From: Desulfocapsa sp.
GTDB lineage: Bacteria; Desulfobacterota; Desulfobulbia; Desulfobulbales; Desulfocapsaceae
Length of the DNA: 56,565 bases
Reading direction: 5' to 3'
Assembly: GCA_022712895.1 (NCBI GenBank)
Contig: JAFLJS010000018.1
Span: forward strand, 1-56,565
Below the pieces are notes generated by a model that worked only from the letters and a program-made list of their open reading frames with translations, searched no databases and was not told the origin of the DNA. This document shows positions 1 through 56,565 of this stretch, one piece after another. The position numbers and the translations under genes were made by a program. Position 1 is the first letter of the stretch; every line of letters starts with the position of its first letter.

Positions 1-1
1 G

Positions 2-1162
2 GCGGAAAAATATCAGGAAAATATCTTCTTTCCCTTTTTTCAGGAACGGTTGGATGACCTTTTTGCAAAGGACGACCAGCAATTTGTTGGCATTTCCCTT
101 AATTATCTCAGCCAGGCCCTTCCGGCCTTTGCCCTTGCTGGTTTACTAAAAAAACAATATCCGGCAGTCACTATAATTGTCGGTGGCGGGTTGGTCACTT
201 CATGGTTGCGAAGTCCAACATGGAAAAATCCATTCACAGAGATTTTTGACCATATGGTTGCCGGGCAGGGTGAAATTCCACTGTTGGAAATTACGGGTAC
301 CCATTCGGCTCCCAAACATCAGCCGCCAGACTTTGAAGATCTGCCATTGGATCTTTATCTCTCTCCAGGGCTGATTCTCCCTTATAGTGCCTCCACAGGT
401 TGCTATTGGAATCGCTGCTCTTTCTGTCCTGAAAAAGCAGAGGGCAGCCCATACACGAAATTTTCCACACAGCAGGTCCTGGATGACCTGCGCTATATGG
501 TGAGTGTTTATAAACCACGTCTTATTCACCTGCTTGACAATGCGGTGGCTCCTTCTCTAATGAAGCAAATGATAGTGGAGCCCCCTGGAGCTGATTGGTA
601 TGGCTTTGCCCGGGTGAGTTCGGAACTGAGTGATCCGAAATTTTGCATGCAACTCCGAAAATCTGGCTGTGTGATGTTGAAACTTGGCATTGAGTCCGGG
701 GCACAGGATGTTCTGGACGAGATGGATAAAGGAATCGATCTGAAACTTGTCGAACAGACTCTTGCCGCATTACGCTCAGCCGGTATTGCAACGTATGTCT
801 ATCTGCTCTTTGGTACACCAGCCGAAACCCTCAAAGAAGCAAGAAAGACCCTGGATTTCACAGTGCGCAATGCTGATGCCATAGGATTTTTAAATTTGGC
901 CGTGTTTAATCTACCTAACAACAGTCAGGAGAAAGCCAATTTACAGATTCATGACTTTTCCGGCGGTGATTTAGGGTTCTATTCTGGTTTTGAACACCCC
1001 GCAGGATGGAACCGGAAGGAGGTGCGCAGGTTTTTGGCAGAGGAATTTAAGGTGCATCCGGCAATTCGCCCGATTCTGCAACGTGATCCGCCATTTTTTA
1101 CATCTAATCACGCACCATTTATGGTGCAGCTATTGAACAGTCAGGAGAAAAGGAATGGTTAA
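2..1162 (+). CDS. Radical SAM protein with B12-binding-type N-terminus (5' end outside window)
   Basis: The reading frame is open from base 2, so the gene begins before the window; the TTG at 50 is only an internal codon. The N-terminal part (ending in IIVGGG) resembles the last strands of a cobalamin-binding Rossmann domain. It is followed by a radical SAM core whose cysteines (GCYWNRCSFC, from base 401) are spaced C-x4-C-x2-C instead of the usual C-x3-C-x2-C, a spacing I recall from some B12-radical SAM subfamilies. Later segments (KLGIESG, YVYLLFGTPAET) are typical of the barrel. The substrate cannot be told. The stop overlaps the start of the next gene by 8 bases, so the two are probably co-transcribed. 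Confidence 0.8.
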   Translation, partial: AEKYQENIFFPFFQERLDDLFAKDDQQFVGISLNYLSQALPAFALAGLLKKQYPAVTIIVGGGLVTSWLRSPTWKNPFTEIFDHMVAGQGEIPLLEITGTHSAPKHQPPDFEDLPLDLYLSPGLILPYSASTGCYWNRCSFCPEKAEGSPYTKFSTQQVLDDLRYMVSVYKPRLIHLLDNAVAPSLMKQMIVEPPGADWYGFARVSSELSDPKFCMQLRKSGCVMLKLGIESGAQDVLDEMDKGIDLKLVEQTLAALRSAGIATYVYLLFGTPAETLKEARKTLDFTVRNADAIGFLNLAVFNLPNNSQEKANLQIHDFSGGDLGFYSGFEHPAGWNRKEVRRFLAEEFKVHPAIRPILQRDPPFFTSNHAPFMVQLLNSQEKRNG

Positions 1163-2405
1163 AAAACGTGTTGTTGTCATTGGCGGAGGAGCCGCCGGCC
1201 TGATGGCAGCCGGGCAGGCTGCAGAAAAAGGTGCAGAGGTTATTCTTCTTGAAAAAATGAAACGACCGGGGCGTAAGATCTGTATCAGTGGCAAGGGACG
1301 TTGCAACCTTACCAACAGCGCATCTGTTCCAGACTTTATCGAACACTTCGGTGGAAATGGACGTTTTCTGCGGCAGGCATTTTCCCGGTTTTTTGCTCCT
1401 GAGCTGGTTGAATTTTTTCAGGAGAAAGGGCTTGGTGTGAGTCTTGAGCGGGGTGGGCGATATTTTCCTACCAGTGGTAAGGCTCCAGATATTCTCAAAG
1501 TGTTTCAAGCATGGCTTGATAGTCTTGATATCACAATCAAGACGAACAGTCCCGTTGACAGGATTATCTTCAATGATGATCGAATAGAGGGCGTAAAAGT
1601 TGGGAAAAAAATAATCAAGGCAGATGCGGTTATTATCGCAACCGGAGGAACATCCTATCCTGCCACCGGTTCCACTGGTGATGGCTACGCCCTGGCAAAA
1701 GCTGCAGGTCATTCCATCGTTCCTGTTCGACCAGCCCTTGTTCCGTTGGAGATTGTGGGAGGGGTTGAATCGCTATTAGCTGGACTTGAGATTAGAAACT
1801 GCGAAGTCAGGCTGCTTGTTGATGGTAAACAGAAACGAAGACTCTTTGGAGAGTTCCACTTCTTGAAAACCAGCATCAGTGGTCCTGTTATTTTAACACT
1901 CAGTGGCGAGGCCGTGGATGCATTGCGTGTAGAAAAAAAAGTAGAAATCATACTTGACTTAAAACCGGCATTAAGTGAACAAAAGCTTGATAGCAGGTTG
2001 ATACGTGATTTTGAAAAACGTCATAAGGAAGTCTTTTCTGAAGTGCTTCGTGGTCTTCTGCCGGCAGCGTTAATCCCTCTCTGTTTGCAGCAGACGAATA
2101 TTCCTGCAGAGCTACCAGCTGGCCAAATTTCAAAAAAAGAGCGAAAAAGACTGTTGCAATGGTTAAAACAGCAGCGAATGGAAGTGAGTGGGTACCGGTC
2201 GTTTCGTGAGGCCATTGTCACTGCAGGAGGTGTTAAGCTGGGTGAAGTAAATCCTAAAACCATGGAGTCTAAATTGGTTGCAGGATTGTATGTTGCCGGG
2301 GAAGTTCTGGATCTGAATGGCAATACTGGAGGCTATAACCTCCAGGCGGCTTTCTCGACTGGCTGGCTGGCGGGAAGGGATGCGGCAAGCGATACAACGA
2401 GTTAA
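1155..2405 (+). CDS. HI0933/YhiN-family FAD-dependent oxidoreductase
   Basis: A 416-residue flavoprotein. The N-terminus carries the dinucleotide-binding glycines (VVVIGGGAAGLMAAG, residues about 6-20), then the family signature GRKICISGKGRCNLTN near residue 40. The C-terminus has the second FAD motif (GLYVAGEVLDLNGNTGGYN). Length and all three motifs fit the HI0933/YhiN (BaiN-like) family, whose physiological substrate is unknown in most bacteria. The ATG overlaps the upstream radical SAM gene by 8 bases. The gene ends 162 bases before a convergent gene, with a perfect inverted repeat in between. Confidence 0.88.
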   Translation: MVKKRVVVIGGGAAGLMAAGQAAEKGAEVILLEKMKRPGRKICISGKGRCNLTNSASVPDFIEHFGGNGRFLRQAFSRFFAPELVEFFQEKGLGVSLERGGRYFPTSGKAPDILKVFQAWLDSLDITIKTNSPVDRIIFNDDRIEGVKVGKKIIKADAVIIATGGTSYPATGSTGDGYALAKAAGHSIVPVRPALVPLEIVGGVESLLAGLEIRNCEVRLLVDGKQKRRLFGEFHFLKTSISGPVILTLSGEAVDALRVEKKVEIILDLKPALSEQKLDSRLIRDFEKRHKEVFSEVLRGLLPAALIPLCLQQTNIPAELPAGQISKKERKRLLQWLKQQRMEVSGYRSFREAIVTAGGVKLGEVNPKTMESKLVAGLYVAGEVLDLNGNTGGYNLQAAFSTGWLAGRDAASDTTS

Positions 2406-2459
2406 AAAAACGAATATCGATTGTCGCCTTAGGCTTTAATCGTTGTGTGGTGCGCTGTA

Positions 2460-2510
2460 ATTTTTCAACTTGAGATGCATGTTTGTGCTACGTGACTTAA
2501 GTTGAAAAAT
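2460..2510. terminator. Perfect 12-bp inverted repeat between convergent genes
   Basis: ATTTTTCAACTT at 2460-2471 is repeated exactly in inverse at 2499-2510, with a 27-base loop. The A/T-rich arms give a T-run on either strand and the element lies between two converging genes, so a bidirectional terminator is the simplest reading. The loop is long for a classical terminator. Confidence 0.45.
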
Positions 2511-2567
2511 CACAGATACAGAAAAGGAAAAATAAGCTGCTACAGTTCTGCATTGACGCGACACTAT

Positions 2568-2996
2568 TTACGCTATTGCAATCATCTCTATTGCAAAAGT
2601 CAGATTCTCACCGGCAAGGGGAGGGTTTGCGTCAAGTACGATGAAATCATCTGTGATATCTAAGACTGTAACAGTCATAACTTCACCGGCGGCTCCACCA
2701 ACCTGCATTTTGTTGCCAATTTTAGGACTCATGTCTTCGGGGACTTGAGAGACTGGAATCTGCATAACCATTTCTGCATTATGTGGGCCGTAAGCCTTGT
2801 CGTAGGGGATGGTGACGGTTTTTTTTTCACCTACTTCCATTCCTGTGAGTGCTGCATCGAAACCTGGGATTACTGCTCCAGATCCTAATGTAACCTCAAG
2901 GGGATCTTTTCCTTCCGAGGAATCAAAAACTGTTCCGTCAGTAAGGGTTCCTGTGTAATGCACCTTGATGCTATCACCTTTTTTACTCTGTGCCAT
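2568..2996 (-). CDS. FKBP-type peptidyl-prolyl cis-trans isomerase, SlyD-like
   Basis: 142 residues. The start KGDSIKVHYTGTLTDGTVFDSS and the segment PLEVTLGSGAVIPGFDAALTGM are the FKBP active-site strands. The next part (KAYGPHNAEMVMQIP through GEVMTVTVLDI) corresponds to the insert-in-flap chaperone domain of SlyD. It catalyses proline isomerisation and assists folding in the cytoplasm; no signal peptide is visible. The metal-binding histidine tail of E. coli SlyD is absent. It lies 71 bases downstream of the shikimate kinase gene on the same strand and may share its transcript. Confidence 0.9.
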   Translation of the reverse strand: MAQSKKGDSIKVHYTGTLTDGTVFDSSEGKDPLEVTLGSGAVIPGFDAALTGMEVGEKKTVTIPYDKAYGPHNAEMVMQIPVSQVPEDMSPKIGNKMQVGGAAGEVMTVTVLDITDDFIVLDANPPLAGENLTFAIEMIAIA

Positions 2997-3067
2997 TTTT
3001 GTGCCTCTCTACTATAGGTTAAAGGTTGAATTTTTTTTGCAAAGGGAAACAGACTAGCATATCCGAC

Positions 3068-3592
3068 TTATAAATGATAGAAGGTATCTGCAATCTGCGC
3101 CCTGATAAGTTGACAGATAGTCCCAACGGTTTTTTCTTCACAGGAAACGATACAATCCGCATGCTTTTGATAGAGCGGTAAACGTTCTGCAACCAGTTGC
3201 TCAAAGCTCTGGTTATCTGCCTTTACAAGCCCTCTGCTGCTGAAATTTCCAACACGTTGTTGTAGGATAGGCAGGGGGACATCCAGTAAAACAAGAATGG
3301 AAGATTGTTTCAGGTGTGCCATGCTTGCCTCACTGTAGATGGCGCTGCCTCCTGTTGCGATAACATGATTTTGCTGCTGCATGGCAAGGATCACCTTTTC
3401 TTCCAGTTTGCGAAAACCTGGAATGCCATGATTCTCCAGCGCTTGCTGAAGTGATGTGTCCTGATCTTCTTCAATCAGTGTATCTACGTCGACGAAATTA
3501 AGCTGTAGGGTTTTTGCCAGCATTACGCCAACAGAGCTTTTGCCAGCACCAGCCATGCCAATGAGGACGAGATTGTTTTTCTTTTTTTGCAT
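3068..3592 (-). CDS. aroK: Shikimate kinase
   Basis: 174 residues, the usual size. It phosphorylates shikimate at O3 with ATP, the fifth step of chorismate synthesis. The P-loop is GMAGAGKSS (residues 12-20), DVDTLIE (about 35-41) carries the substrate-binding and Mg-binding Asp, GFRKLE carries the substrate-binding Arg, and RGLVKAD is the lid. The usual GGG substrate loop reads GGS here (ATGGSAIY). The other pathway genes present, aroD-aroE-aroA, lie 44 kb away. It is divergent from arfB with only 36 bases between the starts, and that gap holds a 15-bp palindrome. Whether it is called aroK or aroL cannot be decided from the sequence. Confidence 0.9.
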   Translation of the reverse strand: MQKKKNNLVLIGMAGAGKSSVGVMLAKTLQLNFVDVDTLIEEDQDTSLQQALENHGIPGFRKLEEKVILAMQQQNHVIATGGSAIYSEASMAHLKQSSILVLLDVPLPILQQRVGNFSSRGLVKADNQSFEQLVAERLPLYQKHADCIVSCEEKTVGTICQLIRAQIADTFYHL

Positions 3593-3594
3593 AA

Positions 3595-3609
3595 TACGAG
3601 TTACTCGTA
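3595..3609. promoter_or_regulatory. 15-bp palindrome between divergent aroK and arfB
   Basis: TACGAG-TTA-CTCGTA is a perfect 6-bp-arm palindrome filling the middle of the 36-base gap between the two divergent starts. Its position suggests an operator acting on both genes. No regulator is recognised. Confidence 0.35.
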
Positions 3610-3628
3610 AAGTGAGTATGAGGATGTC

Positions 3629-4042
3629 ATGTTTCGAATTTCAAATAGTGTAAGTATTCCTGAGCAGGAAATCGAGGTAAAATTTATTCGTGCCCAGGGA
3701 GCAGGTGGCCAGAATGTGAATAAAGTCGCGTCAGCAGTGCATTTACGCTTTGATATCCGTAGCTCATCTTTACCAGAAAAAATAAAAAGCAGGCTTTTCT
3801 TACTGAAAGATAATCGTTTAAGTAAAGATGGTACCCTTGTTATCAAAGCTCAGCAATACAGGAGCCAGGAGAAAAACAGGGAAGATGCACTACAGCGTCT
3901 GCGTGCAATTCTCTGGCAGGCGACGCAGGAACAGAAAAAGAGAAAACCCACCCGGCCAGGAATTTCTGCAAAACGAAAACGAATGGAAGGAAAAAAACAA
4001 CGCGGACAATTAAAGGCCAATCGTAAGAAAGTTAATTATTGA
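3629..4042 (+). CDS. arfB: Alternative ribosome-rescue factor ArfB (YaeJ-type peptidyl-tRNA hydrolase)
   Basis: 137 residues, the family length. The catalytic GGQ motif is at residues 26-28 within RAQGAGGQNVNKV, the class I release-factor signature. The last 30 residues are very rich in Lys/Arg (KRKRMEGKKQRG), matching the basic tail that ArfB inserts into the empty mRNA channel of ribosomes stalled without a stop codon, where it hydrolyses peptidyl-tRNA. The ATG at 3629 is preceded by GAGG. It is followed 23 bases later by ppnP and may be co-transcribed with it. Confidence 0.92.
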   Translation: MFRISNSVSIPEQEIEVKFIRAQGAGGQNVNKVASAVHLRFDIRSSSLPEKIKSRLFLLKDNRLSKDGTLVIKAQQYRSQEKNREDALQRLRAILWQATQEQKKRKPTRPGISAKRKRMEGKKQRGQLKANRKKVNY

Positions 4043-4065
4043 ATTAAAAGCATAGGAGAAAAAAG

Positions 4066-4347
4066 ATGTTTAAGCATAATGAGTATTTTGATGGGAACGT
4101 AAAATCAATCGCTTTTACTGCAGCAAATGGACCAGCCACTGTTGGTGTGATGGCTGCTGGAGAATATGAATTTGGTACAGATACTGTGGAGATTATGACT
4201 GTTGTAACAGGTGCTATGGAGATAAAACTGCCGGGTAGTGATGCGTGGCAGCTTTTTGTGGCGGGAGATCAGTTTGAAGTAGAAAAAAATGTTCGTTTCG
4301 GGGTGCGCATCAAGGCTGACACAAGTTACTTATGTTTATATAAATAA
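4066..4347 (+). CDS. ppnP: Pyrimidine/purine nucleoside phosphorylase PpnP (DUF1255)
   Basis: 93 residues, a single cupin domain. The start [17 protein letters not shown] and the later segments [16 protein letters not shown] and FVAGDQFEV are characteristic of the YaiE/PpnP family, which phosphorolyses several nucleosides to free base and ribose-1-phosphate. An AGGAG ribosome-binding site precedes the ATG. It ends 121 bases before a convergent gene. A short perfect hairpin (AGACTGT/ACAGTCT, 4383-4397) follows but lacks a T-run. Confidence 0.92.
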
Positions 4348-4468
4348 ATCTGCACTCAGATGGAAACGCCAGATTTGGAGTAAGACTGTGACAGTCTCGG
4401 TGAGACGCAAGAAGTCGGAACTCAGTACAGTACCCTTTTGATGGGGGCTAGGATTATGCAAGGATGGG

Positions 4469-5389
4469 TTACAGAATAATCTCGCTTCTCTCTGTTGCAA
4501 AAACAATTTCAGTATCCCCGTATTTACCAGGTTCACAGTACGTTTTTGAAAGTTCATCGATCTGGTCGTCCGTTCGGTCGGGATCGTGATGGAATAGAAT
4601 GAGTTTTTTCACACCAGCACGATTTGCCGATGCAATGGCATGTTCAAAGGTAGAATGTCCCCAGCCTATCTTGCTTTGATATTCGTCTTTTGTGTATTGT
4701 GAATCATGAACCAGAAGATCGGCCCCCCTGAAAAAGTCCTCAATGGCCAGGTTCTGTTCTTTGGCCACTTCTTCTCCCTCGTACGCCATGGCTTCATCAT
4801 ATTCCGGATGTTCAGGGTCTGTAATGAACAGGTTACGATAAGGCTCATGGTCATAGCAAGTGCAGAAAGTTTTCCCTTTGTATTCGAAGCGATAGCCAAG
4901 TGCAGTAATGGGGTGGTTGAGAATTTTGGTGGTCATTATCAGGCCACCACCAAGGTCAATCTTCGGCTCTTCCCGTAAACGCTCATATTCGATTTCTGCC
5001 GCAAGTTCACCTATATTGATAGGGAAGTAGCGATACTTCATCTGTCCGCCAACCACATCCTTCAGAGGCTCATCCTCAAAACTTACGGGTCCGAAGACCT
5101 TGAGCTTACTGCCGGGGATATAAATCGGTACAAAGTAGGGGAAGCCCATTATGTGATCCCAATGGGTGTGGGAGAGATAAATACTTATTTTAAGTGGCCC
5201 CTTGGGCAGTTCATGTTTTATGAGGCTGTTTCCAAGTTCTCTTACTCCAGAACCAGCATCAATGATAATAATTTCGTTTCTGTTATCAACTGTTAATTGA
5301 ATACAGGCACCATTGCCACCGTACTTCATGGTTCGAGGTCCGGGACAGGGGATGGAGCCACGTACACCCCAGAATTTGATTTTTATCAT
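4469..5389 (-). CDS. Metallo-beta-lactamase-fold hydrolase
   Basis: 307 residues from the chosen ATG at 5389, which begins MIKIKFWGVRGS, the usual family start; a longer frame upstream would run into the preceding gene. The metal motif is SHTHWDH (HxHxDH); further ligands probably lie in HDSQYT, GHSTFEHA and the late LFHHDPDRTDD. The protein resembles the RNase Z/PhnP-like phosphodiesterase branch found beside signalling genes. It starts 16 bases after the HDOD gene on the same strand, so the two probably form an operon. The substrate, possibly a cyclic nucleotide or phosphodiester, is unknown. Confidence 0.85.
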   Translation of the reverse strand: MIKIKFWGVRGSIPCPGPRTMKYGGNGACIQLTVDNRNEIIIIDAGSGVRELGNSLIKHELPKGPLKISIYLSHTHWDHIMGFPYFVPIYIPGSKLKVFGPVSFEDEPLKDVVGGQMKYRYFPINIGELAAEIEYERLREEPKIDLGGGLIMTTKILNHPITALGYRFEYKGKTFCTCYDHEPYRNLFITDPEHPEYDEAMAYEGEEVAKEQNLAIEDFFRGADLLVHDSQYTKDEYQSKIGWGHSTFEHAIASANRAGVKKLILFHHDPDRTDDQIDELSKTYCEPGKYGDTEIVFATERSEIIL

Positions 5390-5405
5390 ATTACATGGCT
5401 CTTTC

Positions 5406-6266
5406 TTATGTTTGCAGGAAAACTTGTGCTTTTTCGATTTCTGCCTCCACATCATCGGCTATTTCGCTGAGCATTTCCCACTTCAAACCTGCTATTGCAA
5501 TAAGCTTTTCAGCTTCTTCTTCCCGTGGGAAAGGATCACCAGCATAGCCAAGATCGTGAATGTTGGCATACATATTGGCAAGCGCTATGTAGGCTACAAG
5601 TACTTTCTGCTGTTCGGGTGCTGAATCCACGTCATGGTGATAACAGATGGCGTTGGTCATAACCTCATTGAGCTTCCATTTTTCGGCTATAAGCCGGCCC
5701 ACTTGTTGATGATCTGTTCCTATGAGTTCCTGCTCAAGCTCTATCAGTGGTCGCTGCTCATCTCTTGCTGAATGCAGTACTTCGATATATTCATCTCCAA
5801 AGGGCATTTTCCCCAGATCATGGAGTAGGCCTGCCACAAAAAACTCCTCACATTCCATTATAGGAACACCATTTGCTTTGGCCAGTAACTTGGCACACAC
5901 GCCGGTAGCAATGGAATGGGCCCAGAATTTTTTCGTAGGAAGTGCCTTGGATTTTTTTGCTCTTGTTACGGAGCGGATAATGGCAGTACTGAGTGCCATG
6001 TTCTTCACGGTATTCATGCCTAACATGGTGATTGCCCTGGTGAGTGAGGTCACTTTATTCATCAGGGAATAATAGGCTGAGTTGATCAGTTTTAAGACCT
6101 GTCCAGTGAGGACAGGATCCAGGGATATCACTCTGTTTAATTCATTGGGAGAAGCATCAGTACGGCTGCAGATCTCCATGACTTTGCCAACGGTAGTGGA
6201 AAGACTGGGCATCTTTTTGATGAACCTTTGAATGGATTTATTATTTTTTTCTTTATCTAGGCTCAT
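5406..6266 (-). CDS. HDOD-domain signalling protein
   Basis: 286 residues, almost entirely one HDOD domain: LPSTTVGKVMEICSR-type start, SLDPVLTGQVLKLINSAYY, then AHSIATGVCAKLLAK and FVAGLLHDLGKMPFG. HDOD domains are related to HD phosphohydrolases but usually lack catalysis and act in signalling and developmental regulation. Some HD residues (HDLG, YHHD) are kept here. No sensor or output domain is attached. It is followed closely by the metallo-hydrolase gene. Its partner is unknown. Confidence 0.88.
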   Translation of the reverse strand: MSLDKEKNNKSIQRFIKKMPSLSTTVGKVMEICSRTDASPNELNRVISLDPVLTGQVLKLINSAYYSLMNKVTSLTRAITMLGMNTVKNMALSTAIIRSVTRAKKSKALPTKKFWAHSIATGVCAKLLAKANGVPIMECEEFFVAGLLHDLGKMPFGDEYIEVLHSARDEQRPLIELEQELIGTDHQQVGRLIAEKWKLNEVMTNAICYHHDVDSAPEQQKVLVAYIALANMYANIHDLGYAGDPFPREEEAEKLIAIAGLKWEMLSEIADDVEAEIEKAQVFLQT

Positions 6267-6440
6267 CGTATCTATTAAATGTAAACAGAATTTTTCACTA
6301 TACTTACAGGCAGAAACCTTTCCTTACGACGTATTGTATAGCAAGCAAATTGACAGGTCAAGAAAAGAGCGAAATATGCTTAAATAGCAAAAACTATTAT
6401 CCTGTTGCTCAACAGAGGTGAGATGTGGTAACCACAGCCC

Positions 6441-7229
6441 ATGGAACGATTTTCACGAACGCGCTGTTTTTTAGGCAAAGAAAAATTTGAAGCTCTACAA
6501 AGAGCGATGGTCACCATTGTTGGCCTGGGTGCAGTTGGGGGATATGCTGCCGAAGGGTTGGCGAGAGCAGGTGTCGGGCGCTTGCGTCTTGTTGATTTTG
6601 ATACCATTCAGAAATCAAATATTAACAGACAGATTCTGGCTCTCGATGACAACCTGGGGCGGCTCAAGGTTGAAGTTGCCAAGGAACGTATAGCACGCAT
6701 CAATCCGGAATGCCAGGTGGAGGCATTACCCCTTTTTGCCGCAGAAGAAACACTGGATGAAATATTTTCACCAGAACCTGATATATTGATAGACGCCATC
6801 GATTCACTCAATCCGAAAATCCAGCTGCTGGTGGGTGCCCACAGAAGAAATATCAGGACGTATTCTTCCATGGGGGCGGCTTTACGCACAGATCCGGGGA
6901 AAATTAAAACCGGTGATATAATGCGTTCCAGTCACTGTCCACTTGCTAAAACCGTCCGAAATCGTCTGCGGCGGCGGGATGTCACCAGTGGTATACAGTG
7001 TGTGTATTCAACGGAGCAGGTTACATTTGACTACCAGGGGCCCGAAGAAACAGATCAGCCCGCATCGGTTTATGAAGACCGGGGCAGAAAACGGAACGTA
7101 CTGGGTTCGCTGCCGACGATCACCGGAATATTTGGTCTGATCCTGGCTAATTCTGTAATCTTAGAACTTAGCGAAATGCGCAAATCGGATAGTAAAAGGT
7201 CAGAAGGGGAAGAGGGACGGGGAAATTGA
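6441..7229 (+). CDS. tcdA: tRNA threonylcarbamoyladenosine dehydratase TcdA (ThiF/E1-like)
   Basis: 262 residues, the TcdA length. [13 protein letters not shown] is the family start. The adenylating E1 fold follows: [20 protein letters not shown] (residues 27-46), [17 protein letters not shown] with the nucleotide-binding Asp and Arg, then [14 protein letters not shown]. TcdA uses ATP to cyclise t6A to ct6A at position 37 of ANN-decoding tRNAs. A small hairpin (TGTGGTAACCACA) sits just before the start and might affect translation. The stop is followed immediately by the CsaA-like gene. Confidence 0.9.
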
Positions 7230-7231
7230 GC

Positions 7232-7570
7232 ATGACTGAGATAACGTGGAGTGATTTTCAAAAAGTAGAGTTGCGGGTGGGGACGATTGTTGAGGTGCAT
7301 GATTTCCCTGAGGCAAGGAATCCAGCTTATAAAGTAACTGTAGATTTTGGTTCTGAAATTGGTGTCAAAAAATCCAGCGCACAGATCACAGATCTGTATT
7401 CAAAAGAAAGCTTGGTTGGTAAGCAGGTTTTGGCGGTTGTGAATTTTCCAGTAAAACAGATTGGCCCGATGATGTCTGAATGTTTGATTACCGGTTTTCA
7501 ACGAGAAGATGGAGCCATTGTGTTGGCAATGCCGGAAGGGGATGTCCCGAATGGAGCTCGTCTACTGTGA
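7232..7570 (+). CDS. CsaA-like tRNA-binding domain protein
   Basis: 112 residues from the ATG at 7232, which follows a GAGGGACGGGG purine stretch; an in-frame TTG at 7226 would overlap the tcdA stop and is less likely. The sequence ([32 protein letters not shown] and [13 protein letters not shown]) is a complete OB-fold tRNA-binding domain of the CsaA family, described as chaperone-like or export-related in Bacillus and as tRNA-binding. Its place behind tcdA fits a tRNA-related role. It converges on a decayed RluA gene with an 8-base gap. Confidence 0.85.
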
Positions 7571-7578
7571 GAGAGATT

Positions 7579-7889
7579 TCAGAAGCCCGCTTCATCTGAT
7601 ACGATCCCATCCAATACAGCAATATATTCTTTTTCCACAGTTCGTTGATCAAATTGTTTAGAAATATTCCTGTGACTTTCACTGTTTCTTGCCAGCAGCA
7701 TAATGCCGGAAGTGTACATATCCAGGCGATGAACGGCAGGTTGCTGATGCCGTTGGGGTACATGCTTTTGATGCGATTCATAACACAGTCCTGTTTGTCA
7801 GGGCCTCGTCCGGGAAAGGAAAGCAGCCCTCCCGGTATGTTTACCACTAGAAAATCCGGATCTCTATGGATTATGTGTACTGTTTGCAT
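7579..7889 (-). pseudogene. Frameshifted remnant of an RluA-family pseudouridine synthase
   Basis: From the ATG at 7889 the frame reads as the N-terminus of an RluA-type synthase (HRDPDFLVVN, LLSFPGRGPDKQDC). Near bases 7725-7740 the family sequence moves to another frame, which continues AVHRLDMYTSGIMLLARNSE with the catalytic HRLD aspartate, then KQFDQRTVEKEY, and stops at 7579-7581 after about 105 residues in all. The remaining half of a normal catalytic domain (over 200 residues) is absent. So there is one frameshift plus a 3' truncation against the csaA-like gene. A sequencing error could explain the shift but not the missing half. The preceding gene (7892-8659) encodes the domain usually joined to such synthases. 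Confidence 0.75.
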
Positions 7890-7891
7890 GG

Positions 7892-8659
7892 TTATAACTC
7901 TTTAATTCCGCAGAGTAAAAAACCAAGAATAGGTCCGCATTTACTTGTGCATGCCGGGTAAAATATTCCTTGTGAGCGTGTTGCCGATCTGTTCGATTTC
8001 CCCCAGTAGAATTCTGCAAGGCCGATGGGTTTGAGCTGGTTCCGGGCTGCATAATTTAAGAGCTTAGGGGCACAACAATCCCCTGTTCCTGTGGGGATTC
8101 CCTGCTTTTGTGGAAACAGATCTGTAAGTGAGCATTGTTGCTTTTTAAAGTTGTGGAGGCGGTAGAGTTCGTGGATTTTTTTCATCAGTGTTTGTGATAG
8201 CTCTTTTCGTAATTGCTTTACTCTTCCCTGTTCCGTAGATCCATCCGCCATGTTTTCCAGTCTTCTACCCAGTTCTTTGATCTTTTTTTCGATTGGATTG
8301 AGCAGTTGCCAGAAATCATGGACGTCAAAAAGTGGTGGTACCCAGCCTACAACGTCCCATAAACCGTTGTACTGCCCGGAAAAGGCTTTTATTGTCAGCT
8401 GTTCACCGTCTGTTTTTTCACAAACAAGCACACCAAACATTTTGCCTCGGGCTTCTCCGTAGAGGAAATCCGTACAGATTTTCTCAGGATTTATTGTCTG
8501 GCCGTCAAAATCGATCTGTTTATGTGCGTCCAGTAGTTGCATTAACTTTTGGGCCTCTGCGATGGCGGGGTCTACCGCAAGCGAATGCACGCTTCCGCAA
8601 TGTCTGCAAAATCCACGACAAAGGGCATCAGAGCAAGGCATGGTTTCGTTTTGCGGCAA
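7892..8659 (-). CDS. Partner domain of RluA-type pseudouridine synthases (stand-alone)
   Basis: 255 residues, not a known enzyme alone. Segments such as GKMFGVLVCE, IKAFSGQYNG, VPPLFD, the central charged helix (ENMADGSTEQGRVKQLRKELS), GTGDCCAPKLLNYA and FYPACTSKCGPILGFLL match, from memory, the N-terminal half of long RluA-family proteins of Vibrio and relatives, where it precedes the synthase domain. Several Cys pairs (CRGFCRHC, CCAP, CTSKC) hint at metal binding. Here the stop comes 2 bases before the start of the broken synthase, so an ancestral fused or coupled gene has probably lost its catalytic part. Whether this half is still functional is unknown. Confidence 0.65.
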   Translation of the reverse strand: MPQNETMPCSDALCRGFCRHCGSVHSLAVDPAIAEAQKLMQLLDAHKQIDFDGQTINPEKICTDFLYGEARGKMFGVLVCEKTDGEQLTIKAFSGQYNGLWDVVGWVPPLFDVHDFWQLLNPIEKKIKELGRRLENMADGSTEQGRVKQLRKELSQTLMKKIHELYRLHNFKKQQCSLTDLFPQKQGIPTGTGDCCAPKLLNYAARNQLKPIGLAEFYWGKSNRSATRSQGIFYPACTSKCGPILGFLLCGIKEL

Positions 8660-9530
8660 AAAGTTGTGAGATAAGCATGCCTGTCAGCATAAATAAACAT
8701 CCTGCAAAAGCCCGTAGAGAAAGGATTTCATTTAAAAAGAGCCAGCCACCAAGTACGGCAAAAACAGATTCAAGGCTTAGAAGAATGGCGGCGTGAGCCG
8801 GGTGAGCATCTTTTTGTGCCACTGTTTGCAGGGTGTAGGCAACTCCTACCGAGAGAACACCTGTTACAAAAATTGGAATTTTGGCTGCCAGGATATTCTC
8901 GAAGACGATGGTTTCCCAGTTAATTGCAACTGCAAAACTAAACAGTGCACAGAAGAAAAACTGGTAAAGAGAGAGTAGTAAAACATCGTATCGTTTGCTG
9001 AAACGTGCGATAAGCTGTACATGAGTGGCCCAGAATAAAGCACTGCATAAAACCAGCAGGTCGCCTTTAGAGATACTGAAATCTTCTGTCACACTTAATA
9101 GGAACATACCCATGGCGGCAAGCAATGCACCGACCCAGATACTCCAGTTTGTTCGCTGTTTCCAAAAAAGACCAAGCAGAGGGACAATAATGACGTACAG
9201 GCCGGTGATAAATCCAGCTTTGCCGGCAGTGGTGTAGAGTAGTCCAACTTGTTGCAAGGAGGCACCGAGAAAAAGTGCGGTTCCCAGAAAAAAGCCACCC
9301 CAAAATCCAGCTTTACAAAAAACAGGTGCCCGGGTTGATTTTTCCTGTCTGGCTCGTAAAAGTAAAACGACTGGCAGCAGGGAGAGCGCTCCCACTGTAA
9401 ATCGCACCCCATTGAAGGTGAAGGGCTGCATGTACTCCATACCCATACGTTGGGCAACGAAGGAAAATCCCCAGATCAGGGCAGTTATGAGAAGGAGGAA
9501 GTTCGACTTCCAGTGCTTGTTTGCTTGCAT
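8628..9530 (-). CDS. EamA/DMT-family transporter, 10 TM
   Basis: 300 residues with ten hydrophobic segments arranged as two EamA repeats. LLLITALIWGFSFVAQRMGMEYMQPFTFNGVRF is the classic first-helix pattern. The second repeat starts at GDLLVLCSALFWATHVQLIARF, and ILLSLESVFAVLGGWLFLNE is the conserved last-helices motif. It belongs to the drug/metabolite exporters of the inner membrane; the substrate is unknown. The 3' end overlaps the next gene on the same strand by 32 bases, which suggests translational coupling. Confidence 0.88.
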   Translation of the reverse strand: MQANKHWKSNFLLLITALIWGFSFVAQRMGMEYMQPFTFNGVRFTVGALSLLPVVLLLRARQEKSTRAPVFCKAGFWGGFFLGTALFLGASLQQVGLLYTTAGKAGFITGLYVIIVPLLGLFWKQRTNWSIWVGALLAAMGMFLLSVTEDFSISKGDLLVLCSALFWATHVQLIARFSKRYDVLLLSLYQFFFCALFSFAVAINWETIVFENILAAKIPIFVTGVLSVGVAYTLQTVAQKDAHPAHAAILLSLESVFAVLGGWLFLNEILSLRAFAGCLFMLTGMLISQLFAAKRNHALL

Positions 9531-9612
9531 CGTGCGACTCGGTTTAGGGTTCTTTCAATAATAATTTCGTAATTATGAGGTGTGAGATGAATGTTTAAAA
9601 AAGCGATCTGTG

Positions 9613-9659
9613 ATTATTTAACCGCAGGTGTAGCAGGGCTACGTTGAGGATTAAATAAT
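9613..9659. repeat. Nested inverted repeat in the divergent intergenic region
   Basis: Outer arms ATTATTTAACC (9613-9623) and GGATTAAATAAT (9648-9659) pair with one bulged base and enclose a perfect inner hairpin GTAGC-AGG-GCTAC (9630-9642). It lies in the 227-base gap between the divergent EamA and U32 genes. It could be an RNA leader structure or a DNA cruciform. No known riboswitch is recognised. Confidence 0.4.
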
Positions 9660-9757
9660 TGCTTAGCGTTTCTCTAAATGTTTATATTGCACCTCAGAAT
9701 ACTAAGTTATCATTGAACGATCCCTTATAAAATCATTTCGGGGAGCGGAAAGATACC

Positions 9758-12106
9758 ATGTATGAAAGGAAACACAATACGAATCCATTGAGGAGATTAG
9801 ATTTTTTGGAAACCATTGCGCTTGATATGAAGAGCACTCAGAAAAAAATCGAATTGTTGGCCCCCGGCGGGGATCTTGATTCGATAAAAGCCGCAATTAT
9901 AGCCGGGGCAGATGCCGTATATTGTGGTTTGAACAGGTTTAATGCACGGAATCGCGCGGAAAATATAGCTGTTGAAGATTTGCCCGGAATTGTCAGGCTT
10001 GCACATAAGAACAATTGTGAAGTTTTTATAACCCTCAATGTTATTATCGTTGAGAGTGAAATCCCTGCCCTGATTACCTTGCTCAACAGGTTGGTTAATA
10101 CGAATATTGATGGGGTTATTGTACAGGATTTAGGGCTGCTGCACCTGCTTGCCACCTATTATACCAGCCTTCCAATTCACGCTTCCACACAACTGACAAC
10201 ACATAATGAGGGGCAGATACAGTTCTTAAGTAAATTGACTGCCACCCGGGTAAATCTTTCCAGGGAGTTAAGTCTTCCTGAGATAAAGGAGTTAACAACA
10301 GTTGCCCATGAGAATAATCTGCTCACAGAAGTGTTTGTGCATGGTTCTAATTGCCTCTCTTTCTCAGGGCTCTGCTATTTGAGTTCGGTACATGGAGGTA
10401 ATTCGGGCAATCGCGGCAGGTGTAGTCAACCTTGCAGGAATCAATATGTGAAGACTGTTGCCGGGAATAATTTCCCTCTTAATCTAAAAGATAATTCAGC
10501 ATATGCTGATCTTGGTGAGCTGGCTGCAACCGGAGTCGATTCCGTAAAGATTGAAGGGCGAATCAAAAAATTTCACTACGTCTATACGGTGGTAAATGTT
10601 TTTCGCAAACAACTAGAGCGCCTGTATCAACAAGAGGCACTGCAGATAGAAGACGGTGATTTACGCAGGGTGTTTAACCGGGATTTTACAAACTCTTTCT
10701 TGCAGGGAGTTATCAGCAAAAATATGTTTATTGATACTCCACGGGATTACTCTGCAATCTATCGCTCCCATTCGTATGGTGGCCTCACGGAGGCAAATAT
10801 TGAGAGAGCGAAAAGAGAGCTTTATGATGAAAAGACAGTAATAATAAATGCGGTGCAAGAAGAGATAGGGAAGCTAAACATCAAAAGAGTACCTTTGCAA
10901 ATTACTGTTTCCGGAAAGCTCGATACACCTTTATCTCTCTCTGTGCAAACTCCAGAAGGTACGTTTATTGTGCATTCGGATACTGATCTTGCAACCATGC
11001 ACAGGGCTTCTGCTGACAAAAAGAGCAATGCGGAATGTCTCAGTGCTAAAATGTTGTCAGTACGACTTCAAGGTATCAACGATACAGAATATTTTGTTGA
11101 AACTCTGACAGTGGATGATCTAGCGGGGGATCTGTTTCTGTCATTTAGAGAGATTACGTTATTAAAAAAGGAAATATGCTTCATTCTTAATGGCTCAAAA
11201 GATGTAATTGCTCCGGTCGATGTGCCGCTCTTGTGTGAACAGAAACGGGTAGACAGTACGCCTGCACTGTCACTCCTTATCTCTGCAAAGGATCAATTGT
11301 ATCTTTGTAGTACTACTTCTGCAGAAATCTATTTTCAGCTTCCTGATAGTCTTGCAGATACGGGTGCTACGTATGTGGCTCTTTTTGCGAAAAACAGGAA
11401 GTTGATCCCGTGGTTTCCCTCCATTATAATTGGAGACGATTACCGCGCGGCAGTGGATTTCCTACAACAACTCCGACCCCGGAAAATTGTTACAAACAAT
11501 AGCGGAATAGCATACACCGCTTCTCAACTGGGAATCTCCTGGATAGCTGGCCCGTACCTGAACAGCGTTAATTCTTTTAGTTTGCTCTGCCTGAAGGAAC
11601 AATGTAACTGTTCCGGTGCTTTTCTTTCCAATGAGCTCAACAAAAATCAGATAAAGAGAATTAAAAAACCAGATGATTTTGATCTCTATTACAGTATCTA
11701 TCATCCAATTCCATTGCTCACCAGTAGGCAATGCCTGTTTCATCAGGTTACAGGATGTAAAAAGAATGAGATTGATGCGACCTGTATCCAGCAGTGTGAA
11801 AGAACTTCTTCCATTACAAATTTGAAAGAAGAGACGCTCTTTCTGTCTAAGACAAAGGGCAATTATCACTGTCTTTATAATGAATCTAATTATTTAAATA
11901 CGGATATTGTCACTGATATGCAAGGGGCCTTTTCTGTTTTCCTTATTGATCTACGGGATGTTATACCTAAAACAAACAATGAAATGGATCGCTTTGAGCT
12001 GGTGAGTCTTTTTGAAGAATTATTGGGCGGCAATGGTGCAGCAGCTCATGAAATTAAACAGCGTTTACAACCTACAACGAATACTCAGTATGCAAAAGGG
12101 ATCTAA
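9758..12106 (+). CDS. U32-family peptidase-like protein (RlhA/YdcP-like)
   Basis: 782 residues. The N-terminal half is the U32 fold: IELLAPGGDLDSIKAAIIAGADAVYCGL, IHASTQLTTHNEGQ, VFVHGSNCLSFSGLCYLSSVHGG, SGNRGRCSQPCRNQY with the cysteine cluster, and SVKIEGRIKKFHYVYTVVN. E. coli RlhA (YdcP) of this group is needed for 5-hydroxycytidine at position 2501 of 23S rRNA. The C-terminal half diverges but keeps late Cys groups (CLFHQVTGCKKNEIDATCIQQC) that could hold a cluster. It is about 130 residues longer than E. coli RlhA. The ATG at 9758 has a GGAAAG stretch before it; the ATG at 9827, nearer the conserved start, is possible. Confidence 0.82.
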   Translation: MYERKHNTNPLRRLDFLETIALDMKSTQKKIELLAPGGDLDSIKAAIIAGADAVYCGLNRFNARNRAENIAVEDLPGIVRLAHKNNCEVFITLNVIIVESEIPALITLLNRLVNTNIDGVIVQDLGLLHLLATYYTSLPIHASTQLTTHNEGQIQFLSKLTATRVNLSRELSLPEIKELTTVAHENNLLTEVFVHGSNCLSFSGLCYLSSVHGGNSGNRGRCSQPCRNQYVKTVAGNNFPLNLKDNSAYADLGELAATGVDSVKIEGRIKKFHYVYTVVNVFRKQLERLYQQEALQIEDGDLRRVFNRDFTNSFLQGVISKNMFIDTPRDYSAIYRSHSYGGLTEANIERAKRELYDEKTVIINAVQEEIGKLNIKRVPLQITVSGKLDTPLSLSVQTPEGTFIVHSDTDLATMHRASADKKSNAECLSAKMLSVRLQGINDTEYFVETLTVDDLAGDLFLSFREITLLKKEICFILNGSKDVIAPVDVPLLCEQKRVDSTPALSLLISAKDQLYLCSTTSAEIYFQLPDSLADTGATYVALFAKNRKLIPWFPSIIIGDDYRAAVDFLQQLRPRKIVTNNSGIAYTASQLGISWIAGPYLNSVNSFSLLCLKEQCNCSGAFLSNELNKNQIKRIKKPDDFDLYYSIYHPIPLLTSRQCLFHQVTGCKKNEIDATCIQQCERTSSITNLKEETLFLSKTKGNYHCLYNESNYLNTDIVTDMQGAFSVFLIDLRDVIPKTNNEMDRFELVSLFEELLGGNGAAAHEIKQRLQPTTNTQYAKGI

Positions 12107-12194
12107 GCTAACCGTTCTCACCTGCTTTGCGGTAAACCGTTTAATGATTATTGTGCTGTTTTACGGAACAACTATTTAGAAAAACAATGATTTT

Positions 12195-12244
12195 AGATGG
12201 AGAGTTTTTACCCTAACTATGGGTATAAATACGACGCCATCAAA
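12195..12244 (+). repeat. 50-base duplicated block, copy 1, containing a 16-codon ORF
   Basis: This block matches 32894-32943 at 47 of 50 bases. Both copies begin two bases before an ATG. Here the frame (12197-12247) reads MESFYPNYGYKYDAIK and ends with TAA, 18 bases before the ATG of the DUF2868 gene. The three differences are one synonymous Tyr codon change and two Tyr-to-His changes. GATGG and CCATC close the block as 5-bp inverted ends. No good ribosome-binding site precedes the small ORF. It could be a leader peptide, a small mobile repeat or an RNA element. Confidence 0.75.
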
Positions 12245-12265
12245 TAATACTATCGACAAAGTAAC

Positions 12266-13843
12266 ATGAAACAAACCTGGCGGATTCCCGATTTTCTTGA
12301 CCTTGAATATTTTTTTGAAGGTGATAAGCAGCTTGTAGAAGAGCATGGAGAGGCATCTCTTCGTAAACGGGATAGAGATATGTATCTCAGTACCATTGGC
12401 GGAGAGGATGGTGACAGTAATCCTGATCGGGAATGGTTGATATATCGTTGGCTGCAAGAACGTCGTAGTTGTGAAAATGAAGAACAGGGCGGGCAGGCAT
12501 TACTGCCAGGGCGTATGTGGTATGAATTGTATGGATTGTTCTGGGCACTGTTGTCTTTTCTGGCATTTGCTGCCGGCGGTGGGATCTGCTATTCATATCT
12601 AAGCTATTCCGGCGAGCAACCGGTGAATGTGTCGCTCTTTCTTCTGGTTTTTGTGGGTTTTCAGCTCTTACTCTTATTCGTGCTGCCTGTGGCATGGTTG
12701 CTGCGGAAAATACGGGGCCTTGATTTACGCGATTCTCTTCTTCTTTCCCTGGTTAATAACGGATTAAACCGTTTTTTATTCAGAATTCGGAAAAGTGGAT
12801 TCGATCAGCTGGGTAGCCAGCGCAAACAGCAGTTTGCAGCGTCCCTTGCAGCAGTGCAAATGAGAGGTAAAGGCTATGGCTCGTTGTTTTTCTGGCCACT
12901 ATTTCTCCTTTTTCAGCTTTTTGGTATTGCCTTTAATTTCGGAGCACTTGGTGCACTCCTGGTGAAAGTGGCAAGTTCTGACCTTGCTTTTGGCTGGCAA
13001 TCCACCATTCAGCTCTCTTCAGAATTCGTTGCCAGGTGGGTGCAAATAATTGCTCTGCCCTGGTCCTGGCTTTTAGAGGGGGCGTATCCCAGCTTTGAGC
13101 AGATTGAAGGCAGCAGAATGGTATTAAAAGATGGTTTTTACCATCTTACAAGTGCTGACCTTGTCTCCTGGTGGCCTTTTCTCTGTCTGGCTATCTGCTG
13201 TTACTGCCTGCTCCCTCGCATTCTCCTCTTTGTCTTTGGCAGTATGGCCAGAAAAAGAAGTCTTGCTGCTATTTCATTCTCTCGTGCTGAACATAATCAG
13301 TTGCAGCATCGTTTGCTGACCCCTCGTTTGAAAACACAAGTAATACAAGTGGTCGGGGAGGAGCAGGTTGAGGATGTGAATGCAGTAATGAAAGCCAATG
13401 CTATCCAGCGGGAAGAGGAGTTCGTTGCCCGTGTCACTGAGACAGCCGTTAATGGTAGTCTAGTGGCCCTTGTCCCTGATGAACTCTTTGATGATTGTAG
13501 CCAGAAGGAACTGTCCAAGTACTGTGAACAGCGTTTTGGTTACACTGTTCGAGAAACTGTACGTATCCATGGGCAATATGAGAATCAGCAGGGTTCTTCA
13601 GTCCCTCTCCTGCTTCTACAGGAAGCCTGGCAACCTCCAATTCTAGAGCTGATAAGTTTTCTTAAGCAATTGCGGGGAAACTGCGAAGAGCAGACCCATA
13701 TTATTGTGGCCTTAATCGGCAAGCCAACGCCGGAAACACTGTTCACTGCTGTCAGTAAACAGGATCTGCAAATCTGGCAGCAGAAGATAGTGTTGCTTGC
13801 TGATCCATGTTTGCAACTTGCTGTACTTGTGGAGGACTCATGA
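12266..13843 (+). CDS. DUF2868 membrane protein
   Basis: 525 residues, matching the DUF2868 family, which is typically encoded directly before a DUF3482 GTPase as here. A soluble N-terminus (about 90 residues) is followed by hydrophobic segments at about 90-115, 122-145, 210-240 and 305-325 and a soluble C-terminus. The pair is thought to form an inner-membrane protein/GTPase unit of unknown function. The ATG at 12266 has no clear Shine-Dalgarno and lies 18 bases after the stop of a 16-codon ORF in the duplicated block, so re-initiation is conceivable. The stop overlaps the next start (ATGA). Confidence 0.82.
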   Translation: MKQTWRIPDFLDLEYFFEGDKQLVEEHGEASLRKRDRDMYLSTIGGEDGDSNPDREWLIYRWLQERRSCENEEQGGQALLPGRMWYELYGLFWALLSFLAFAAGGGICYSYLSYSGEQPVNVSLFLLVFVGFQLLLLFVLPVAWLLRKIRGLDLRDSLLLSLVNNGLNRFLFRIRKSGFDQLGSQRKQQFAASLAAVQMRGKGYGSLFFWPLFLLFQLFGIAFNFGALGALLVKVASSDLAFGWQSTIQLSSEFVARWVQIIALPWSWLLEGAYPSFEQIEGSRMVLKDGFYHLTSADLVSWWPFLCLAICCYCLLPRILLFVFGSMARKRSLAAISFSRAEHNQLQHRLLTPRLKTQVIQVVGEEQVEDVNAVMKANAIQREEEFVARVTETAVNGSLVALVPDELFDDCSQKELSKYCEQRFGYTVRETVRIHGQYENQQGSSVPLLLLQEAWQPPILELISFLKQLRGNCEEQTHIIVALIGKPTPETLFTAVSKQDLQIWQQKIVLLADPCLQLAVLVEDS

Positions 13844-15249
13844 TGCCAGCTGTTCCTGAATTTGCAGTGGTCGGGCATCCCAATGAAGGGAAATCGTCGG
13901 TTCTGTCCACCCTCGCAGAAGATGATTCTGTACGCATCAGTCCCATACCCGGAGAAACAAAAGAGTGCCAGATTTTTCCGGTGAGCATTGACGGGCGAGA
14001 GATTATCCGTTTCGTGGATACTCCCGGTTTTCAAAATCCGCAAAAAACCCTGCAATGGATGCAAAGCTATAAGGGGGGCGATGAAATGCTGATTCAGGCT
14101 TTTATTGATGCGCATCGTGATAAGCCGGATTTTCATGATGACTGTAGTCTTCTACAGCCTCTTTTACGAGGGGCCGGAATTATCTTTGTGGTTGATGGCT
14201 CAAGGCCTTTGCGTAATATGGATAAGGCGGAAATGGAAATCCTGCGCCTGACAGGTTGTCCGCGAATGGCCATAATCAATTGCAAAGACGATGAGATGGC
14301 CTGGCTTTCCAAATGGCAGCAGGAATTCCGTAAACATTTCAACTCCATTCGTCTTTTTAATTCTTGCAAGGCAACGTATGGGGAACGTATTGCTCTGCTT
14401 GAAAGTCTGAAAGCCATTGATCAGGATTTGCAGCCTGTGCTTGATAAAGTGGTTACAGCCTTTAAGGAAGACTGGCGTAGCAGGAATAAGCAGGTAGCCG
14501 AATTTGTGACATCATTTTTGGAGATAGGCCTTGGCTATAGCCGAAGTGTCAGTGTGAGTCCGGAAACAGATGAGGTAGCTGCTAAGGTACGATTGCATAA
14601 CGAGTATGAAGAGTATTTGAGAAAGCTTGAACGCAAATGCCAGGCGCAGATCCGTTCTCTTTACAAGCATAATATCTTTAATGTGGAGTTACCAGCGCAG
14701 TCAATTTTGCAGGAAGATCTCTTCTCTGATAAAACCTGGGAATTTCTGGGGCTGAATTCATCACAGCTGATTTTGGCTGGTGCTCTTGGTGGTGCGGCTG
14801 TGGGTGCAAGTGTTGATATTGCTGCTGCCGGGCTTTCTTTTGGTATCTTCTCTGCAATTGGTGGACTTGTAGGAGCGGCTGGAACAGCCTTGAAAGGAAA
14901 AGAATTTCTCTCTGATAAACGTTTGCTTGGCATGCGTTTGCAAAACGAACAGCTGCAGGTGGGGCCGGTAAAAAACATGCAGTTACTGTTTGTTCTTCTT
15001 GATCGGCAGTTATTATTCTACCGCCATATAATAAACTGGTCGCATGGTCGCAGGGACTATGCAAGTGCTTTGAGCTCCAGTAAAAAGAAAGCTTTTACTG
15101 CTAGTTGGGGAAAGGGGGATCTTGATGTCTGCACCCGGTTTTTTACGATTTTACAGAAGAATACATTGGCAGAAAAGCAGTCTTGCCGTGATGCATTATC
15201 CGGGGTGCTGGGCAAGGCTTTGGAGAAAATCTCATGCGAAGATGCATGA
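13840..15249 (+). CDS. GTPase with C-terminal DUF3482
   Basis: 469 residues from the ATG at 13840, which overlaps the upstream stop as ATGA and has GGAGG seven bases before it; an ATG at 13807 in the same frame is less well placed. The G1 loop is GHPNEGKSS, the switch region PIPGETKECQ, G3 is DTPGF and G4 is NCKDD (a variant of NKxD). The C-terminal half has a helical DUF3482 region with a glycine/alanine-rich hydrophobic segment (LILAGALGGAAVGASVDIAA, then FGIFSAIGGLVGAAGTAL) that probably inserts in the membrane. It is expected to work with the DUF2868 protein; the process is unknown. Confidence 0.85.
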   Translation: MMPAVPEFAVVGHPNEGKSSVLSTLAEDDSVRISPIPGETKECQIFPVSIDGREIIRFVDTPGFQNPQKTLQWMQSYKGGDEMLIQAFIDAHRDKPDFHDDCSLLQPLLRGAGIIFVVDGSRPLRNMDKAEMEILRLTGCPRMAIINCKDDEMAWLSKWQQEFRKHFNSIRLFNSCKATYGERIALLESLKAIDQDLQPVLDKVVTAFKEDWRSRNKQVAEFVTSFLEIGLGYSRSVSVSPETDEVAAKVRLHNEYEEYLRKLERKCQAQIRSLYKHNIFNVELPAQSILQEDLFSDKTWEFLGLNSSQLILAGALGGAAVGASVDIAAAGLSFGIFSAIGGLVGAAGTALKGKEFLSDKRLLGMRLQNEQLQVGPVKNMQLLFVLLDRQLLFYRHIINWSHGRRDYASALSSSKKKAFTASWGKGDLDVCTRFFTILQKNTLAEKQSCRDALSGVLGKALEKISCEDA

Positions 15250-15349
15250 TTTAGGAAAAATTGTTTATACAAACTCCATTTAAATGATATCCTGTCTAAG
15301 AAGGTTCACCGAGTGAAACTAGAAGCCGACATTCGGTAGGCAATCTGAA

Positions 15350-18300
15350 ATGATTGGTATTCTCCCCAGTTTCCGGGGCAGGAGTAAGGGGTTTGTGATC
15401 CAAGTAAAGATATTTTATAAATCAATGCTGGCAGTGAGCGTCATTATTCTTGCTTACACCCTTGCCCTATTGCTCGTCGTCCTCCCAAATGTAGAAAGAA
15501 GCACACAATCCCTTGAAGAAAAAACCGGAAAAGAGGTTCTTGATAAAGTCACACTTGTCACAAAAAATATGCAGGCGGATCTTGTCGTTTTTCAGAAAAA
15601 TGCATTGCAGCATCATAAAACAGAACTGAAAAGTCTGACAGATTCCTTCTGGTCGATTGTGCAGACCAAATATGAGCAGTCACAGTTGGGAAATATTGGT
15701 GCGATACTTGAGAAAAGAGGAAATGATCTTAAAAATGAACTCTCACTCTTTTACAACAAGAATAAAGACAGGATGAGTCCTGAGGAACTCAAGCAAGCCA
15801 TCATCAGTTATATGGATATCGTTCGATACGATAATGGCTCAGGATATTTTTTTATTCATTCGGGAACGACGGTGGTTGAACACCCCATATATCCAGATTT
15901 TAAAGGGAGGGATTTTGGCCACCTGCAAGATTCACAGGGCGTTTTTTTTATCCGGGAGTTTCATAATCTATGTAAGGGGAATGGCTCCGGTACACTGCAT
16001 TACAAGTGGAAACATGCAAAAACAAAAGAAATTGAGGATAAAGTTGCTTTTGTGTTTGCTTTTGAACCATTTGACTGGATAATCGGTACTACTGCCTCAG
16101 TGAATGATTTACAGGAAGGACTCAAAGAGGACATTATCTACCTCGCCAATAAGATTCGTTACGATGTGGATAACTATTTTTTCATTTACGGCTACGATCA
16201 TAAAGTGGTGGCCCATCCTCATCTTGAAAAAGGGTTTGATTTCAGTCTAGTGCGTGATTCTCATGGGGCACTGATTGTGCCACCAATGGTTACGGTCGCT
16301 AGAGAGCATGGGGAAGGGTATACACAATACTGGTGGAAGAAGGATATCAATAAGGATGAAACGTTTGAAAAATTAACTTTCTCAAAAGATTTCCCGAATT
16401 GGCAGATGGTAATTAGTACCGGGACTTATATTGACGATATCAAAAAAGAGGTCGCTAAACGAAAGGCAGAACTTATAGAAGAGCTTCGTCTAATCATGAA
16501 GCAGACAAAGATAGGTAAAAGTGGTTACCTGTTCATTGTTGATAACGAGTCAACGATGATTATTCATCCGAACGAGTATATGCAGGGAAAACATACTGGA
16601 GGAATGAAAAATCCAGTTACTGGCAATTTTATTTTTGATGATACAAAAAATGCTGGCCACACAGGCCAGCCAATGTATGGCAAATGGGACAGGCCTGACG
16701 ATAAAGGGAACTACGTTTACGATAAAGTATTCTGGGTTAATTATGTTCCTGGGTTTCAGTGGTATATTGTTGCCTCCACATATACAAGTGACTTTCAGGA
16801 GACATCCAAAGAGTTAAGATATGAGATATGGGTTTTGGGTTTCAGTATCCTTCTCCTCGCTTTCTTTGTGAGTTTTTTGTTCTTTAAATATTTGCTGAGA
16901 CCTGTTTCCACTCTTTCTGTCCTGGCCAGTCAGGTAACGAAAGGTGATTACTCTGTAAGATCTCATCTACAGCGTAATGATGAGTTTGGCGTGTTGTCCA
17001 ATGAGTTTAATGCAATGGTTGATACCATTGAGGATAATATTCGTAATCTTGATAAGAATATTGCTGAAAAGACACAGGAAATCGAGGAGCACAATAAGGT
17101 TTTTGAAACACTTTTTTATGAGAGTAATGATGGCATCCTGCTGATTCAGGATGGGCAGTTTATCGATTGCAACAGGGCCGCGTATCAGATGCTTCAATTT
17201 GATAGTAAAAGCGAATTAATTGCTGCTCACCCATCCGATATTTCACCTGATCGGCAACCGGACGGGCAAAATTCTAAAGAAAAAGCTGATAGTGTGATGG
17301 CTCTCGCCCTGCAAAACGGCACCAATCGTTTTGAGTGGGTACATCAGTGTAAAGATGGAAGTGAAACCTGGTTTGAAGTAGTGCTTACTCGCATCTCTAT
17401 TGAGGACAACACTGTAATCCATGCCGTTTGGCGCGATATCAATGAAAAGAAGGCCGCAGAAAAAATCCTTCAAAAAACTCTTGATGAGCTCAGCGCGATC
17501 ATGGATGCCATCGACTATGGTGTGCTTTTTATGGATGATCATCTACGAGTAAGAGTTGCTAATCAGGCTTTTCGTGATATCTGGAAGATTCCCGAGACCT
17601 TTATTGTTGAGCATCCCAGTTTTCGGGAGTTAATGGAATTTAATCGACATAATGAACTGTATGTCGTCGCGGCTGATGATTTTGAGCAGTATATGGATGC
17701 TCGTGAAGCGGCTGTTCGTAGAGGGACTATCGCTCCCGTTTCACTTGAACGCAGAGATGGAAGCGTTCTCCAGTATCAGTGTGTGGTGTTGCCTGATGGC
17801 TGGCGAATGCTGACGTATTTTGATATTACAGAACTGAAAAATACCCAGGAGCAATTAGCCCGGGCCCAAAAAATGGAAGCAATTGGGGTGATGGCAGGCG
17901 GAGTCGCACATGATCTCAATAATATCCTTTCGGGAATTGTAAGTTATCCTGAACTGCTTCTCATGCAGTTGCCTAAGTCCAGTAAGTTTAGAAAACCCAT
18001 AGAAGAAATTAAAGAATCCGGTGAAAGGGCGGCAACAGTGGTTGCTGATCTTCTGACAGTTGCCAGGGGAGTTGCCAGTATACGGGAACCGCATGATATG
18101 CATGTATTGGTTCAGGAATATTTTGAATCTCCTGAATATAAAAAATTGCTGACATTACACTCTGATGTGACTTGCACAGAATGCTTTGAAGCAACTGATT
18201 CTGTTATTTCCTGTTCTCCCATACACATTAAAAAAGCAGTAATGAATCTGATCACTAATGCTATGGAGGCCATTAAGGGGAAAGGGCAGGTACAGGTTTT

Positions 18301-18988
18301 AACTTCCAATCTGATTCTTGAACGTGAGGCGGATAATCTTGCCGAAGGTCACTATGTTGTCTTGGTCGTGCAGGATAATGGTCCCGGAATTAGTGATGAT
18401 GATATTAAGCATATCTTTGAACCATTTTACAGTAAAAAAATAATGGGTAGAAGCGGTACTGGTCTAGGTCTTACTGTTGTCTGGAATACTGTGGAAGACC
18501 ACAGTGGACAGATACGTGTGGAAAGCAGTGACAGTGGAACACGTTTTATCCTCTTTTTCCCGGTCAGCACAGAAAGTGTGAGTTGTGATGAAAATCACCA
18601 GGCAGAGAGTGTGAAAACAACGAAAGGCGAGCACATTTTAGTGGTGGACGATGAGCTGTTACTGCGAAAAATAGCTAGTCGAATACTTCTGGAATTGGGA
18701 TACGAGGTTAGTGCAGTAGCCTCCGGTGAGGAGGCTATTATGTTTGTAAAAGACAAACCAGTGGATCTACTCGTTATTGATATGCTGATGACCCCGGGAA
18801 TCACAGGACGTAAAACGTATGAGCAGATCTTGGACATGTATCCAGAGCAGAAGGCGATTGTTACCAGTGGCTACTCTGAGAGTGACGATGTCAAGAGTAC
18901 GTTGAAACTTGGTGCCAGCGGATTTATTAAAAAACCATATTCAATTGATCAGCTTGGGAACGCTGTTAAGGACGCCCTTGAAAGGTAA
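15350..18988 (+). CDS. Hybrid sensor histidine kinase: three Cache-like segments, HAMP, two PAS, HisKA, HATPase, REC
   Basis: 1212 residues. A TM helix at about 24-46 and a second at about 493-515 bound a large periplasmic sensor with three similar segments (GYFFIHSG near 165, NYFFIYGYDHKVVAHP near 275, GYLFIVDN near 392), each with the hydrophobic-strand plus HP signature of Cache domains. HAMP follows (about 515-570), then PAS domains at about 585-705 and 710-840. His854 in GGVAHDLNNIL is the phosphorylated residue. HATPase boxes are NLITNAMEAIKGKG, DNGPGIS and GTGLGL. A receiver follows with Asp1144 (LLVIDMLMTPG). It senses a small periplasmic ligand, probably an organic acid, and signals by phosphorelay. 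No separate response regulator is adjacent; the Tad locus starts 138 bases downstream. Confidence 0.9.
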   Translation: MIGILPSFRGRSKGFVIQVKIFYKSMLAVSVIILAYTLALLLVVLPNVERSTQSLEEKTGKEVLDKVTLVTKNMQADLVVFQKNALQHHKTELKSLTDSFWSIVQTKYEQSQLGNIGAILEKRGNDLKNELSLFYNKNKDRMSPEELKQAIISYMDIVRYDNGSGYFFIHSGTTVVEHPIYPDFKGRDFGHLQDSQGVFFIREFHNLCKGNGSGTLHYKWKHAKTKEIEDKVAFVFAFEPFDWIIGTTASVNDLQEGLKEDIIYLANKIRYDVDNYFFIYGYDHKVVAHPHLEKGFDFSLVRDSHGALIVPPMVTVAREHGEGYTQYWWKKDINKDETFEKLTFSKDFPNWQMVISTGTYIDDIKKEVAKRKAELIEELRLIMKQTKIGKSGYLFIVDNESTMIIHPNEYMQGKHTGGMKNPVTGNFIFDDTKNAGHTGQPMYGKWDRPDDKGNYVYDKVFWVNYVPGFQWYIVASTYTSDFQETSKELRYEIWVLGFSILLLAFFVSFLFFKYLLRPVSTLSVLASQVTKGDYSVRSHLQRNDEFGVLSNEFNAMVDTIEDNIRNLDKNIAEKTQEIEEHNKVFETLFYESNDGILLIQDGQFIDCNRAAYQMLQFDSKSELIAAHPSDISPDRQPDGQNSKEKADSVMALALQNGTNRFEWVHQCKDGSETWFEVVLTRISIEDNTVIHAVWRDINEKKAAEKILQKTLDELSAIMDAIDYGVLFMDDHLRVRVANQAFRDIWKIPETFIVEHPSFRELMEFNRHNELYVVAADDFEQYMDAREAAVRRGTIAPVSLERRDGSVLQYQCVVLPDGWRMLTYFDITELKNTQEQLARAQKMEAIGVMAGGVAHDLNNILSGIVSYPELLLMQLPKSSKFRKPIEEIKESGERAATVVADLLTVARGVASIREPHDMHVLVQEYFESPEYKKLLTLHSDVTCTECFEATDSVISCSPIHIKKAVMNLITNAMEAIKGKGQVQVLTSNLILEREADNLAEGHYVVLVVQDNGPGISDDDIKHIFEPFYSKKIMGRSGTGLGLTVVWNTVEDHSGQIRVESSDSGTRFILFFPVSTESVSCDENHQAESVKTTKGEHILVVDDELLLRKIASRILLELGYEVSAVASGEEAIMFVKDKPVDLLVIDMLMTPGITGRKTYEQILDMYPEQKAIVTSGYSESDDVKSTLKLGASGFIKKPYSIDQLGNAVKDALER

Positions 18989-18995
18989 AGAAAAG

Positions 18996-19018
18996 TTTTC
19001 ATTTTCATTTTCATTTTC
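18996..19018. repeat. Hexanucleotide tandem repeat TTTTCA, about 3.8 copies, before the pilin gene
   Basis: Three perfect TTTTCA units plus a partial one lie about 110 bases before the Flp pilin start, inside the 138-base gap after the kinase gene. Such a repeat can change copy number and alter promoter spacing, but the tract is short. Confidence 0.5.
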
Positions 19019-19126
19019 TTTTTGGCTTTGATATTTTCATGTGATAGAGTTGTGTAGCAGGACAAAACGAAGATAAACCCTTATTTTAATTTCGATCCTT
19101 TTTTATTCCAGCAGGAGGAATATCCC

Positions 19127-19393
19127 ATGAAACTACTCAAAAACCAATCTGGACAGGGAATGACAGAGTACATCATTATCGTCGCTGTCATCGCTTTGGC
19201 TGGTATTGCCGCTTTTTCATATTTTGGCAAGACAGTTCGCAACCAGACAGCTGCCATGAGTGAATCCCTGGCTGGTGACGCAACAAAAGCCGACGCATCA
19301 ACCAAAGATGCCGGAAAAAGTGCCGATGCTGCTCAGACAGAAGGAGGGGCAGATGTAAACCTGAAGGATTATGTTGATCGTCAGAAAAAATAA
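19127..19393 (+). CDS. flp: Flp/type IVb pilin
   Basis: 88 residues, the major-subunit candidate of the Tad pilus. A short basic leader (MKLLKNQSG) precedes QGMTEYIIIVAVIALAGIAAF. The Glu-Tyr pair at positions 14-15 fits the Flp rule G/XXXXEY, predicting prepilin cleavage after Gly9. The hydrophobic helix is followed by an Ala/Lys/Asp-rich tail (about residues 45-88), longer and more polar than in classic 50-60 residue Flp pilins. A strong AGGAGG site precedes the ATG. A hairpin separates it from the next gene, which may favour higher pilin mRNA levels. Confidence 0.88.
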   Translation: MKLLKNQSGQGMTEYIIIVAVIALAGIAAFSYFGKTVRNQTAAMSESLAGDATKADASTKDAGKSADAAQTEGGADVNLKDYVDRQKK

Positions 19394-19424
19394 TAATTAT
19401 TCCGCATTCCTCGGCAGATAGGGA

Positions 19425-19460
19425 CGTACCTGCCATTCATTACTACTAACCTCAGGTACG
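19425..19460 (+). promoter_or_regulatory. 8-bp inverted repeat after the pilin gene
   Basis: CGTACCTG (19425-19432) and CAGGTACG (19453-19460) are exact inverse repeats with a 20-base loop between the pilin and the next tad gene. There is no T-run, so it is more likely an mRNA-stabilising or processing hairpin than a full terminator. Confidence 0.45.
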
Positions 19461-19470
19461 ATCGAAGATA

Positions 19471-21672
19471 ATGAAATCTGTTAACCAGTCAGGGCAAGCA
19501 TCTGTGTTTGTAATTGCCTTGATTGGTATTGTCCTTGTCAGTACCATTTTTCTCTATCAGTCCGGACGCCTTACCAGTGAAAAGATGCAGCTTCAAAACG
19601 CTGCTGATGCCGCTGCCTTTGGTGCTTCTACTCTAGAAGCACGCTCTCTCAACTTTGCTGCATATACCAACCGTGCCATGGTCGCCAATGAAGTGGCTGT
19701 GGGGCAGATGGTCGGTATGCTCTCCTTTGTCGATGAACTTAAAACCACGGGGGAATATATAGACGTCTATGCTGGTATCCTGGAAGTTGCCACAAGCTGG
19801 TTATTTTTAATAATTGGTCCTGGAGATGTAATAGAAGGAATTATCACTGTCATAGTTGAAATCATGGAAAATATCGGTACAACTATCACGGAGGTAGGGG
19901 AGGAGGCTGAACAGGCCATGGCTCTAATTGCCTCTCCGGTCATTCGCGGTCTCTCCATGATCAACACTGTTTATAGTATCAGCCAGACTGCTTATCATGG
20001 GGCAACCATTGTTCTGGTAACCACGAATATTTTCCAGAGTATTGAGGACAATGTCCCCGGTACCACTTCTTTCAATATGATCAATCTCTTTGATCCCGAT
20101 AAACCCGGCGCGCATCTTTCCGACCTTGGAGTTCTTGCGCTCGTCGGGCACATCCCCTCTTATTGGCAGGGTTATACAAAAAGATACACGCCATCAAAAC
20201 AGAAGAAAAAAAAGAAATCAGAAGAGGATAAAGAGAAAGAAAAAGAAGATCAGGAGTTGTTATCCAAATATGAAAGGCTGATAAAACAAGATAGAGAAAG
20301 GATTGCAAAAGATCAGAAAGTTTTAGGAAAAGATGAGGGGAAATATAATGTTGCCCTTAAAAAAGTGAAGACAGACCAAGAAAAAGTTGAGACTGAAAAG
20401 AAAAAATGCGCTGTACTCAAGCAGAAATGGCAGGGGAATGAGACCAAGGAAAACTTAGATAATTATAATAACTGTGAACAGCGATTGACAGAAGACAAGC
20501 TCACTCTGAAAGAGGACGAAGATGCTTTGAAAGAAGCAGAGCAAACCCGAGAAACACATAGGGTAAAGCTAAAGAAAGACCAGGCAACACTGGCACGTCA
20601 CCAAAAACAACTTTCCGACGAAGAGGCATATGAAGCGGACGAGGAGAAAGAGGAGCAGAAAAAGGAGACCGGAGGACAAGGTAAAAATCCGGGGATGAAG
20701 CGAATGGCAGCCACTATCAGGGAAGCGCGTGACCCATTCAGTAGTGGCGGCCCTCCGATTTGGGATAAAGATATCTTCAATATGAACTATAAATTCAGTA
20801 ATCGTGACTGGAAGTTCGGCATTGGATTTGATAAGGATATCCATGTTGGGCCCATCCATTTTGGACATTTAGGGTTTTTCACCGGTCTGGATAGTAAAGG
20901 AGGTTCCGAATTACGCTATAAAGGTGATAACTACGGCTGGTCCGGGCTGGATACTTCTGTTATTGAAGCCAAACTGACCATCATAGGCTATCCTATTGAA
21001 CTGGCCATCCCTACCGGAGGCGGTGGCTATCAGGCTGCCAGCAGTCCCAAAGATGAGGCACTGGGGCTTGGCAATGTACTCACCGTTCTTGATATGCCCC
21101 CCACCCTTGGCTACTACGGGCAACCCAAAATATATGGAGAGGCAGGATACCCGTACGGTCGTTGGCTTTCTTGGGAAGGTGCGGCCGTTGAGCTTGAAGA
21201 AAATGTCATAGAAGGCAGCCCCTATTCTGGCCTTAAGCCATATAGGGATATGGCGAAAATGGATCAAAAAAAATCTAAATACACCATGCCTTTTGCCGCA
21301 CCTTTTTTTCTTGTGGGAGTGGTCAGGACATATAAGGACATTAACAAAACAGGCCCTAAATTCAGTGGTAACCTTAACCTTCTTACAGAGAACTCCGATA
21401 TTGATCGCATCGGAGCCATAGCCAAATCAGAGCTCTATTTTGACCGTCCTACTGACTTGAATTATTTTTTACGCCACGATAAAAAAACTGAAAAAGCGAA
21501 TGTGTTCAGTCCATTCTGGCAAGCAAGGCTTGCCAAAACAAGTGATCTGGATCGTTTCCTTGCCATGGCTATACAACATAAAAAAATATGGCTTGCCAAC
21601 CATGATGCTGAAAAAGTTCCAGGACTGGAAGCACTCAAAAAAGAACTGGAGAAGATACTGAATCTTTTTTGA
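19471..21672 (+). CDS. TadG-like protein (Tad-domain N-terminus) with long charged coiled coil
   Basis: 733 residues. The N-terminus (NQSGQASVFVIALIGIVLVSTIFLYQSG, then LQNAADAAAFGAS) matches the Putative Flp pilus-assembly TadG-like N-terminal domain: a single membrane anchor with the product outside the inner membrane. Residues about 245-405 are an extreme Lys/Glu/Gln-rich stretch (EEDKEKEKEDQEL, TDQEKVETEKKK) with heptad character, predicted as a coiled coil. A further 330 residues without a recognised domain follow. TadG/TadE-type minor pseudopilins are thought to shape or anchor the pilus; the coiled coil is not usual. The stop is 2 bases before the next gene. Confidence 0.78.
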   Translation: MKSVNQSGQASVFVIALIGIVLVSTIFLYQSGRLTSEKMQLQNAADAAAFGASTLEARSLNFAAYTNRAMVANEVAVGQMVGMLSFVDELKTTGEYIDVYAGILEVATSWLFLIIGPGDVIEGIITVIVEIMENIGTTITEVGEEAEQAMALIASPVIRGLSMINTVYSISQTAYHGATIVLVTTNIFQSIEDNVPGTTSFNMINLFDPDKPGAHLSDLGVLALVGHIPSYWQGYTKRYTPSKQKKKKKSEEDKEKEKEDQELLSKYERLIKQDRERIAKDQKVLGKDEGKYNVALKKVKTDQEKVETEKKKCAVLKQKWQGNETKENLDNYNNCEQRLTEDKLTLKEDEDALKEAEQTRETHRVKLKKDQATLARHQKQLSDEEAYEADEEKEEQKKETGGQGKNPGMKRMAATIREARDPFSSGGPPIWDKDIFNMNYKFSNRDWKFGIGFDKDIHVGPIHFGHLGFFTGLDSKGGSELRYKGDNYGWSGLDTSVIEAKLTIIGYPIELAIPTGGGGYQAASSPKDEALGLGNVLTVLDMPPTLGYYGQPKIYGEAGYPYGRWLSWEGAAVELEENVIEGSPYSGLKPYRDMAKMDQKKSKYTMPFAAPFFLVGVVRTYKDINKTGPKFSGNLNLLTENSDIDRIGAIAKSELYFDRPTDLNYFLRHDKKTEKANVFSPFWQARLAKTSDLDRFLAMAIQHKKIWLANHDAEKVPGLEALKKELEKILNLF

Positions 21673-21674
21673 TA

Positions 21675-22622
21675 ATGTCCCTATACCAAAACAGAACTAT
21701 AAGGAGCCAGCGAGGCCAGGCAGCGACAGAATTTATTATCGCTTCGGTCTTTCTCCTCGTTCCTCTTTTTCTCACTATTCCGATACTGGGAAAATATATA
21801 GACATCAAACATGCCGCCATTAATCAGGCGCGTTTTGAAGCGTGGGAGTATACGGTATGGGACGGCCCCAATGAATACATCAAAAATGATATCAAAAGCA
21901 ACCAAAGTGCAGGGAAACGACAATACCTGGATACTCGGAATAGGGGGCTGAAATATTATTTCAGTGACCCGACCTCTGCCACGTACGGCACATCACAGGC
22001 ACGTTTTGAGTTAAATCCTCTGTGGGTAGACCATAGGGGGGATTCTCTCTTTACTTCAAGCAATATTCTCAGCGGGGCAATCACAGAAGAGAAAACTCCC
22101 GATGGCCTAAGGGGGGTTTTAGACTTTGTCCTTGAAGCTATAAGCTTTGTTTTTAAAATATTTGGTGACCTCATGAAACTTGTACATGTCGATGCAAAGT
22201 TTGATGCACTGTACACAAAGGGTTATTTCACGTCCAACGTGGATATTAAACTCCGTTCCCTCGACAACATTCTGCCGCAGTATTCTCTGGCTGAAGTTAA
22301 GCCTAGCGACAGCATTACTCCTCTTGAAATGCATGCCCAAGCTGCTGTGCTCACCAATGGCTGGAACGCAGGAAGTTCTGAAAATGCTACTGCTGAAAGT
22401 CGTGGGCTGGTTGTTACCGCAGTCCTCAAACCTGTTTCAGATACCATTAATGGTGTTGTCAGCGGATTAAACGACTTGGCGTCCCGTGTTCCTGGGCTTG
22501 AAATAAAAGTTCCTTCCCTTCCTGATTTTGGCTATGTGGAAGATGATCTGATCCCCTACGAACACCTGGAAGGTAACGGTAAGGAATTACGGGATAAGTT
22601 AGGGGTGTACTATTATGAATAG
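21675..22622 (+). CDS. TadE/TadG-like pseudopilin
   Basis: 315 residues from the ATG at 21675 (an upstream TTG at 21669 overlaps the preceding stop). A basic leader ends in SQRGQAATEFIIASVFLLVPLFLTIPIL, a class III-like prepilin signal with the conserved Glu, followed by AAINQARFEAWEYTVW as in TadE-like proteins. The rest is a periplasmic domain without a recognised fold. It probably acts as a minor pilus component. It overlaps the next gene by 8 bases, within the Tad operon. Confidence 0.75.
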   Translation: MSLYQNRTIRSQRGQAATEFIIASVFLLVPLFLTIPILGKYIDIKHAAINQARFEAWEYTVWDGPNEYIKNDIKSNQSAGKRQYLDTRNRGLKYYFSDPTSATYGTSQARFELNPLWVDHRGDSLFTSSNILSGAITEEKTPDGLRGVLDFVLEAISFVFKIFGDLMKLVHVDAKFDALYTKGYFTSNVDIKLRSLDNILPQYSLAEVKPSDSITPLEMHAQAAVLTNGWNAGSSENATAESRGLVVTAVLKPVSDTINGVVSGLNDLASRVPGLEIKVPSLPDFGYVEDDLIPYEHLEGNGKELRDKLGVYYYE

Positions 22623-23328
22623 TAGTCTCAGCAAGAGAAGTAATTTCTGGAGATTACAGGTGCCTCTATTGTTTTCGATTCTCTTTGCAATCAGTAACGC
22701 AGCCCAGGCAGCACCTGAAGAATTTCCCGTTCCAAGTTGGCTGCGCGTGGTTCCTGTAAGTGACAAAATGATCATCAACGGGATTCCATCACGGGTGCAG
22801 CATTTTGAAGCCTACAAGAAAGTAGATGAACTTCTGGAGTTCTATCAAAAACAGTGGAACGATAGTACCTCAGAAACCCCGGGGTACAGGACGGCTCAGG
22901 TTGCTCCCTGGCATATTATCTCAAGACTGGACGGCTCTTACCTCTACACTGTTCAGGTCCAGCAGGATGGTGCGTTTAGTATTCGAGGGTACCTGGCCAT
23001 TGCTGACTTGAAGGCAATGAAGAATACTCTGAAAAATGGCAAGGTGGTACCTCGAATGAGTGGCAGTGAAATTATCAATGATGTTACGAGCTTTGATCCC
23101 GGGAAAAAAGGACGTACCCTGATGCTCGTTAATAGATATTCTGCTACCAGCAACAGCAGCTTTTATCGGAACTATTATCTTGAAAGAGGCTGGGCAGCAA
23201 TAATGGACACGAGTAGTGAAGAGGCATTTATTCTGGTGTTTAGAAAGCAAAAAGAAGAGACCCATCTGGTTATTAACAGTATTCAGGGTTCAACTCAGAT
23301 CGTCATGAATATTATTGAAGGAATATGA
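22615..23328 (+). CDS. Secreted protein of unknown function in the Tad operon
   Basis: 237 residues, not recognised. A signal peptide is clear (LQVPLLFSILFAISNAAQA, cleavage after AQA near residue 33). The mature part (VPSWLRVVPVSDKMIINGIPSRVQHFEAYK and later SFYRNYYLERGWAAIMDT) looks like a globular periplasmic alpha/beta protein with no cysteines visible. It overlaps the genes on both sides by a few bases (8 upstream, ATGA downstream), so it is tightly coupled to the pseudopilin genes and probably serves pilus assembly. Confidence 0.7.
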   Translation: MNSSLSKRSNFWRLQVPLLFSILFAISNAAQAAPEEFPVPSWLRVVPVSDKMIINGIPSRVQHFEAYKKVDELLEFYQKQWNDSTSETPGYRTAQVAPWHIISRLDGSYLYTVQVQQDGAFSIRGYLAIADLKAMKNTLKNGKVVPRMSGSEIINDVTSFDPGKKGRTLMLVNRYSATSNSSFYRNYYLERGWAAIMDTSSEEAFILVFRKQKEETHLVINSIQGSTQIVMNIIEGI

Positions 23329-23720
23329 GTTCCATGAAAACACTTATAAACATGCTACCAGCCGATGTTTTTCACAATGAAGAGGGCCAGTCTGCAGTTG
23401 AATACCTGGTGATTTGTACAGCATTGGTAACCATGCTCCTGATTTCATCATCCCAGGATAGTCTGTATAATATTATGAGTCACACCATGCAGGATAAGTA
23501 CAAAAGTTATGCATTCGGTGTGTCGATTTCTGATCCGCCAAGTAAACAATTTGATGATACGGTAAAAGAGGACGCTGATAAAGTAAAAGAAGTACTCAAT
23601 ATCCTAGGAGAGATTAGGGCACTCGTTTCACATATGATCCTTCCTGACATCTTGCATGGAAAGATGCCTTCCACGGACTCAATAAAGCAATTTGCTTCCC
23701 TGGTAAAGTCTCTTTTTTGA
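23325..23720 (+). CDS. Small pilin-like protein
   Basis: 131 residues. After an unusually long leader (about 20 residues, FHNEEGQSAVEYLVICTALVTML) it carries the Gly plus Glu-Tyr signature of type IVb pilins, as in the Flp gene of this locus, then a TM helix and a short polar domain (about 80 residues). It is a candidate minor pilin or second pilin. The start overlaps the previous stop as ATGA. It ends 129 bases before cpaB; that gap is A/T-rich and may hold a second promoter. Confidence 0.7.
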   Translation: MSSMKTLINMLPADVFHNEEGQSAVEYLVICTALVTMLLISSSQDSLYNIMSHTMQDKYKSYAFGVSISDPPSKQFDDTVKEDADKVKEVLNILGEIRALVSHMILPDILHGKMPSTDSIKQFASLVKSLF

Positions 23721-23849
23721 GTTGTAATGGATTTATGCCAGAAGATTATTTTTGCGAAACGGTAACTAATATTTGTAATTTTGCCAGATATATGCATCAT
23801 AATTAAAAACTATTTTTAAACTTCACTCTAAAAAAAATGACTCCTGACC

Positions 23850-26036
23850 ATGGTAAATACGGAACAGAACAAAATAAAAACTAAAACATGGAAACTCTTT
23901 ACGGCCGCAGTGGTTTTTGCAATGCTGGCTGGATTGGGAACAATGATCTATCTCAATGTTCTTGAGCGTAGGCTGACAAAACGGTTGACCCCTCCCCAGA
24001 AAGAGATGGTTCAGGTGGTTGTCGCCAGCAGGGATCTTCCCACTGGGAGTGTGATCAACAGTTCAACAATGTCCGTTCGACATGTTCCTAAGGCCTATGT
24101 TAATAGCGATATTTTTACTCCCAATCAATTCGAGTCCATCCAGGGGGCTATCCTTATAAAACCCTTGCAGCAGGGAAAAATGCTGGCCCAGGACTATATC
24201 GATTTGAAAATTCCAAAGGATTTTTCAGGAACCATCCAAAGTGGACACCGGGCTATTACCATTCAGGTTGATGAAATAAATTCAATTTCCGGCATGATCA
24301 GACCAGGGAATGCCATCGATCTTTTCACACGAATGTCTCTTGGTAAATCCTCTCGCAACAGTTCTACAAGCTCAGGAGAAGCGATTATCCCAGTGCTTGA
24401 GGATGTACTCGTCCTCGCCACGGATAAACACTCTGCACGTCCCAATGAGGATGAATTTAAGCATCTTAGTGCGGATGATCGGCGGCGGGCTTATAATACG
24501 CTAACCCTGGAAGTGACCCCCAAGGAAGCGGCCCTTGTTGCAATTGCCGAGTCCCGTGGAGAACTTATTTCCATTCTCCGTAACAGCAGTGATACTGGTG
24601 GAATACTGTTTAGTCAGGTCACACTTACCGACCTGCTTGCACACTCCGGTGAAATGCTCGAATCTGCCATCAATAAACAACACAACAGAAACATTGATGG
24701 GATTCATCGCAATATAAACGGGCAACTTGTTACACGAGACGGTGTGATTATCAAAGATCCCAATGTCCATTTAAATAAAAATGGACTGCTGGTCACAACA
24801 AACGGCACTGTTCTCTCCGGAAGAAATCTGATGGTTGACAGCGATGGAAATATCCGAACAAAGAATGGAAAATTGATTGATACTGCAAGCCTGACCCCAG
24901 GTAAAAATGGGACTCTTGTGGATAAAAATGGGAACGTCATTAACAGTAACGGATACACAACAACCAAAGGCGGTTTTTTGGTGGATAAAAACGGGAATGT
25001 CATCACTCCCGATGGACATATTCTTTCAGGACTTACCGTGGGTAAAGATGGTCAGGTTCGGACCATAGATGGCCAGGTCGTGACAGCTGATCAGCTCACC
25101 ATAGGGGAAGATGGAAGAGTTCGTTTGAAAGGAACCGAACTTTCCACCATGAGAATTGACAAAGATGGTAATTTGCGAACTGCCAACGGAAAACTGGTTC
25201 AGGCAAGAGACCTTGTTACAGTCGGGCCCGATGGGATTGTTCGCAGCCAAGATGGAAAGATCCTAAAAGGCATACATGTAGGAACAGACGGTAAGCTCTA
25301 CAATGCAGATGGCAAAGAGATGAGTGCTGCCGACATCCTTGCTGCAACGGAAGGTTTTAAAGAAAATAAAGACGGCACAGTAACCGATGCCAATGGCAAG
25401 GTCTATACGGCAAAAGATCTTGTAAGCGTTGATAAAGACGGAACGGTTCGCACCAGGGACGGTACTATTTTACACGGTGTATATCTGGATAAAGATGGGA
25501 AACTAAGGAATAAAGACGGCAAGCTGCTGACAGCTGCTGATATTATCAATGCGAGTCAGATCGCAAAGGCGCAGCAGAAAGCCGCACAAGCTTTGATGAG
25601 TTCTGAGGGATTCACAACAAATAGTGATGGCACTGTAACGGATAAAAACGGGAAAGTGTTCACAGCGCAAGATCTTGTAACTGTCGGAAACGACGGGAAG
25701 GTGCGAACAAAAGACGGTACCATTCTTAGAGGTGTCTATGTGGATAAGGATGGTACGCTACGCAATAAAGACGGTTCTCTCCTTACGGCACAGGATGTCT
25801 TCACCCAGGATGCACTTGCCAAAGCAATACAGAAAGGTGGCAGCATTCTCAAAGGAGTAAGCGGCAAGCATGATCCTGCCTTTGCAGAGAGTATCCGTAA
25901 AGGAGCGAAGGGGGCAAAAAGCATGACTCCGTTCATTCCCTATGAAGTTGAATACATTATCGGCGGGAGCAGTGACGGGTCTGCTAAAACTTTTAAAGTG
26001 CAGATTGCTACCAAAAAAATTCAGGCTACAAAGTAG
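23850..26036 (+). CDS. cpaB: CpaB/RcpC-type Tad protein with a large DG-repeat insertion
   Basis: 728 residues, over twice the usual 250-350. A TM anchor (about 15-32) is followed by the SAF-like and RcpC/CpaB regions: VVVASRDLPTGSVINSSTMSVRHVP, PLQQGKMLAQDYI, HRAITIQVDEINSISGMIRPGNAIDLF, TLEVTPKEAALVAIAESRGELISILRN. From about residue 288 to 655 come about sixteen 19-23-residue repeats of the form xxDGxVRxxDGxxLxxxxLxV. The final PYEVEYIIGGSSDG resembles the usual CpaB C-terminus, so the repeats look inserted before it. CpaB is a periplasmic factor that helps the CpaC secretin form or work. The repeats, Asp/Gly/Lys-rich, could bind Ca, span the periplasm or form a beta-solenoid; this is inference. 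Confidence 0.85.
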   Translation: MVNTEQNKIKTKTWKLFTAAVVFAMLAGLGTMIYLNVLERRLTKRLTPPQKEMVQVVVASRDLPTGSVINSSTMSVRHVPKAYVNSDIFTPNQFESIQGAILIKPLQQGKMLAQDYIDLKIPKDFSGTIQSGHRAITIQVDEINSISGMIRPGNAIDLFTRMSLGKSSRNSSTSSGEAIIPVLEDVLVLATDKHSARPNEDEFKHLSADDRRRAYNTLTLEVTPKEAALVAIAESRGELISILRNSSDTGGILFSQVTLTDLLAHSGEMLESAINKQHNRNIDGIHRNINGQLVTRDGVIIKDPNVHLNKNGLLVTTNGTVLSGRNLMVDSDGNIRTKNGKLIDTASLTPGKNGTLVDKNGNVINSNGYTTTKGGFLVDKNGNVITPDGHILSGLTVGKDGQVRTIDGQVVTADQLTIGEDGRVRLKGTELSTMRIDKDGNLRTANGKLVQARDLVTVGPDGIVRSQDGKILKGIHVGTDGKLYNADGKEMSAADILAATEGFKENKDGTVTDANGKVYTAKDLVSVDKDGTVRTRDGTILHGVYLDKDGKLRNKDGKLLTAADIINASQIAKAQQKAAQALMSSEGFTTNSDGTVTDKNGKVFTAQDLVTVGNDGKVRTKDGTILRGVYVDKDGTLRNKDGSLLTAQDVFTQDALAKAIQKGGSILKGVSGKHDPAFAESIRKGAKGAKSMTPFIPYEVEYIIGGSSDGSAKTFKVQIATKKIQATK
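25350..25805 (+). repeat. Two about 70-codon direct repeats within cpaB
   Basis: Codons 501 to about 568 (EGFKENKDGTVTDANGKVYT... through LLTAADI) and 586 to about 652 (EGFTTNSDGTVTDKNGKVFT... through LLTAQDV) match closely over three small DG repeats each. They are separated by a helix-like spacer rich in Ala/Lys/Gln. This indicates a recent block duplication. Confidence 0.7.
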
Positions 26037-26090
26037 TGAATCTGTAAAACAACGTTAGTATGCTAAACTTTTTTTATACGGACAGAAACA

Positions 26091-27599
26091 ATGATATTAT
26101 CTGCTACACATAAACCATCACTGAAAAAGCAACCCATATCTCTACTTCTGCTTTTTTGCACTTTTTTCCTTTTCCTCAGCATTCCACTTGAATGCATCGC
26201 TCGCGAATCTATAACCATGTTTCTCGGTGAAGTGAAGGTTCTGGAAATTGATATGATTGAACGTGTGGCCATCGGAAACCCTGCGGTAGCCAGTAACTCC
26301 ATCTTGCCTCAAGGTCAGTTGGTACTCCTTGCTGATTCCGTGGGAGCCACCACCATGCATCTCTGGCTGAAGGATGGTAAGGAAAAAGACTTTGATATCA
26401 TTGTGGATGAAAAAAGAGTTTTTGATGATTACGAAGAACTAGTTTCTCTACTCAGTACTTTTCAGGGGGTCAAAACTATAAAAATCGGTGATTTAACCGT
26501 TATTAAGGGCAAGGTTAACAAAAAAGATAAATCCCAATTTGACCGTATTCTCAAAAGGTATGATGATGTGCTTGACCTGGTCACCGCCAGGGATATTCAG
26601 TCCGAAGTTTCTTTGTTACTTAAAGATATTCCCAATCTGATTATTCGTGAAATCGGTGGCTACACTGTTCTCTCGGGGGAAATAAGCAAAGAGTTCTCTC
26701 CACTCATTGCTATTATTGAGCAGAGATATAAGAACATCATGAATTTGACCAGGGTGCATGCTGCTGTGGCAGGACAAATGATTTACATGAAGGTCAAAAT
26801 CATGGAACTCAGTAAGAGTATAACTCAAAAGCTGGGAATCAACTGGGGAAACCTTATGACCGGTCTTACCGGGCCTTCACTCGAATTCGGACTGGAAACA
26901 TCGCGAAACGGTGGAACCCTTTTAAATGCTGACGGTACTTCACCGGTTCTTACCAAACCGGGTGGTACAGATCTTACAGTATCCAGGGGATATTTTGGTA
27001 TAGCCACAAGTATCACTTCAGTAATTAATCTTTCTCTACAAAATGGCGATGGTGTTATCCTTGCAGAGCCACAACTGAGTACTCGGTCCGGCGGCAAAGC
27101 AAAATTTCATGCGGGCGGTGAATATCCAATTGCCACAACCTCCAGTATGGGGCAGGTAAACGTTGAGTACAAGAAATATGGTATTATGCTGAATATTGAG
27201 CCGATAGTTGACGACAATAATAATATTCTCGCTCATATTGAAACGGAGATCAGTAATATCGATTATGGCCAGAATTTTGGAGATTATGTGGGCATACTCA
27301 CTCGCAACACCTCAACAGATGTTAGTCTCAAGGTTGGGGAAACTCTTGTTATGGCAGGACTCGTTCAGAATGTTGCCCATAATGACTTCAATAAGGTTAA
27401 ATGGCTGGGTGATACCCCCATCCTTGGGCCACTATTTCGCTCTCAGGATTTTCAAAATCAGCTAACAGAACTTGTTATCTTTGTGACACCTTATATTTAC
27501 GACGCTTCTTCCACATTAAACTCAAAAAAACTGGCTGAAGCTGCAAGTATACAGAAACAGTTTGATGAAATTGTTAAAGGCCATGAGCTTGTAGATTAA
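26091..27599 (+). CDS. cpaC: Tad pilus secretin CpaC/RcpA
   Basis: 502 residues. A signal peptide (LLLLFCTFFLFLSIPLECIA) is followed by the N-terminal T2SS-like domain (ITMFLGEVKVLEIDMIERVAIGNPAVA, the CpaC start), a BON-like middle (VKTIKIGDLTVIKGKVNKKDK) and the secretin domain (GDGVILAEPQLSTRSGGKAKFHAGGEYPI, then KYGIMLNIEPIVDDNNNILAHIETEIS, LVMAGLVQN, DTPILGPLFRS). It forms the outer-membrane pore for the Flp fibre. It follows cpaB by 54 bases and needs an outer membrane, in agreement with a diderm host. Confidence 0.92.
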   Translation: MILSATHKPSLKKQPISLLLLFCTFFLFLSIPLECIARESITMFLGEVKVLEIDMIERVAIGNPAVASNSILPQGQLVLLADSVGATTMHLWLKDGKEKDFDIIVDEKRVFDDYEELVSLLSTFQGVKTIKIGDLTVIKGKVNKKDKSQFDRILKRYDDVLDLVTARDIQSEVSLLLKDIPNLIIREIGGYTVLSGEISKEFSPLIAIIEQRYKNIMNLTRVHAAVAGQMIYMKVKIMELSKSITQKLGINWGNLMTGLTGPSLEFGLETSRNGGTLLNADGTSPVLTKPGGTDLTVSRGYFGIATSITSVINLSLQNGDGVILAEPQLSTRSGGKAKFHAGGEYPIATTSSMGQVNVEYKKYGIMLNIEPIVDDNNNILAHIETEISNIDYGQNFGDYVGILTRNTSTDVSLKVGETLVMAGLVQNVAHNDFNKVKWLGDTPILGPLFRSQDFQNQLTELVIFVTPYIYDASSTLNSKKLAEAASIQKQFDEIVKGHELVD

Positions 27600-27632
27600 A
27601 TCAACCGTCAATACCAGCCACAATCTGAAAAC

Positions 27633-29366
27633 ATGTTTAATATTATAATTCATGACGATAAGGGCAGCGCCCTTGAGACCCTGCAATGTACAAGTCCGGA
27701 GTGCAGCATCGGTCGTTCCGGTAAAAACCTGGTGCAACTCAGTGGCTGGCGAATTGCCGGAATTCACGCAAAACTGATTGAAAAAGAGGACGGAATCTAT
27801 GTCACTGATAACTCAGCTGGCATTGGAACACTGGTCAATGGGGAGGCAGTAACAACATTTGGTCCACTCCTGGCCAACAGTAATATCGCCATTGGTGCCT
27901 ACAGATTGTCCGTAGAGTCAGAAAAACAACCTGTTGACGTGATTCTACCACCAGAGCAGAAGGAATTACATGCAGACGATGAGTTAGAATCGGAGGAATT
28001 AAAGCAGAAAGAAGTAGAACTATCCGAACCGACTCACTCTCTCAATAAAACGTTCGGAGTCCGACAAGGGCCTGACGATCTTTTTGTGGAAGCAGATAGA
28101 GATGATAGTCGTTTTATATGGCACAAACGTATCCATGACAAACTTGTGAGTGCCATGGATTTACGCCGCACCGATGTTCAGGCCATGAATGATGATGAAC
28201 TCAGTGAAACTGTCAAATCACTGGTAAATGATATTATACAAAAAATGGCAAGAAACCTACCTCCTGAGGTTGACCGTGCAAAACTTGCCAAAGAAGTCAT
28301 TGATGAGGCCATAGGGCTCGGGCCCCTTGAAGATTTTCTCGCCGAAGAGTCAATCACTGAGATTATGGTGAACAGATATGATTCCATCTACTATGAAACC
28401 CATGGAAAACTCCATAAATCAAAGGTGACATTCAGCAGTGATAATGCTGTACTTTCGGTTATTGAACGTATTGTTTCCCCTTTAGGCAGACGAATTGACG
28501 AGAGTTCTCCCATGGTTGACGGCAGGTTGAAAGATGGTTCCAGAATTAATGCCATTATTCCACCTCTTGCCATAAACGGACCCTGTTTAACTATTCGAAA
28601 ATTCTCCAAAAAGAAGCTAAGTATTGATGACTTTGTCCAGTTTGGATCAATTTCTCATGAAATGACCCTTTTTCTGGAAAAAGCTGTCCACTATCGAAAG
28701 AATATTATTATTTCAGGAGGAACCGGCAGCGGTAAAACCACCTTCCTCAATGTCCTTTCAGACTTTATTTCTCACGATGAACGGATTATCACGGTGGAGG
28801 ATTCGGCAGAATTAAAACTTGGTCAACCCCATGTGGTGTCCCTTGAAGCCAGACCGCCAAATATGGAAGGAAAGGGTGCCATTGGCATCCGTGACCTGGT
28901 GAAGAACTGTCTTCGTATGCGTCCTGATCGTATTGTCGTCGGAGAGTGTCGTGGCGGAGAAACACTGGATATGCTTCAGGCCATGAATACAGGGCACGAC
29001 GGTTCCCTGACAACTGTTCATGCTAATTCGCCACGAGATCTTATTTCTCGTTTGGAAGTAATGGTGATGATGGCAGGAATGGAGCTTCCCGAAAAGGCCA
29101 TCCGTGAGCAAATTTCCTCGGCTGTTCATGTCATTGTGCAACAATCACGATTCTCGGACGGAACACGTAAAATAACGCATATTACAGAGATTACCGGAAT
29201 GGAAACCGGAGTGGTACAGATGCAGAACCTTTTTGTTTACAAACAGAATGGCATTGATGCTGATGGCAACGTTCTTGGAGAGTACCAGCCCACGGGACGC
29301 ATTCCAGAATTTTACGAAGTGCTACGGCAACAAGGCTTAACTGTTGACATTAGTATCTTCGGGTGA
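27633..29366 (+). CDS. cpaF: CpaF/TadA-type pilus assembly ATPase with N-terminal FHA domain
   Basis: 577 residues. Residues 1 to about 95 are a forkhead-associated domain (CSIGRSGKNLVQLSGWRIAGIHAKL, then DNSAGIGTLVNGE), which binds phosphothreonine peptides. After a linker comes the usual CpaF body: LAEESITEIMVNRYDSIY, RRIDESSPMVDGRLKDGSRINAIIPP, Walker A GGTGSGKT (362-369), ERIITVEDSAEL, MRPDRIVVGECRGGE and GHDGSLTTVHANS. The hexameric ATPase powers pilus assembly at the inner membrane. The FHA domain adds possible control by Ser/Thr phosphorylation or a tether to a partner. The stop overlaps tadB as GTGA. Confidence 0.92.
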   Translation: MFNIIIHDDKGSALETLQCTSPECSIGRSGKNLVQLSGWRIAGIHAKLIEKEDGIYVTDNSAGIGTLVNGEAVTTFGPLLANSNIAIGAYRLSVESEKQPVDVILPPEQKELHADDELESEELKQKEVELSEPTHSLNKTFGVRQGPDDLFVEADRDDSRFIWHKRIHDKLVSAMDLRRTDVQAMNDDELSETVKSLVNDIIQKMARNLPPEVDRAKLAKEVIDEAIGLGPLEDFLAEESITEIMVNRYDSIYYETHGKLHKSKVTFSSDNAVLSVIERIVSPLGRRIDESSPMVDGRLKDGSRINAIIPPLAINGPCLTIRKFSKKKLSIDDFVQFGSISHEMTLFLEKAVHYRKNIIISGGTGSGKTTFLNVLSDFISHDERIITVEDSAELKLGQPHVVSLEARPPNMEGKGAIGIRDLVKNCLRMRPDRIVVGECRGGETLDMLQAMNTGHDGSLTTVHANSPRDLISRLEVMVMMAGMELPEKAIREQISSAVHVIVQQSRFSDGTRKITHITEITGMETGVVQMQNLFVYKQNGIDADGNVLGEYQPTGRIPEFYEVLRQQGLTVDISIFG

Positions 29367-30226
29367 GTACGACTATGATTGCAAATATTATTATTGCCTC
29401 TCTTGTGGCTGTTTCAGCAGGACTTTTTGCCTGGCTATTTTTTCTGAAAATGTACGATAAATTGACTTACTACAAGGACACCGTCGAAGAAATAACAACA
29501 AACAAATTTTCTGAACTCTTCCTCTTTGTCGATATTTCAAACTATTTTTATTATTACATTGCAGCACTGCTTATTTTTCCAATTATTGCAGCGAGTCTTT
29601 CAGGGGATATTTCACTGGGAATATTAATATTTTTTGCCGTGTTGTTCTCGCCCTACCTTATCCTCAAGACCATGATCAAAAAGCGCTTGAAAAAGTTTGA
29701 ACAGCAACTACCGGATGCACTTGTCATGATTTCCGGGTCTCTAAGGTCTGGATCTAGTCTGCCTATTGCCATCGATAGCCTTATTGAGGAAAGCTCCCCT
29801 CCACTTTCTCAGGAGTTTGGTCTCTATGTCCGTGAACGAAAACTTGGACTTGGTCAAGACACAGCATTTGAGAATCTGGAACGCAGAGTGCCTCTCGAAG
29901 ACCTGGCGCTTGCTCTCTCAGCCGTGCGCATATCCAGTGAAATTGGTGGGGATCTTGCCGAAACACTGGAGTCTCTGGCACAAACGCTTCGTAAAAAACT
30001 GATCATGGAAGGTAAAATAGACAGTCTTACTTCGCAGGGTAAACTACAGGGAATTGTGATGAGCTCACTTCCTCTCTTTCTCATTATTGCTCTAATGAAG
30101 TTGGAACCAGCTGCCATGGGTCAGATGTTTACCACCAAGATAGGATGGATGGTTCTGGCAACGATTTTATGCATGCAGGTACTGGGGTTTATTGCTATCA
30201 GAAAAATCACAGCAATTGACGTGTAA
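29363..30226 (+). CDS. tadB: Tad pilus inner-membrane protein TadB
   Basis: 287 residues, a T2SSF-domain platform protein. TM segments at about 7-27, 55-100 and two near the C-terminus flank the cytoplasmic domain LKKFEQQLPDALVMISGSLRSGSSLPIAIDSLIEESSPPLSQEFG, the family hallmark. It works with TadC and the CpaF ATPase to extract pilins from the membrane. It starts at GTG within the cpaF stop; an ATG four codons on is possible. It is followed at once by tadC (TAATG). Confidence 0.9.
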   Translation: MSTTMIANIIIASLVAVSAGLFAWLFFLKMYDKLTYYKDTVEEITTNKFSELFLFVDISNYFYYYIAALLIFPIIAASLSGDISLGILIFFAVLFSPYLILKTMIKKRLKKFEQQLPDALVMISGSLRSGSSLPIAIDSLIEESSPPLSQEFGLYVRERKLGLGQDTAFENLERRVPLEDLALALSAVRISSEIGGDLAETLESLAQTLRKKLIMEGKIDSLTSQGKLQGIVMSSLPLFLIIALMKLEPAAMGQMFTTKIGWMVLATILCMQVLGFIAIRKITAIDV

Positions 30227-31110
30227 TGACCAACAATTTATATAACATAATACTGGCCTTAAGCGTATCGGCGTCAATACTCTGCATATTTTTGGGGGTT
30301 CTGCAACTGAGCAGACTGGTTCCTGAAGAAGATCGTGAATTCATGGATTCACTCCCTCCATTTCTTGATTTTTTCTGGCCTCTTACTCGGATTATTGCCT
30401 ATTATGGCTGTTCCAAGATTCCATTTTCCTACCTGAAGAGTGTTGAAGGACGCCTGAAACGCAACGGGCTTTCTCATATGATGATTGCTGAAGAGTTCAT
30501 AGCTCTTCGTCTGATTGCTGCGTTTTTTGCATTCATTTTTGGGTATTTCCTGATAACACTCATCGGAGAATGGAATGGTATTCTCTATGTCGTTCTTCCC
30601 GCATTGGGATTTTTTTATCCGGATATCTGGCTCCGGGATATCAGAAAAAAACAGGTGGATGCCGTCCTCCGAACGCTGCCTGCTTATTTGGATTTTATCA
30701 CCATGGCAGTGGAAGCAGGGCTGAATTTCTCGGGCGCCATTGCGCAGGCAAGAAAAAAAGGTCCGGCGGGACCTTTGGTGATAGAGTTTGGTGTTGTGCT
30801 TCGTGATATGCGTTCGGGAGTGCCTCGGGCCAAAGCTTTAAAGCGAATGGCCAGTCGACTCGATATTCATGAAATCAGCAGTTTTGTAAATGCGGTGATT
30901 CAGGCTGAAAAAATGGGGTCGAGTATGGCTGGTGTGCTGCGAATTCAGGCAGAACAACGCCGAAATGAACGTTTCCAGAGAGCAGAAAAAAAAGCAATGG
31001 AAGCTCCGGTCAAGCTTATTGGCCCACTGGTTCTTTTTATTTTTCCGACAACTTTTATCGTGCTGGCTTTTCCCATTGCCATTAAATTTATTCAGGGGGG
31101 ATATTTTTGA
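30226..31110 (+). CDS. tadC: Tad pilus inner-membrane protein TadC
   Basis: 294 residues. Second T2SSF platform protein: TM helices at the N-terminus and at about 90-135, a cytoplasmic domain (DAVLRTLPAYLDFITMAVEAGLNFSGAIAQA, then ASRLDIHEISSFVNAVIQAEKMGSSMAGVLRIQAEQ) and a C-terminal TM (LIGPLVLFIFPTTFIVLAFPI). It pairs with TadB. The start overlaps the tadB stop by one base, and the stop overlaps the DUF192 gene start. Confidence 0.92.
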   Translation: MTNNLYNIILALSVSASILCIFLGVLQLSRLVPEEDREFMDSLPPFLDFFWPLTRIIAYYGCSKIPFSYLKSVEGRLKRNGLSHMMIAEEFIALRLIAAFFAFIFGYFLITLIGEWNGILYVVLPALGFFYPDIWLRDIRKKQVDAVLRTLPAYLDFITMAVEAGLNFSGAIAQARKKGPAGPLVIEFGVVLRDMRSGVPRAKALKRMASRLDIHEISSFVNAVIQAEKMGSSMAGVLRIQAEQRRNERFQRAEKKAMEAPVKLIGPLVLFIFPTTFIVLAFPIAIKFIQGGYF

Positions 31111-31463
31111 TTGTTGGAAAGATCATCATTAACTCATCTCCTGATAAATCCCTTTGTCATATCAGAAAGACTGAAACCTTTTTTGAACGTGGTCGAGGCC
31201 TACTTGGATGTAAAGGGCTTGAACAAGGGGATGGGATGCTCATCACCCCATGTAATTCTATCCATACTTTTTTTATGAAGATTTCAATAGATGTTATTTA
31301 TTTAAGTAAAAGCAACCAGATTCTAGCCATTAAACACAGTATGAAACCTCAACGTTTTTGGAGATCCTGGAATGCTTCATCAGTTTTAGAACTGATGGCT
31401 GGCCAGGCCCGTATTTCAGAACTCCAGAATGGTGACACTCTTGTGTGGGAGCCACTGCAATGA
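31107..31463 (+). CDS. DUF192 protein in the Tad operon, TTG start
   Basis: 118 residues of DUF192: ERGRGLLGCKGLEQGDGMLITPCNSIHTFFMKISIDVIYLSKSNQILAI, then a C-terminal VLELMAGQARISELQNGDTL. DUF192 proteins are small beta-rich proteins of unknown function that recur near Tad loci. The start is TTG inside the tadC stop (TTGA), preceded by a strong AGGGGGG; no ATG lies near. No signal peptide is visible, so it is probably cytoplasmic. It overlaps the TPR lipoprotein gene as ATGA. Confidence 0.85.
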   Translation: MIVGKIIINSSPDKSLCHIRKTETFFERGRGLLGCKGLEQGDGMLITPCNSIHTFFMKISIDVIYLSKSNQILAIKHSMKPQRFWRSWNASSVLELMAGQARISELQNGDTLVWEPLQ

Positions 31464-31915
31464 TTACCTTGAACAGCTTTTTCCGGCTGGGAATTCTCCT
31501 GTTTCTTATTCTTTCAGGTTGTGCCGGTGGAAAAGATCTGACAGTTGTGCGGGCAGAGGCATACCTGGCGTACAACAATAAAGACTATAATATTGCCGCA
31601 GATAAATTTGCAGTCCTGGTTGAAAATGCCCCGGAAGATGTTGAGTTCTGGTTTCGTCTGGCAAATTCATATGCCAGATCTCAAAATCCACAACTGGCAA
31701 TATCTGCTTATCAGAACGCACTGCTGCGCGACCCGAGACATACGAAATCCTGGTATAATATGGGGCTCATTCAGACGCAGGTAGCATTAAAAACATTTGT
31801 TGATATGCAGACCTACACGGAAAAGACTAATCCTCTAGGCAAACAAGGGGGAAACATGCGGGAAGGATTGTTTCTTCTGCTCGAACGTAAAGATGAACGA
31901 ACAGAAAAGAAGTAG
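31460..31915 (+). CDS. TPR lipoprotein, TadD-like
   Basis: 151 residues from the ATG at 31460 (ATGA overlap with the previous stop; GGAG upstream). A lipobox LILSGC (Cys near residue 21) predicts a lipoprotein. Two to three TPR units follow: AYLAYNNKDYNIAADKFAVLVENAPEDVEFW, RLANSYARSQNPQLAISAYQNALLRDPRHTKSWYNMG. In Tad loci, TadD is a TPR lipoprotein thought to pilot the secretin. The C-terminus overlaps the following TadE gene by 23 bases. Confidence 0.82.
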   Translation: MITLNSFFRLGILLFLILSGCAGGKDLTVVRAEAYLAYNNKDYNIAADKFAVLVENAPEDVEFWFRLANSYARSQNPQLAISAYQNALLRDPRHTKSWYNMGLIQTQVALKTFVDMQTYTEKTNPLGKQGGNMREGLFLLLERKDERTEKK

Positions 31916-32672
31916 ATACACACCTTATCGTTGTATTCAGCGAAGGCTCTTCTCACAGTCAGGGCAGAGTATGGCGGAGTTTCTGATTATCCTGCCTGTT
32001 ATGCTCCTCCTGATTTTTGGTGCCATTCAATTCGCACTTATATATCATGCCAAGATAACCCTCAATTATGCCGCTTTTGAAGCGGTACGTGCCGGAACAT
32101 TGGGGCAGGGGAAATTTGATGAAGTAAAGGAAGGGTTTGCCAGAGGGCTTGCTCCATTGTACAGCTACTTTGAATCCGACTCAAATCGTAGAAAGAATCG
32201 AGATCCAAACACCACTGCTCAGGGGCAGGTTGAAGCCTTTCAAATGGCACGTGACAAGATTTACAAAGAGTTTGACTCGCCCAATAAACTGATTCGGATC
32301 GAACGTCTCAACCCTAATGACAAAACGTTCCTCACTTTTGCTTCCGATACGACACTGCCCAATGAGAATCTCAAGTACCGTTCCTCAAAAGCCAAAGGAA
32401 AGGCCCAGGTAACAGTACAGGATGCTAATCTTCTCCATCTCCGTGTGACCTATTGGTATCCTCTGTATGTCCCCTTTGTGAACAAATTAATTTTTAACAC
32501 TTTTATCTGTCACAAGCAGTCGGCAGGTTTTTCAGGTAAATGGGATGACGATCCTGTTTGTATGGATAAAGGGCAAGATCCGGTTATCCCACTGACTGCC
32601 ACAGCAATTATGCGAATGCAGACACCACTGGTAAAAAGCGTTGGTTATTTTGATGTCAATCAACTGCATTAG
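31893..32672 (+). CDS. tadE: TadE-family pseudopilin
   Basis: 259 residues. A basic leader precedes QSGQSMAEFLIILPVMLLLIFGAIQFALIYHAKITLNYAAFEAVRAG, the complete TadE-like signature with the Glu of class III prepilin signals. The rest is a periplasmic domain with two cysteines late in the protein (FICHKQ, PVCMDK). It is the last gene of the continuous Tad operon and is cut by the prepilin peptidase like the pilin. A 377-base gap follows. Confidence 0.85.
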   Translation: MNEQKRSRYTPYRCIQRRLFSQSGQSMAEFLIILPVMLLLIFGAIQFALIYHAKITLNYAAFEAVRAGTLGQGKFDEVKEGFARGLAPLYSYFESDSNRRKNRDPNTTAQGQVEAFQMARDKIYKEFDSPNKLIRIERLNPNDKTFLTFASDTTLPNENLKYRSSKAKGKAQVTVQDANLLHLRVTYWYPLYVPFVNKLIFNTFICHKQSAGFSGKWDDDPVCMDKGQDPVIPLTATAIMRMQTPLVKSVGYFDVNQLH

Positions 32673-33049
32673 ATAAACTGCCTGCTCGCTCGTTTTATTG
32701 ACGCTTGGCAATTCCATTCCTGAAGGTATCAAACCGTTTCGTTTCCCTGGTCAGCTTTTGAGTATATGGTTGTAAATTCTATCTCCTATCCTACTAAAGT
32801 GGCAGTTTGTTTTTTGCAGAAAAGTAGTGTTTTTGTTTGCGTAATCCGCGCAAAAATTGCGAGAATAAAGAGTGGGCAGTACTGTTGTCTAGGAGATGGA
32901 GAGTTTTCACCCTAACTACGGGCATAAATACGACGCCATCAAACTTTATGAATGAAAAGAAGTGCGAAGAGCAGATTCAAACGCCTTTCAGTTTATGGAA
33001 AGGTTTGTGCCGACATTCTCAATTCGAATTTGCAGTAAAGGAATTTTCT
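32673..33049 (+). other. Intergenic leader region with the second duplicated block
   Basis: No full gene is supported here. The frame of the next gene is open back to 32837 but has no signal-peptide or family character before 33050. The region ends the Tad operon, holds the 50-base block at 32894-32943 and presumably the promoter of the DUF2207 gene. Confidence 0.6.
32894..32943 (+). repeat. 50-base duplicated block, copy 2, containing a 19-codon ORF
   Basis: 47/50 identical to 12195-12244. The ORF (32896-32955) reads MESFHPNYGHKYDAIKLYE and stops with TGA, 94 bases before the DUF2207 start. Identity begins two bases before the ATG and stops after the sixteenth codon. An AGGAG lies directly against the ATG, too close for a normal ribosome-binding site. 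Confidence 0.75.
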
Positions 33050-34972
33050 ATGCATCGTATGTGGTTTTGTTTACTCCTTGTTTTTTTACTCAGTCCTTCA
33101 GTGTCTTATGGAAGGTCGCTCTTCTGGCAGGATGTCACTGTTCAGGCAAATCTCGATGGTTCAGGGCGTCTGCATATTCGTGAGCAGCAGACCATCGTTT
33201 TTTCGGGAAAATGGAATGGTGGGGAACGTAAGTTTTTCCTGCGTCCGGGCCACAAAATGCAGTTTGAGTCTCTTTCCAGACTGTCGGACGATGGCCAGGA
33301 GGTTAAACTGACCCGCGGCTCTCTGGGGCTCGTTGATCGATGGAATCATAATGGGAAAACTTCGATTCGCTGGAGGTCACGTCTGCCCTCTGACCCACCA
33401 TTTAGCAATACTTCAATCAGTTACGTACTACGGTATAGTATAGGTAATATTCTTATAAAAAGTGACAATAGTTATCTGCTGAATCATGACTTTTGCTTTA
33501 CCGATCGTGCTGGAGTAGTGAAGAATTACAGTCTGAGCCTTACCTTCGATCCCGTCTGGAACAGTGAGCCTGTGAATATTGTTCATCGTAATATCCCTCC
33601 AGGGCAAGGTGCCATTTATAAGCAAACGCTCTTGTTTTCTGGTTTGACCGCCCCCGATGTGTATATTGCTCCCAAAGGTGTTTCGAGTCTGCCCGGACGA
33701 TCTGCTGTGACTCCTGCTCCACTCTGGCTTACCACGGCTATCTTCGCATTTCTTATTCTCTTTATTTTGTGGCGTGGAATGTTGTTTTTTCGCTGGGAAA
33801 AGCGTGTTAATCGATTTATCCCGCTTCCTGCAAATGAAGAGGTGACTCCTGATTGGCTGGAGCATGAAATTCTGTGTCATAAGCCGGAGGTGGTTGGTGC
33901 TACCTGGGACAAAACGACCTCAACACCGGAAGTTGCAGCAGTTCTGGCGCGACTTGTATTGGAAGGGAAGATGACGAGTAGGCTGACTCCCTATCGCTTG
34001 CCCTTTTTTGATATTGTCCTTCCTTTTGTTCCTGCAGAACTACATCTGGAGCTTCTTGTTGAGAGGGAATCCTTGCATGGGTATGAGTATAAATTGATAG
34101 AGGGACTGTTTGTGGATGAAAGCCACGTTACCAGTACCAAAAAAATACGGGAACATTACCGCAAAAGTCGTAAGTCATTCGATCCGGTGAGTAAGCTGAC
34201 AGCCCCCCTCAAGAGGCAGATGAAAAAACTCACAGCAGATGGTGTCAGCTTGCCGGGGCATAGTTGGCTGCCAACAGTTTTCCTGTCGACAATCGGTTTT
34301 TTTATACTTCTCATCAATGCATTTTACCACCAGGATGAATTTATTCCAGTCCAGGTGGTCGGTATGGTTTTTATCATTTTTTGCTGGGTTATAGCTGTAG
34401 TTAATGCCCTTAATTATCGACGCTCGGTGGTTTATCTTGGTTGGTTGCTGACCATGTTGTTTGTTGCGGTGTCACTGTTGTTAGCAGGTTTTGCCGTTCT
34501 TTTTCTTTTGCCTGTTTCTTCTCTTTTACTCGTTGGTTTCTTCTGTATGGCAGTCGCTGCTGCTAATAATGCTATTAACCTCGCCAGATCAGCAGAAAGC
34601 AAGGAAGGTGTGGCATTTAGGCGCAGGCTAGCTGCTGCCCGTAACTATTTTATCACTGAATTGCAAGGGGAACAGCCAGCAATAAAAGATGAATGGTTTC
34701 CGTATTTGCTGGCTTTTGGCCTTGGGTCAAATGTGGATCACTGGTTTCATCGTTTTGATATGGGCTCGACATCTGCGCATTCTGGAGCTGGGCCGACAGG
34801 AACGTCTGCTTCAACTGGGAGTGGAGCCTTCACGGGTGGTGGCGGATCTTTTGGTGGTGCAGGTTCTTCAGGTTCCTGGAATGCTGCTGTGGGCTCATTT
34901 GCCAGTAGTAGCAGTAGCTCCTCGTCTGGCGGTGGCGGTTCAAGTGGAGGTGGCGGAGGCGGTGGCTGGTAA
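33050..34972 (+). CDS. DUF2207 membrane protein with Gly/Ser tail
   Basis: 640 residues from the ATG at 33050, chosen because it gives a signal peptide (FCLLLVFLLSPSVSYG) and follows an AAAGGA site. The extracytoplasmic DUF2207 domain (TVQANLDGSGRLHIREQQTIVFSG, FSNTSISYVLRYSI) is followed by a TM near 235-255, a cytoplasmic segment, paired TMs at about 415-500 and a tail rich in Gly and Ser ending GGGGGGGW, the usual end of this family. The function is unknown. It is not obviously part of the Tad system though it follows it. Confidence 0.85.
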   Translation: MHRMWFCLLLVFLLSPSVSYGRSLFWQDVTVQANLDGSGRLHIREQQTIVFSGKWNGGERKFFLRPGHKMQFESLSRLSDDGQEVKLTRGSLGLVDRWNHNGKTSIRWRSRLPSDPPFSNTSISYVLRYSIGNILIKSDNSYLLNHDFCFTDRAGVVKNYSLSLTFDPVWNSEPVNIVHRNIPPGQGAIYKQTLLFSGLTAPDVYIAPKGVSSLPGRSAVTPAPLWLTTAIFAFLILFILWRGMLFFRWEKRVNRFIPLPANEEVTPDWLEHEILCHKPEVVGATWDKTTSTPEVAAVLARLVLEGKMTSRLTPYRLPFFDIVLPFVPAELHLELLVERESLHGYEYKLIEGLFVDESHVTSTKKIREHYRKSRKSFDPVSKLTAPLKRQMKKLTADGVSLPGHSWLPTVFLSTIGFFILLINAFYHQDEFIPVQVVGMVFIIFCWVIAVVNALNYRRSVVYLGWLLTMLFVAVSLLLAGFAVLFLLPVSSLLLVGFFCMAVAAANNAINLARSAESKEGVAFRRRLAAARNYFITELQGEQPAIKDEWFPYLLAFGLGSNVDHWFHRFDMGSTSAHSGAGPTGTSASTGSGAFTGGGGSFGGAGSSGSWNAAVGSFASSSSSSSSGGGGSSGGGGGGGW

Positions 34973-35311
34973 TGACATTATCCCGATTACACAGATAAAA
35001 AAAATGGGTGAGATCAGTATAACTCCAATTAAACCCTGTCCAGTGTGGCCCGTTGATATCTGCATATAACTTTCGTAAATAAAGAGAGCAAAAAAGGACC
35101 ATGAAAAGTAGAGCATCGATATTCTTGCCCGGTTTTTCAGTAAAAACAGTGGAACCGTTATAAGCAACATAAAGAGCCCGCAGAGACTGTAGAGCAAGCA
35201 TGAGTAAAAATCACTGCAACCGTTTTCAGTGGGAAAGAAGAAAAACAGTGCGTAGGCTCCTGTGGTTCCCGTCAACACTGAATAAGATTTTATAATCAGA
35301 GCTCTTGTCAT
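34940..35311 (-). CDS. Small four-TM membrane protein, unknown
   Basis: 123 residues with about four hydrophobic helices (TGAYALFFFF, CLLYSLCGLFMLLITVPLFLL, MLYFSWSFFALFIY, GLIGVILISPIFFICVIGIM). It is not recognised. The ATG at 35311 is 27 bases after the MazG-like gene's stop on the same strand, so it could be its operon partner. Its last 33 bases overlap the Gly-rich end of the opposing gene, which weakens the case slightly, though the hydrophobic pattern speaks for a real gene. Confidence 0.55.
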   Translation of the reverse strand: MTRALIIKSYSVLTGTTGAYALFFFFPTENGCSDFYSCLLYSLCGLFMLLITVPLFLLKNRARISMLYFSWSFFALFIYESYMQISTGHTGQGLIGVILISPIFFICVIGIMSLPATASATST

Positions 35312-35338
35312 TGAGTACCTAACTCCCTAAAAATTAAC

Positions 35339-35644
35339 CTATTTGTCGGCTGGATATTTGACTGCATTTAATTTCATTTTATCTTTGGCGCAGGTTAGCG
35401 GGTCAAGGTCGAATTTGTCTGCCAGCATGCTAAGGTAGATCATCACGTCACCCACCTCTTCTGCGATATGTTTTCTGGTTGTAGTATCCACCTGGAGGCT
35501 GTCTGCCGTCTCCAGCCATTGGAAAATTTCAACCAGTTCTGCGGTCTCCACACTTAAGGCCATAGCCAGATTTTTGGGGCTGTGGTATCTGATCCAGTTT
35601 CGCTCCTTGGCGAAATTACGCAGGTCTGAAATAAGTTTTTCCAT
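35339..35644 (-). CDS. MazG-like nucleotide pyrophosphohydrolase
   Basis: 101 residues. HSPKNLAMALSVETAELVEIFQW and KHIAEEVGDVMIYLSMLADK give the four-helix MazG/dCTPase pattern with the metal-binding ExxE...ExxD residues. It resembles RS21-C6/dCTP pyrophosphatase-type house-cleaning enzymes that hydrolyse non-canonical or excess dNTPs to NMP and pyrophosphate. It is divergent from prc across 186 bases. Confidence 0.88.
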   Translation of the reverse strand: MEKLISDLRNFAKERNWIRYHSPKNLAMALSVETAELVEIFQWLETADSLQVDTTTRKHIAEEVGDVMIYLSMLADKFDLDPLTCAKDKMKLNAVKYPADK

Positions 35645-35768
35645 GATTTCCCTGATTCTATTGGTATTTATCGCTAATTTCTGGTAATTCTTCTCGAAAT
35701 GTGCATAATAAAATACCAGTGTAACACTAACATCGAATATCCTACAACGGTTAGTAACACCACTGATA

Positions 35769-35782
35769 ATCGGTGAACCGAT
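35769..35782. promoter_or_regulatory. 14-bp palindrome upstream of prc
   Basis: ATCGGT-GA-ACCGAT, perfect 6-bp arms, 49 bases before the prc start in the divergent gap with the MazG-like gene. A candidate operator; no matching regulator is known to me. Confidence 0.4.
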
Positions 35783-35830
35783 ACAGATACCTTGAATAAT
35801 ATTTCCTTCTTCACGCCATAAGAGGCATAG

Positions 35831-37933
35831 ATGAATACTTTTCGTAATAGTCTTTTACCAGTAGCGTTATTTCTTTCTCTGCTTGTCGCTCCACTCGCTT
35901 TAGCAAAAACAGATGTCTCGGAAATTGACAGTTCCCGAAATAAACTGATAGGTTATATGCTCAGTAAGCAGCTTCCGGTGATGCATTTTTCCGATAAAGT
36001 GATGAACGATGATCTAGCTTTTGCCGCTTTTGACCTCTATCTCAAACAACTCGATTATCAGAAGCGTTTTCTGTTGCAGAGTGATGTGGATAAACTGTCG
36101 ATTATAGCCCCTGCCATTGATAATAATCTGCTGAAGGGAGATATTGTACTTCCCGATGTGGGCTATGAGATACTCACTGGGCGTCTAAAAGAGACGAAAA
36201 AGATGAGTGAAGAGCTGCTAAGGGCAGGGTTTGATTATAACCGGGATGAGGGGTACGAGACGGACTCGGACAAATTGAAATATGCCATAACCATGTCCGA
36301 TCTTCGGGAACGCTGGAGGAAGTTGTTGAAGGCCCAGATCATATCCCGATTCCTCGATCTTAGTGAAGAACAGGAAAAGGGTACGGCTGAGGAAAAAAAG
36401 GATGAGAAGGAGTTGTGGAAAGAGGCGGAAGAAAAAATTGTTAAACGCAATCTGAATTTTTTCAACCGCATGGATCAGGAAACCCAACAAGATCATTATG
36501 ATCGCTTTTTCAATGCTATCACCCGTGCCTTTGATCCCCATACCAACTATATGCCTCCCGCAAACAAGGAGGATTTTGATATTCATATGCGTGGTAGCCT
36601 TGAAGGAATCGGAGCATTGCTGCGTGAGGAAGATGGATATATCAAGGTAGTGCGTATTATTCCAGGTTCAGCGTCAGCCCGGCAGGGATTGTTGCAGGCA
36701 GAAGATATCATACTTCGTGTTGGACAGGGTGATGAAGAACCCGTGGAAATCACCGATATGCGCCTTCGTGATGCCGTGAGGCTTATCCGTGGTCCCAAAG
36801 GATCAGTGGTACGTTTAACCGTTAAGAAACCAGATGCCACCAAGGTAGTCATCCCCATTCAGCGTGATGTGGTGCAGATTGAAGAAACCTTTGTGAAGTC
36901 CACTCTTCTCAGCAGTCCGGATGGAACAAAGGTCGGATACGTGCTGATCCCCAGCTTTTATCGTGATTTTGAGAAAACCCGAAATGGATCCGGTGCCAGA
37001 AACTCCACCGACGATACCCGTAAAGAGATAGAGAAACTTAAAAAAGAAAGAATCTCCGGTCTGATCCTCGATCTTCGAAATAATGGTGGAGGGTCACTTA
37101 TGGATGCCGTAGACACTTCAGGGCTCTTTATGAAGACTGGTCCCATTGTTCAGGTAAAAAACAGTTATGGCAATAGGCGGGTGTTGAGTGATGATGATCC
37201 TTCCGTCAGCTGGGATGGTCCTCTACTGGTTCTGGTCAACCAGTTCTCGGCTTCCGCGTCAGAAATTCTGGCCGCTGCTTTACAGGATTATGGTCGAGCT
37301 GTAATTGTGGGTGGTGCTCATACCCATGGCAAGGGGACGGTGCAGACTCTTATCGATATGAACGAGAATATACCTCTGCTCCATCTCAAGAAATATGATG
37401 ATCTTGGTGCCTTGAAAGTCACCATTCAGAAATTCTATCGTGTTAATGGTGGTTCCACACAGTACAAGGGCGTGGAACCAGACATTGTCCTCCCCAGTCT
37501 CTTTCAGCATTTGGAATCTGGTGAACAGTACCTGGATAACTCCCTTCCCTGGGATCAGGTAGATCCTGTACCTTTTAGCCGTTATGCTCCCAATAGTTAT
37601 GATTTGGAATCTCTGCGTGAAAAATCAGCGAAACGGGTGAAAGGAAACGACGGCCTACAGGTGATTGCTGATGAAGCTGAAAAAGCAACTGAGCGCTCGC
37701 AGCAGACTTCTATTTCTTTGAAACTTTCAGATATGAAAGTCAAGCGGGACGAGGCTGAGATCGCCAGGAATAAAATCGGTGCCCACTATATGAAGTATCG
37801 CCAGGAGAAAGACAGTGATAAGGGCGAAGGGGCTGATAAGGGACCTAATGGTGACAAAGATAAATGGAAAGAGGAAATTAAAGAAGATCCTTATATCCGT
37901 GAATCTTTGCTGATTCTCGAGGATATGCGTTAG
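35831..37933 (+). CDS. prc: Tail-specific (C-terminal processing) protease Prc
   Basis: 700 residues, close to E. coli Prc (682). A signal peptide (LLPVALFLSLLVAPLALA) exports it to the periplasm. A helical N-terminal domain (about 30-230) is followed by a PDZ domain (GIGALLREEDGYIKVVRIIPGSASARQGLLQAEDIILRV), then the S41 core: GLILDLRNNGGGSLMDAVDTSGLF, catalytic Ser in NQFSASASE and Lys about 25 residues later in HGKGTVQ. The C-terminal part is DUF3340-like. Prc degrades or trims periplasmic proteins by their C-termini and controls peptidoglycan hydrolases in E. coli. AGAGG precedes the ATG. Confidence 0.93.
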   Translation: MNTFRNSLLPVALFLSLLVAPLALAKTDVSEIDSSRNKLIGYMLSKQLPVMHFSDKVMNDDLAFAAFDLYLKQLDYQKRFLLQSDVDKLSIIAPAIDNNLLKGDIVLPDVGYEILTGRLKETKKMSEELLRAGFDYNRDEGYETDSDKLKYAITMSDLRERWRKLLKAQIISRFLDLSEEQEKGTAEEKKDEKELWKEAEEKIVKRNLNFFNRMDQETQQDHYDRFFNAITRAFDPHTNYMPPANKEDFDIHMRGSLEGIGALLREEDGYIKVVRIIPGSASARQGLLQAEDIILRVGQGDEEPVEITDMRLRDAVRLIRGPKGSVVRLTVKKPDATKVVIPIQRDVVQIEETFVKSTLLSSPDGTKVGYVLIPSFYRDFEKTRNGSGARNSTDDTRKEIEKLKKERISGLILDLRNNGGGSLMDAVDTSGLFMKTGPIVQVKNSYGNRRVLSDDDPSVSWDGPLLVLVNQFSASASEILAAALQDYGRAVIVGGAHTHGKGTVQTLIDMNENIPLLHLKKYDDLGALKVTIQKFYRVNGGSTQYKGVEPDIVLPSLFQHLESGEQYLDNSLPWDQVDPVPFSRYAPNSYDLESLREKSAKRVKGNDGLQVIADEAEKATERSQQTSISLKLSDMKVKRDEAEIARNKIGAHYMKYRQEKDSDKGEGADKGPNGDKDKWKEEIKEDPYIRESLLILEDMR

Positions 37934-37954
37934 CGCAAACAACTGAAAAACAGA

Positions 37955-38007
37955 CAGGAAATGCCGGCTAGTAAAGGTACAGATATTCAGCAATCCGACA
38001 TTTCCTG
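37955..38007 (+). terminator. Long-loop inverted repeat after prc
   Basis: CAGGAAATGCCGG (37955-37967) pairs with CCGACATTTCCTG (37995-38007) at 12 of 13 positions, with a 27-base loop. T-rich sequence follows about 20 bases later. A probable terminator or 3' hairpin of prc. Confidence 0.45.
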
Positions 38008-38162
38008 GTTGGCATTTATTCTTCTTTTCGGTCTTTTGTTTTTCCCTTGAGACTTCTCCATTCCTTCCCATCTGTGACTGCAATTCGTAATTTAATTCTC
38101 CGTCCCAATCTATTTCAAAAATTTCTTGATTAACAGGTCAAATGATGCTAAGTCTCCAGCCT

Positions 38163-38178
38163 ATGAATGGTCATTCAT
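38163..38178. promoter_or_regulatory. TetR-operator-like palindrome upstream of the Dsr operon
   Basis: ATGAATG-GT-CATTCAT, perfect 7-bp arms. TGAATG...CATTCA half-sites are typical of several TetR-family operators. It lies 90 bases before the RsbRD-N gene start, in the expected control region. No TetR gene is in the window. Confidence 0.4.
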
Positions 38179-38218
38179 TCAATCTGGGTTTGTTGTGGAA
38201 AGACGTGGTACCCCGGTT

Positions 38219-38239
38219 GTTACATGAATATTTTGTAAC
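38219..38239. promoter_or_regulatory. Inverted repeat GTTACA-N9-TGTAAC near the Dsr operon promoter
   Basis: Six-base arms (38219-38224 and 38234-38239) lie 29 bases before the RsbRD-N gene start, where an activator or repressor would act. The spacing does not fit the FNR or CRP consensus. Confidence 0.3.
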
Positions 38240-38268
38240 CATATAGTTTATTGGGAATTGAGGATTAA

Positions 38269-38811
38269 ATGGATCTTGATCTTGCAGAAGCATTTCGTAA
38301 TTACGAAGATAAAATAGTTAATAAGTGGGTCGATTATACCCTGTCGTCCTATAAGTCGTCTGTATTCTTTAAGAAATCTCCCGACAAGTTTTCTAACCCT
38401 GTCGGTGGAAACACCCGGGAGGCTTTGTCGGCCCTTTTTAAACTCCTGGCGAAAAATGCAGACCCGACAGAATTTGCTGCACCCTTAGAACAGATTATGC
38501 GAATTCGTTCCATTCAGGAGTTCACTGCTTCTGAGGCAGCGGGACCTGTTTTTGCTGTAAAACATATCACCCGCGCATTGTTTGAAAAAGATTCGGAACG
38601 TAAACATCTGATCAGTGAACTCTATGATTTTGAATTTGCCGTAGATTTAGCTGCCCTGCAGGCATTTGATTTGTACATGCAGTGCCGTGAGCAGTTGTAT
38701 CTGGTTCGTATCAAAGAGATCAAAACAGGGACGTACATTCTTACAGACAGCAGGTGTCCGTCAAACTTGCTGAAAAAAGATACTGGTACTCCGGCCAATT
38801 TTCCAGTTTAG
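38269..38811 (+). CDS. RsbRD N-terminal domain protein preceding dsrM
   Basis: 180 residues, helical, of the RsbRD_N type: AEAFRNYEDKIVNKWVDYTLSSY, NPVGGNTREALSALFKLL and FAVKHITRALFEKD. In stressosome RsbR proteins this non-haem globin-like fold senses signals; here it stands alone without the STAS domain. Such a gene is commonly found directly before dsrMKJOP in sulfate reducers, so it may tune expression or activity of the complex, which is inference. GAGGA precedes the ATG. A 129-base gap with a weak hairpin and T-run (38830-38862) separates it from dsrM, possibly a partial terminator. Confidence 0.82.
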   Translation: MDLDLAEAFRNYEDKIVNKWVDYTLSSYKSSVFFKKSPDKFSNPVGGNTREALSALFKLLAKNADPTEFAAPLEQIMRIRSIQEFTASEAAGPVFAVKHITRALFEKDSERKHLISELYDFEFAVDLAALQAFDLYMQCREQLYLVRIKEIKTGTYILTDSRCPSNLLKKDTGTPANFPV

Positions 38812-38940
38812 CAGAAAGTAAACACGGAGATTGGTGGAGAGCCAATAAGGTTGTTTTTTTTATTTAACAGGTTCTTTATTGGGAGAGGGGAGTTTCCCGG
38901 TAGAATCTAAACAGTTCAATTTGAAGCGAGGTTAGAAGAA

Positions 38941-39972
38941 ATGAAGTATGCCTTCTCATTCCTGGCAGTCTTAGCGCTGGTTTTGATTGCGTGGCTGGGA
39001 TCCCAAATACCGGGTATGCAGTACCTGTTCGGTGTGGCGATTCCATATCTGGCGATCATGATCTTTCTGGGTGGCTTTGTATACAGAGTCGTGCAATGGG
39101 CTAAATCGCCCGTTCCGTTTTCCATTCCAACCACTTGTGGTCAGGGGAAATCACTGGATTTCATTAAACAGGATAAGCTAGACTGTCCGACCAAGACATC
39201 GGAAGTTGTCGCCAGAATGTTTCTGGAGATTTTTGCTTTCAGGTCACTGTTTCGGAATACCAAGTCCGAACTCCACGAAGGACCAAAGATCACCCACGAG
39301 TCATCAAGATGGCTGTGGATTGCTGCTCTGCTCTTTCATTACTCTTTTCTGGTGATTGCGATCAGGCATATGCGTCTGTTCTTGAATCCTGTCCCAGAAT
39401 GGTTGCAGTTTCTGGATTTTTTGGATTCCGGAGCCATGCTGCAGATTGGATCACCACTCCTTTATGCCTCAAGTCTCGGACTTCTCGGTGGCGTGGCATT
39501 TCTCTTTGGACGTCGTCTGGTGAATCGCAATGTACGTTACATTTCCCTTGCCAACGATTACTTTCCACTCTTTTTGATCTTCGCTATCGCGGTTACCGGA
39601 ATGCTTATGCGTTACATTCTCCGTACCGATATTGATATCATTAGTATTAAAGAGTTGCTGGTTGGTTTGGTGACATTGTCGCCTGTGATCAATGTGAAAA
39701 TCGGTTCCATTTTCTACATCCATGTTTTTCTGGTCTCCGCTCTTCTTGTGTATTTTCCATTCTCCAAGTTGATGCATGCGGGCGGCGTATTTATGAGCCC
39801 CACTAGAAATATGGCTAATGACAGTCGTGAAAAACGACATATCAATCCATGGAATGATCCTACCATCAAGCCTCACTCCTATGCTGGATATGAGGATGAT
39901 TTTAGAGAATTTATGGTTGAAGCTGGTCTCCCGGTTGAAAAAGAGTTACCTCCCAAGAAAGACGAGGAATAA
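38941..39972 (+). CDS. dsrM: DsrM, cytochrome b subunit of the DsrMKJOP complex
   Basis: 343 residues. NarI-like integral membrane protein: helices at about 5-25, 35-55, 120-145, 170-190, 215-235 and 255-280, with several conserved His (LLFHYSFLVIAIRHMRLF, YIHVFLVSALLVYFPFSKLMHAGG) that would bind b haems. The C-terminus is cytoplasmic. DsrM exchanges electrons between menaquinol and DsrK, which passes them to the DsrC trisulfide during dissimilatory sulfite reduction. It is the first gene of five in the order M-K-J-O-P and is 39 bases before dsrK. Confidence 0.93.
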   Translation: MKYAFSFLAVLALVLIAWLGSQIPGMQYLFGVAIPYLAIMIFLGGFVYRVVQWAKSPVPFSIPTTCGQGKSLDFIKQDKLDCPTKTSEVVARMFLEIFAFRSLFRNTKSELHEGPKITHESSRWLWIAALLFHYSFLVIAIRHMRLFLNPVPEWLQFLDFLDSGAMLQIGSPLLYASSLGLLGGVAFLFGRRLVNRNVRYISLANDYFPLFLIFAIAVTGMLMRYILRTDIDIISIKELLVGLVTLSPVINVKIGSIFYIHVFLVSALLVYFPFSKLMHAGGVFMSPTRNMANDSREKRHINPWNDPTIKPHSYAGYEDDFREFMVEAGLPVEKELPPKKDEE

Positions 39973-40011
39973 CGGGATCTGCCACCAAACAATTATAAGG
40001 ATAATAGAATA

Positions 40012-41673
40012 ATGGCACTTGCAAAATTAGAACAATTATCAAAAAGCGTAGTGCAGGGTCCTTCCCTGTCGACGGGGGCCGTTCCAGCGAAAGACTGGAT
40101 GGACACCCCGGCGATTTTTAAAGAGGGGAACTTTGCCTACCCTGCAAAACAGGAAAAGGTCGAATATCTTGACAGCCAGGACGGAATTGATTTTCCAAAT
40201 GCCCGTATCTGGTCACCGGATGAAGATGACTGGAAACTACCTGAAAACTGGCAGGAGATCATCCTCAAAGGACTTGCAGAGCGTCTGGAAAAGTTCAGAT
40301 CGCTAAAAATCTTCATGGACTGTTGTGTGCGTTGCGGCGCATGCGCAGATAAATGTCACTTTTTCCTTGGTACCGGTGATCCAAAAAATATGCCGGTTCT
40401 TCGAGCAGAACTTCTTCGTTCAGTCTATCGAAATGATTTTACCTTAGCTGGTAAACTCTTCGGCAAGATGGCTGGTGGTCGTGAAATGACCGTTGGCGTA
40501 CTGAAAGAATGGTTCATGTACTCCTATCAATGTACAGAATGTCGTAGATGTTCTGTTTTCTGCCCATACGGAATTGATACTGCTGAAATCACCATGATGC
40601 TTCGTGAGTTATTGCATCTCGTTGGTATCGGTATCAACTGGATTTTGGAGCCTGCCTCAAATTCCAACCGTACTGGTAACCATATGGGGCTTCAGCCTCA
40701 TACATTCAAAGACAACGTCGATTTCCTTGCTGAAGATGTTGAAGCCCTTACTGGTGTGAAGGTTAATCACAGCTTTAATAGAAAAGGTGCTGAAGTTCTC
40801 TTCATCACTCCATCTGCTGATGTTTTTGCTGAGCCTGGTTTGTACACAGCCATGGGGTACCTTGCACTCTTTGAGCAGATTGGCCTTGATTACACCTGGT
40901 CAACTTATGCTTCTGAAGGTGGTAACTTCGGGCTCTTTACCAATAATGAGTTGATGAAGAAACTGAACGGTAAGATGTATGCTGAAGCCAAGCGCCTCGG
41001 TGTTAAATACATCATCGGTGGTGAGTGTGGACATATGTGGCGTGTTGTCCATCAGTATATGGATACCATGAATGGCCCTGCTGACTTTATGGAGGTTCCA
41101 AAATCCTCAATTACCGGAACTGTTTTTGACAATGCCAAATCAAGTAAGATGATTCACATCAGTGAGTTTACTGCTGACCTGATTAAACATGGTAAAATCA
41201 AACTTGATCCATCTCGTAATGCAAATGTGTTACCTACCTTTCATGATTCTTGCAATCCTGCAAGGGCCATGGGGCTGCTGGATGAGCCACGTTACATTTT
41301 GGATCATGTTGTTCCGAAATGGCATGAAATGCCTGAAAATACCATCCGCGAGCAGACTTTCTGCTGTGGGTCTGGAACAGGACTTAACACCGATGAGATC
41401 ATGGAACTGCGTATGCGTGGGGGGCTGCCACGTGCAAATGCTGTGAAACACGTTATTGAAAAACATGGTGTTAATATGCTCTCCACTGTATGTGCTATTG
41501 ATCGTGCAACCCTGACTTCACTCATGGATTACTGGAATCCTGGTTGCGGTGTTTGTGGTCTTTCCGAACTTGTCGGAAATGCACTGGTCATGGATAACGA
41601 GAAACGAGCCATGGGTTATGGCGCCGACGGGACTGAGTCTGAACTTCCCGATGGCCTCAGAACCATGCTTTAA
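40012..41673 (+). CDS. dsrK: DsrK, HdrD-like catalytic Fe-S subunit
   Basis: 553 residues. Two [4Fe-4S] motifs are visible, CCVRCGACADKCHFF and CTECRRCSVFCPYG. In the C-terminal half, CCG-type cysteine motifs (HDSCNPARAMG, FCCGSGTGLN and later GCGVCGLSE) form the special [4Fe-4S] site shared with HdrD of heterodisulfide reductase. It is cytoplasmic, bound to DsrM, and is expected to reduce the DsrC trisulfide. The unusually long N-terminus before the first cluster is normal for DsrK. It is followed 25 bases later by dsrJ. Confidence 0.95.
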   Translation: MALAKLEQLSKSVVQGPSLSTGAVPAKDWMDTPAIFKEGNFAYPAKQEKVEYLDSQDGIDFPNARIWSPDEDDWKLPENWQEIILKGLAERLEKFRSLKIFMDCCVRCGACADKCHFFLGTGDPKNMPVLRAELLRSVYRNDFTLAGKLFGKMAGGREMTVGVLKEWFMYSYQCTECRRCSVFCPYGIDTAEITMMLRELLHLVGIGINWILEPASNSNRTGNHMGLQPHTFKDNVDFLAEDVEALTGVKVNHSFNRKGAEVLFITPSADVFAEPGLYTAMGYLALFEQIGLDYTWSTYASEGGNFGLFTNNELMKKLNGKMYAEAKRLGVKYIIGGECGHMWRVVHQYMDTMNGPADFMEVPKSSITGTVFDNAKSSKMIHISEFTADLIKHGKIKLDPSRNANVLPTFHDSCNPARAMGLLDEPRYILDHVVPKWHEMPENTIREQTFCCGSGTGLNTDEIMELRMRGGLPRANAVKHVIEKHGVNMLSTVCAIDRATLTSLMDYWNPGCGVCGLSELVGNALVMDNEKRAMGYGADGTESELPDGLRTML

Positions 41674-41698
41674 TGGAACCGGAACGGAGGAAATCTAA

Positions 41699-42100
41699 AT
41701 GTATAATAAAGGAACAATCATACCGGGGCTGATTATTTTTATAGCCTTTGTGACCTTTCCAGTCTGGTTCAACGGGTTGACAACGGCAGGTGATCTGCCG
41801 AAACCCGAGTTGCCACCAGGTGGAGAAAAAGAGTGTGTTATGCCGGCTGATTATATGCGGGCTAATCACATGCAGCTACTCAATGAATGGCGTGATAACG
41901 TGCTTCGTGATGGAAATCGCGAAATACTTGAGATTGGCGGGAAAAAATATCCTAAAGGTCTGCAGATGGCTTGTATGCAATGTCACAGTGTGAAAGAGAA
42001 ATTCTGTGATAGTTGTCATACCTATGCGGCAGTAACACCTTATTGCTGGGATTGTCATCTGACTCCCAAAGATGCAAAATCGAAGGAGGCGACCCACTAA
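41699..42100 (+). CDS. dsrJ: DsrJ, triheme cytochrome c
   Basis: 133 residues. An uncleaved N-terminal anchor (GTIIPGLIIFIAFVTFPVWF) holds a periplasmic domain with exactly three CxxCH haem c sites: CMQCH, CDSCH and CWDCH. DsrJ is the periplasmic cytochrome of the complex; one haem in the family has unusual His/Cys ligation. GGAGG precedes the ATG, and the stop overlaps the dsrO start by one base. Confidence 0.95.
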   Translation: MYNKGTIIPGLIIFIAFVTFPVWFNGLTTAGDLPKPELPPGGEKECVMPADYMRANHMQLLNEWRDNVLRDGNREILEIGGKKYPKGLQMACMQCHSVKEKFCDSCHTYAAVTPYCWDCHLTPKDAKSKEATH

Positions 42101-42927
42101 TGGATAAGGCAAGAAGAACATTTCTAAAAATTGCAGGTGCATCAGTGGTTGCAGGAATGGCAGCACCAGCCGTTATGAAGCTGACTGCAACTCCAGCCCT
42201 AGCGTCATCCGAAGGTCATGCTGCACCCGCTGCGCATGCGCCAGTTGGTGGCGGACATGCTGAAGAGACACCTACTGTGATGCGTCTTGGCATGGTCATT
42301 GATACACGTAAGCTCAATGCAAAAGAAGGGCTCATTGATGAGGCTATCGCAGCTTGTATCGCAGCCCATAATATTCCACAGTTTCCAGACAAGAAAAGTG
42401 AGATTAAGTGGATATGGAAGGCTCCTTTTGAAAACGTGTTTACCGATCATTCTGTTCGGCTTGGTTCTAAAAAGATTACCGATAATGATTTTCCTGTGTT
42501 GTGTAATCATTGCGATGAACCGCCATGTTGTAAAGCATGCCCCACCCAAGCGACATTTAAAGTTGAGGCTACAGGAATCGTCGCCATGGACTTCCATCGC
42601 TGTATCGGTTGTCGTTTCTGTATGGCAGCTTGCCCATACGGTGCGAGATCTTTCAACTGGCAGGATCCACGGCCTTATGTCAAGTCGTACAATCCTGACT
42701 TCCCCACACGTATGAAAGGTGTTGTTGAAAAATGCAACTTCTGTGGTGAGCGTCTTGCCCTTGGTCAGGAACCAGCCTGTGTTGAAGCTTGCAAAGGAAC
42801 AGGGGCCATTACATTTGGTGACCTGAACGATCCGAAATCAGAAATTCGTGCGGTACTGGATAAAGATTTTACTATCCAGAGAAGGCCAACAACGGGTACT
42901 AATCCATCAGTCTTTTACATAGTGTGA
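42100..42927 (+). CDS. dsrO: DsrO, periplasmic Fe-S subunit with Tat signal
   Basis: 275 residues from the ATG at 42100 (TAATG overlap with dsrJ, GGAGG upstream); a frame open further upstream is only shadow inside dsrJ. A twin-arginine signal (ARRTFLKIAGASVVAGMAAPAVM) exports the folded protein. Cys clusters of an HybA/NrfC-type ferredoxin follow: CNHCDEPPCCKAC, CIGCRFCMAACPYG, CNFCGERL and CVEAC. It carries electrons between DsrJ and DsrP on the periplasmic side. Confidence 0.94.
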   Translation: MDKARRTFLKIAGASVVAGMAAPAVMKLTATPALASSEGHAAPAAHAPVGGGHAEETPTVMRLGMVIDTRKLNAKEGLIDEAIAACIAAHNIPQFPDKKSEIKWIWKAPFENVFTDHSVRLGSKKITDNDFPVLCNHCDEPPCCKACPTQATFKVEATGIVAMDFHRCIGCRFCMAACPYGARSFNWQDPRPYVKSYNPDFPTRMKGVVEKCNFCGERLALGQEPACVEACKGTGAITFGDLNDPKSEIRAVLDKDFTIQRRPTTGTNPSVFYIV

Positions 42928-42934
42928 GGTAGTC

Positions 42935-44104
42935 ATGATTGAAAAAACTCTCAAAGGCAAGCCGGCGTATTGGGTCTGGCTTGCATTTTTAGGAATGCTC
43001 ATGGCTATTGGTGCTGCCTGTTATATCAGGCAGTACAATTTTGGTCTGGGCATGACCGGCATGAGCCGTGATGTTTCATGGGGATTGTATATTTCCCAGT
43101 TTACCTTTCTGGTCGGAGTTGCGGCTGGAGGTGTGATGCTGGTACTTCCCTACTATATTCATAATTACAAAGAGTTCGGACGTATTACAATTCTTGGTGA
43201 GTTCCTTGCCATTGGTGCCATCGTCATGTGTTTGATGTTTATCATGGCGGATCTTGGACAGCCAATGCGTGCACTCAACGTTGTTTTGTATCCATCTCCC
43301 CGTTCCATGCTGTTCTACGATGCTATCGTATTGAATGGTTATCTTTTCTTAAATATTCTTTGTGGTTGGGTGATCCTTACTGCTGAGAAGAAACAGGTTA
43401 AACCGCCGAAGTGGATTTATTTCTTTGTGTACCTCTCTATCCCCTTTGCTGTTTCCATTCATACTGTAACCGCTATGCTCTACTGTGGTCTGCCTGGTCG
43501 TCATTTCTGGCTTTCCGCAATTATTGCACCGCGCTTCCTGGCGTCAGCGTTTGCCGCAGGACCAGCACTTATCATTATTGCATGTCTTGTTTTAAAACGC
43601 GTTGCAGGTTTCGATGCAGGACGTAAGGCAATGAATAAGCTTGTTACCATTATTATTTATGCCGCAATGTTGAATATGTTCTTTGTCGGTCTTGAGTTTT
43701 TTGTTGGATACTACTCCAACATTCCAGGCCACAAGTATGCACTTGAGTATCTGTTCTTTGGTCTTGAACATCATGGCCAAGTGTATAATAACTTGGTTCC
43801 ATTTATGTGGGCTTTTGTGATCCTTGCCTTCGGTGCTATTGCAGTTCTTGCTACCCCAGCAGCAAAAAAGAATGATTTCGTTCTTGGGCTTGGTTGCGTA
43901 GCATTATTTATTGCATTCTGGCTGGATAAAGGAATTGGCTTTGTAATTGCTGGTTTTATTCCATCCCCTCTGCATGAAATCACAGAGTACGTTCCAACAG
44001 TCAACGAGCTTGGTATCACAGTTGGCATCTGGGCAACAGGTTTTCTGGTTGTCACTCTGCTTTACAAAATCGCCATTGGTGTTGAGCACGAAATAGAGGG
44101 ATAG
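42935..44104 (+). CDS. dsrP: DsrP, NrfD-like membrane subunit
   Basis: 389 residues with about ten TM helices of the NrfD/PsrC fold (MAIGAACYIRQYNFGLGMTGMSRDVSWGLYISQFTFLVGVAAGGVMLVLPYY). It interacts with quinones and with DsrO. Last gene of the operon, 7 bases after dsrO and followed by a strong terminator. Confidence 0.94.
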   Translation: MIEKTLKGKPAYWVWLAFLGMLMAIGAACYIRQYNFGLGMTGMSRDVSWGLYISQFTFLVGVAAGGVMLVLPYYIHNYKEFGRITILGEFLAIGAIVMCLMFIMADLGQPMRALNVVLYPSPRSMLFYDAIVLNGYLFLNILCGWVILTAEKKQVKPPKWIYFFVYLSIPFAVSIHTVTAMLYCGLPGRHFWLSAIIAPRFLASAFAAGPALIIIACLVLKRVAGFDAGRKAMNKLVTIIIYAAMLNMFFVGLEFFVGYYSNIPGHKYALEYLFFGLEHHGQVYNNLVPFMWAFVILAFGAIAVLATPAAKKNDFVLGLGCVALFIAFWLDKGIGFVIAGFIPSPLHEITEYVPTVNELGITVGIWATGFLVVTLLYKIAIGVEHEIEG

Positions 44105-44133
44105 TAGTTAGATTCACTCTGTTTGTAGTTTTC

Positions 44134-44164
44134 GAGCCCCCGAGTAATCGGGGGCTTTTTTTTT
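44134..44164 (+). terminator. Rho-independent terminator of the dsr operon
   Basis: AGCCCCCGA-GTAA-TCGGGGGCT (44135-44156), a perfect 9-bp stem with a tetraloop, followed by eight more T residues. It lies 30 bases after the dsrP stop. Confidence 0.95.
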
Positions 44165-44253
44165 GCATTTTTCTAGGCTATAGTATCGCCTAGTGAACAC
44201 AGAAGAAAAGTCAAAATGGCTGTATTTACCTAAAATCGTTAATTTCCAATGAG

Positions 44254-44952
44254 TTGAGAATCGTGGCCAATAAAAGAGTACTAATACTTTCCTATTCTTA
44301 TAGTCATCAGACCCGTAACCTGTTGAAGACAATGGTGGCTGGTATGGAAGAAGAAGGTGTCGAAATAGTCTGGGAACGAATATTTACAGTTGAAAAGTTA
44401 CGTTTTCCAATCGGTACCATTCCGTCTACTTTTATTATGATGTTGCAAACTTTTTTCAGGAAGCGATATCCGATAAATCCTTTGAACGAGTCAGCCTTTC
44501 AGGATTGGGATATGATTATCCTGGCAGGACCCACTTGGTCCTATAATCCTTCGGGACCCGTTCTTTCATTGCTTGACGATGAAGGGAAGAAGTTGTTCAA
44601 AAATCAGACAGTACTTCCCATGATTTCTTGTCGCGGATATTGGCGTGTGCATTACTGGGGCCTTAAATCGTTGCTCAACAAATGTGATGTGAAAACTGTT
44701 CTTTCTCCCATAGTGTTTTCACACCCTACCCCTGAGCCATGGCGTACAATAGGGGTATTTTTAAAACTTGCCGGAAGAACGCCCGAAGCTGGAACAAGTT
44801 GGTTTAGGAGAGTGTACCCAAAATATGGACACAGCAGAAAACAAGTGGAAAAAGCTGGCTACCTTGGCAAAGAACTGGGGCATGATATTCAATCAGGGAT
44901 GGAGCTGACAGGGCTCAGCTTTGAAACCCCGATTCGTACAGAGACAGCCTGA
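44254..44952 (+). CDS. Flavodoxin-like/NADPH-dependent FMN reductase-fold protein
   Basis: 232 residues. The N-terminus VLILSYSYSHQTRNLLKTMVAGMEEEG is the phosphate-binding loop of flavodoxin-like proteins, and IILAGPTWSYNPSGPVLSLLDDEGKKLFKNQTVLPMISCRGYW has the second FMN-binding loop. The C-terminal third (about 170-232) is not typical of flavodoxins. It probably binds FMN and transfers electrons or reduces quinones; the partner is unknown. The start is TTG 44254 or GTG 44263, both poorly supported; no ATG lies near. Confidence 0.75.
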   Translation: MRIVANKRVLILSYSYSHQTRNLLKTMVAGMEEEGVEIVWERIFTVEKLRFPIGTIPSTFIMMLQTFFRKRYPINPLNESAFQDWDMIILAGPTWSYNPSGPVLSLLDDEGKKLFKNQTVLPMISCRGYWRVHYWGLKSLLNKCDVKTVLSPIVFSHPTPEPWRTIGVFLKLAGRTPEAGTSWFRRVYPKYGHSRKQVEKAGYLGKELGHDIQSGMELTGLSFETPIRTETA

Positions 44953-44966
44953 GGTCAAGTATTGAT

Positions 44967-45761
44967 TCAGGATGGGAAACTGTAGTTGAGATAAATCTGG
45001 TAGAGGTTAAATATCTCGTTCTGAAAGAAGAGATAAAGAAGTGCTGTAATTGATAAAAAAGGTCCAAAAGGGATGCGTGTCTGGCCGCCTTTTTTCTGTT
45101 TGATCATTGCCAGCAGGCCGACAAAGGTTCCACTGAGCGAACTTGCAAAAATTACAAAAGGCAATGCCTGCCAGCCTAAAAAAGCACCAATCATGGCTAG
45201 AAGTTTGATGTCTCCACCACCCATACCATCGACTTTTCGCCACCAAAAGTAGAGCAGGGCAATGGCATAGAGGACTCCTCCTCCTGCCAGAATTCCAATA
45301 AGGGAAGATTGCCAGGTTAGTGTTGGGCTGATGCAAGCGAAGAGAAATCCCAGGATAATTCCCGGTAGTGAGATAACGTCAGGAATGATTTGCAGGTAAA
45401 TATCAATCCAGATAATAACAAGCAGTGCTGCCGTAAAAATGAAGTAGCCAGCTGTATCGATGCTGAATCCAAATTTATTAACAAGGGCAGCAGACAACAG
45501 GGCCATGCTGAGTTCCACCACTGGATATTGAAGCGAAATCTTTTCTTTGCAGTGTTTGCATCTACCACGCAGAACGAGATAGCTTAGTACCGGAATGTTT
45601 TCATACCAGTGGAGGTCAGTGTTGCAGCTGGTGCAGTGTGATGCTGGAAAGGCAATAGATTCGTCATTTTTCGGCAGACGAAGGATGACAACATTTAAAA
45701 AACTTCCGATGATACCACCGAAAAGTAGCGCGATAATTAAGTAGAGTGTATTAATATCCAT
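44967..45761 (-). CDS. Prepilin peptidase (PilD/PulO type)
   Basis: 264 residues. GSFLNVVILRLPK, then two CxxC pairs (CTSCN and CKHCK), form the N-terminal domain of full-length PilD, which in many homologues also N-methylates pilin. Eight TM helices follow with the two catalytic Asp regions, WIDIYLQIIPD and GGGDIKLLAMIGAFLGW. It cleaves type IV-like signals at the membrane. It is the only such gene in the window, so it probably serves the Tad pilins 12-26 kb upstream, which lack their own TadV, and perhaps other systems. It converges on the flavodoxin-like gene. Confidence 0.9.
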   Translation of the reverse strand: MDINTLYLIIALLFGGIIGSFLNVVILRLPKNDESIAFPASHCTSCNTDLHWYENIPVLSYLVLRGRCKHCKEKISLQYPVVELSMALLSAALVNKFGFSIDTAGYFIFTAALLVIIWIDIYLQIIPDVISLPGIILGFLFACISPTLTWQSSLIGILAGGGVLYAIALLYFWWRKVDGMGGGDIKLLAMIGAFLGWQALPFVIFASSLSGTFVGLLAMIKQKKGGQTRIPFGPFLSITALLYLFFQNEIFNLYQIYLNYSFPS

Positions 45762-45870
45762 TATATAGTCTTTGGTGACGGCAGGTGATGATTATTTGAA
45801 TGCATTTGTCATTCCCAGCGAAATCCTAAATGAGTAATTACATTAGTCAATCTCAATACTAGCCCTAACT

Positions 45871-46659
45871 ATGTCACAATTCCAGGAAAAAACAGAGATT
45901 ACCCGTATCGAGCGCTTAACGCCGGATGTCTTTCGCATAACTCTTGAGTCTTCGGAAATTGCCTCACGAGCCAGGCCGGGGCAGTTTGTCATGGTTCGTA
46001 CTGGCGACGGAAAAGATCCACTGTTACGCAGACCTTTTTCTATCTCACAAACAAGCAGTGGGAAGTACTTCCAGATTCTTTTCAAGGTCATAGGCCGGGG
46101 GACTTCAATGCTAGCGCATTGTCGGGAGGGTGAATATCTCTCTATTCTTGGTCCGCTTGGTAGTGGGTTTACATTTGATTGTAAGGCTGATAATTGCCTG
46201 GTTGGTGGTGGAATGGGAATCGCACCTCTCTTGTTTCTCGGGAAATCCATGCTCCGTAATTGTACCTTAAAACCTCCAACGATTGTGCTAGGTGCTAGAA
46301 ACAAAGAGGAACTTGCACCTCTTATAAAAGATTTCAAAGAGCTAGGCCTTTCTGTCTATCCGGCAACCGATGATGGTTCTCTTGGAACACATGGGTTGGT
46401 AACGGATATTTTGAAAGGATTGGATCTTGCGCCGACATGTAAGATGTCTGTTTGCGGGCCAACTCCAATGATGACAGCAGTCCATTTGTTCTGTAAAAAG
46501 AAAGAAATCTCTTGCCAGGTGTCGATGGAAACCGCAATGGCTTGTGGTATGGGTGCATGTCTTGGTTGTATCGTACCTCTTGCCAAGGGTGGCTATGCTC
46601 ATGCCTGCTCTGATGGGCCTGTTTTTGATGCAAAGGAGTTGCTATGGCAAGTTCGCTAA
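45871..46659 (+). CDS. pyrK: Dihydroorotate dehydrogenase electron-transfer subunit PyrK
   Basis: 262 residues. A ferredoxin-reductase-like protein: FAD-binding LLRRPFSIS, NAD-binding LVGGGMGIAPLLFL and CGPTPMM, and a C-terminal [2Fe-2S] site METAMACGMGACLGCIVPLAKGGYAHAC. It passes electrons from PyrD to NAD in class 1B dihydroorotate dehydrogenases. It overlaps pyrD by 16 bases. No clear Shine-Dalgarno is seen before the ATG. Confidence 0.93.
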   Translation: MSQFQEKTEITRIERLTPDVFRITLESSEIASRARPGQFVMVRTGDGKDPLLRRPFSISQTSSGKYFQILFKVIGRGTSMLAHCREGEYLSILGPLGSGFTFDCKADNCLVGGGMGIAPLLFLGKSMLRNCTLKPPTIVLGARNKEELAPLIKDFKELGLSVYPATDDGSLGTHGLVTDILKGLDLAPTCKMSVCGPTPMMTAVHLFCKKKEISCQVSMETAMACGMGACLGCIVPLAKGGYAHACSDGPVFDAKELLWQVR

Positions 46660-47573
46660 AGGCTGATTTACGTGTTTCCATAGGATCGTTGAAACTCAAG
46701 AATCCGGTGATGACTGCATCCGGTACCTTTGGCTATGCCAAAGAATTTGAGCCATATGTCAACCTGCATCGATTGGGTGCCGTGGTCGTCAAAGGTATCT
46801 CCCTTGAACCACGGGCCGGAAATCCACCACCACGGATAGTTGAAACGTCATGTGGAATGCTCAATGCCATAGGCCTTGAAAATGTTGGTGTCGAGCGCTT
46901 CGTTAAGGAAAAAATGGTATTTCTACAGGACGTCAATGTCCCGGTTTTTGTGAATATCCTTGGCGACAGCATAGATGAATATAGAGTAATCGCAAAACGG
47001 TTGAAGGATGTTCCTGGAATTGCAGGTATTGAAGTGAACATCTCCTGCCCCAACGTAAAAAAAGGCGGTGTTGCCTTTGGTACCATCCCTGAAATGGCAG
47101 CATTGGTCACAGCGGCTGTAAAAGAAGAAAGCTCAGTCCCCGTTGTTGTGAAGCTCTCTCCAAATGTCAGCGATATTACCGTTATTGCAAGAGCTGTGGA
47201 AGATGCCGGTGCTGATGCGGTATCCCTTATTAATACGCTTATCGGCATGGCTATTGATCATAAAAGTAGAAGGCCCTGTATTGCCAATGTGATTGGTGGA
47301 TTATCAGGGCCTGCCATAAAACCGGTGGCTTTGCGTATGGTGTATCAGGTGGCGCAGGCCGTTTCCATCCCGGTAATAGGTATTGGTGGAATAGAGACTT
47401 ACGAGGATGTCCTGGAATTCATGCTGGCAGGAGCCACGGCTGTGCAGATAGGAACGGCGAATTTCATCAATCCGCGAGCAAGCGAAGAAGCTGTTGAGGG
47501 CTTAACTCGTTACGTGGTTGATGAAAAGTTGAGCTCCATAAGAGATGTTATCGGTGGTCTTATTCTTCCCTGA
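46644..47573 (+). CDS. pyrD: Dihydroorotate dehydrogenase, class 1B catalytic subunit
   Basis: 309 residues. FMN barrel: LKNPVMTASGTFGYAKEFEPY, KGISLEPRAGNPPPRI, VNISCPNVKKGG with the class 1 catalytic Cys, and VIGIGGIETYEDVLEFMLAGATAVQIGTA for the FMN phosphate. It oxidises dihydroorotate to orotate in pyrimidine synthesis. The overlap with pyrK confirms the NAD-linked 1B type. It starts a tight run of genes (pyrD, DUF1232, aroD, aroE, aroA). Confidence 0.95.
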   Translation: MASSLKADLRVSIGSLKLKNPVMTASGTFGYAKEFEPYVNLHRLGAVVVKGISLEPRAGNPPPRIVETSCGMLNAIGLENVGVERFVKEKMVFLQDVNVPVFVNILGDSIDEYRVIAKRLKDVPGIAGIEVNISCPNVKKGGVAFGTIPEMAALVTAAVKEESSVPVVVKLSPNVSDITVIARAVEDAGADAVSLINTLIGMAIDHKSRRPCIANVIGGLSGPAIKPVALRMVYQVAQAVSIPVIGIGGIETYEDVLEFMLAGATAVQIGTANFINPRASEEAVEGLTRYVVDEKLSSIRDVIGGLILP

Positions 47574-47581
47574 TTCAGTCA

Positions 47582-47836
47582 ATGGATACTCAAGATAAAT
47601 CAACAAAGATCCATATCTGGCAACGTATAGAATCCTGGGCCAAGCTTCTTTTTCACAGGGATACACCTTTACGGGCAAAGGCGATGATTGCCTTTGCCAT
47701 ACTCTACCTGCTGTCCCCTTTTGATCTGGTACCCGATTGGATTGTAGGGCTAGGTTTGCTGGATGATCTGACCATCGTCTCACTTCTGGTAGCCTGGGCT
47801 TTGCGAATTGCTGAAAAAAATAAAAAACAAGATTAA
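47582..47836 (+). CDS. DUF1232 (YkvA-like) small membrane protein
   Basis: 84 residues. RAKAMIAFAILYLLSPFDLVPDWIVGLGLLDDLTIV is the DUF1232 core, with the SPFDLVPD signature in a hydrophobic hairpin. The family is widespread and of unknown function. It lies 8 bases after pyrD and 3 bases before aroD, so it is part of the operon, with no visible link to either pathway. Confidence 0.87.
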   Translation: MDTQDKSTKIHIWQRIESWAKLLFHRDTPLRAKAMIAFAILYLLSPFDLVPDWIVGLGLLDDLTIVSLLVAWALRIAEKNKKQD

Positions 47837-47839
47837 CGT

Positions 47840-48529
47840 ATGTCACCTTCCCCCCGTATTTGTGTAGCCGTAGGTCGAGAAAATATAGACGACGCCGTTG
47901 CTGTTGCCGAGTCTGTGGCTTCATTGGCCGATGTGGTTGAGATTCGTCTTGATTGCCTGGCAACTCCCAATATTACGCCCTTCATTGAAAAAATAAAACA
48001 GCCCCTGCTGTTCACCAATCGTCCGCAGTGGGAAGGAGGGGAGTTTGTTGGGAATGAGGAACAACGCCTCGTTCCACTGTTACAAGCGGTATCAGAAAAA
48101 GTTGCCTATGTTGATTTGGAACTACTGGCTCCCGCGGAATCGCAACAACGTATGCGCAGTGCATTGTTAAGTTCCACTACTCAGTTGATTCTCTCCTGGC
48201 ATAACTTTACGAATACACCAAGTCGTGAAGAGCTGATTGGCCGGATGGCGATGATGCAAGATAATGGCGCTGATATTGGTAAAATCATCACTACTGCCCA
48301 TGATTATGAAGATGTGCTGCGGGTTCTACAATTACAGGAAGTCGCTGCCAAACTGGATTTTCCACTTATCGCTTTTTGTATGGGGAAACCCGGTATCATC
48401 AGCAGGGTAGCAACTTGTGGGCTTGGCGGATATATGACCTACTGTGCAGTAAATGAGCAAGAGGCCACCGCACCAGGGCAGTTGTCTGTGACTGCAATAC
48501 GTGAAATTTATGCACTTATGGGGAGTTGA
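47840..48529 (+). CDS. aroD: Type I 3-dehydroquinate dehydratase
   Basis: 229 residues. Type I (Schiff-base) enzyme: VEIRLDCL near residue 35, catalytic His in LSWHNF, the Schiff-base Lys in IGKIITTA and the C-terminal GQLSV (normally GQ-[IL]-S). It dehydrates 3-dehydroquinate to 3-dehydroshikimate. The next gene, aroE, uses its product. The stop is immediately followed by the aroE ATG (2-base gap). Confidence 0.93.
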   Translation: MSPSPRICVAVGRENIDDAVAVAESVASLADVVEIRLDCLATPNITPFIEKIKQPLLFTNRPQWEGGEFVGNEEQRLVPLLQAVSEKVAYVDLELLAPAESQQRMRSALLSSTTQLILSWHNFTNTPSREELIGRMAMMQDNGADIGKIITTAHDYEDVLRVLQLQEVAAKLDFPLIAFCMGKPGIISRVATCGLGGYMTYCAVNEQEATAPGQLSVTAIREIYALMGS

Positions 48530-48531
48530 GC

Positions 48532-49353
48532 ATGGCCATTAGTGGAAAAACAAAAGTTTACGGTATACTCGGAAACCCCGTAAGTCATTCCCTCAGCCCT
48601 GTGATGCATAATGCTGCCTTTGCTGCAACCGGAATTAATGGCGCTTACCTGCCTTTTCCTGCGCCTGATATCGTAGCAGCAGTTACCGGGATTCGTGGTC
48701 TTGGAGTGCAGGGAGCAAGCGTGACTATCCCCCATAAAGAACAAGTCATGGAATTGCTTGATACCATCGATCCAGTTGCGCAAAAAATTGGGGCGGTAAA
48801 CACCATCGTAAGGGATGGGGATACACTTTCAGGATTGAATACCGATTGGCTGGGAGCTACCAGTGCTCTTGAAGAAAAGATTTCACTTTCAGGGCGTAAG
48901 GTTGTGATTCTTGGAGCTGGTGGATCTGCACGGGCAATTGGATTTGGTATGCAGGAGAAAAACGCGGATTTTATTCTTGCCAGTCGTACGGAGTCCCGCG
49001 GTAGGGCCCTGGCCGATGAGCTTGATTGTCCATGGATATCACTGAACGAAACAGAAAAGATGAGTGGAGATATTTTAATTAACGCAACGTCTGTCGGGAT
49101 GGTGCCGAAAGTTGAAAATAGTCCGGTACCAGATTTCATTCCGAAAAAATTTCAAGTTGTGATGGATATTGTTTACGCACCCTTAAAGACTCATTTACTG
49201 GCAACAGCTGAAAAGGCAGGCTGTGAGACAATAAACGGTCTTGAAATGTTGTTGTACCAGGGAGTTGCTCAGTTTGAAATGTGGACGGGTGAGAAAGCAC
49301 CTGTGGATATTATGCGAAAGGCTCTACTAGAAGCCATAGAGAAGAAGAAATGA
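48532..49353 (+). CDS. aroE: Shikimate dehydrogenase
   Basis: 273 residues from the ATG at 48532 after GGGGAG; an in-frame TTG at 48526 overlaps the aroD stop. Substrate-binding GNPVSHSLSPVMHNAAF, catalytic Lys in TIPHKE, NTDWLGA, and the NADP loop LGAGGSARAIGFG followed by SRTESR. It reduces dehydroshikimate to shikimate with NADPH. It overlaps aroA as ATGA. Confidence 0.95.
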   Translation: MAISGKTKVYGILGNPVSHSLSPVMHNAAFAATGINGAYLPFPAPDIVAAVTGIRGLGVQGASVTIPHKEQVMELLDTIDPVAQKIGAVNTIVRDGDTLSGLNTDWLGATSALEEKISLSGRKVVILGAGGSARAIGFGMQEKNADFILASRTESRGRALADELDCPWISLNETEKMSGDILINATSVGMVPKVENSPVPDFIPKKFQVVMDIVYAPLKTHLLATAEKAGCETINGLEMLLYQGVAQFEMWTGEKAPVDIMRKALLEAIEKKK

Positions 49354-50618
49354 TAGAGATAAAAACAGTATCAACAGTAGATGCCACAGTTACAGTTCCA
49401 GGTTCTAAAAGCCTCACTCAGCGAGCATTAATTGCAGCTGCTCTTGGCGATGGCAGTAGTAAACTGATTGGTCCTCTTGCCAGTGAGGATACTAGCTATA
49501 CATCAGAAGCTCTTGAACAGATGGGCATCAAGGTGGAACGTGGTGACGATGTGTGGACGGTGCACGGCGGTGGTGGAAAACTCGTCACCCCTGAAAGTGA
49601 AATTTTCCTTGGTAATAATGGTACGGCCACACGTTTTCTGACTTCTGTGGTCGCCCTTGGCAATGGCTCCTTTGAGATTAATGGCGAAGAACGAATGCGC
49701 GAACGTCCCATAGGTCCTCTGATGGAAGCCTTGCAGGGATGGGGCGTTGATATAAAATCCATTGAAAATACGGGTTGTCCTCCGCTAAGAATTGAAAGTA
49801 AAGGTCTGACAGGAGGAGCAACGATCCTGCCCGAAGGAAAATCCAGCCAGTACCTGTCTTCACTATTACTTGTTGCACCCTATGCTGCGCAAGCTGCGAC
49901 CCTCAAAGTGGAAGGCGAAGTCTTCTCCAAACCCTATGTGGCCATGACGTTGTCTGTGATGGCTGATTTTGGTATTGATGTGGACTGTAATGAAGAATTT
50001 ACCGATTTTATGATTCCTCAGGGACGATACAGAGCCATGGAGTACCAGATAGAAGGGGATGCCTCAAATGCTTCCTACTTCTGGGCCGCAGCAGCAGTTA
50101 CCGGTGGCCGGGTAACGGTTGCCAATGTACCTGTTCCATCATTACAGGGCGATTCCGGACTGGTTCCGCTACTGGCCAGAATGGGATGTAATATAACCCG
50201 CGATGGTGGAGGAATAACTGTGCAGGGATGTGAACGTCTTGAGGGGATCACTGTTGATATGGGAGATATGCCAGATGTTGTGCCCACTCTTGCTGTGGTA
50301 GCAGCTTTTGCCCACGGAAAAACAGAAATCAGGAATATAGAACATCTGCGAATTAAAGAATGTGACCGCTTGACTGCCACGCTTACAGAACTTGCGCGGA
50401 TGGGTGCTAAAGTCGAAGAGGGGCGGGATTATATGATTATTCATGGTGACGGTGGAGAATGTTTGCACGGAGCAGAGATCGAAACCTATAACGATCACCG
50501 TATGGCCATGAGTTTTGCAGTTGCAGGTCTGCGTATTCCTGGCGTAAAGATAACCGGTGAGAGTTGCGTAGCCAAATCATTCCCTGATTTTTGGGAACGC
50601 TTTGGATTGTTGTTCTAG
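49350..50618 (+). CDS. aroA: 5-enolpyruvylshikimate-3-phosphate synthase
   Basis: 422 residues. VPGSKSLTQRALIAAALGDG and LGNNGTATRFLTSV are the two signature regions (phosphate- and shikimate-binding), and RERPIGPLMEAL and RIKECDRLTATLTELARMGA follow. TYNDHRMAMSF closes the active site. It condenses shikimate-3-phosphate with phosphoenolpyruvate. The Gln in place of the usual Asn in SKSxTQR and the NNGTATRFL form mark a variant away from the E. coli class. It is the last gene of the operon. Confidence 0.95.
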   Translation: MIEIKTVSTVDATVTVPGSKSLTQRALIAAALGDGSSKLIGPLASEDTSYTSEALEQMGIKVERGDDVWTVHGGGGKLVTPESEIFLGNNGTATRFLTSVVALGNGSFEINGEERMRERPIGPLMEALQGWGVDIKSIENTGCPPLRIESKGLTGGATILPEGKSSQYLSSLLLVAPYAAQAATLKVEGEVFSKPYVAMTLSVMADFGIDVDCNEEFTDFMIPQGRYRAMEYQIEGDASNASYFWAAAAVTGGRVTVANVPVPSLQGDSGLVPLLARMGCNITRDGGGITVQGCERLEGITVDMGDMPDVVPTLAVVAAFAHGKTEIRNIEHLRIKECDRLTATLTELARMGAKVEEGRDYMIIHGDGGECLHGAEIETYNDHRMAMSFAVAGLRIPGVKITGESCVAKSFPDFWERFGLLF

Positions 50619-50927
50619 TTTGCCTTTAATGCCGTACTCCATAAAAGCTGTACTAAGTGCCAAGAAAATAAGGATTGTTTTTTATATCAAAATGTTATAA
50701 CAACTGACAAAGTACTTATCTCAACCTCACTAACCATTTGCTGGTGTTAGTTCCTTATGAAATCTTTTCCTGTTTTTTTGAAAAGAATCTGGTTAGAACA
50801 CGCGATACCCTCTTCATGGGGAGATAGTGTACTGGGAGTGTATGTATGGTTTCCCCTCATCAACAATTATTTGTACGATATCCAATGTAGAGTGTACAAC
50901 CAAATTTTCAACAAAAAGAGGAAAAGA
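50619..50927 (+). promoter_or_regulatory. Intergenic region with a probable promoter for the CsgG-like gene
   Basis: 309 bases without a supported gene; the frame of the next gene is open back to 50757 but has no protein-like features before 50928. TGTTATAACA (50693-50702) is a perfect palindrome that also forms an extended -10 (TGTTATAAC), with TTGTTT about 15 bases before it. Confidence 0.35.
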
Positions 50928-51872
50928 ATGAATCGTAATTTCTTGGCTGTTTTGTGTGTCGGATTTGTGATGCTTTTTGTAGGAACTCTGGCGATAGCTG
51001 AAAGCACCATTCCGGCCCCCCCCACTGGCAACCTGCGTTATTCTATAACTGTTACCAAATTTAAAAATGAAGCTGGCTGGAGTGGCCGCTGGAGTGTTGG
51101 CGATGGCATGAAAACCTCCATGACCAACCTTCTCTATAAATCCGGTTGGTTTATTGTGCTTGGTGATGGTGAAATGCGCAAGGAGGCCATGAAAGAACAA
51201 GACTTTGTCGCATCCGGGCGTACAGCCGGAGGGAAAAAATCGGCGAAGATTGGTCGTATGACACCAGCTCAGCTCCTGGTTCGGGGCTCAATCACTCACG
51301 TTCAGGATGATACCGGTAGTGGTGGTGGTGGATTCAGTTTTCAGGGGATTAGCATAGGTGGATCTGCCGGCAAAGCAGAGATGAATATTAGTATCTATCT
51401 TGTTGACTCGGAGACCGGGCAGGTTAGAGCTTCCACTGATGTCGTTGGTGTTTCGGGTAGGAGAGGATTTACAGTCGGGTATCATGGAAGTGCTCTTGGG
51501 GGCTTAGGAGGTAACTTTGGCGGGCAGCAGAGTGACAATGTTGGCAAAGCAATGGAAGATGCTGTTGGACAGGCAGTACTGTTTCTTATCGACCAGCTTG
51601 GCTCTATTCCATGGGAAGGTTCCCTGCTTCTGGTGAAGGGCGATAAAGTTATTATCAATCGTGGTAGTCGTGAAGGTGTAGAAGTTGGCCGTCAATTCAA
51701 GGTTGGTGGTGTTGAAGAACTGGTTGATCCGGATACCGGCGAAGTGCTTGATTCCGAAATGACCGAAGTAGGTGTCATCAAGGTAACAAAAGTTAAAGAA
51801 AAAATAGCCTATTGCACACCCGTCTCAGGAAGTGGTATGCGGAAGGGAATGTCTGTATTTCCCATGAATTGA
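50928..51872 (+). CDS. CsgG/HfaB-family secreted protein
   Basis: 314 residues from the ATG at 50928 (AGAGG upstream), which gives a signal peptide (LAVLCVGFVMLFVGTLAIA). The body (YSITVTKFKNEAGWSG, GDGMKTSMTNLLYKSGWFIVL, PAQLLVRGSITHVQD, MNISIYLVDSETGQV) matches the CsgG fold, the curli secretion pore family. A glycine-rich loop (DDTGSGGGGFSF) and a C-terminal domain with KVIINRGSREGVEVG follow. It has no lipobox cysteine, and no csgA, csgE or csgF is nearby, so a role other than curli secretion is likely. Confidence 0.78.
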   Translation: MNRNFLAVLCVGFVMLFVGTLAIAESTIPAPPTGNLRYSITVTKFKNEAGWSGRWSVGDGMKTSMTNLLYKSGWFIVLGDGEMRKEAMKEQDFVASGRTAGGKKSAKIGRMTPAQLLVRGSITHVQDDTGSGGGGFSFQGISIGGSAGKAEMNISIYLVDSETGQVRASTDVVGVSGRRGFTVGYHGSALGGLGGNFGGQQSDNVGKAMEDAVGQAVLFLIDQLGSIPWEGSLLLVKGDKVIINRGSREGVEVGRQFKVGGVEELVDPDTGEVLDSEMTEVGVIKVTKVKEKIAYCTPVSGSGMRKGMSVFPMN

Positions 51873-51880
51873 TAGACACG

Positions 51881-51915
51881 AAAACAGGTGCTGATGACTT
51901 TCGGCACCTGTTTTT
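51881..51915. terminator. Bidirectional terminator between converging genes
   Basis: AAAACAGGTGC (51881-51891) and GCACCTGTTTT (51904-51914) form an 11-bp stem with a 12-base loop, with T-runs on both strands, in the gap between the CsgG-like gene and the small secreted-protein gene. Confidence 0.88.
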
Positions 51916-51923
51916 AACCAAGC

Positions 51924-52277
51924 TTAGTGACTGATAATCACAGCCTCAGAACGATCCAAAATACCTTTCCTCGACTTCATATATTCCTTCAATTCCATCA
52001 TCACATTTCGTGCTTCATCCTGTGTCAGATTATATACCTTATAGCTACCACTACCATCATGAACTAGCAGTTGTTTTAAGCGTTTTGCAGGATCATTCGG
52101 ATCAGTGCAGTCGCCATTGTTCATCTTGTAGATTTCATCAGCACCCACAGTAGCAAATCCTGTATTGCCACTGCAGTCCATGGTTTCAAAAATCACTTTG
52201 TAATCGTCTCCTGCGTGGGCAGAGGAGGAAAGAAAAAAAAGCATGAGGAGAGTGGAGATCAGCATTGGGATTTTCAT
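51924..52277 (-). CDS. Small secreted protein of unknown function
   Basis: 117 residues with a signal peptide (LISTLLMLFFLSSSAHA), so periplasmic. Two Cys (MDCSGN, GDCTDP) could form a disulfide. I do not recognise a family. The ATG at 52277 follows AGGAGGC. It stands alone, with its 3' end against the terminator. Confidence 0.72.
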   Translation of the reverse strand: MKIPMLISTLLMLFFLSSSAHAGDDYKVIFETMDCSGNTGFATVGADEIYKMNNGDCTDPNDPAKRLKQLLVHDGSGSYKVYNLTQDEARNVMMELKEYMKSRKGILDRSEAVIISH

Positions 52278-52414
52278 AAAGCCTCCTGAGTGTAAGAGTA
52301 TACTGTTTGTACGCCAATGTCTTTTGTGGAGACACCATTGTGGTATTTAACGTATTTTTTTCCGAATGTATCACCGTAGTGGGAAAAAGTCTGATTTTCA
52401 GCTCGGTGGTGTCT

Positions 52415-53077
52415 CTATATCTTTTGTACATCCAATGCAATAAAGCCAGCTTTTTTATCTCTCTTAAAGCAGGGCGTTTCCATGGTACTCACTTCACCCG
52501 GTTTCTGATAGAGACTGGAGCTACTGTTTATAATTGAAAAACCGACATTCCGAATAAGATCCTCACATTTTTTAACACTGAAGAAATGAGCGTGTTCATA
52601 AAAGGGGTGCCCTGTTTCTTTCTTTTTGAGGAGTGCTTTTCCCCATAGGCTGGTGGCTGGAACAAAGCCAAGTATGAGGTGTCCATCTTTCTTTAGGATA
52701 CGATGACATTCACCAAGTACCTGGGCAGGATTCTGCACAAAACAGAGGGTGAATAAGATGGATACCCTGGTAAAGCAGTTACTGGGAAATGGCAAAGATT
52801 CACCTATGGCCTGGCACACCTTGATATCCCTGCTTGCTGCGAGATGGAGTGGTGCCATAGCTGGGTCGATGCCAAAATCTGATCCAAGTTCACGCGCAAA
52901 ACGTCCGGGGCCGACGCCGATTTCAAGGGCTGGGGAGGAGGCAGGGACTGCCAGGGCTCTGATGGTTGCAGCTTCGATATCAAAGAGTAAGCTGTCTTCA
53001 AACCAGCTATCATATTCGTCTGCGCGTTCATGGAAAACCGATGAACTTTTACGCCAGTGACTGGCCGGGGTGTTCAT
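52415..53077 (-). CDS. Class I SAM-dependent methyltransferase
   Basis: 220 residues. FHERADEYDSWFED is typical of small-molecule methyltransferase starts. ALEIGVGPGRFARELG is the SAM-binding motif I, GIDPAMAPL motif II, and LPFPSNCFTRVSILFTLCFVQNPAQVLGECHRILKKDGHLILG the core of Methyltransf_11. The substrate is unknown. It overlaps the mltA stop by 4 bases on the same strand. Confidence 0.87.
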   Translation of the reverse strand: MNTPASHWRKSSSVFHERADEYDSWFEDSLLFDIEAATIRALAVPASSPALEIGVGPGRFARELGSDFGIDPAMAPLHLAASRDIKVCQAIGESLPFPSNCFTRVSILFTLCFVQNPAQVLGECHRILKKDGHLILGFVPATSLWGKALLKKKETGHPFYEHAHFFSVKKCEDLIRNVGFSIINSSSSLYQKPGEVSTMETPCFKRDKKAGFIALDVQKI

Positions 53078-54261
53078 TGCTTCTCTTTTTCAAAATTGTT
53101 TTTGATCAGAAAGTAGAGTTCTCCTTTCTCTTTCATGCTGCCGGCTGCCGTTTTTGCGTAGCTACCACTTCCCCAATAAAGATCAGCACGTCCCGCACCC
53201 TTAATTGCAGACCCCGTATCCTGGGGGAAAACAAAACGTTGCATGGGAACCCATCTAAGGATATTCCCTTTACTGTCCAATTCTGGTTTTGAACTTATAA
53301 GGAAGGCAAGAGTCTGCTGGGGCAGTACGTCTGGGTCAATGGCAATGGAACGCCCGGCAACCAGAGGCTCCCCAATACTTCCAACAGGATCTCCCGCAGG
53401 TGCCCAGTTGAAGAAAATGAATTTACTGTTGTGATGTAATATCGCAGTCTGTTCTTCAGGGTGTCCGACAAGATAGGCCCTAATAGTGGGGATTGATGCT
53501 TCTTCCAGAGTGATTTTACCCTGGTCAACTAGCAGCTTTCCGATGGACAAATACTCGAGTCCATTAGAGGCGGCATAGTGGATAGAACGAATAGAACCAT
53601 CTGTGAGCTGAATTTTTCCAGAGCCTTGAACATGTAGGATAAAGGCATCGACCGGATCTTTCACGTATACCAGTTCACTGCCTGCGGCCTGTCCGTTTTC
53701 TTCAATTTCCTTGCGTGTCCAGAAGGGTTGTAATTGATTGTATTGATCCCTTCTCTTGAAAAGAGTCTTTCCAGTCTTAGGATCTTTTATCCAGAGAAGG
53801 GTTGATGGAGGAGAATACAGGGGATACAGATAAGGAGTTTCTTTGTTGAGGCTGCCCTGTAAAAAAGGTTCATAATAGCCGGTAAAAAGCATTTCACCTT
53901 GTGCAAAATCTTCACGCCCAACAGCTTGATAAACCGTGTAGTTCTCCGTCACAATGCGAGCCAACTCGTCACGGTTCGGATCTTGTTTCAGGATATCGAT
54001 AAAAGAATTCATCGATTCTCGTAACCAGGAAATGGGGTAGGTGTCGGTTCCCAATGAGTAAGATGCGTCACTTGGCAGTTTGTTTAAATAGTGCAGGTGG
54101 CGTACCGCCGCAGTGAGCAGTGTTGCAATTTGTGCGTCATCATTGAACGTGGGAGCCTCTCCTTGAGAAACTTTGGTTAGTGGTGCCTTGGCACAGCCAT
54201 TGAAAAGCATTAGCAGACCGGCAAGTAAGAGAAGAAAGGTACGATGCTTTAATAGATTCAT
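53074..54261 (-). CDS. mltA: Membrane-bound lytic murein transglycosylase A
   Basis: 395 residues. A lipobox LMLFNGC (Cys near 23) predicts an outer-membrane lipoprotein. FTGYYEPFLQGS and YVKDPVDAFILHVQGSGKIQLTDGS belong to the MltA barrel. The C-terminal 3D domain ends in DTGSAIKGAGRADLYWGSG, with the catalytic Asp. It cleaves peptidoglycan to 1,6-anhydro products. An MltB-like gene lies 97 bases upstream on the same strand. Confidence 0.94.
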   Translation of the reverse strand: MNLLKHRTFLLLLAGLLMLFNGCAKAPLTKVSQGEAPTFNDDAQIATLLTAAVRHLHYLNKLPSDASYSLGTDTYPISWLRESMNSFIDILKQDPNRDELARIVTENYTVYQAVGREDFAQGEMLFTGYYEPFLQGSLNKETPYLYPLYSPPSTLLWIKDPKTGKTLFKRRDQYNQLQPFWTRKEIEENGQAAGSELVYVKDPVDAFILHVQGSGKIQLTDGSIRSIHYAASNGLEYLSIGKLLVDQGKITLEEASIPTIRAYLVGHPEEQTAILHHNSKFIFFNWAPAGDPVGSIGEPLVAGRSIAIDPDVLPQQTLAFLISSKPELDSKGNILRWVPMQRFVFPQDTGSAIKGAGRADLYWGSGSYAKTAAGSMKEKGELYFLIKNNFEKEKQ

Positions 54262-54358
54262 GATTGTTCACATTTGATGGAGTGAGGCGTACACTTAGTA
54301 CGTCGTAGCGACAGTAAATTTGTAGTGACGATGCAGATGAAGAGTTTTTCCGACGCTA

Positions 54359-55405
54359 TCATTTTCGGATGGCCTCAGCCAGCTCACTCACCACCATCGC
54401 GTAACGATTTGAGTGATTCCACTGGGTGATGGCTTGGAAGTTTGGATACCCTGCGACATAACGTTTTCCACCTCCCTGGGCGGGATCAATTTCCAGTCCG
54501 ACAACAGTTAATGGTCTCTGCTCTGGTGGCGGGCTGAGTGCAACGTTCTGTTCCTCAGCAACTATTGCATAATCAACTAGGCCCTTGCGACCTTTTTTGT
54601 TGGCTTCTTTTACTGCATGGCCCATGAGTTTTGATCCAATATCTACATAATACGGGGCGTTCAGACTCCAGTGATAAAAATGCAGATAGTTGGCTATGGA
54701 TGCAAGAATATCAGGAACTGAGTTAAAGACATCTCGACGACTGTCGCCATCAAAACTTAGTGCATATTCACGAAAGCTTGATGGAATAAACTGTGTTTGA
54801 CCAAAGGCACCAGCGTAAGAGCCTTTGATCTTGAGCGGGTCGTAGTTGTTTTCTTTGCAAAGGATAAGAAAGTGTAATAGCTGTTTGCCAAAGAATTCAG
54901 ACCTTCGTGGATAAGCACTGAAGAGAGTGTTTAAGGCTCTAAAAACATTGAATCCGCCGCCATATTTACCAAAACGGGACTCAACTCCCCAAATGGCAAT
55001 AATCACTTCACGATTAACTCCCAGCTCTTTTTCAATCCTATCAAGGATTGTTTTGTATTCCAGGAGCTTCCTGGCTGCAGTTGCTATAACCTTGTTGGTG
55101 ATAAAGAGTGGACGGTACTGGTAATAGGGCTTGGACTCCCACTGCTTATCCATAAGAACGAGTACACGTCGCTTAATTGTTACATCACGGAAAATGTTAT
55201 CAAGTTCAGTTTGACTGAAGCCATGGTCGTGGATGAGTTCATCAAAAAGATTCTGGTATTTTTTTTGATTGATGTCTATCCGCTGTCCGTCCTGGACACA
55301 GTCGGCAGCTGCGATTTGATCATCGGCAAGACTATACTGGTAAATGAAAAGGAAAAATATGAGAAGGAGGAGGCTGATACTGCGTGAGTGGAAGTTATGT
55401 CTCAT
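54359..55405 (-). CDS. Lytic murein transglycosylase, MltB-like
   Basis: 348 residues. A signal peptide (SLLLLIFFLFIYQYSLA) without a clear lipobox. The lysozyme-like domain shows IIAIWGVESRFGKYGGGFNVFRALNTL with the catalytic Glu, and GSYAGAFGQTQFIPSSFREYALSFDGDSRRD, the MltB signature. It cleaves glycan strands in the periplasm; together with mltA it forms a peptidoglycan-remodelling pair. It ends 97 bases before mltA. Confidence 0.9.
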   Translation of the reverse strand: MRHNFHSRSISLLLLIFFLFIYQYSLADDQIAAADCVQDGQRIDINQKKYQNLFDELIHDHGFSQTELDNIFRDVTIKRRVLVLMDKQWESKPYYQYRPLFITNKVIATAARKLLEYKTILDRIEKELGVNREVIIAIWGVESRFGKYGGGFNVFRALNTLFSAYPRRSEFFGKQLLHFLILCKENNYDPLKIKGSYAGAFGQTQFIPSSFREYALSFDGDSRRDVFNSVPDILASIANYLHFYHWSLNAPYYVDIGSKLMGHAVKEANKKGRKGLVDYAIVAEEQNVALSPPPEQRPLTVVGLEIDPAQGGGKRYVAGYPNFQAITQWNHSNRYAMVVSELAEAIRK

Positions 55406-55425
55406 GGAGAGCCCCCCTTCACTGT

Positions 55426-56391
55426 TCAGCTTGAAGAAGGATAGGTGGAATGGAAGCGGCCAATAAAATCATCAAGCATATCTGCCGGTAACTGATTAAT
55501 GCCAGCTGCTGCTTTTCGTCCACCGCCAGTGGGAAAAGAGAGGCATAACTTATCAGCATCTCTTCTGTCATGTAACGGTGCTCGAACGCTTATCCGCAGG
55601 CTTTTGTCGTTGTTTTTTACAATAAGAGCATGGGCGGCGTTTTTTCTCTCTCGTGCCCGTAGGTTGGAAAAGATTCCGGCTACACGCCGTGCCCATGGAG
55701 CGTCGGGGAAAAGGTACATTCTGTTGTGTGTTGTTGCATCCATTTCAGGTTGTTCCATGGCTTTTGTCATATCTTCCTGAAAGCCCTTTCGCAAAATTGT
55801 TAAATCTGAGGACTCTTCCAAAAATGTGAAAGGATTATCGTAGTTGTGCAGGGCGTGAAAAAGTGCGTCGGGGGTGAAGTGGAGATCCTTGAGGTCAGCA
55901 CCGTATCCGTTGTAGTTCAACAATTCTCCAAGTTCCTGAAGGGCAGCAAGTTGTTCTGTCGTCAGATTGAGTTTAATGGCAGCCTGCGCAGCTGAATCGT
56001 GCAGGTTGTCTCCAAAGGCTGCAGCAACGGCCCAAGCACGATATTTTCCTTTAAGCAGTTTGTCTACAATGAGTGAAGTACAGGTCGCTGGGGAGGGGTC
56101 GAGGTGACAGGTTAGGTGACTACTGTCCGGGATATCTCCTGCGAAATGGTGGTCGATATAGGTTATCTCATTGTCTGCCTGGAGAAGTCGCAGGAGTGTA
56201 TTCCGGTTGGAATCAAGAGAAACGTCAAGCACAGTAATAGTACTTTTTTGTACGTCATTAATTTTATTGAGAAGCTGGATATCACGTTTAACGCCTGTAA
56301 TCAGGGTAACGTCAGATTTGGGACTGTGGAGACGAAGCTGATGCAGAGCGATTATACCGTCTGCATCACCGTTAAATACGTCATAGTGCAT
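55426..56391 (-). CDS. DHH-family phosphoesterase
   Basis: 321 residues. FNGDADGIIALHQL holds the first metal Asp residues, VLDVSLD the second and YIDHHFAGD the DHH triad. The C-terminal DHHA1 part has SFPTGGGRKAAAGINQLP (substrate GGGxxxAAG motif). Members of this group hydrolyse nanoRNA or cyclic dinucleotides, or act as other phosphodiesterases; which one cannot be told. The stop is 20 bases before the MltB-like start, so they may be one operon. The 174 bases upstream to the window end hold no gene I can support. Confidence 0.9.
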   Translation of the reverse strand: MHYDVFNGDADGIIALHQLRLHSPKSDVTLITGVKRDIQLLNKINDVQKSTITVLDVSLDSNRNTLLRLLQADNEITYIDHHFAGDIPDSSHLTCHLDPSPATCTSLIVDKLLKGKYRAWAVAAAFGDNLHDSAAQAAIKLNLTTEQLAALQELGELLNYNGYGADLKDLHFTPDALFHALHNYDNPFTFLEESSDLTILRKGFQEDMTKAMEQPEMDATTHNRMYLFPDAPWARRVAGIFSNLRARERKNAAHALIVKNNDKSLRISVRAPLHDRRDADKLCLSFPTGGGRKAAAGINQLPADMLDDFIGRFHSTYPSSS

Positions 56392-56565
56392 AGTATTATG
56401 ATTTACAGCCGGAAGCCCAGTGGGTTTCCAATGTTGGCAAGGTTAAACAATATGCTGAAGGTGGTGTCTCCTGGAGTGTATTTCGACTGTAATTCCACAG
56501 ACCAGCACGTGGGTTGATACATCAGTGAAATATTCTGTTCGATAATCTGGGATTCTGAAATCGAG

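Follow-up and report, generated by a model that had tools for sequence, protein, structure and literature searches.

The 50-base block at positions 12195-12244 of the window (the whole 56,565-nucleotide stretch of Desulfocapsa sp. contig JAFLJS010000018.1 that was analysed) almost certainly forms the right arm, at the terminus, of a MITE (a short, non-coding and non-autonomous mobile element) that is scattered through the genome and is probably mobilised in trans by the DDE transposase of an insertion sequence (IS). The sequence-only reading had described the block as duplicated on the same strand between unlike flanks, and this was confirmed: 47 of the 50 bases at 12195-12244 are identical to those at 32894-32943, the flanks do not match, and only about 7e-16 such block pairs would be expected in a random window of equal size with uniform bases. 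All three differences between the two copies are C/T, and the frames MESF-Y/H-PNYG-Y/H-KYDAIK that had been noticed in them are indeed present, as MESFYPNYGYKYDAIK and MESFHPNYGHKYDAIK. As for the downstream genes, which had been assigned to two membrane-protein families, the gene 3′ of the 12195 block has a clear Pfam match to DUF2868, whereas the protein encoded 3′ of the 32894 block scores slightly under both DUF2207 cut-offs.

A pattern search allowing up to 3 mismatches located the block at 22 places in the genome (G000, a 3.68-Mb assembly of 75 contigs), and a DNA search with 91 bases returned 44 matches, including copies missing the middle of the block. Combining the two block searches gave 40 distinct copies, 36 with the middle 21 nt and 4 without, a number that is a lower bound, as other forms of the element later yielded more right arms. 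Comparison of about 230 bases to the left of these copies revealed a long left flank common to most of them and, with it, the full element, which starts with GATAAACTCGTAAAAACCCAGAATTTAGATGG and ends with TACGACGCCATC. A left end was recognisable in 33 of the 40 block copies, the resulting elements being 147-199 bp long except for one of 73 bp, and was absent in L001, L003, L004, L020, L079, L083 and L084. With the 196-base form as query, 8 whole or near-whole copies at 93-98% were found in the genome, together with many shorter or partial forms, and the left-end pattern (up to 3 mismatches) gave 104 matches as compared with 1 for a reversed control.

In total, 53 two-ended elements were recovered from loci covering part of the places matched, the genome total being larger; they derive from 56 readings, from which second readings on the opposite strand were removed (L145 was kept as its shorter 127-bp reading), and they include one sister-family element of 101 bp (L138). 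They are 73-199 bp in length, with 154, 175 or 196 bp in 34 of the 53, and carry no transposase gene. Their terminal inverted repeats, GATAAACTCGTAAAAA on the left and GATGGCGTCGTAAAAA on the right, are alike at 12 of 16 positions and are followed by longer inverted arms. Read inward, the right end is GATGGCGTCGTAAAAA, or GATGGCGTCGTATTTA when it carries a 21-nt module, as in the window form. This module, which makes up the middle of the block, is an optional hairpin of 21-22 nt (TTTATGCCC..GGGTGA) that occupies mirror-image positions in the two arms. Single-strand DNA folding of the 196-base form gave one long hairpin of -49.4 kcal/mol, compared with a shuffled mean of -18.0 (z -9.8). All but one of 46 element readings lay outside ORFs of at least 80 aa predicted by a simple ORF caller; this set of readings, used also for gene orientation below, omitted elements less than 500 bases from the end of a locus and included L145 twice, once per strand.

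Exact target-site duplications flanked 31 of the 53 two-ended elements (26 of 6 bp and 5 of 7 bp), as against 0.83% at 6 bp and 0.04% at 7 bp, or 0.9% together, among 2756 mismatched left/right pairings; 22 of the 53 had no exact duplication. When the 101-bp sister element was left out and L145 was taken in its full reading, 30 of 52 elements had an exact duplication of 6-7 bp. In a first pass over the 56 readings, in which some elements occurred twice, repeats of 3, 4, 8, 9 and 10 bp were not enriched, an exact 5-bp repeat was seen in 2 readings (control, 0.36%), and the flanks were alike at five of six positions in 9. The first base was A in 23 and the last base T in 24 of the 26 six-bp targets. 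The intact MITE, chiefly of 154, 175 or 196 bp, is a large imperfect palindrome with ends of the kind recognised by a transposase, and lies, mostly in intergenic DNA, between the two copies of a duplicated 6-7 bp target that is A...T-rich. The sister element L138 (contig C26, about 1449-1550) is a different MITE of 101 bp with the ends GATGGACTCGTAAAAACCCCG and TTTTTACGGGTTCATC and an exact 6-bp duplication, and is perhaps moved by the same transposase as the main MITE.

In the window, two solo right arms and one further relic were annotated with nhmmer, all on the + strand: 1) 12195-12241, corresponding to model positions 129-175 of 175 and having the right end ...TACGACGCCATC (E 8.9e-12), 2) 32891-32940, corresponding to model positions 126-175 of 175 (E 2.3e-14), and 3) 54283-54360, more diverged and left-truncated (E 3.5e-10), which consists of the central hairpin and a right arm without the 21-nt module. 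The third relic sits directly upstream of an MltA-domain gene (53077-54261, - strand). Neither of the two block copies has a recognisable left arm, no target-site duplication was seen in the flanks of either, and alignment of the sequence to the left of both with the left part that they lack scored no higher than alignment of shuffled sequence. We infer that both are remnants of full insertions, of which the left part would have been lost by deletion and the right arm left behind.

It is very unlikely that the 46-bp arm, from GATGG to CCATC, is itself mobile, with each window copy representing a whole insertion of the arm. The arm does have 5-bp inverted ends and exists as two solo copies, and in L005, which is 73 bp long and flanked by an exact 7-bp duplication, a left end is joined directly to the arm. 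However, no duplication flanks GATGG/CCATC at either window copy, and partial copies of both sides exist, since the examined loci comprised 15 left-part, 7 right-part and 3 internal matches to the model besides 53 full ones, with some matches ending at contig ends or alignment ends and L005 (73 bp, complete) counted in two classes. Among the three explanations offered by the sequence-only reading, a small repeat with GATGG/CCATC ends nevertheless came nearest, its shortcoming being that the block is only one arm of a larger element. The start of a lost mobile gene is not supported, as the arm is non-coding, although the ends of the element are common to a transposase-bearing IS.

The third of these explanations, that the block encodes a leader peptide (MESF-Y/H-PNYG-Y/H-KYDAIK) and that translation of this peptide regulates the membrane-protein gene that follows, is extremely improbable. 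In its favour, the two window copies share one orientation and each precedes a gene, and an ATG followed by at least 15 open codons is present in 33 of the 36 module-bearing arms. However, open frames are expected because the arm copies are nearly identical, and three of the 33 (L038, L043 and L045) have a frameshift. Substitutions at codon positions 1, 2 and 3 numbered 28, 14 and 15, respectively, in 32 ungapped module-bearing arms, which is no third-position excess; if any position is in excess, it is the first (p 0.04, the arm copies not being independent). This arm-frame analysis kept two diverged arms (L083 and L084) and excluded the four module-less ones. Furthermore, arm lengths differ in relatives, and in the 46 readings the gene on the right-hand side was co-oriented with the arm 21 times and opposed 24 times, as expected at random.

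A module-bearing copy was present at none of the 12 DUF2868 orthologues of the genus, for which the upstream sequence examined was 154 bases in G005 and 1152-1500 bases in the others. The DUF2868 leader of G012 has a complete module-less MITE of its own in the opposite orientation (L223, 1265-1420). In the region upstream of the G003 DUF2868 gene (L225), a TTTTTACGAATCCATC element end was seen by eye, the same intergenic region having been hit separately from G012. DUF2207-like orthologues were found in four genomes: that of G013 has a complete MITE upstream in the same orientation, flanked by the duplication AATATT, and no MITE match was found at the loci of G007, G009 and G002. The right arm of the G013 MITE is module-less, and its reading therefore differs from the window peptide; the flanks of the G013 and window insertions do not align, and the two insertions may represent either one old event or two. 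With no third-position excess, frameshifted arms, random orientation and no such copy at the 12 orthologues, the MESF..AIK frame looks like a by-product of the element. The open frames MESFYPNYGYKYDAIK-stop (12197-12247, + strand), within the arm, and MESFHPNYGHKYDAIKLYE-stop (32896-32955, + strand), spanning arm and flank, were judged not to be genes.

A regulatory RNA or riboswitch-like element common to both genes is scarcely credible either: the predicted fold of the 12195 copy is better than that of shuffled versions (z -3.7; 1/200), but the 32894 copy stands out less (z -1.7; 13/200), the folds of both copies with their flanks are unremarkable (z -1.2 and +0.6), Rfam gave no match in the window at its gathering thresholds, and MITE copies adjoin genes in both orientations. 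Promoter and terminator scans around the 12195 copy found neither. Around the 32894 copy, four promoter-like sites were detected (1.0 in shuffles), all of them antisense to the gene and one just left of the arm, and the terminator scan found none. No support was found for a regulatory role of the block at the two window genes.

Similarity of the termini suggests that the mobiliser of the MITE in trans is probably an IS of about 1.9 kb with like ends, whose DDE transposase would act on both. Weak matches to an ISNCY transposase model were found between MITE-like ends in congeneric relatives, the useful candidates being such weak matches in G017 and G013 from a search of 36 relatives with NCBIfam ISNCY_1. 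The best of them is a 1885-bp element of G017 with an open 578-aa transposase, in which the domains DDE_Tnp_1_6, DDE_Tnp_1 and DUF772 were identified. This protein matches both the IS1182 (NCBIfam NF033551) and the ISNCY_1 (NF033593) models, but under their cut-offs, with 159 bits against 270 and 56 bits against 325, respectively. Two other loci, L180 and L181, exceeded the ISNCY_1 cut-off in the 36 relatives and were rejected as partners, as they have no MITE-like ends.

MITE-like end pairs, with up to 4 mismatches in the ends, were present in 15 of 28 IS-related loci of related genomes, and 9 of these 15 (6 genomes, 1887-1960 bp) had an exact duplication of 6-7 bp, a count that has no separate control; the G017 and G013 copies had no exact duplication. 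Duplications of 6-7 bp are also characteristic of the ISDol1 group of ISNCY, which has a type member from Desulfococcus. One IS end each in G086 and G013 was identical to the module-less right end of the MITE (16/16 bases), six other IS ends (in G086, G013, G017 and G065) matched the nearer MITE end at 14 of 16 bases, and the unscored ends in G111, G160, G168 and G171 were visibly more diverged. The module-bearing right end, which is the window form, matched the IS end at 13 of 16 bases, the first 12 being contiguous. The likeness between MITE and IS was seen at the ends only, the interiors being compared by eye.

The candidate transposase was present in 4 of the 36 relatives (E 1e-5) and in 19 of 257 genomes of the order (E 1e-20), and neither search found a matching transposase in G000. 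Among the 257 genomes, 52 had the MITE, 19 had the IS and 6 had both, a co-occurrence that was not significant (Fisher p 0.23). A 1214-bp element of G011 (L183, C86, 723-1936) has like ends and an exact 7-bp duplication, ATATGTT, and encloses a broken ISNCY-like transposase different from the candidate one (197 bits, under the cut-off), which suggests that more than one transposase may use such ends. Because of this element, the lack of a matching transposase in G000 and the non-significant co-occurrence, the link between the MITE and the transposase is regarded as probable only. At another locus (L201; G015, C167, about 767-2793), an IS1182-family element is inserted in the central CTAG of a MITE hairpin; its 502-aa transposase scores 414 bits, over the cut-off, and belongs to a GAGCTTGTCCGAGAA-ended element nested in the MITE, so that the locus was rejected as a parent element.

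The exact block pattern was found in 7 contigs of a species-level genome collection, which may omit records near the window's own genome; the sources were two Desulfocapsa MAGs and one labelled Pseudomonadota. The 154-base MITE core occurred in 52 of the 257 genomes of the order, representing 16 of 69 genera, and had no match in phage and plasmid collections. Literature searches on MITEs and IS in Desulfocapsa, Desulfobulbaceae and sulfate-reducing bacteria returned no description of the present family.

Several bacterial MITEs are nevertheless similar in kind. The Chunjie MITE of Geobacter uraniireducens, as described in a review (PMC10969869), is alike in having 178-235 bp, tens of copies, conserved inverted ends and direct repeats, in being intergenic elsewhere, and in having many partial copies, some without ends or repeats; its host is different, and the likeness is one of description. 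QMITE2 of Coxiella burnetii, according to the same review (PMC10969869), is about 190 bp long with 78 copies, ten of them full-length, and some copies, shortened at one end by about 40 bases, look like extragenic palindromes; the host is unrelated, and the likeness is again one of description. Truncation is described there for other MITEs as well (PMC10969869). Correia/NEMIS, ERIC, RUP and other bacterial MITEs (PMC2229807) share a size of about 100-200 bp, inverted ends, long stem-loops and, in some, open frames, but the termini of Correia, ERIC and RUP are TA (PMC2229807), whereas the present MITE has GAT...ATC ends and 6-7 bp duplications. The block is ordinary mobile-element debris of a bacterial MITE family. 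Its recognition removes a false lead, the shared leader peptide, and provides a usable annotation, namely a MITE family that has tens of copies in the genome and probably an IS as its partner. Unless recognised, arms of this kind in front of genes can pass for conserved peptides, riboswitches or operators.

The hairpin module was distributed among 52 elements as follows: neither arm in 13, right arm only in 20, left arm only in 10, and both arms in 9, an alternative count of 15 for neither arm including the 101-bp element and the second L145 reading. Exact duplications flanked 8 of the 13, 13 of the 20, 4 of the 10 and 5 of the 9 elements, respectively, and hence 18 of the 29 with a module in the right arm. 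The module pattern occurred at 64 places in G000; of six newly examined, five were in recognisable copies and one, L303, was in what by eye was only a degraded left-arm-like stretch, while a seventh locus, on C12, proved to be an already known copy. In relatives, a different module (GATAAGCGNAGACTTCGA) was seen by eye in the same slot. The simplest reading is that modules were lost from a two-module ancestor. It is doubtful that they were instead gained or swapped between arms, as could happen through template switching in the hairpin or a cruciform; if true, such gain or exchange would be a hitherto unrecognised route to the evolution and diversification of palindromic elements. The end of contig C2 (L088) and the start of C47 (L043) of G000 have an 83-base left flank in common, with MITE forms of 154 and 174 bp, respectively, and different right flanks, which reflects either strain variation or an assembly artefact. 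In arms of two relatives (L091, G012:C46; L235, G013:C9), a further hairpin was seen by eye, seemingly inside the module loop, as if nested.
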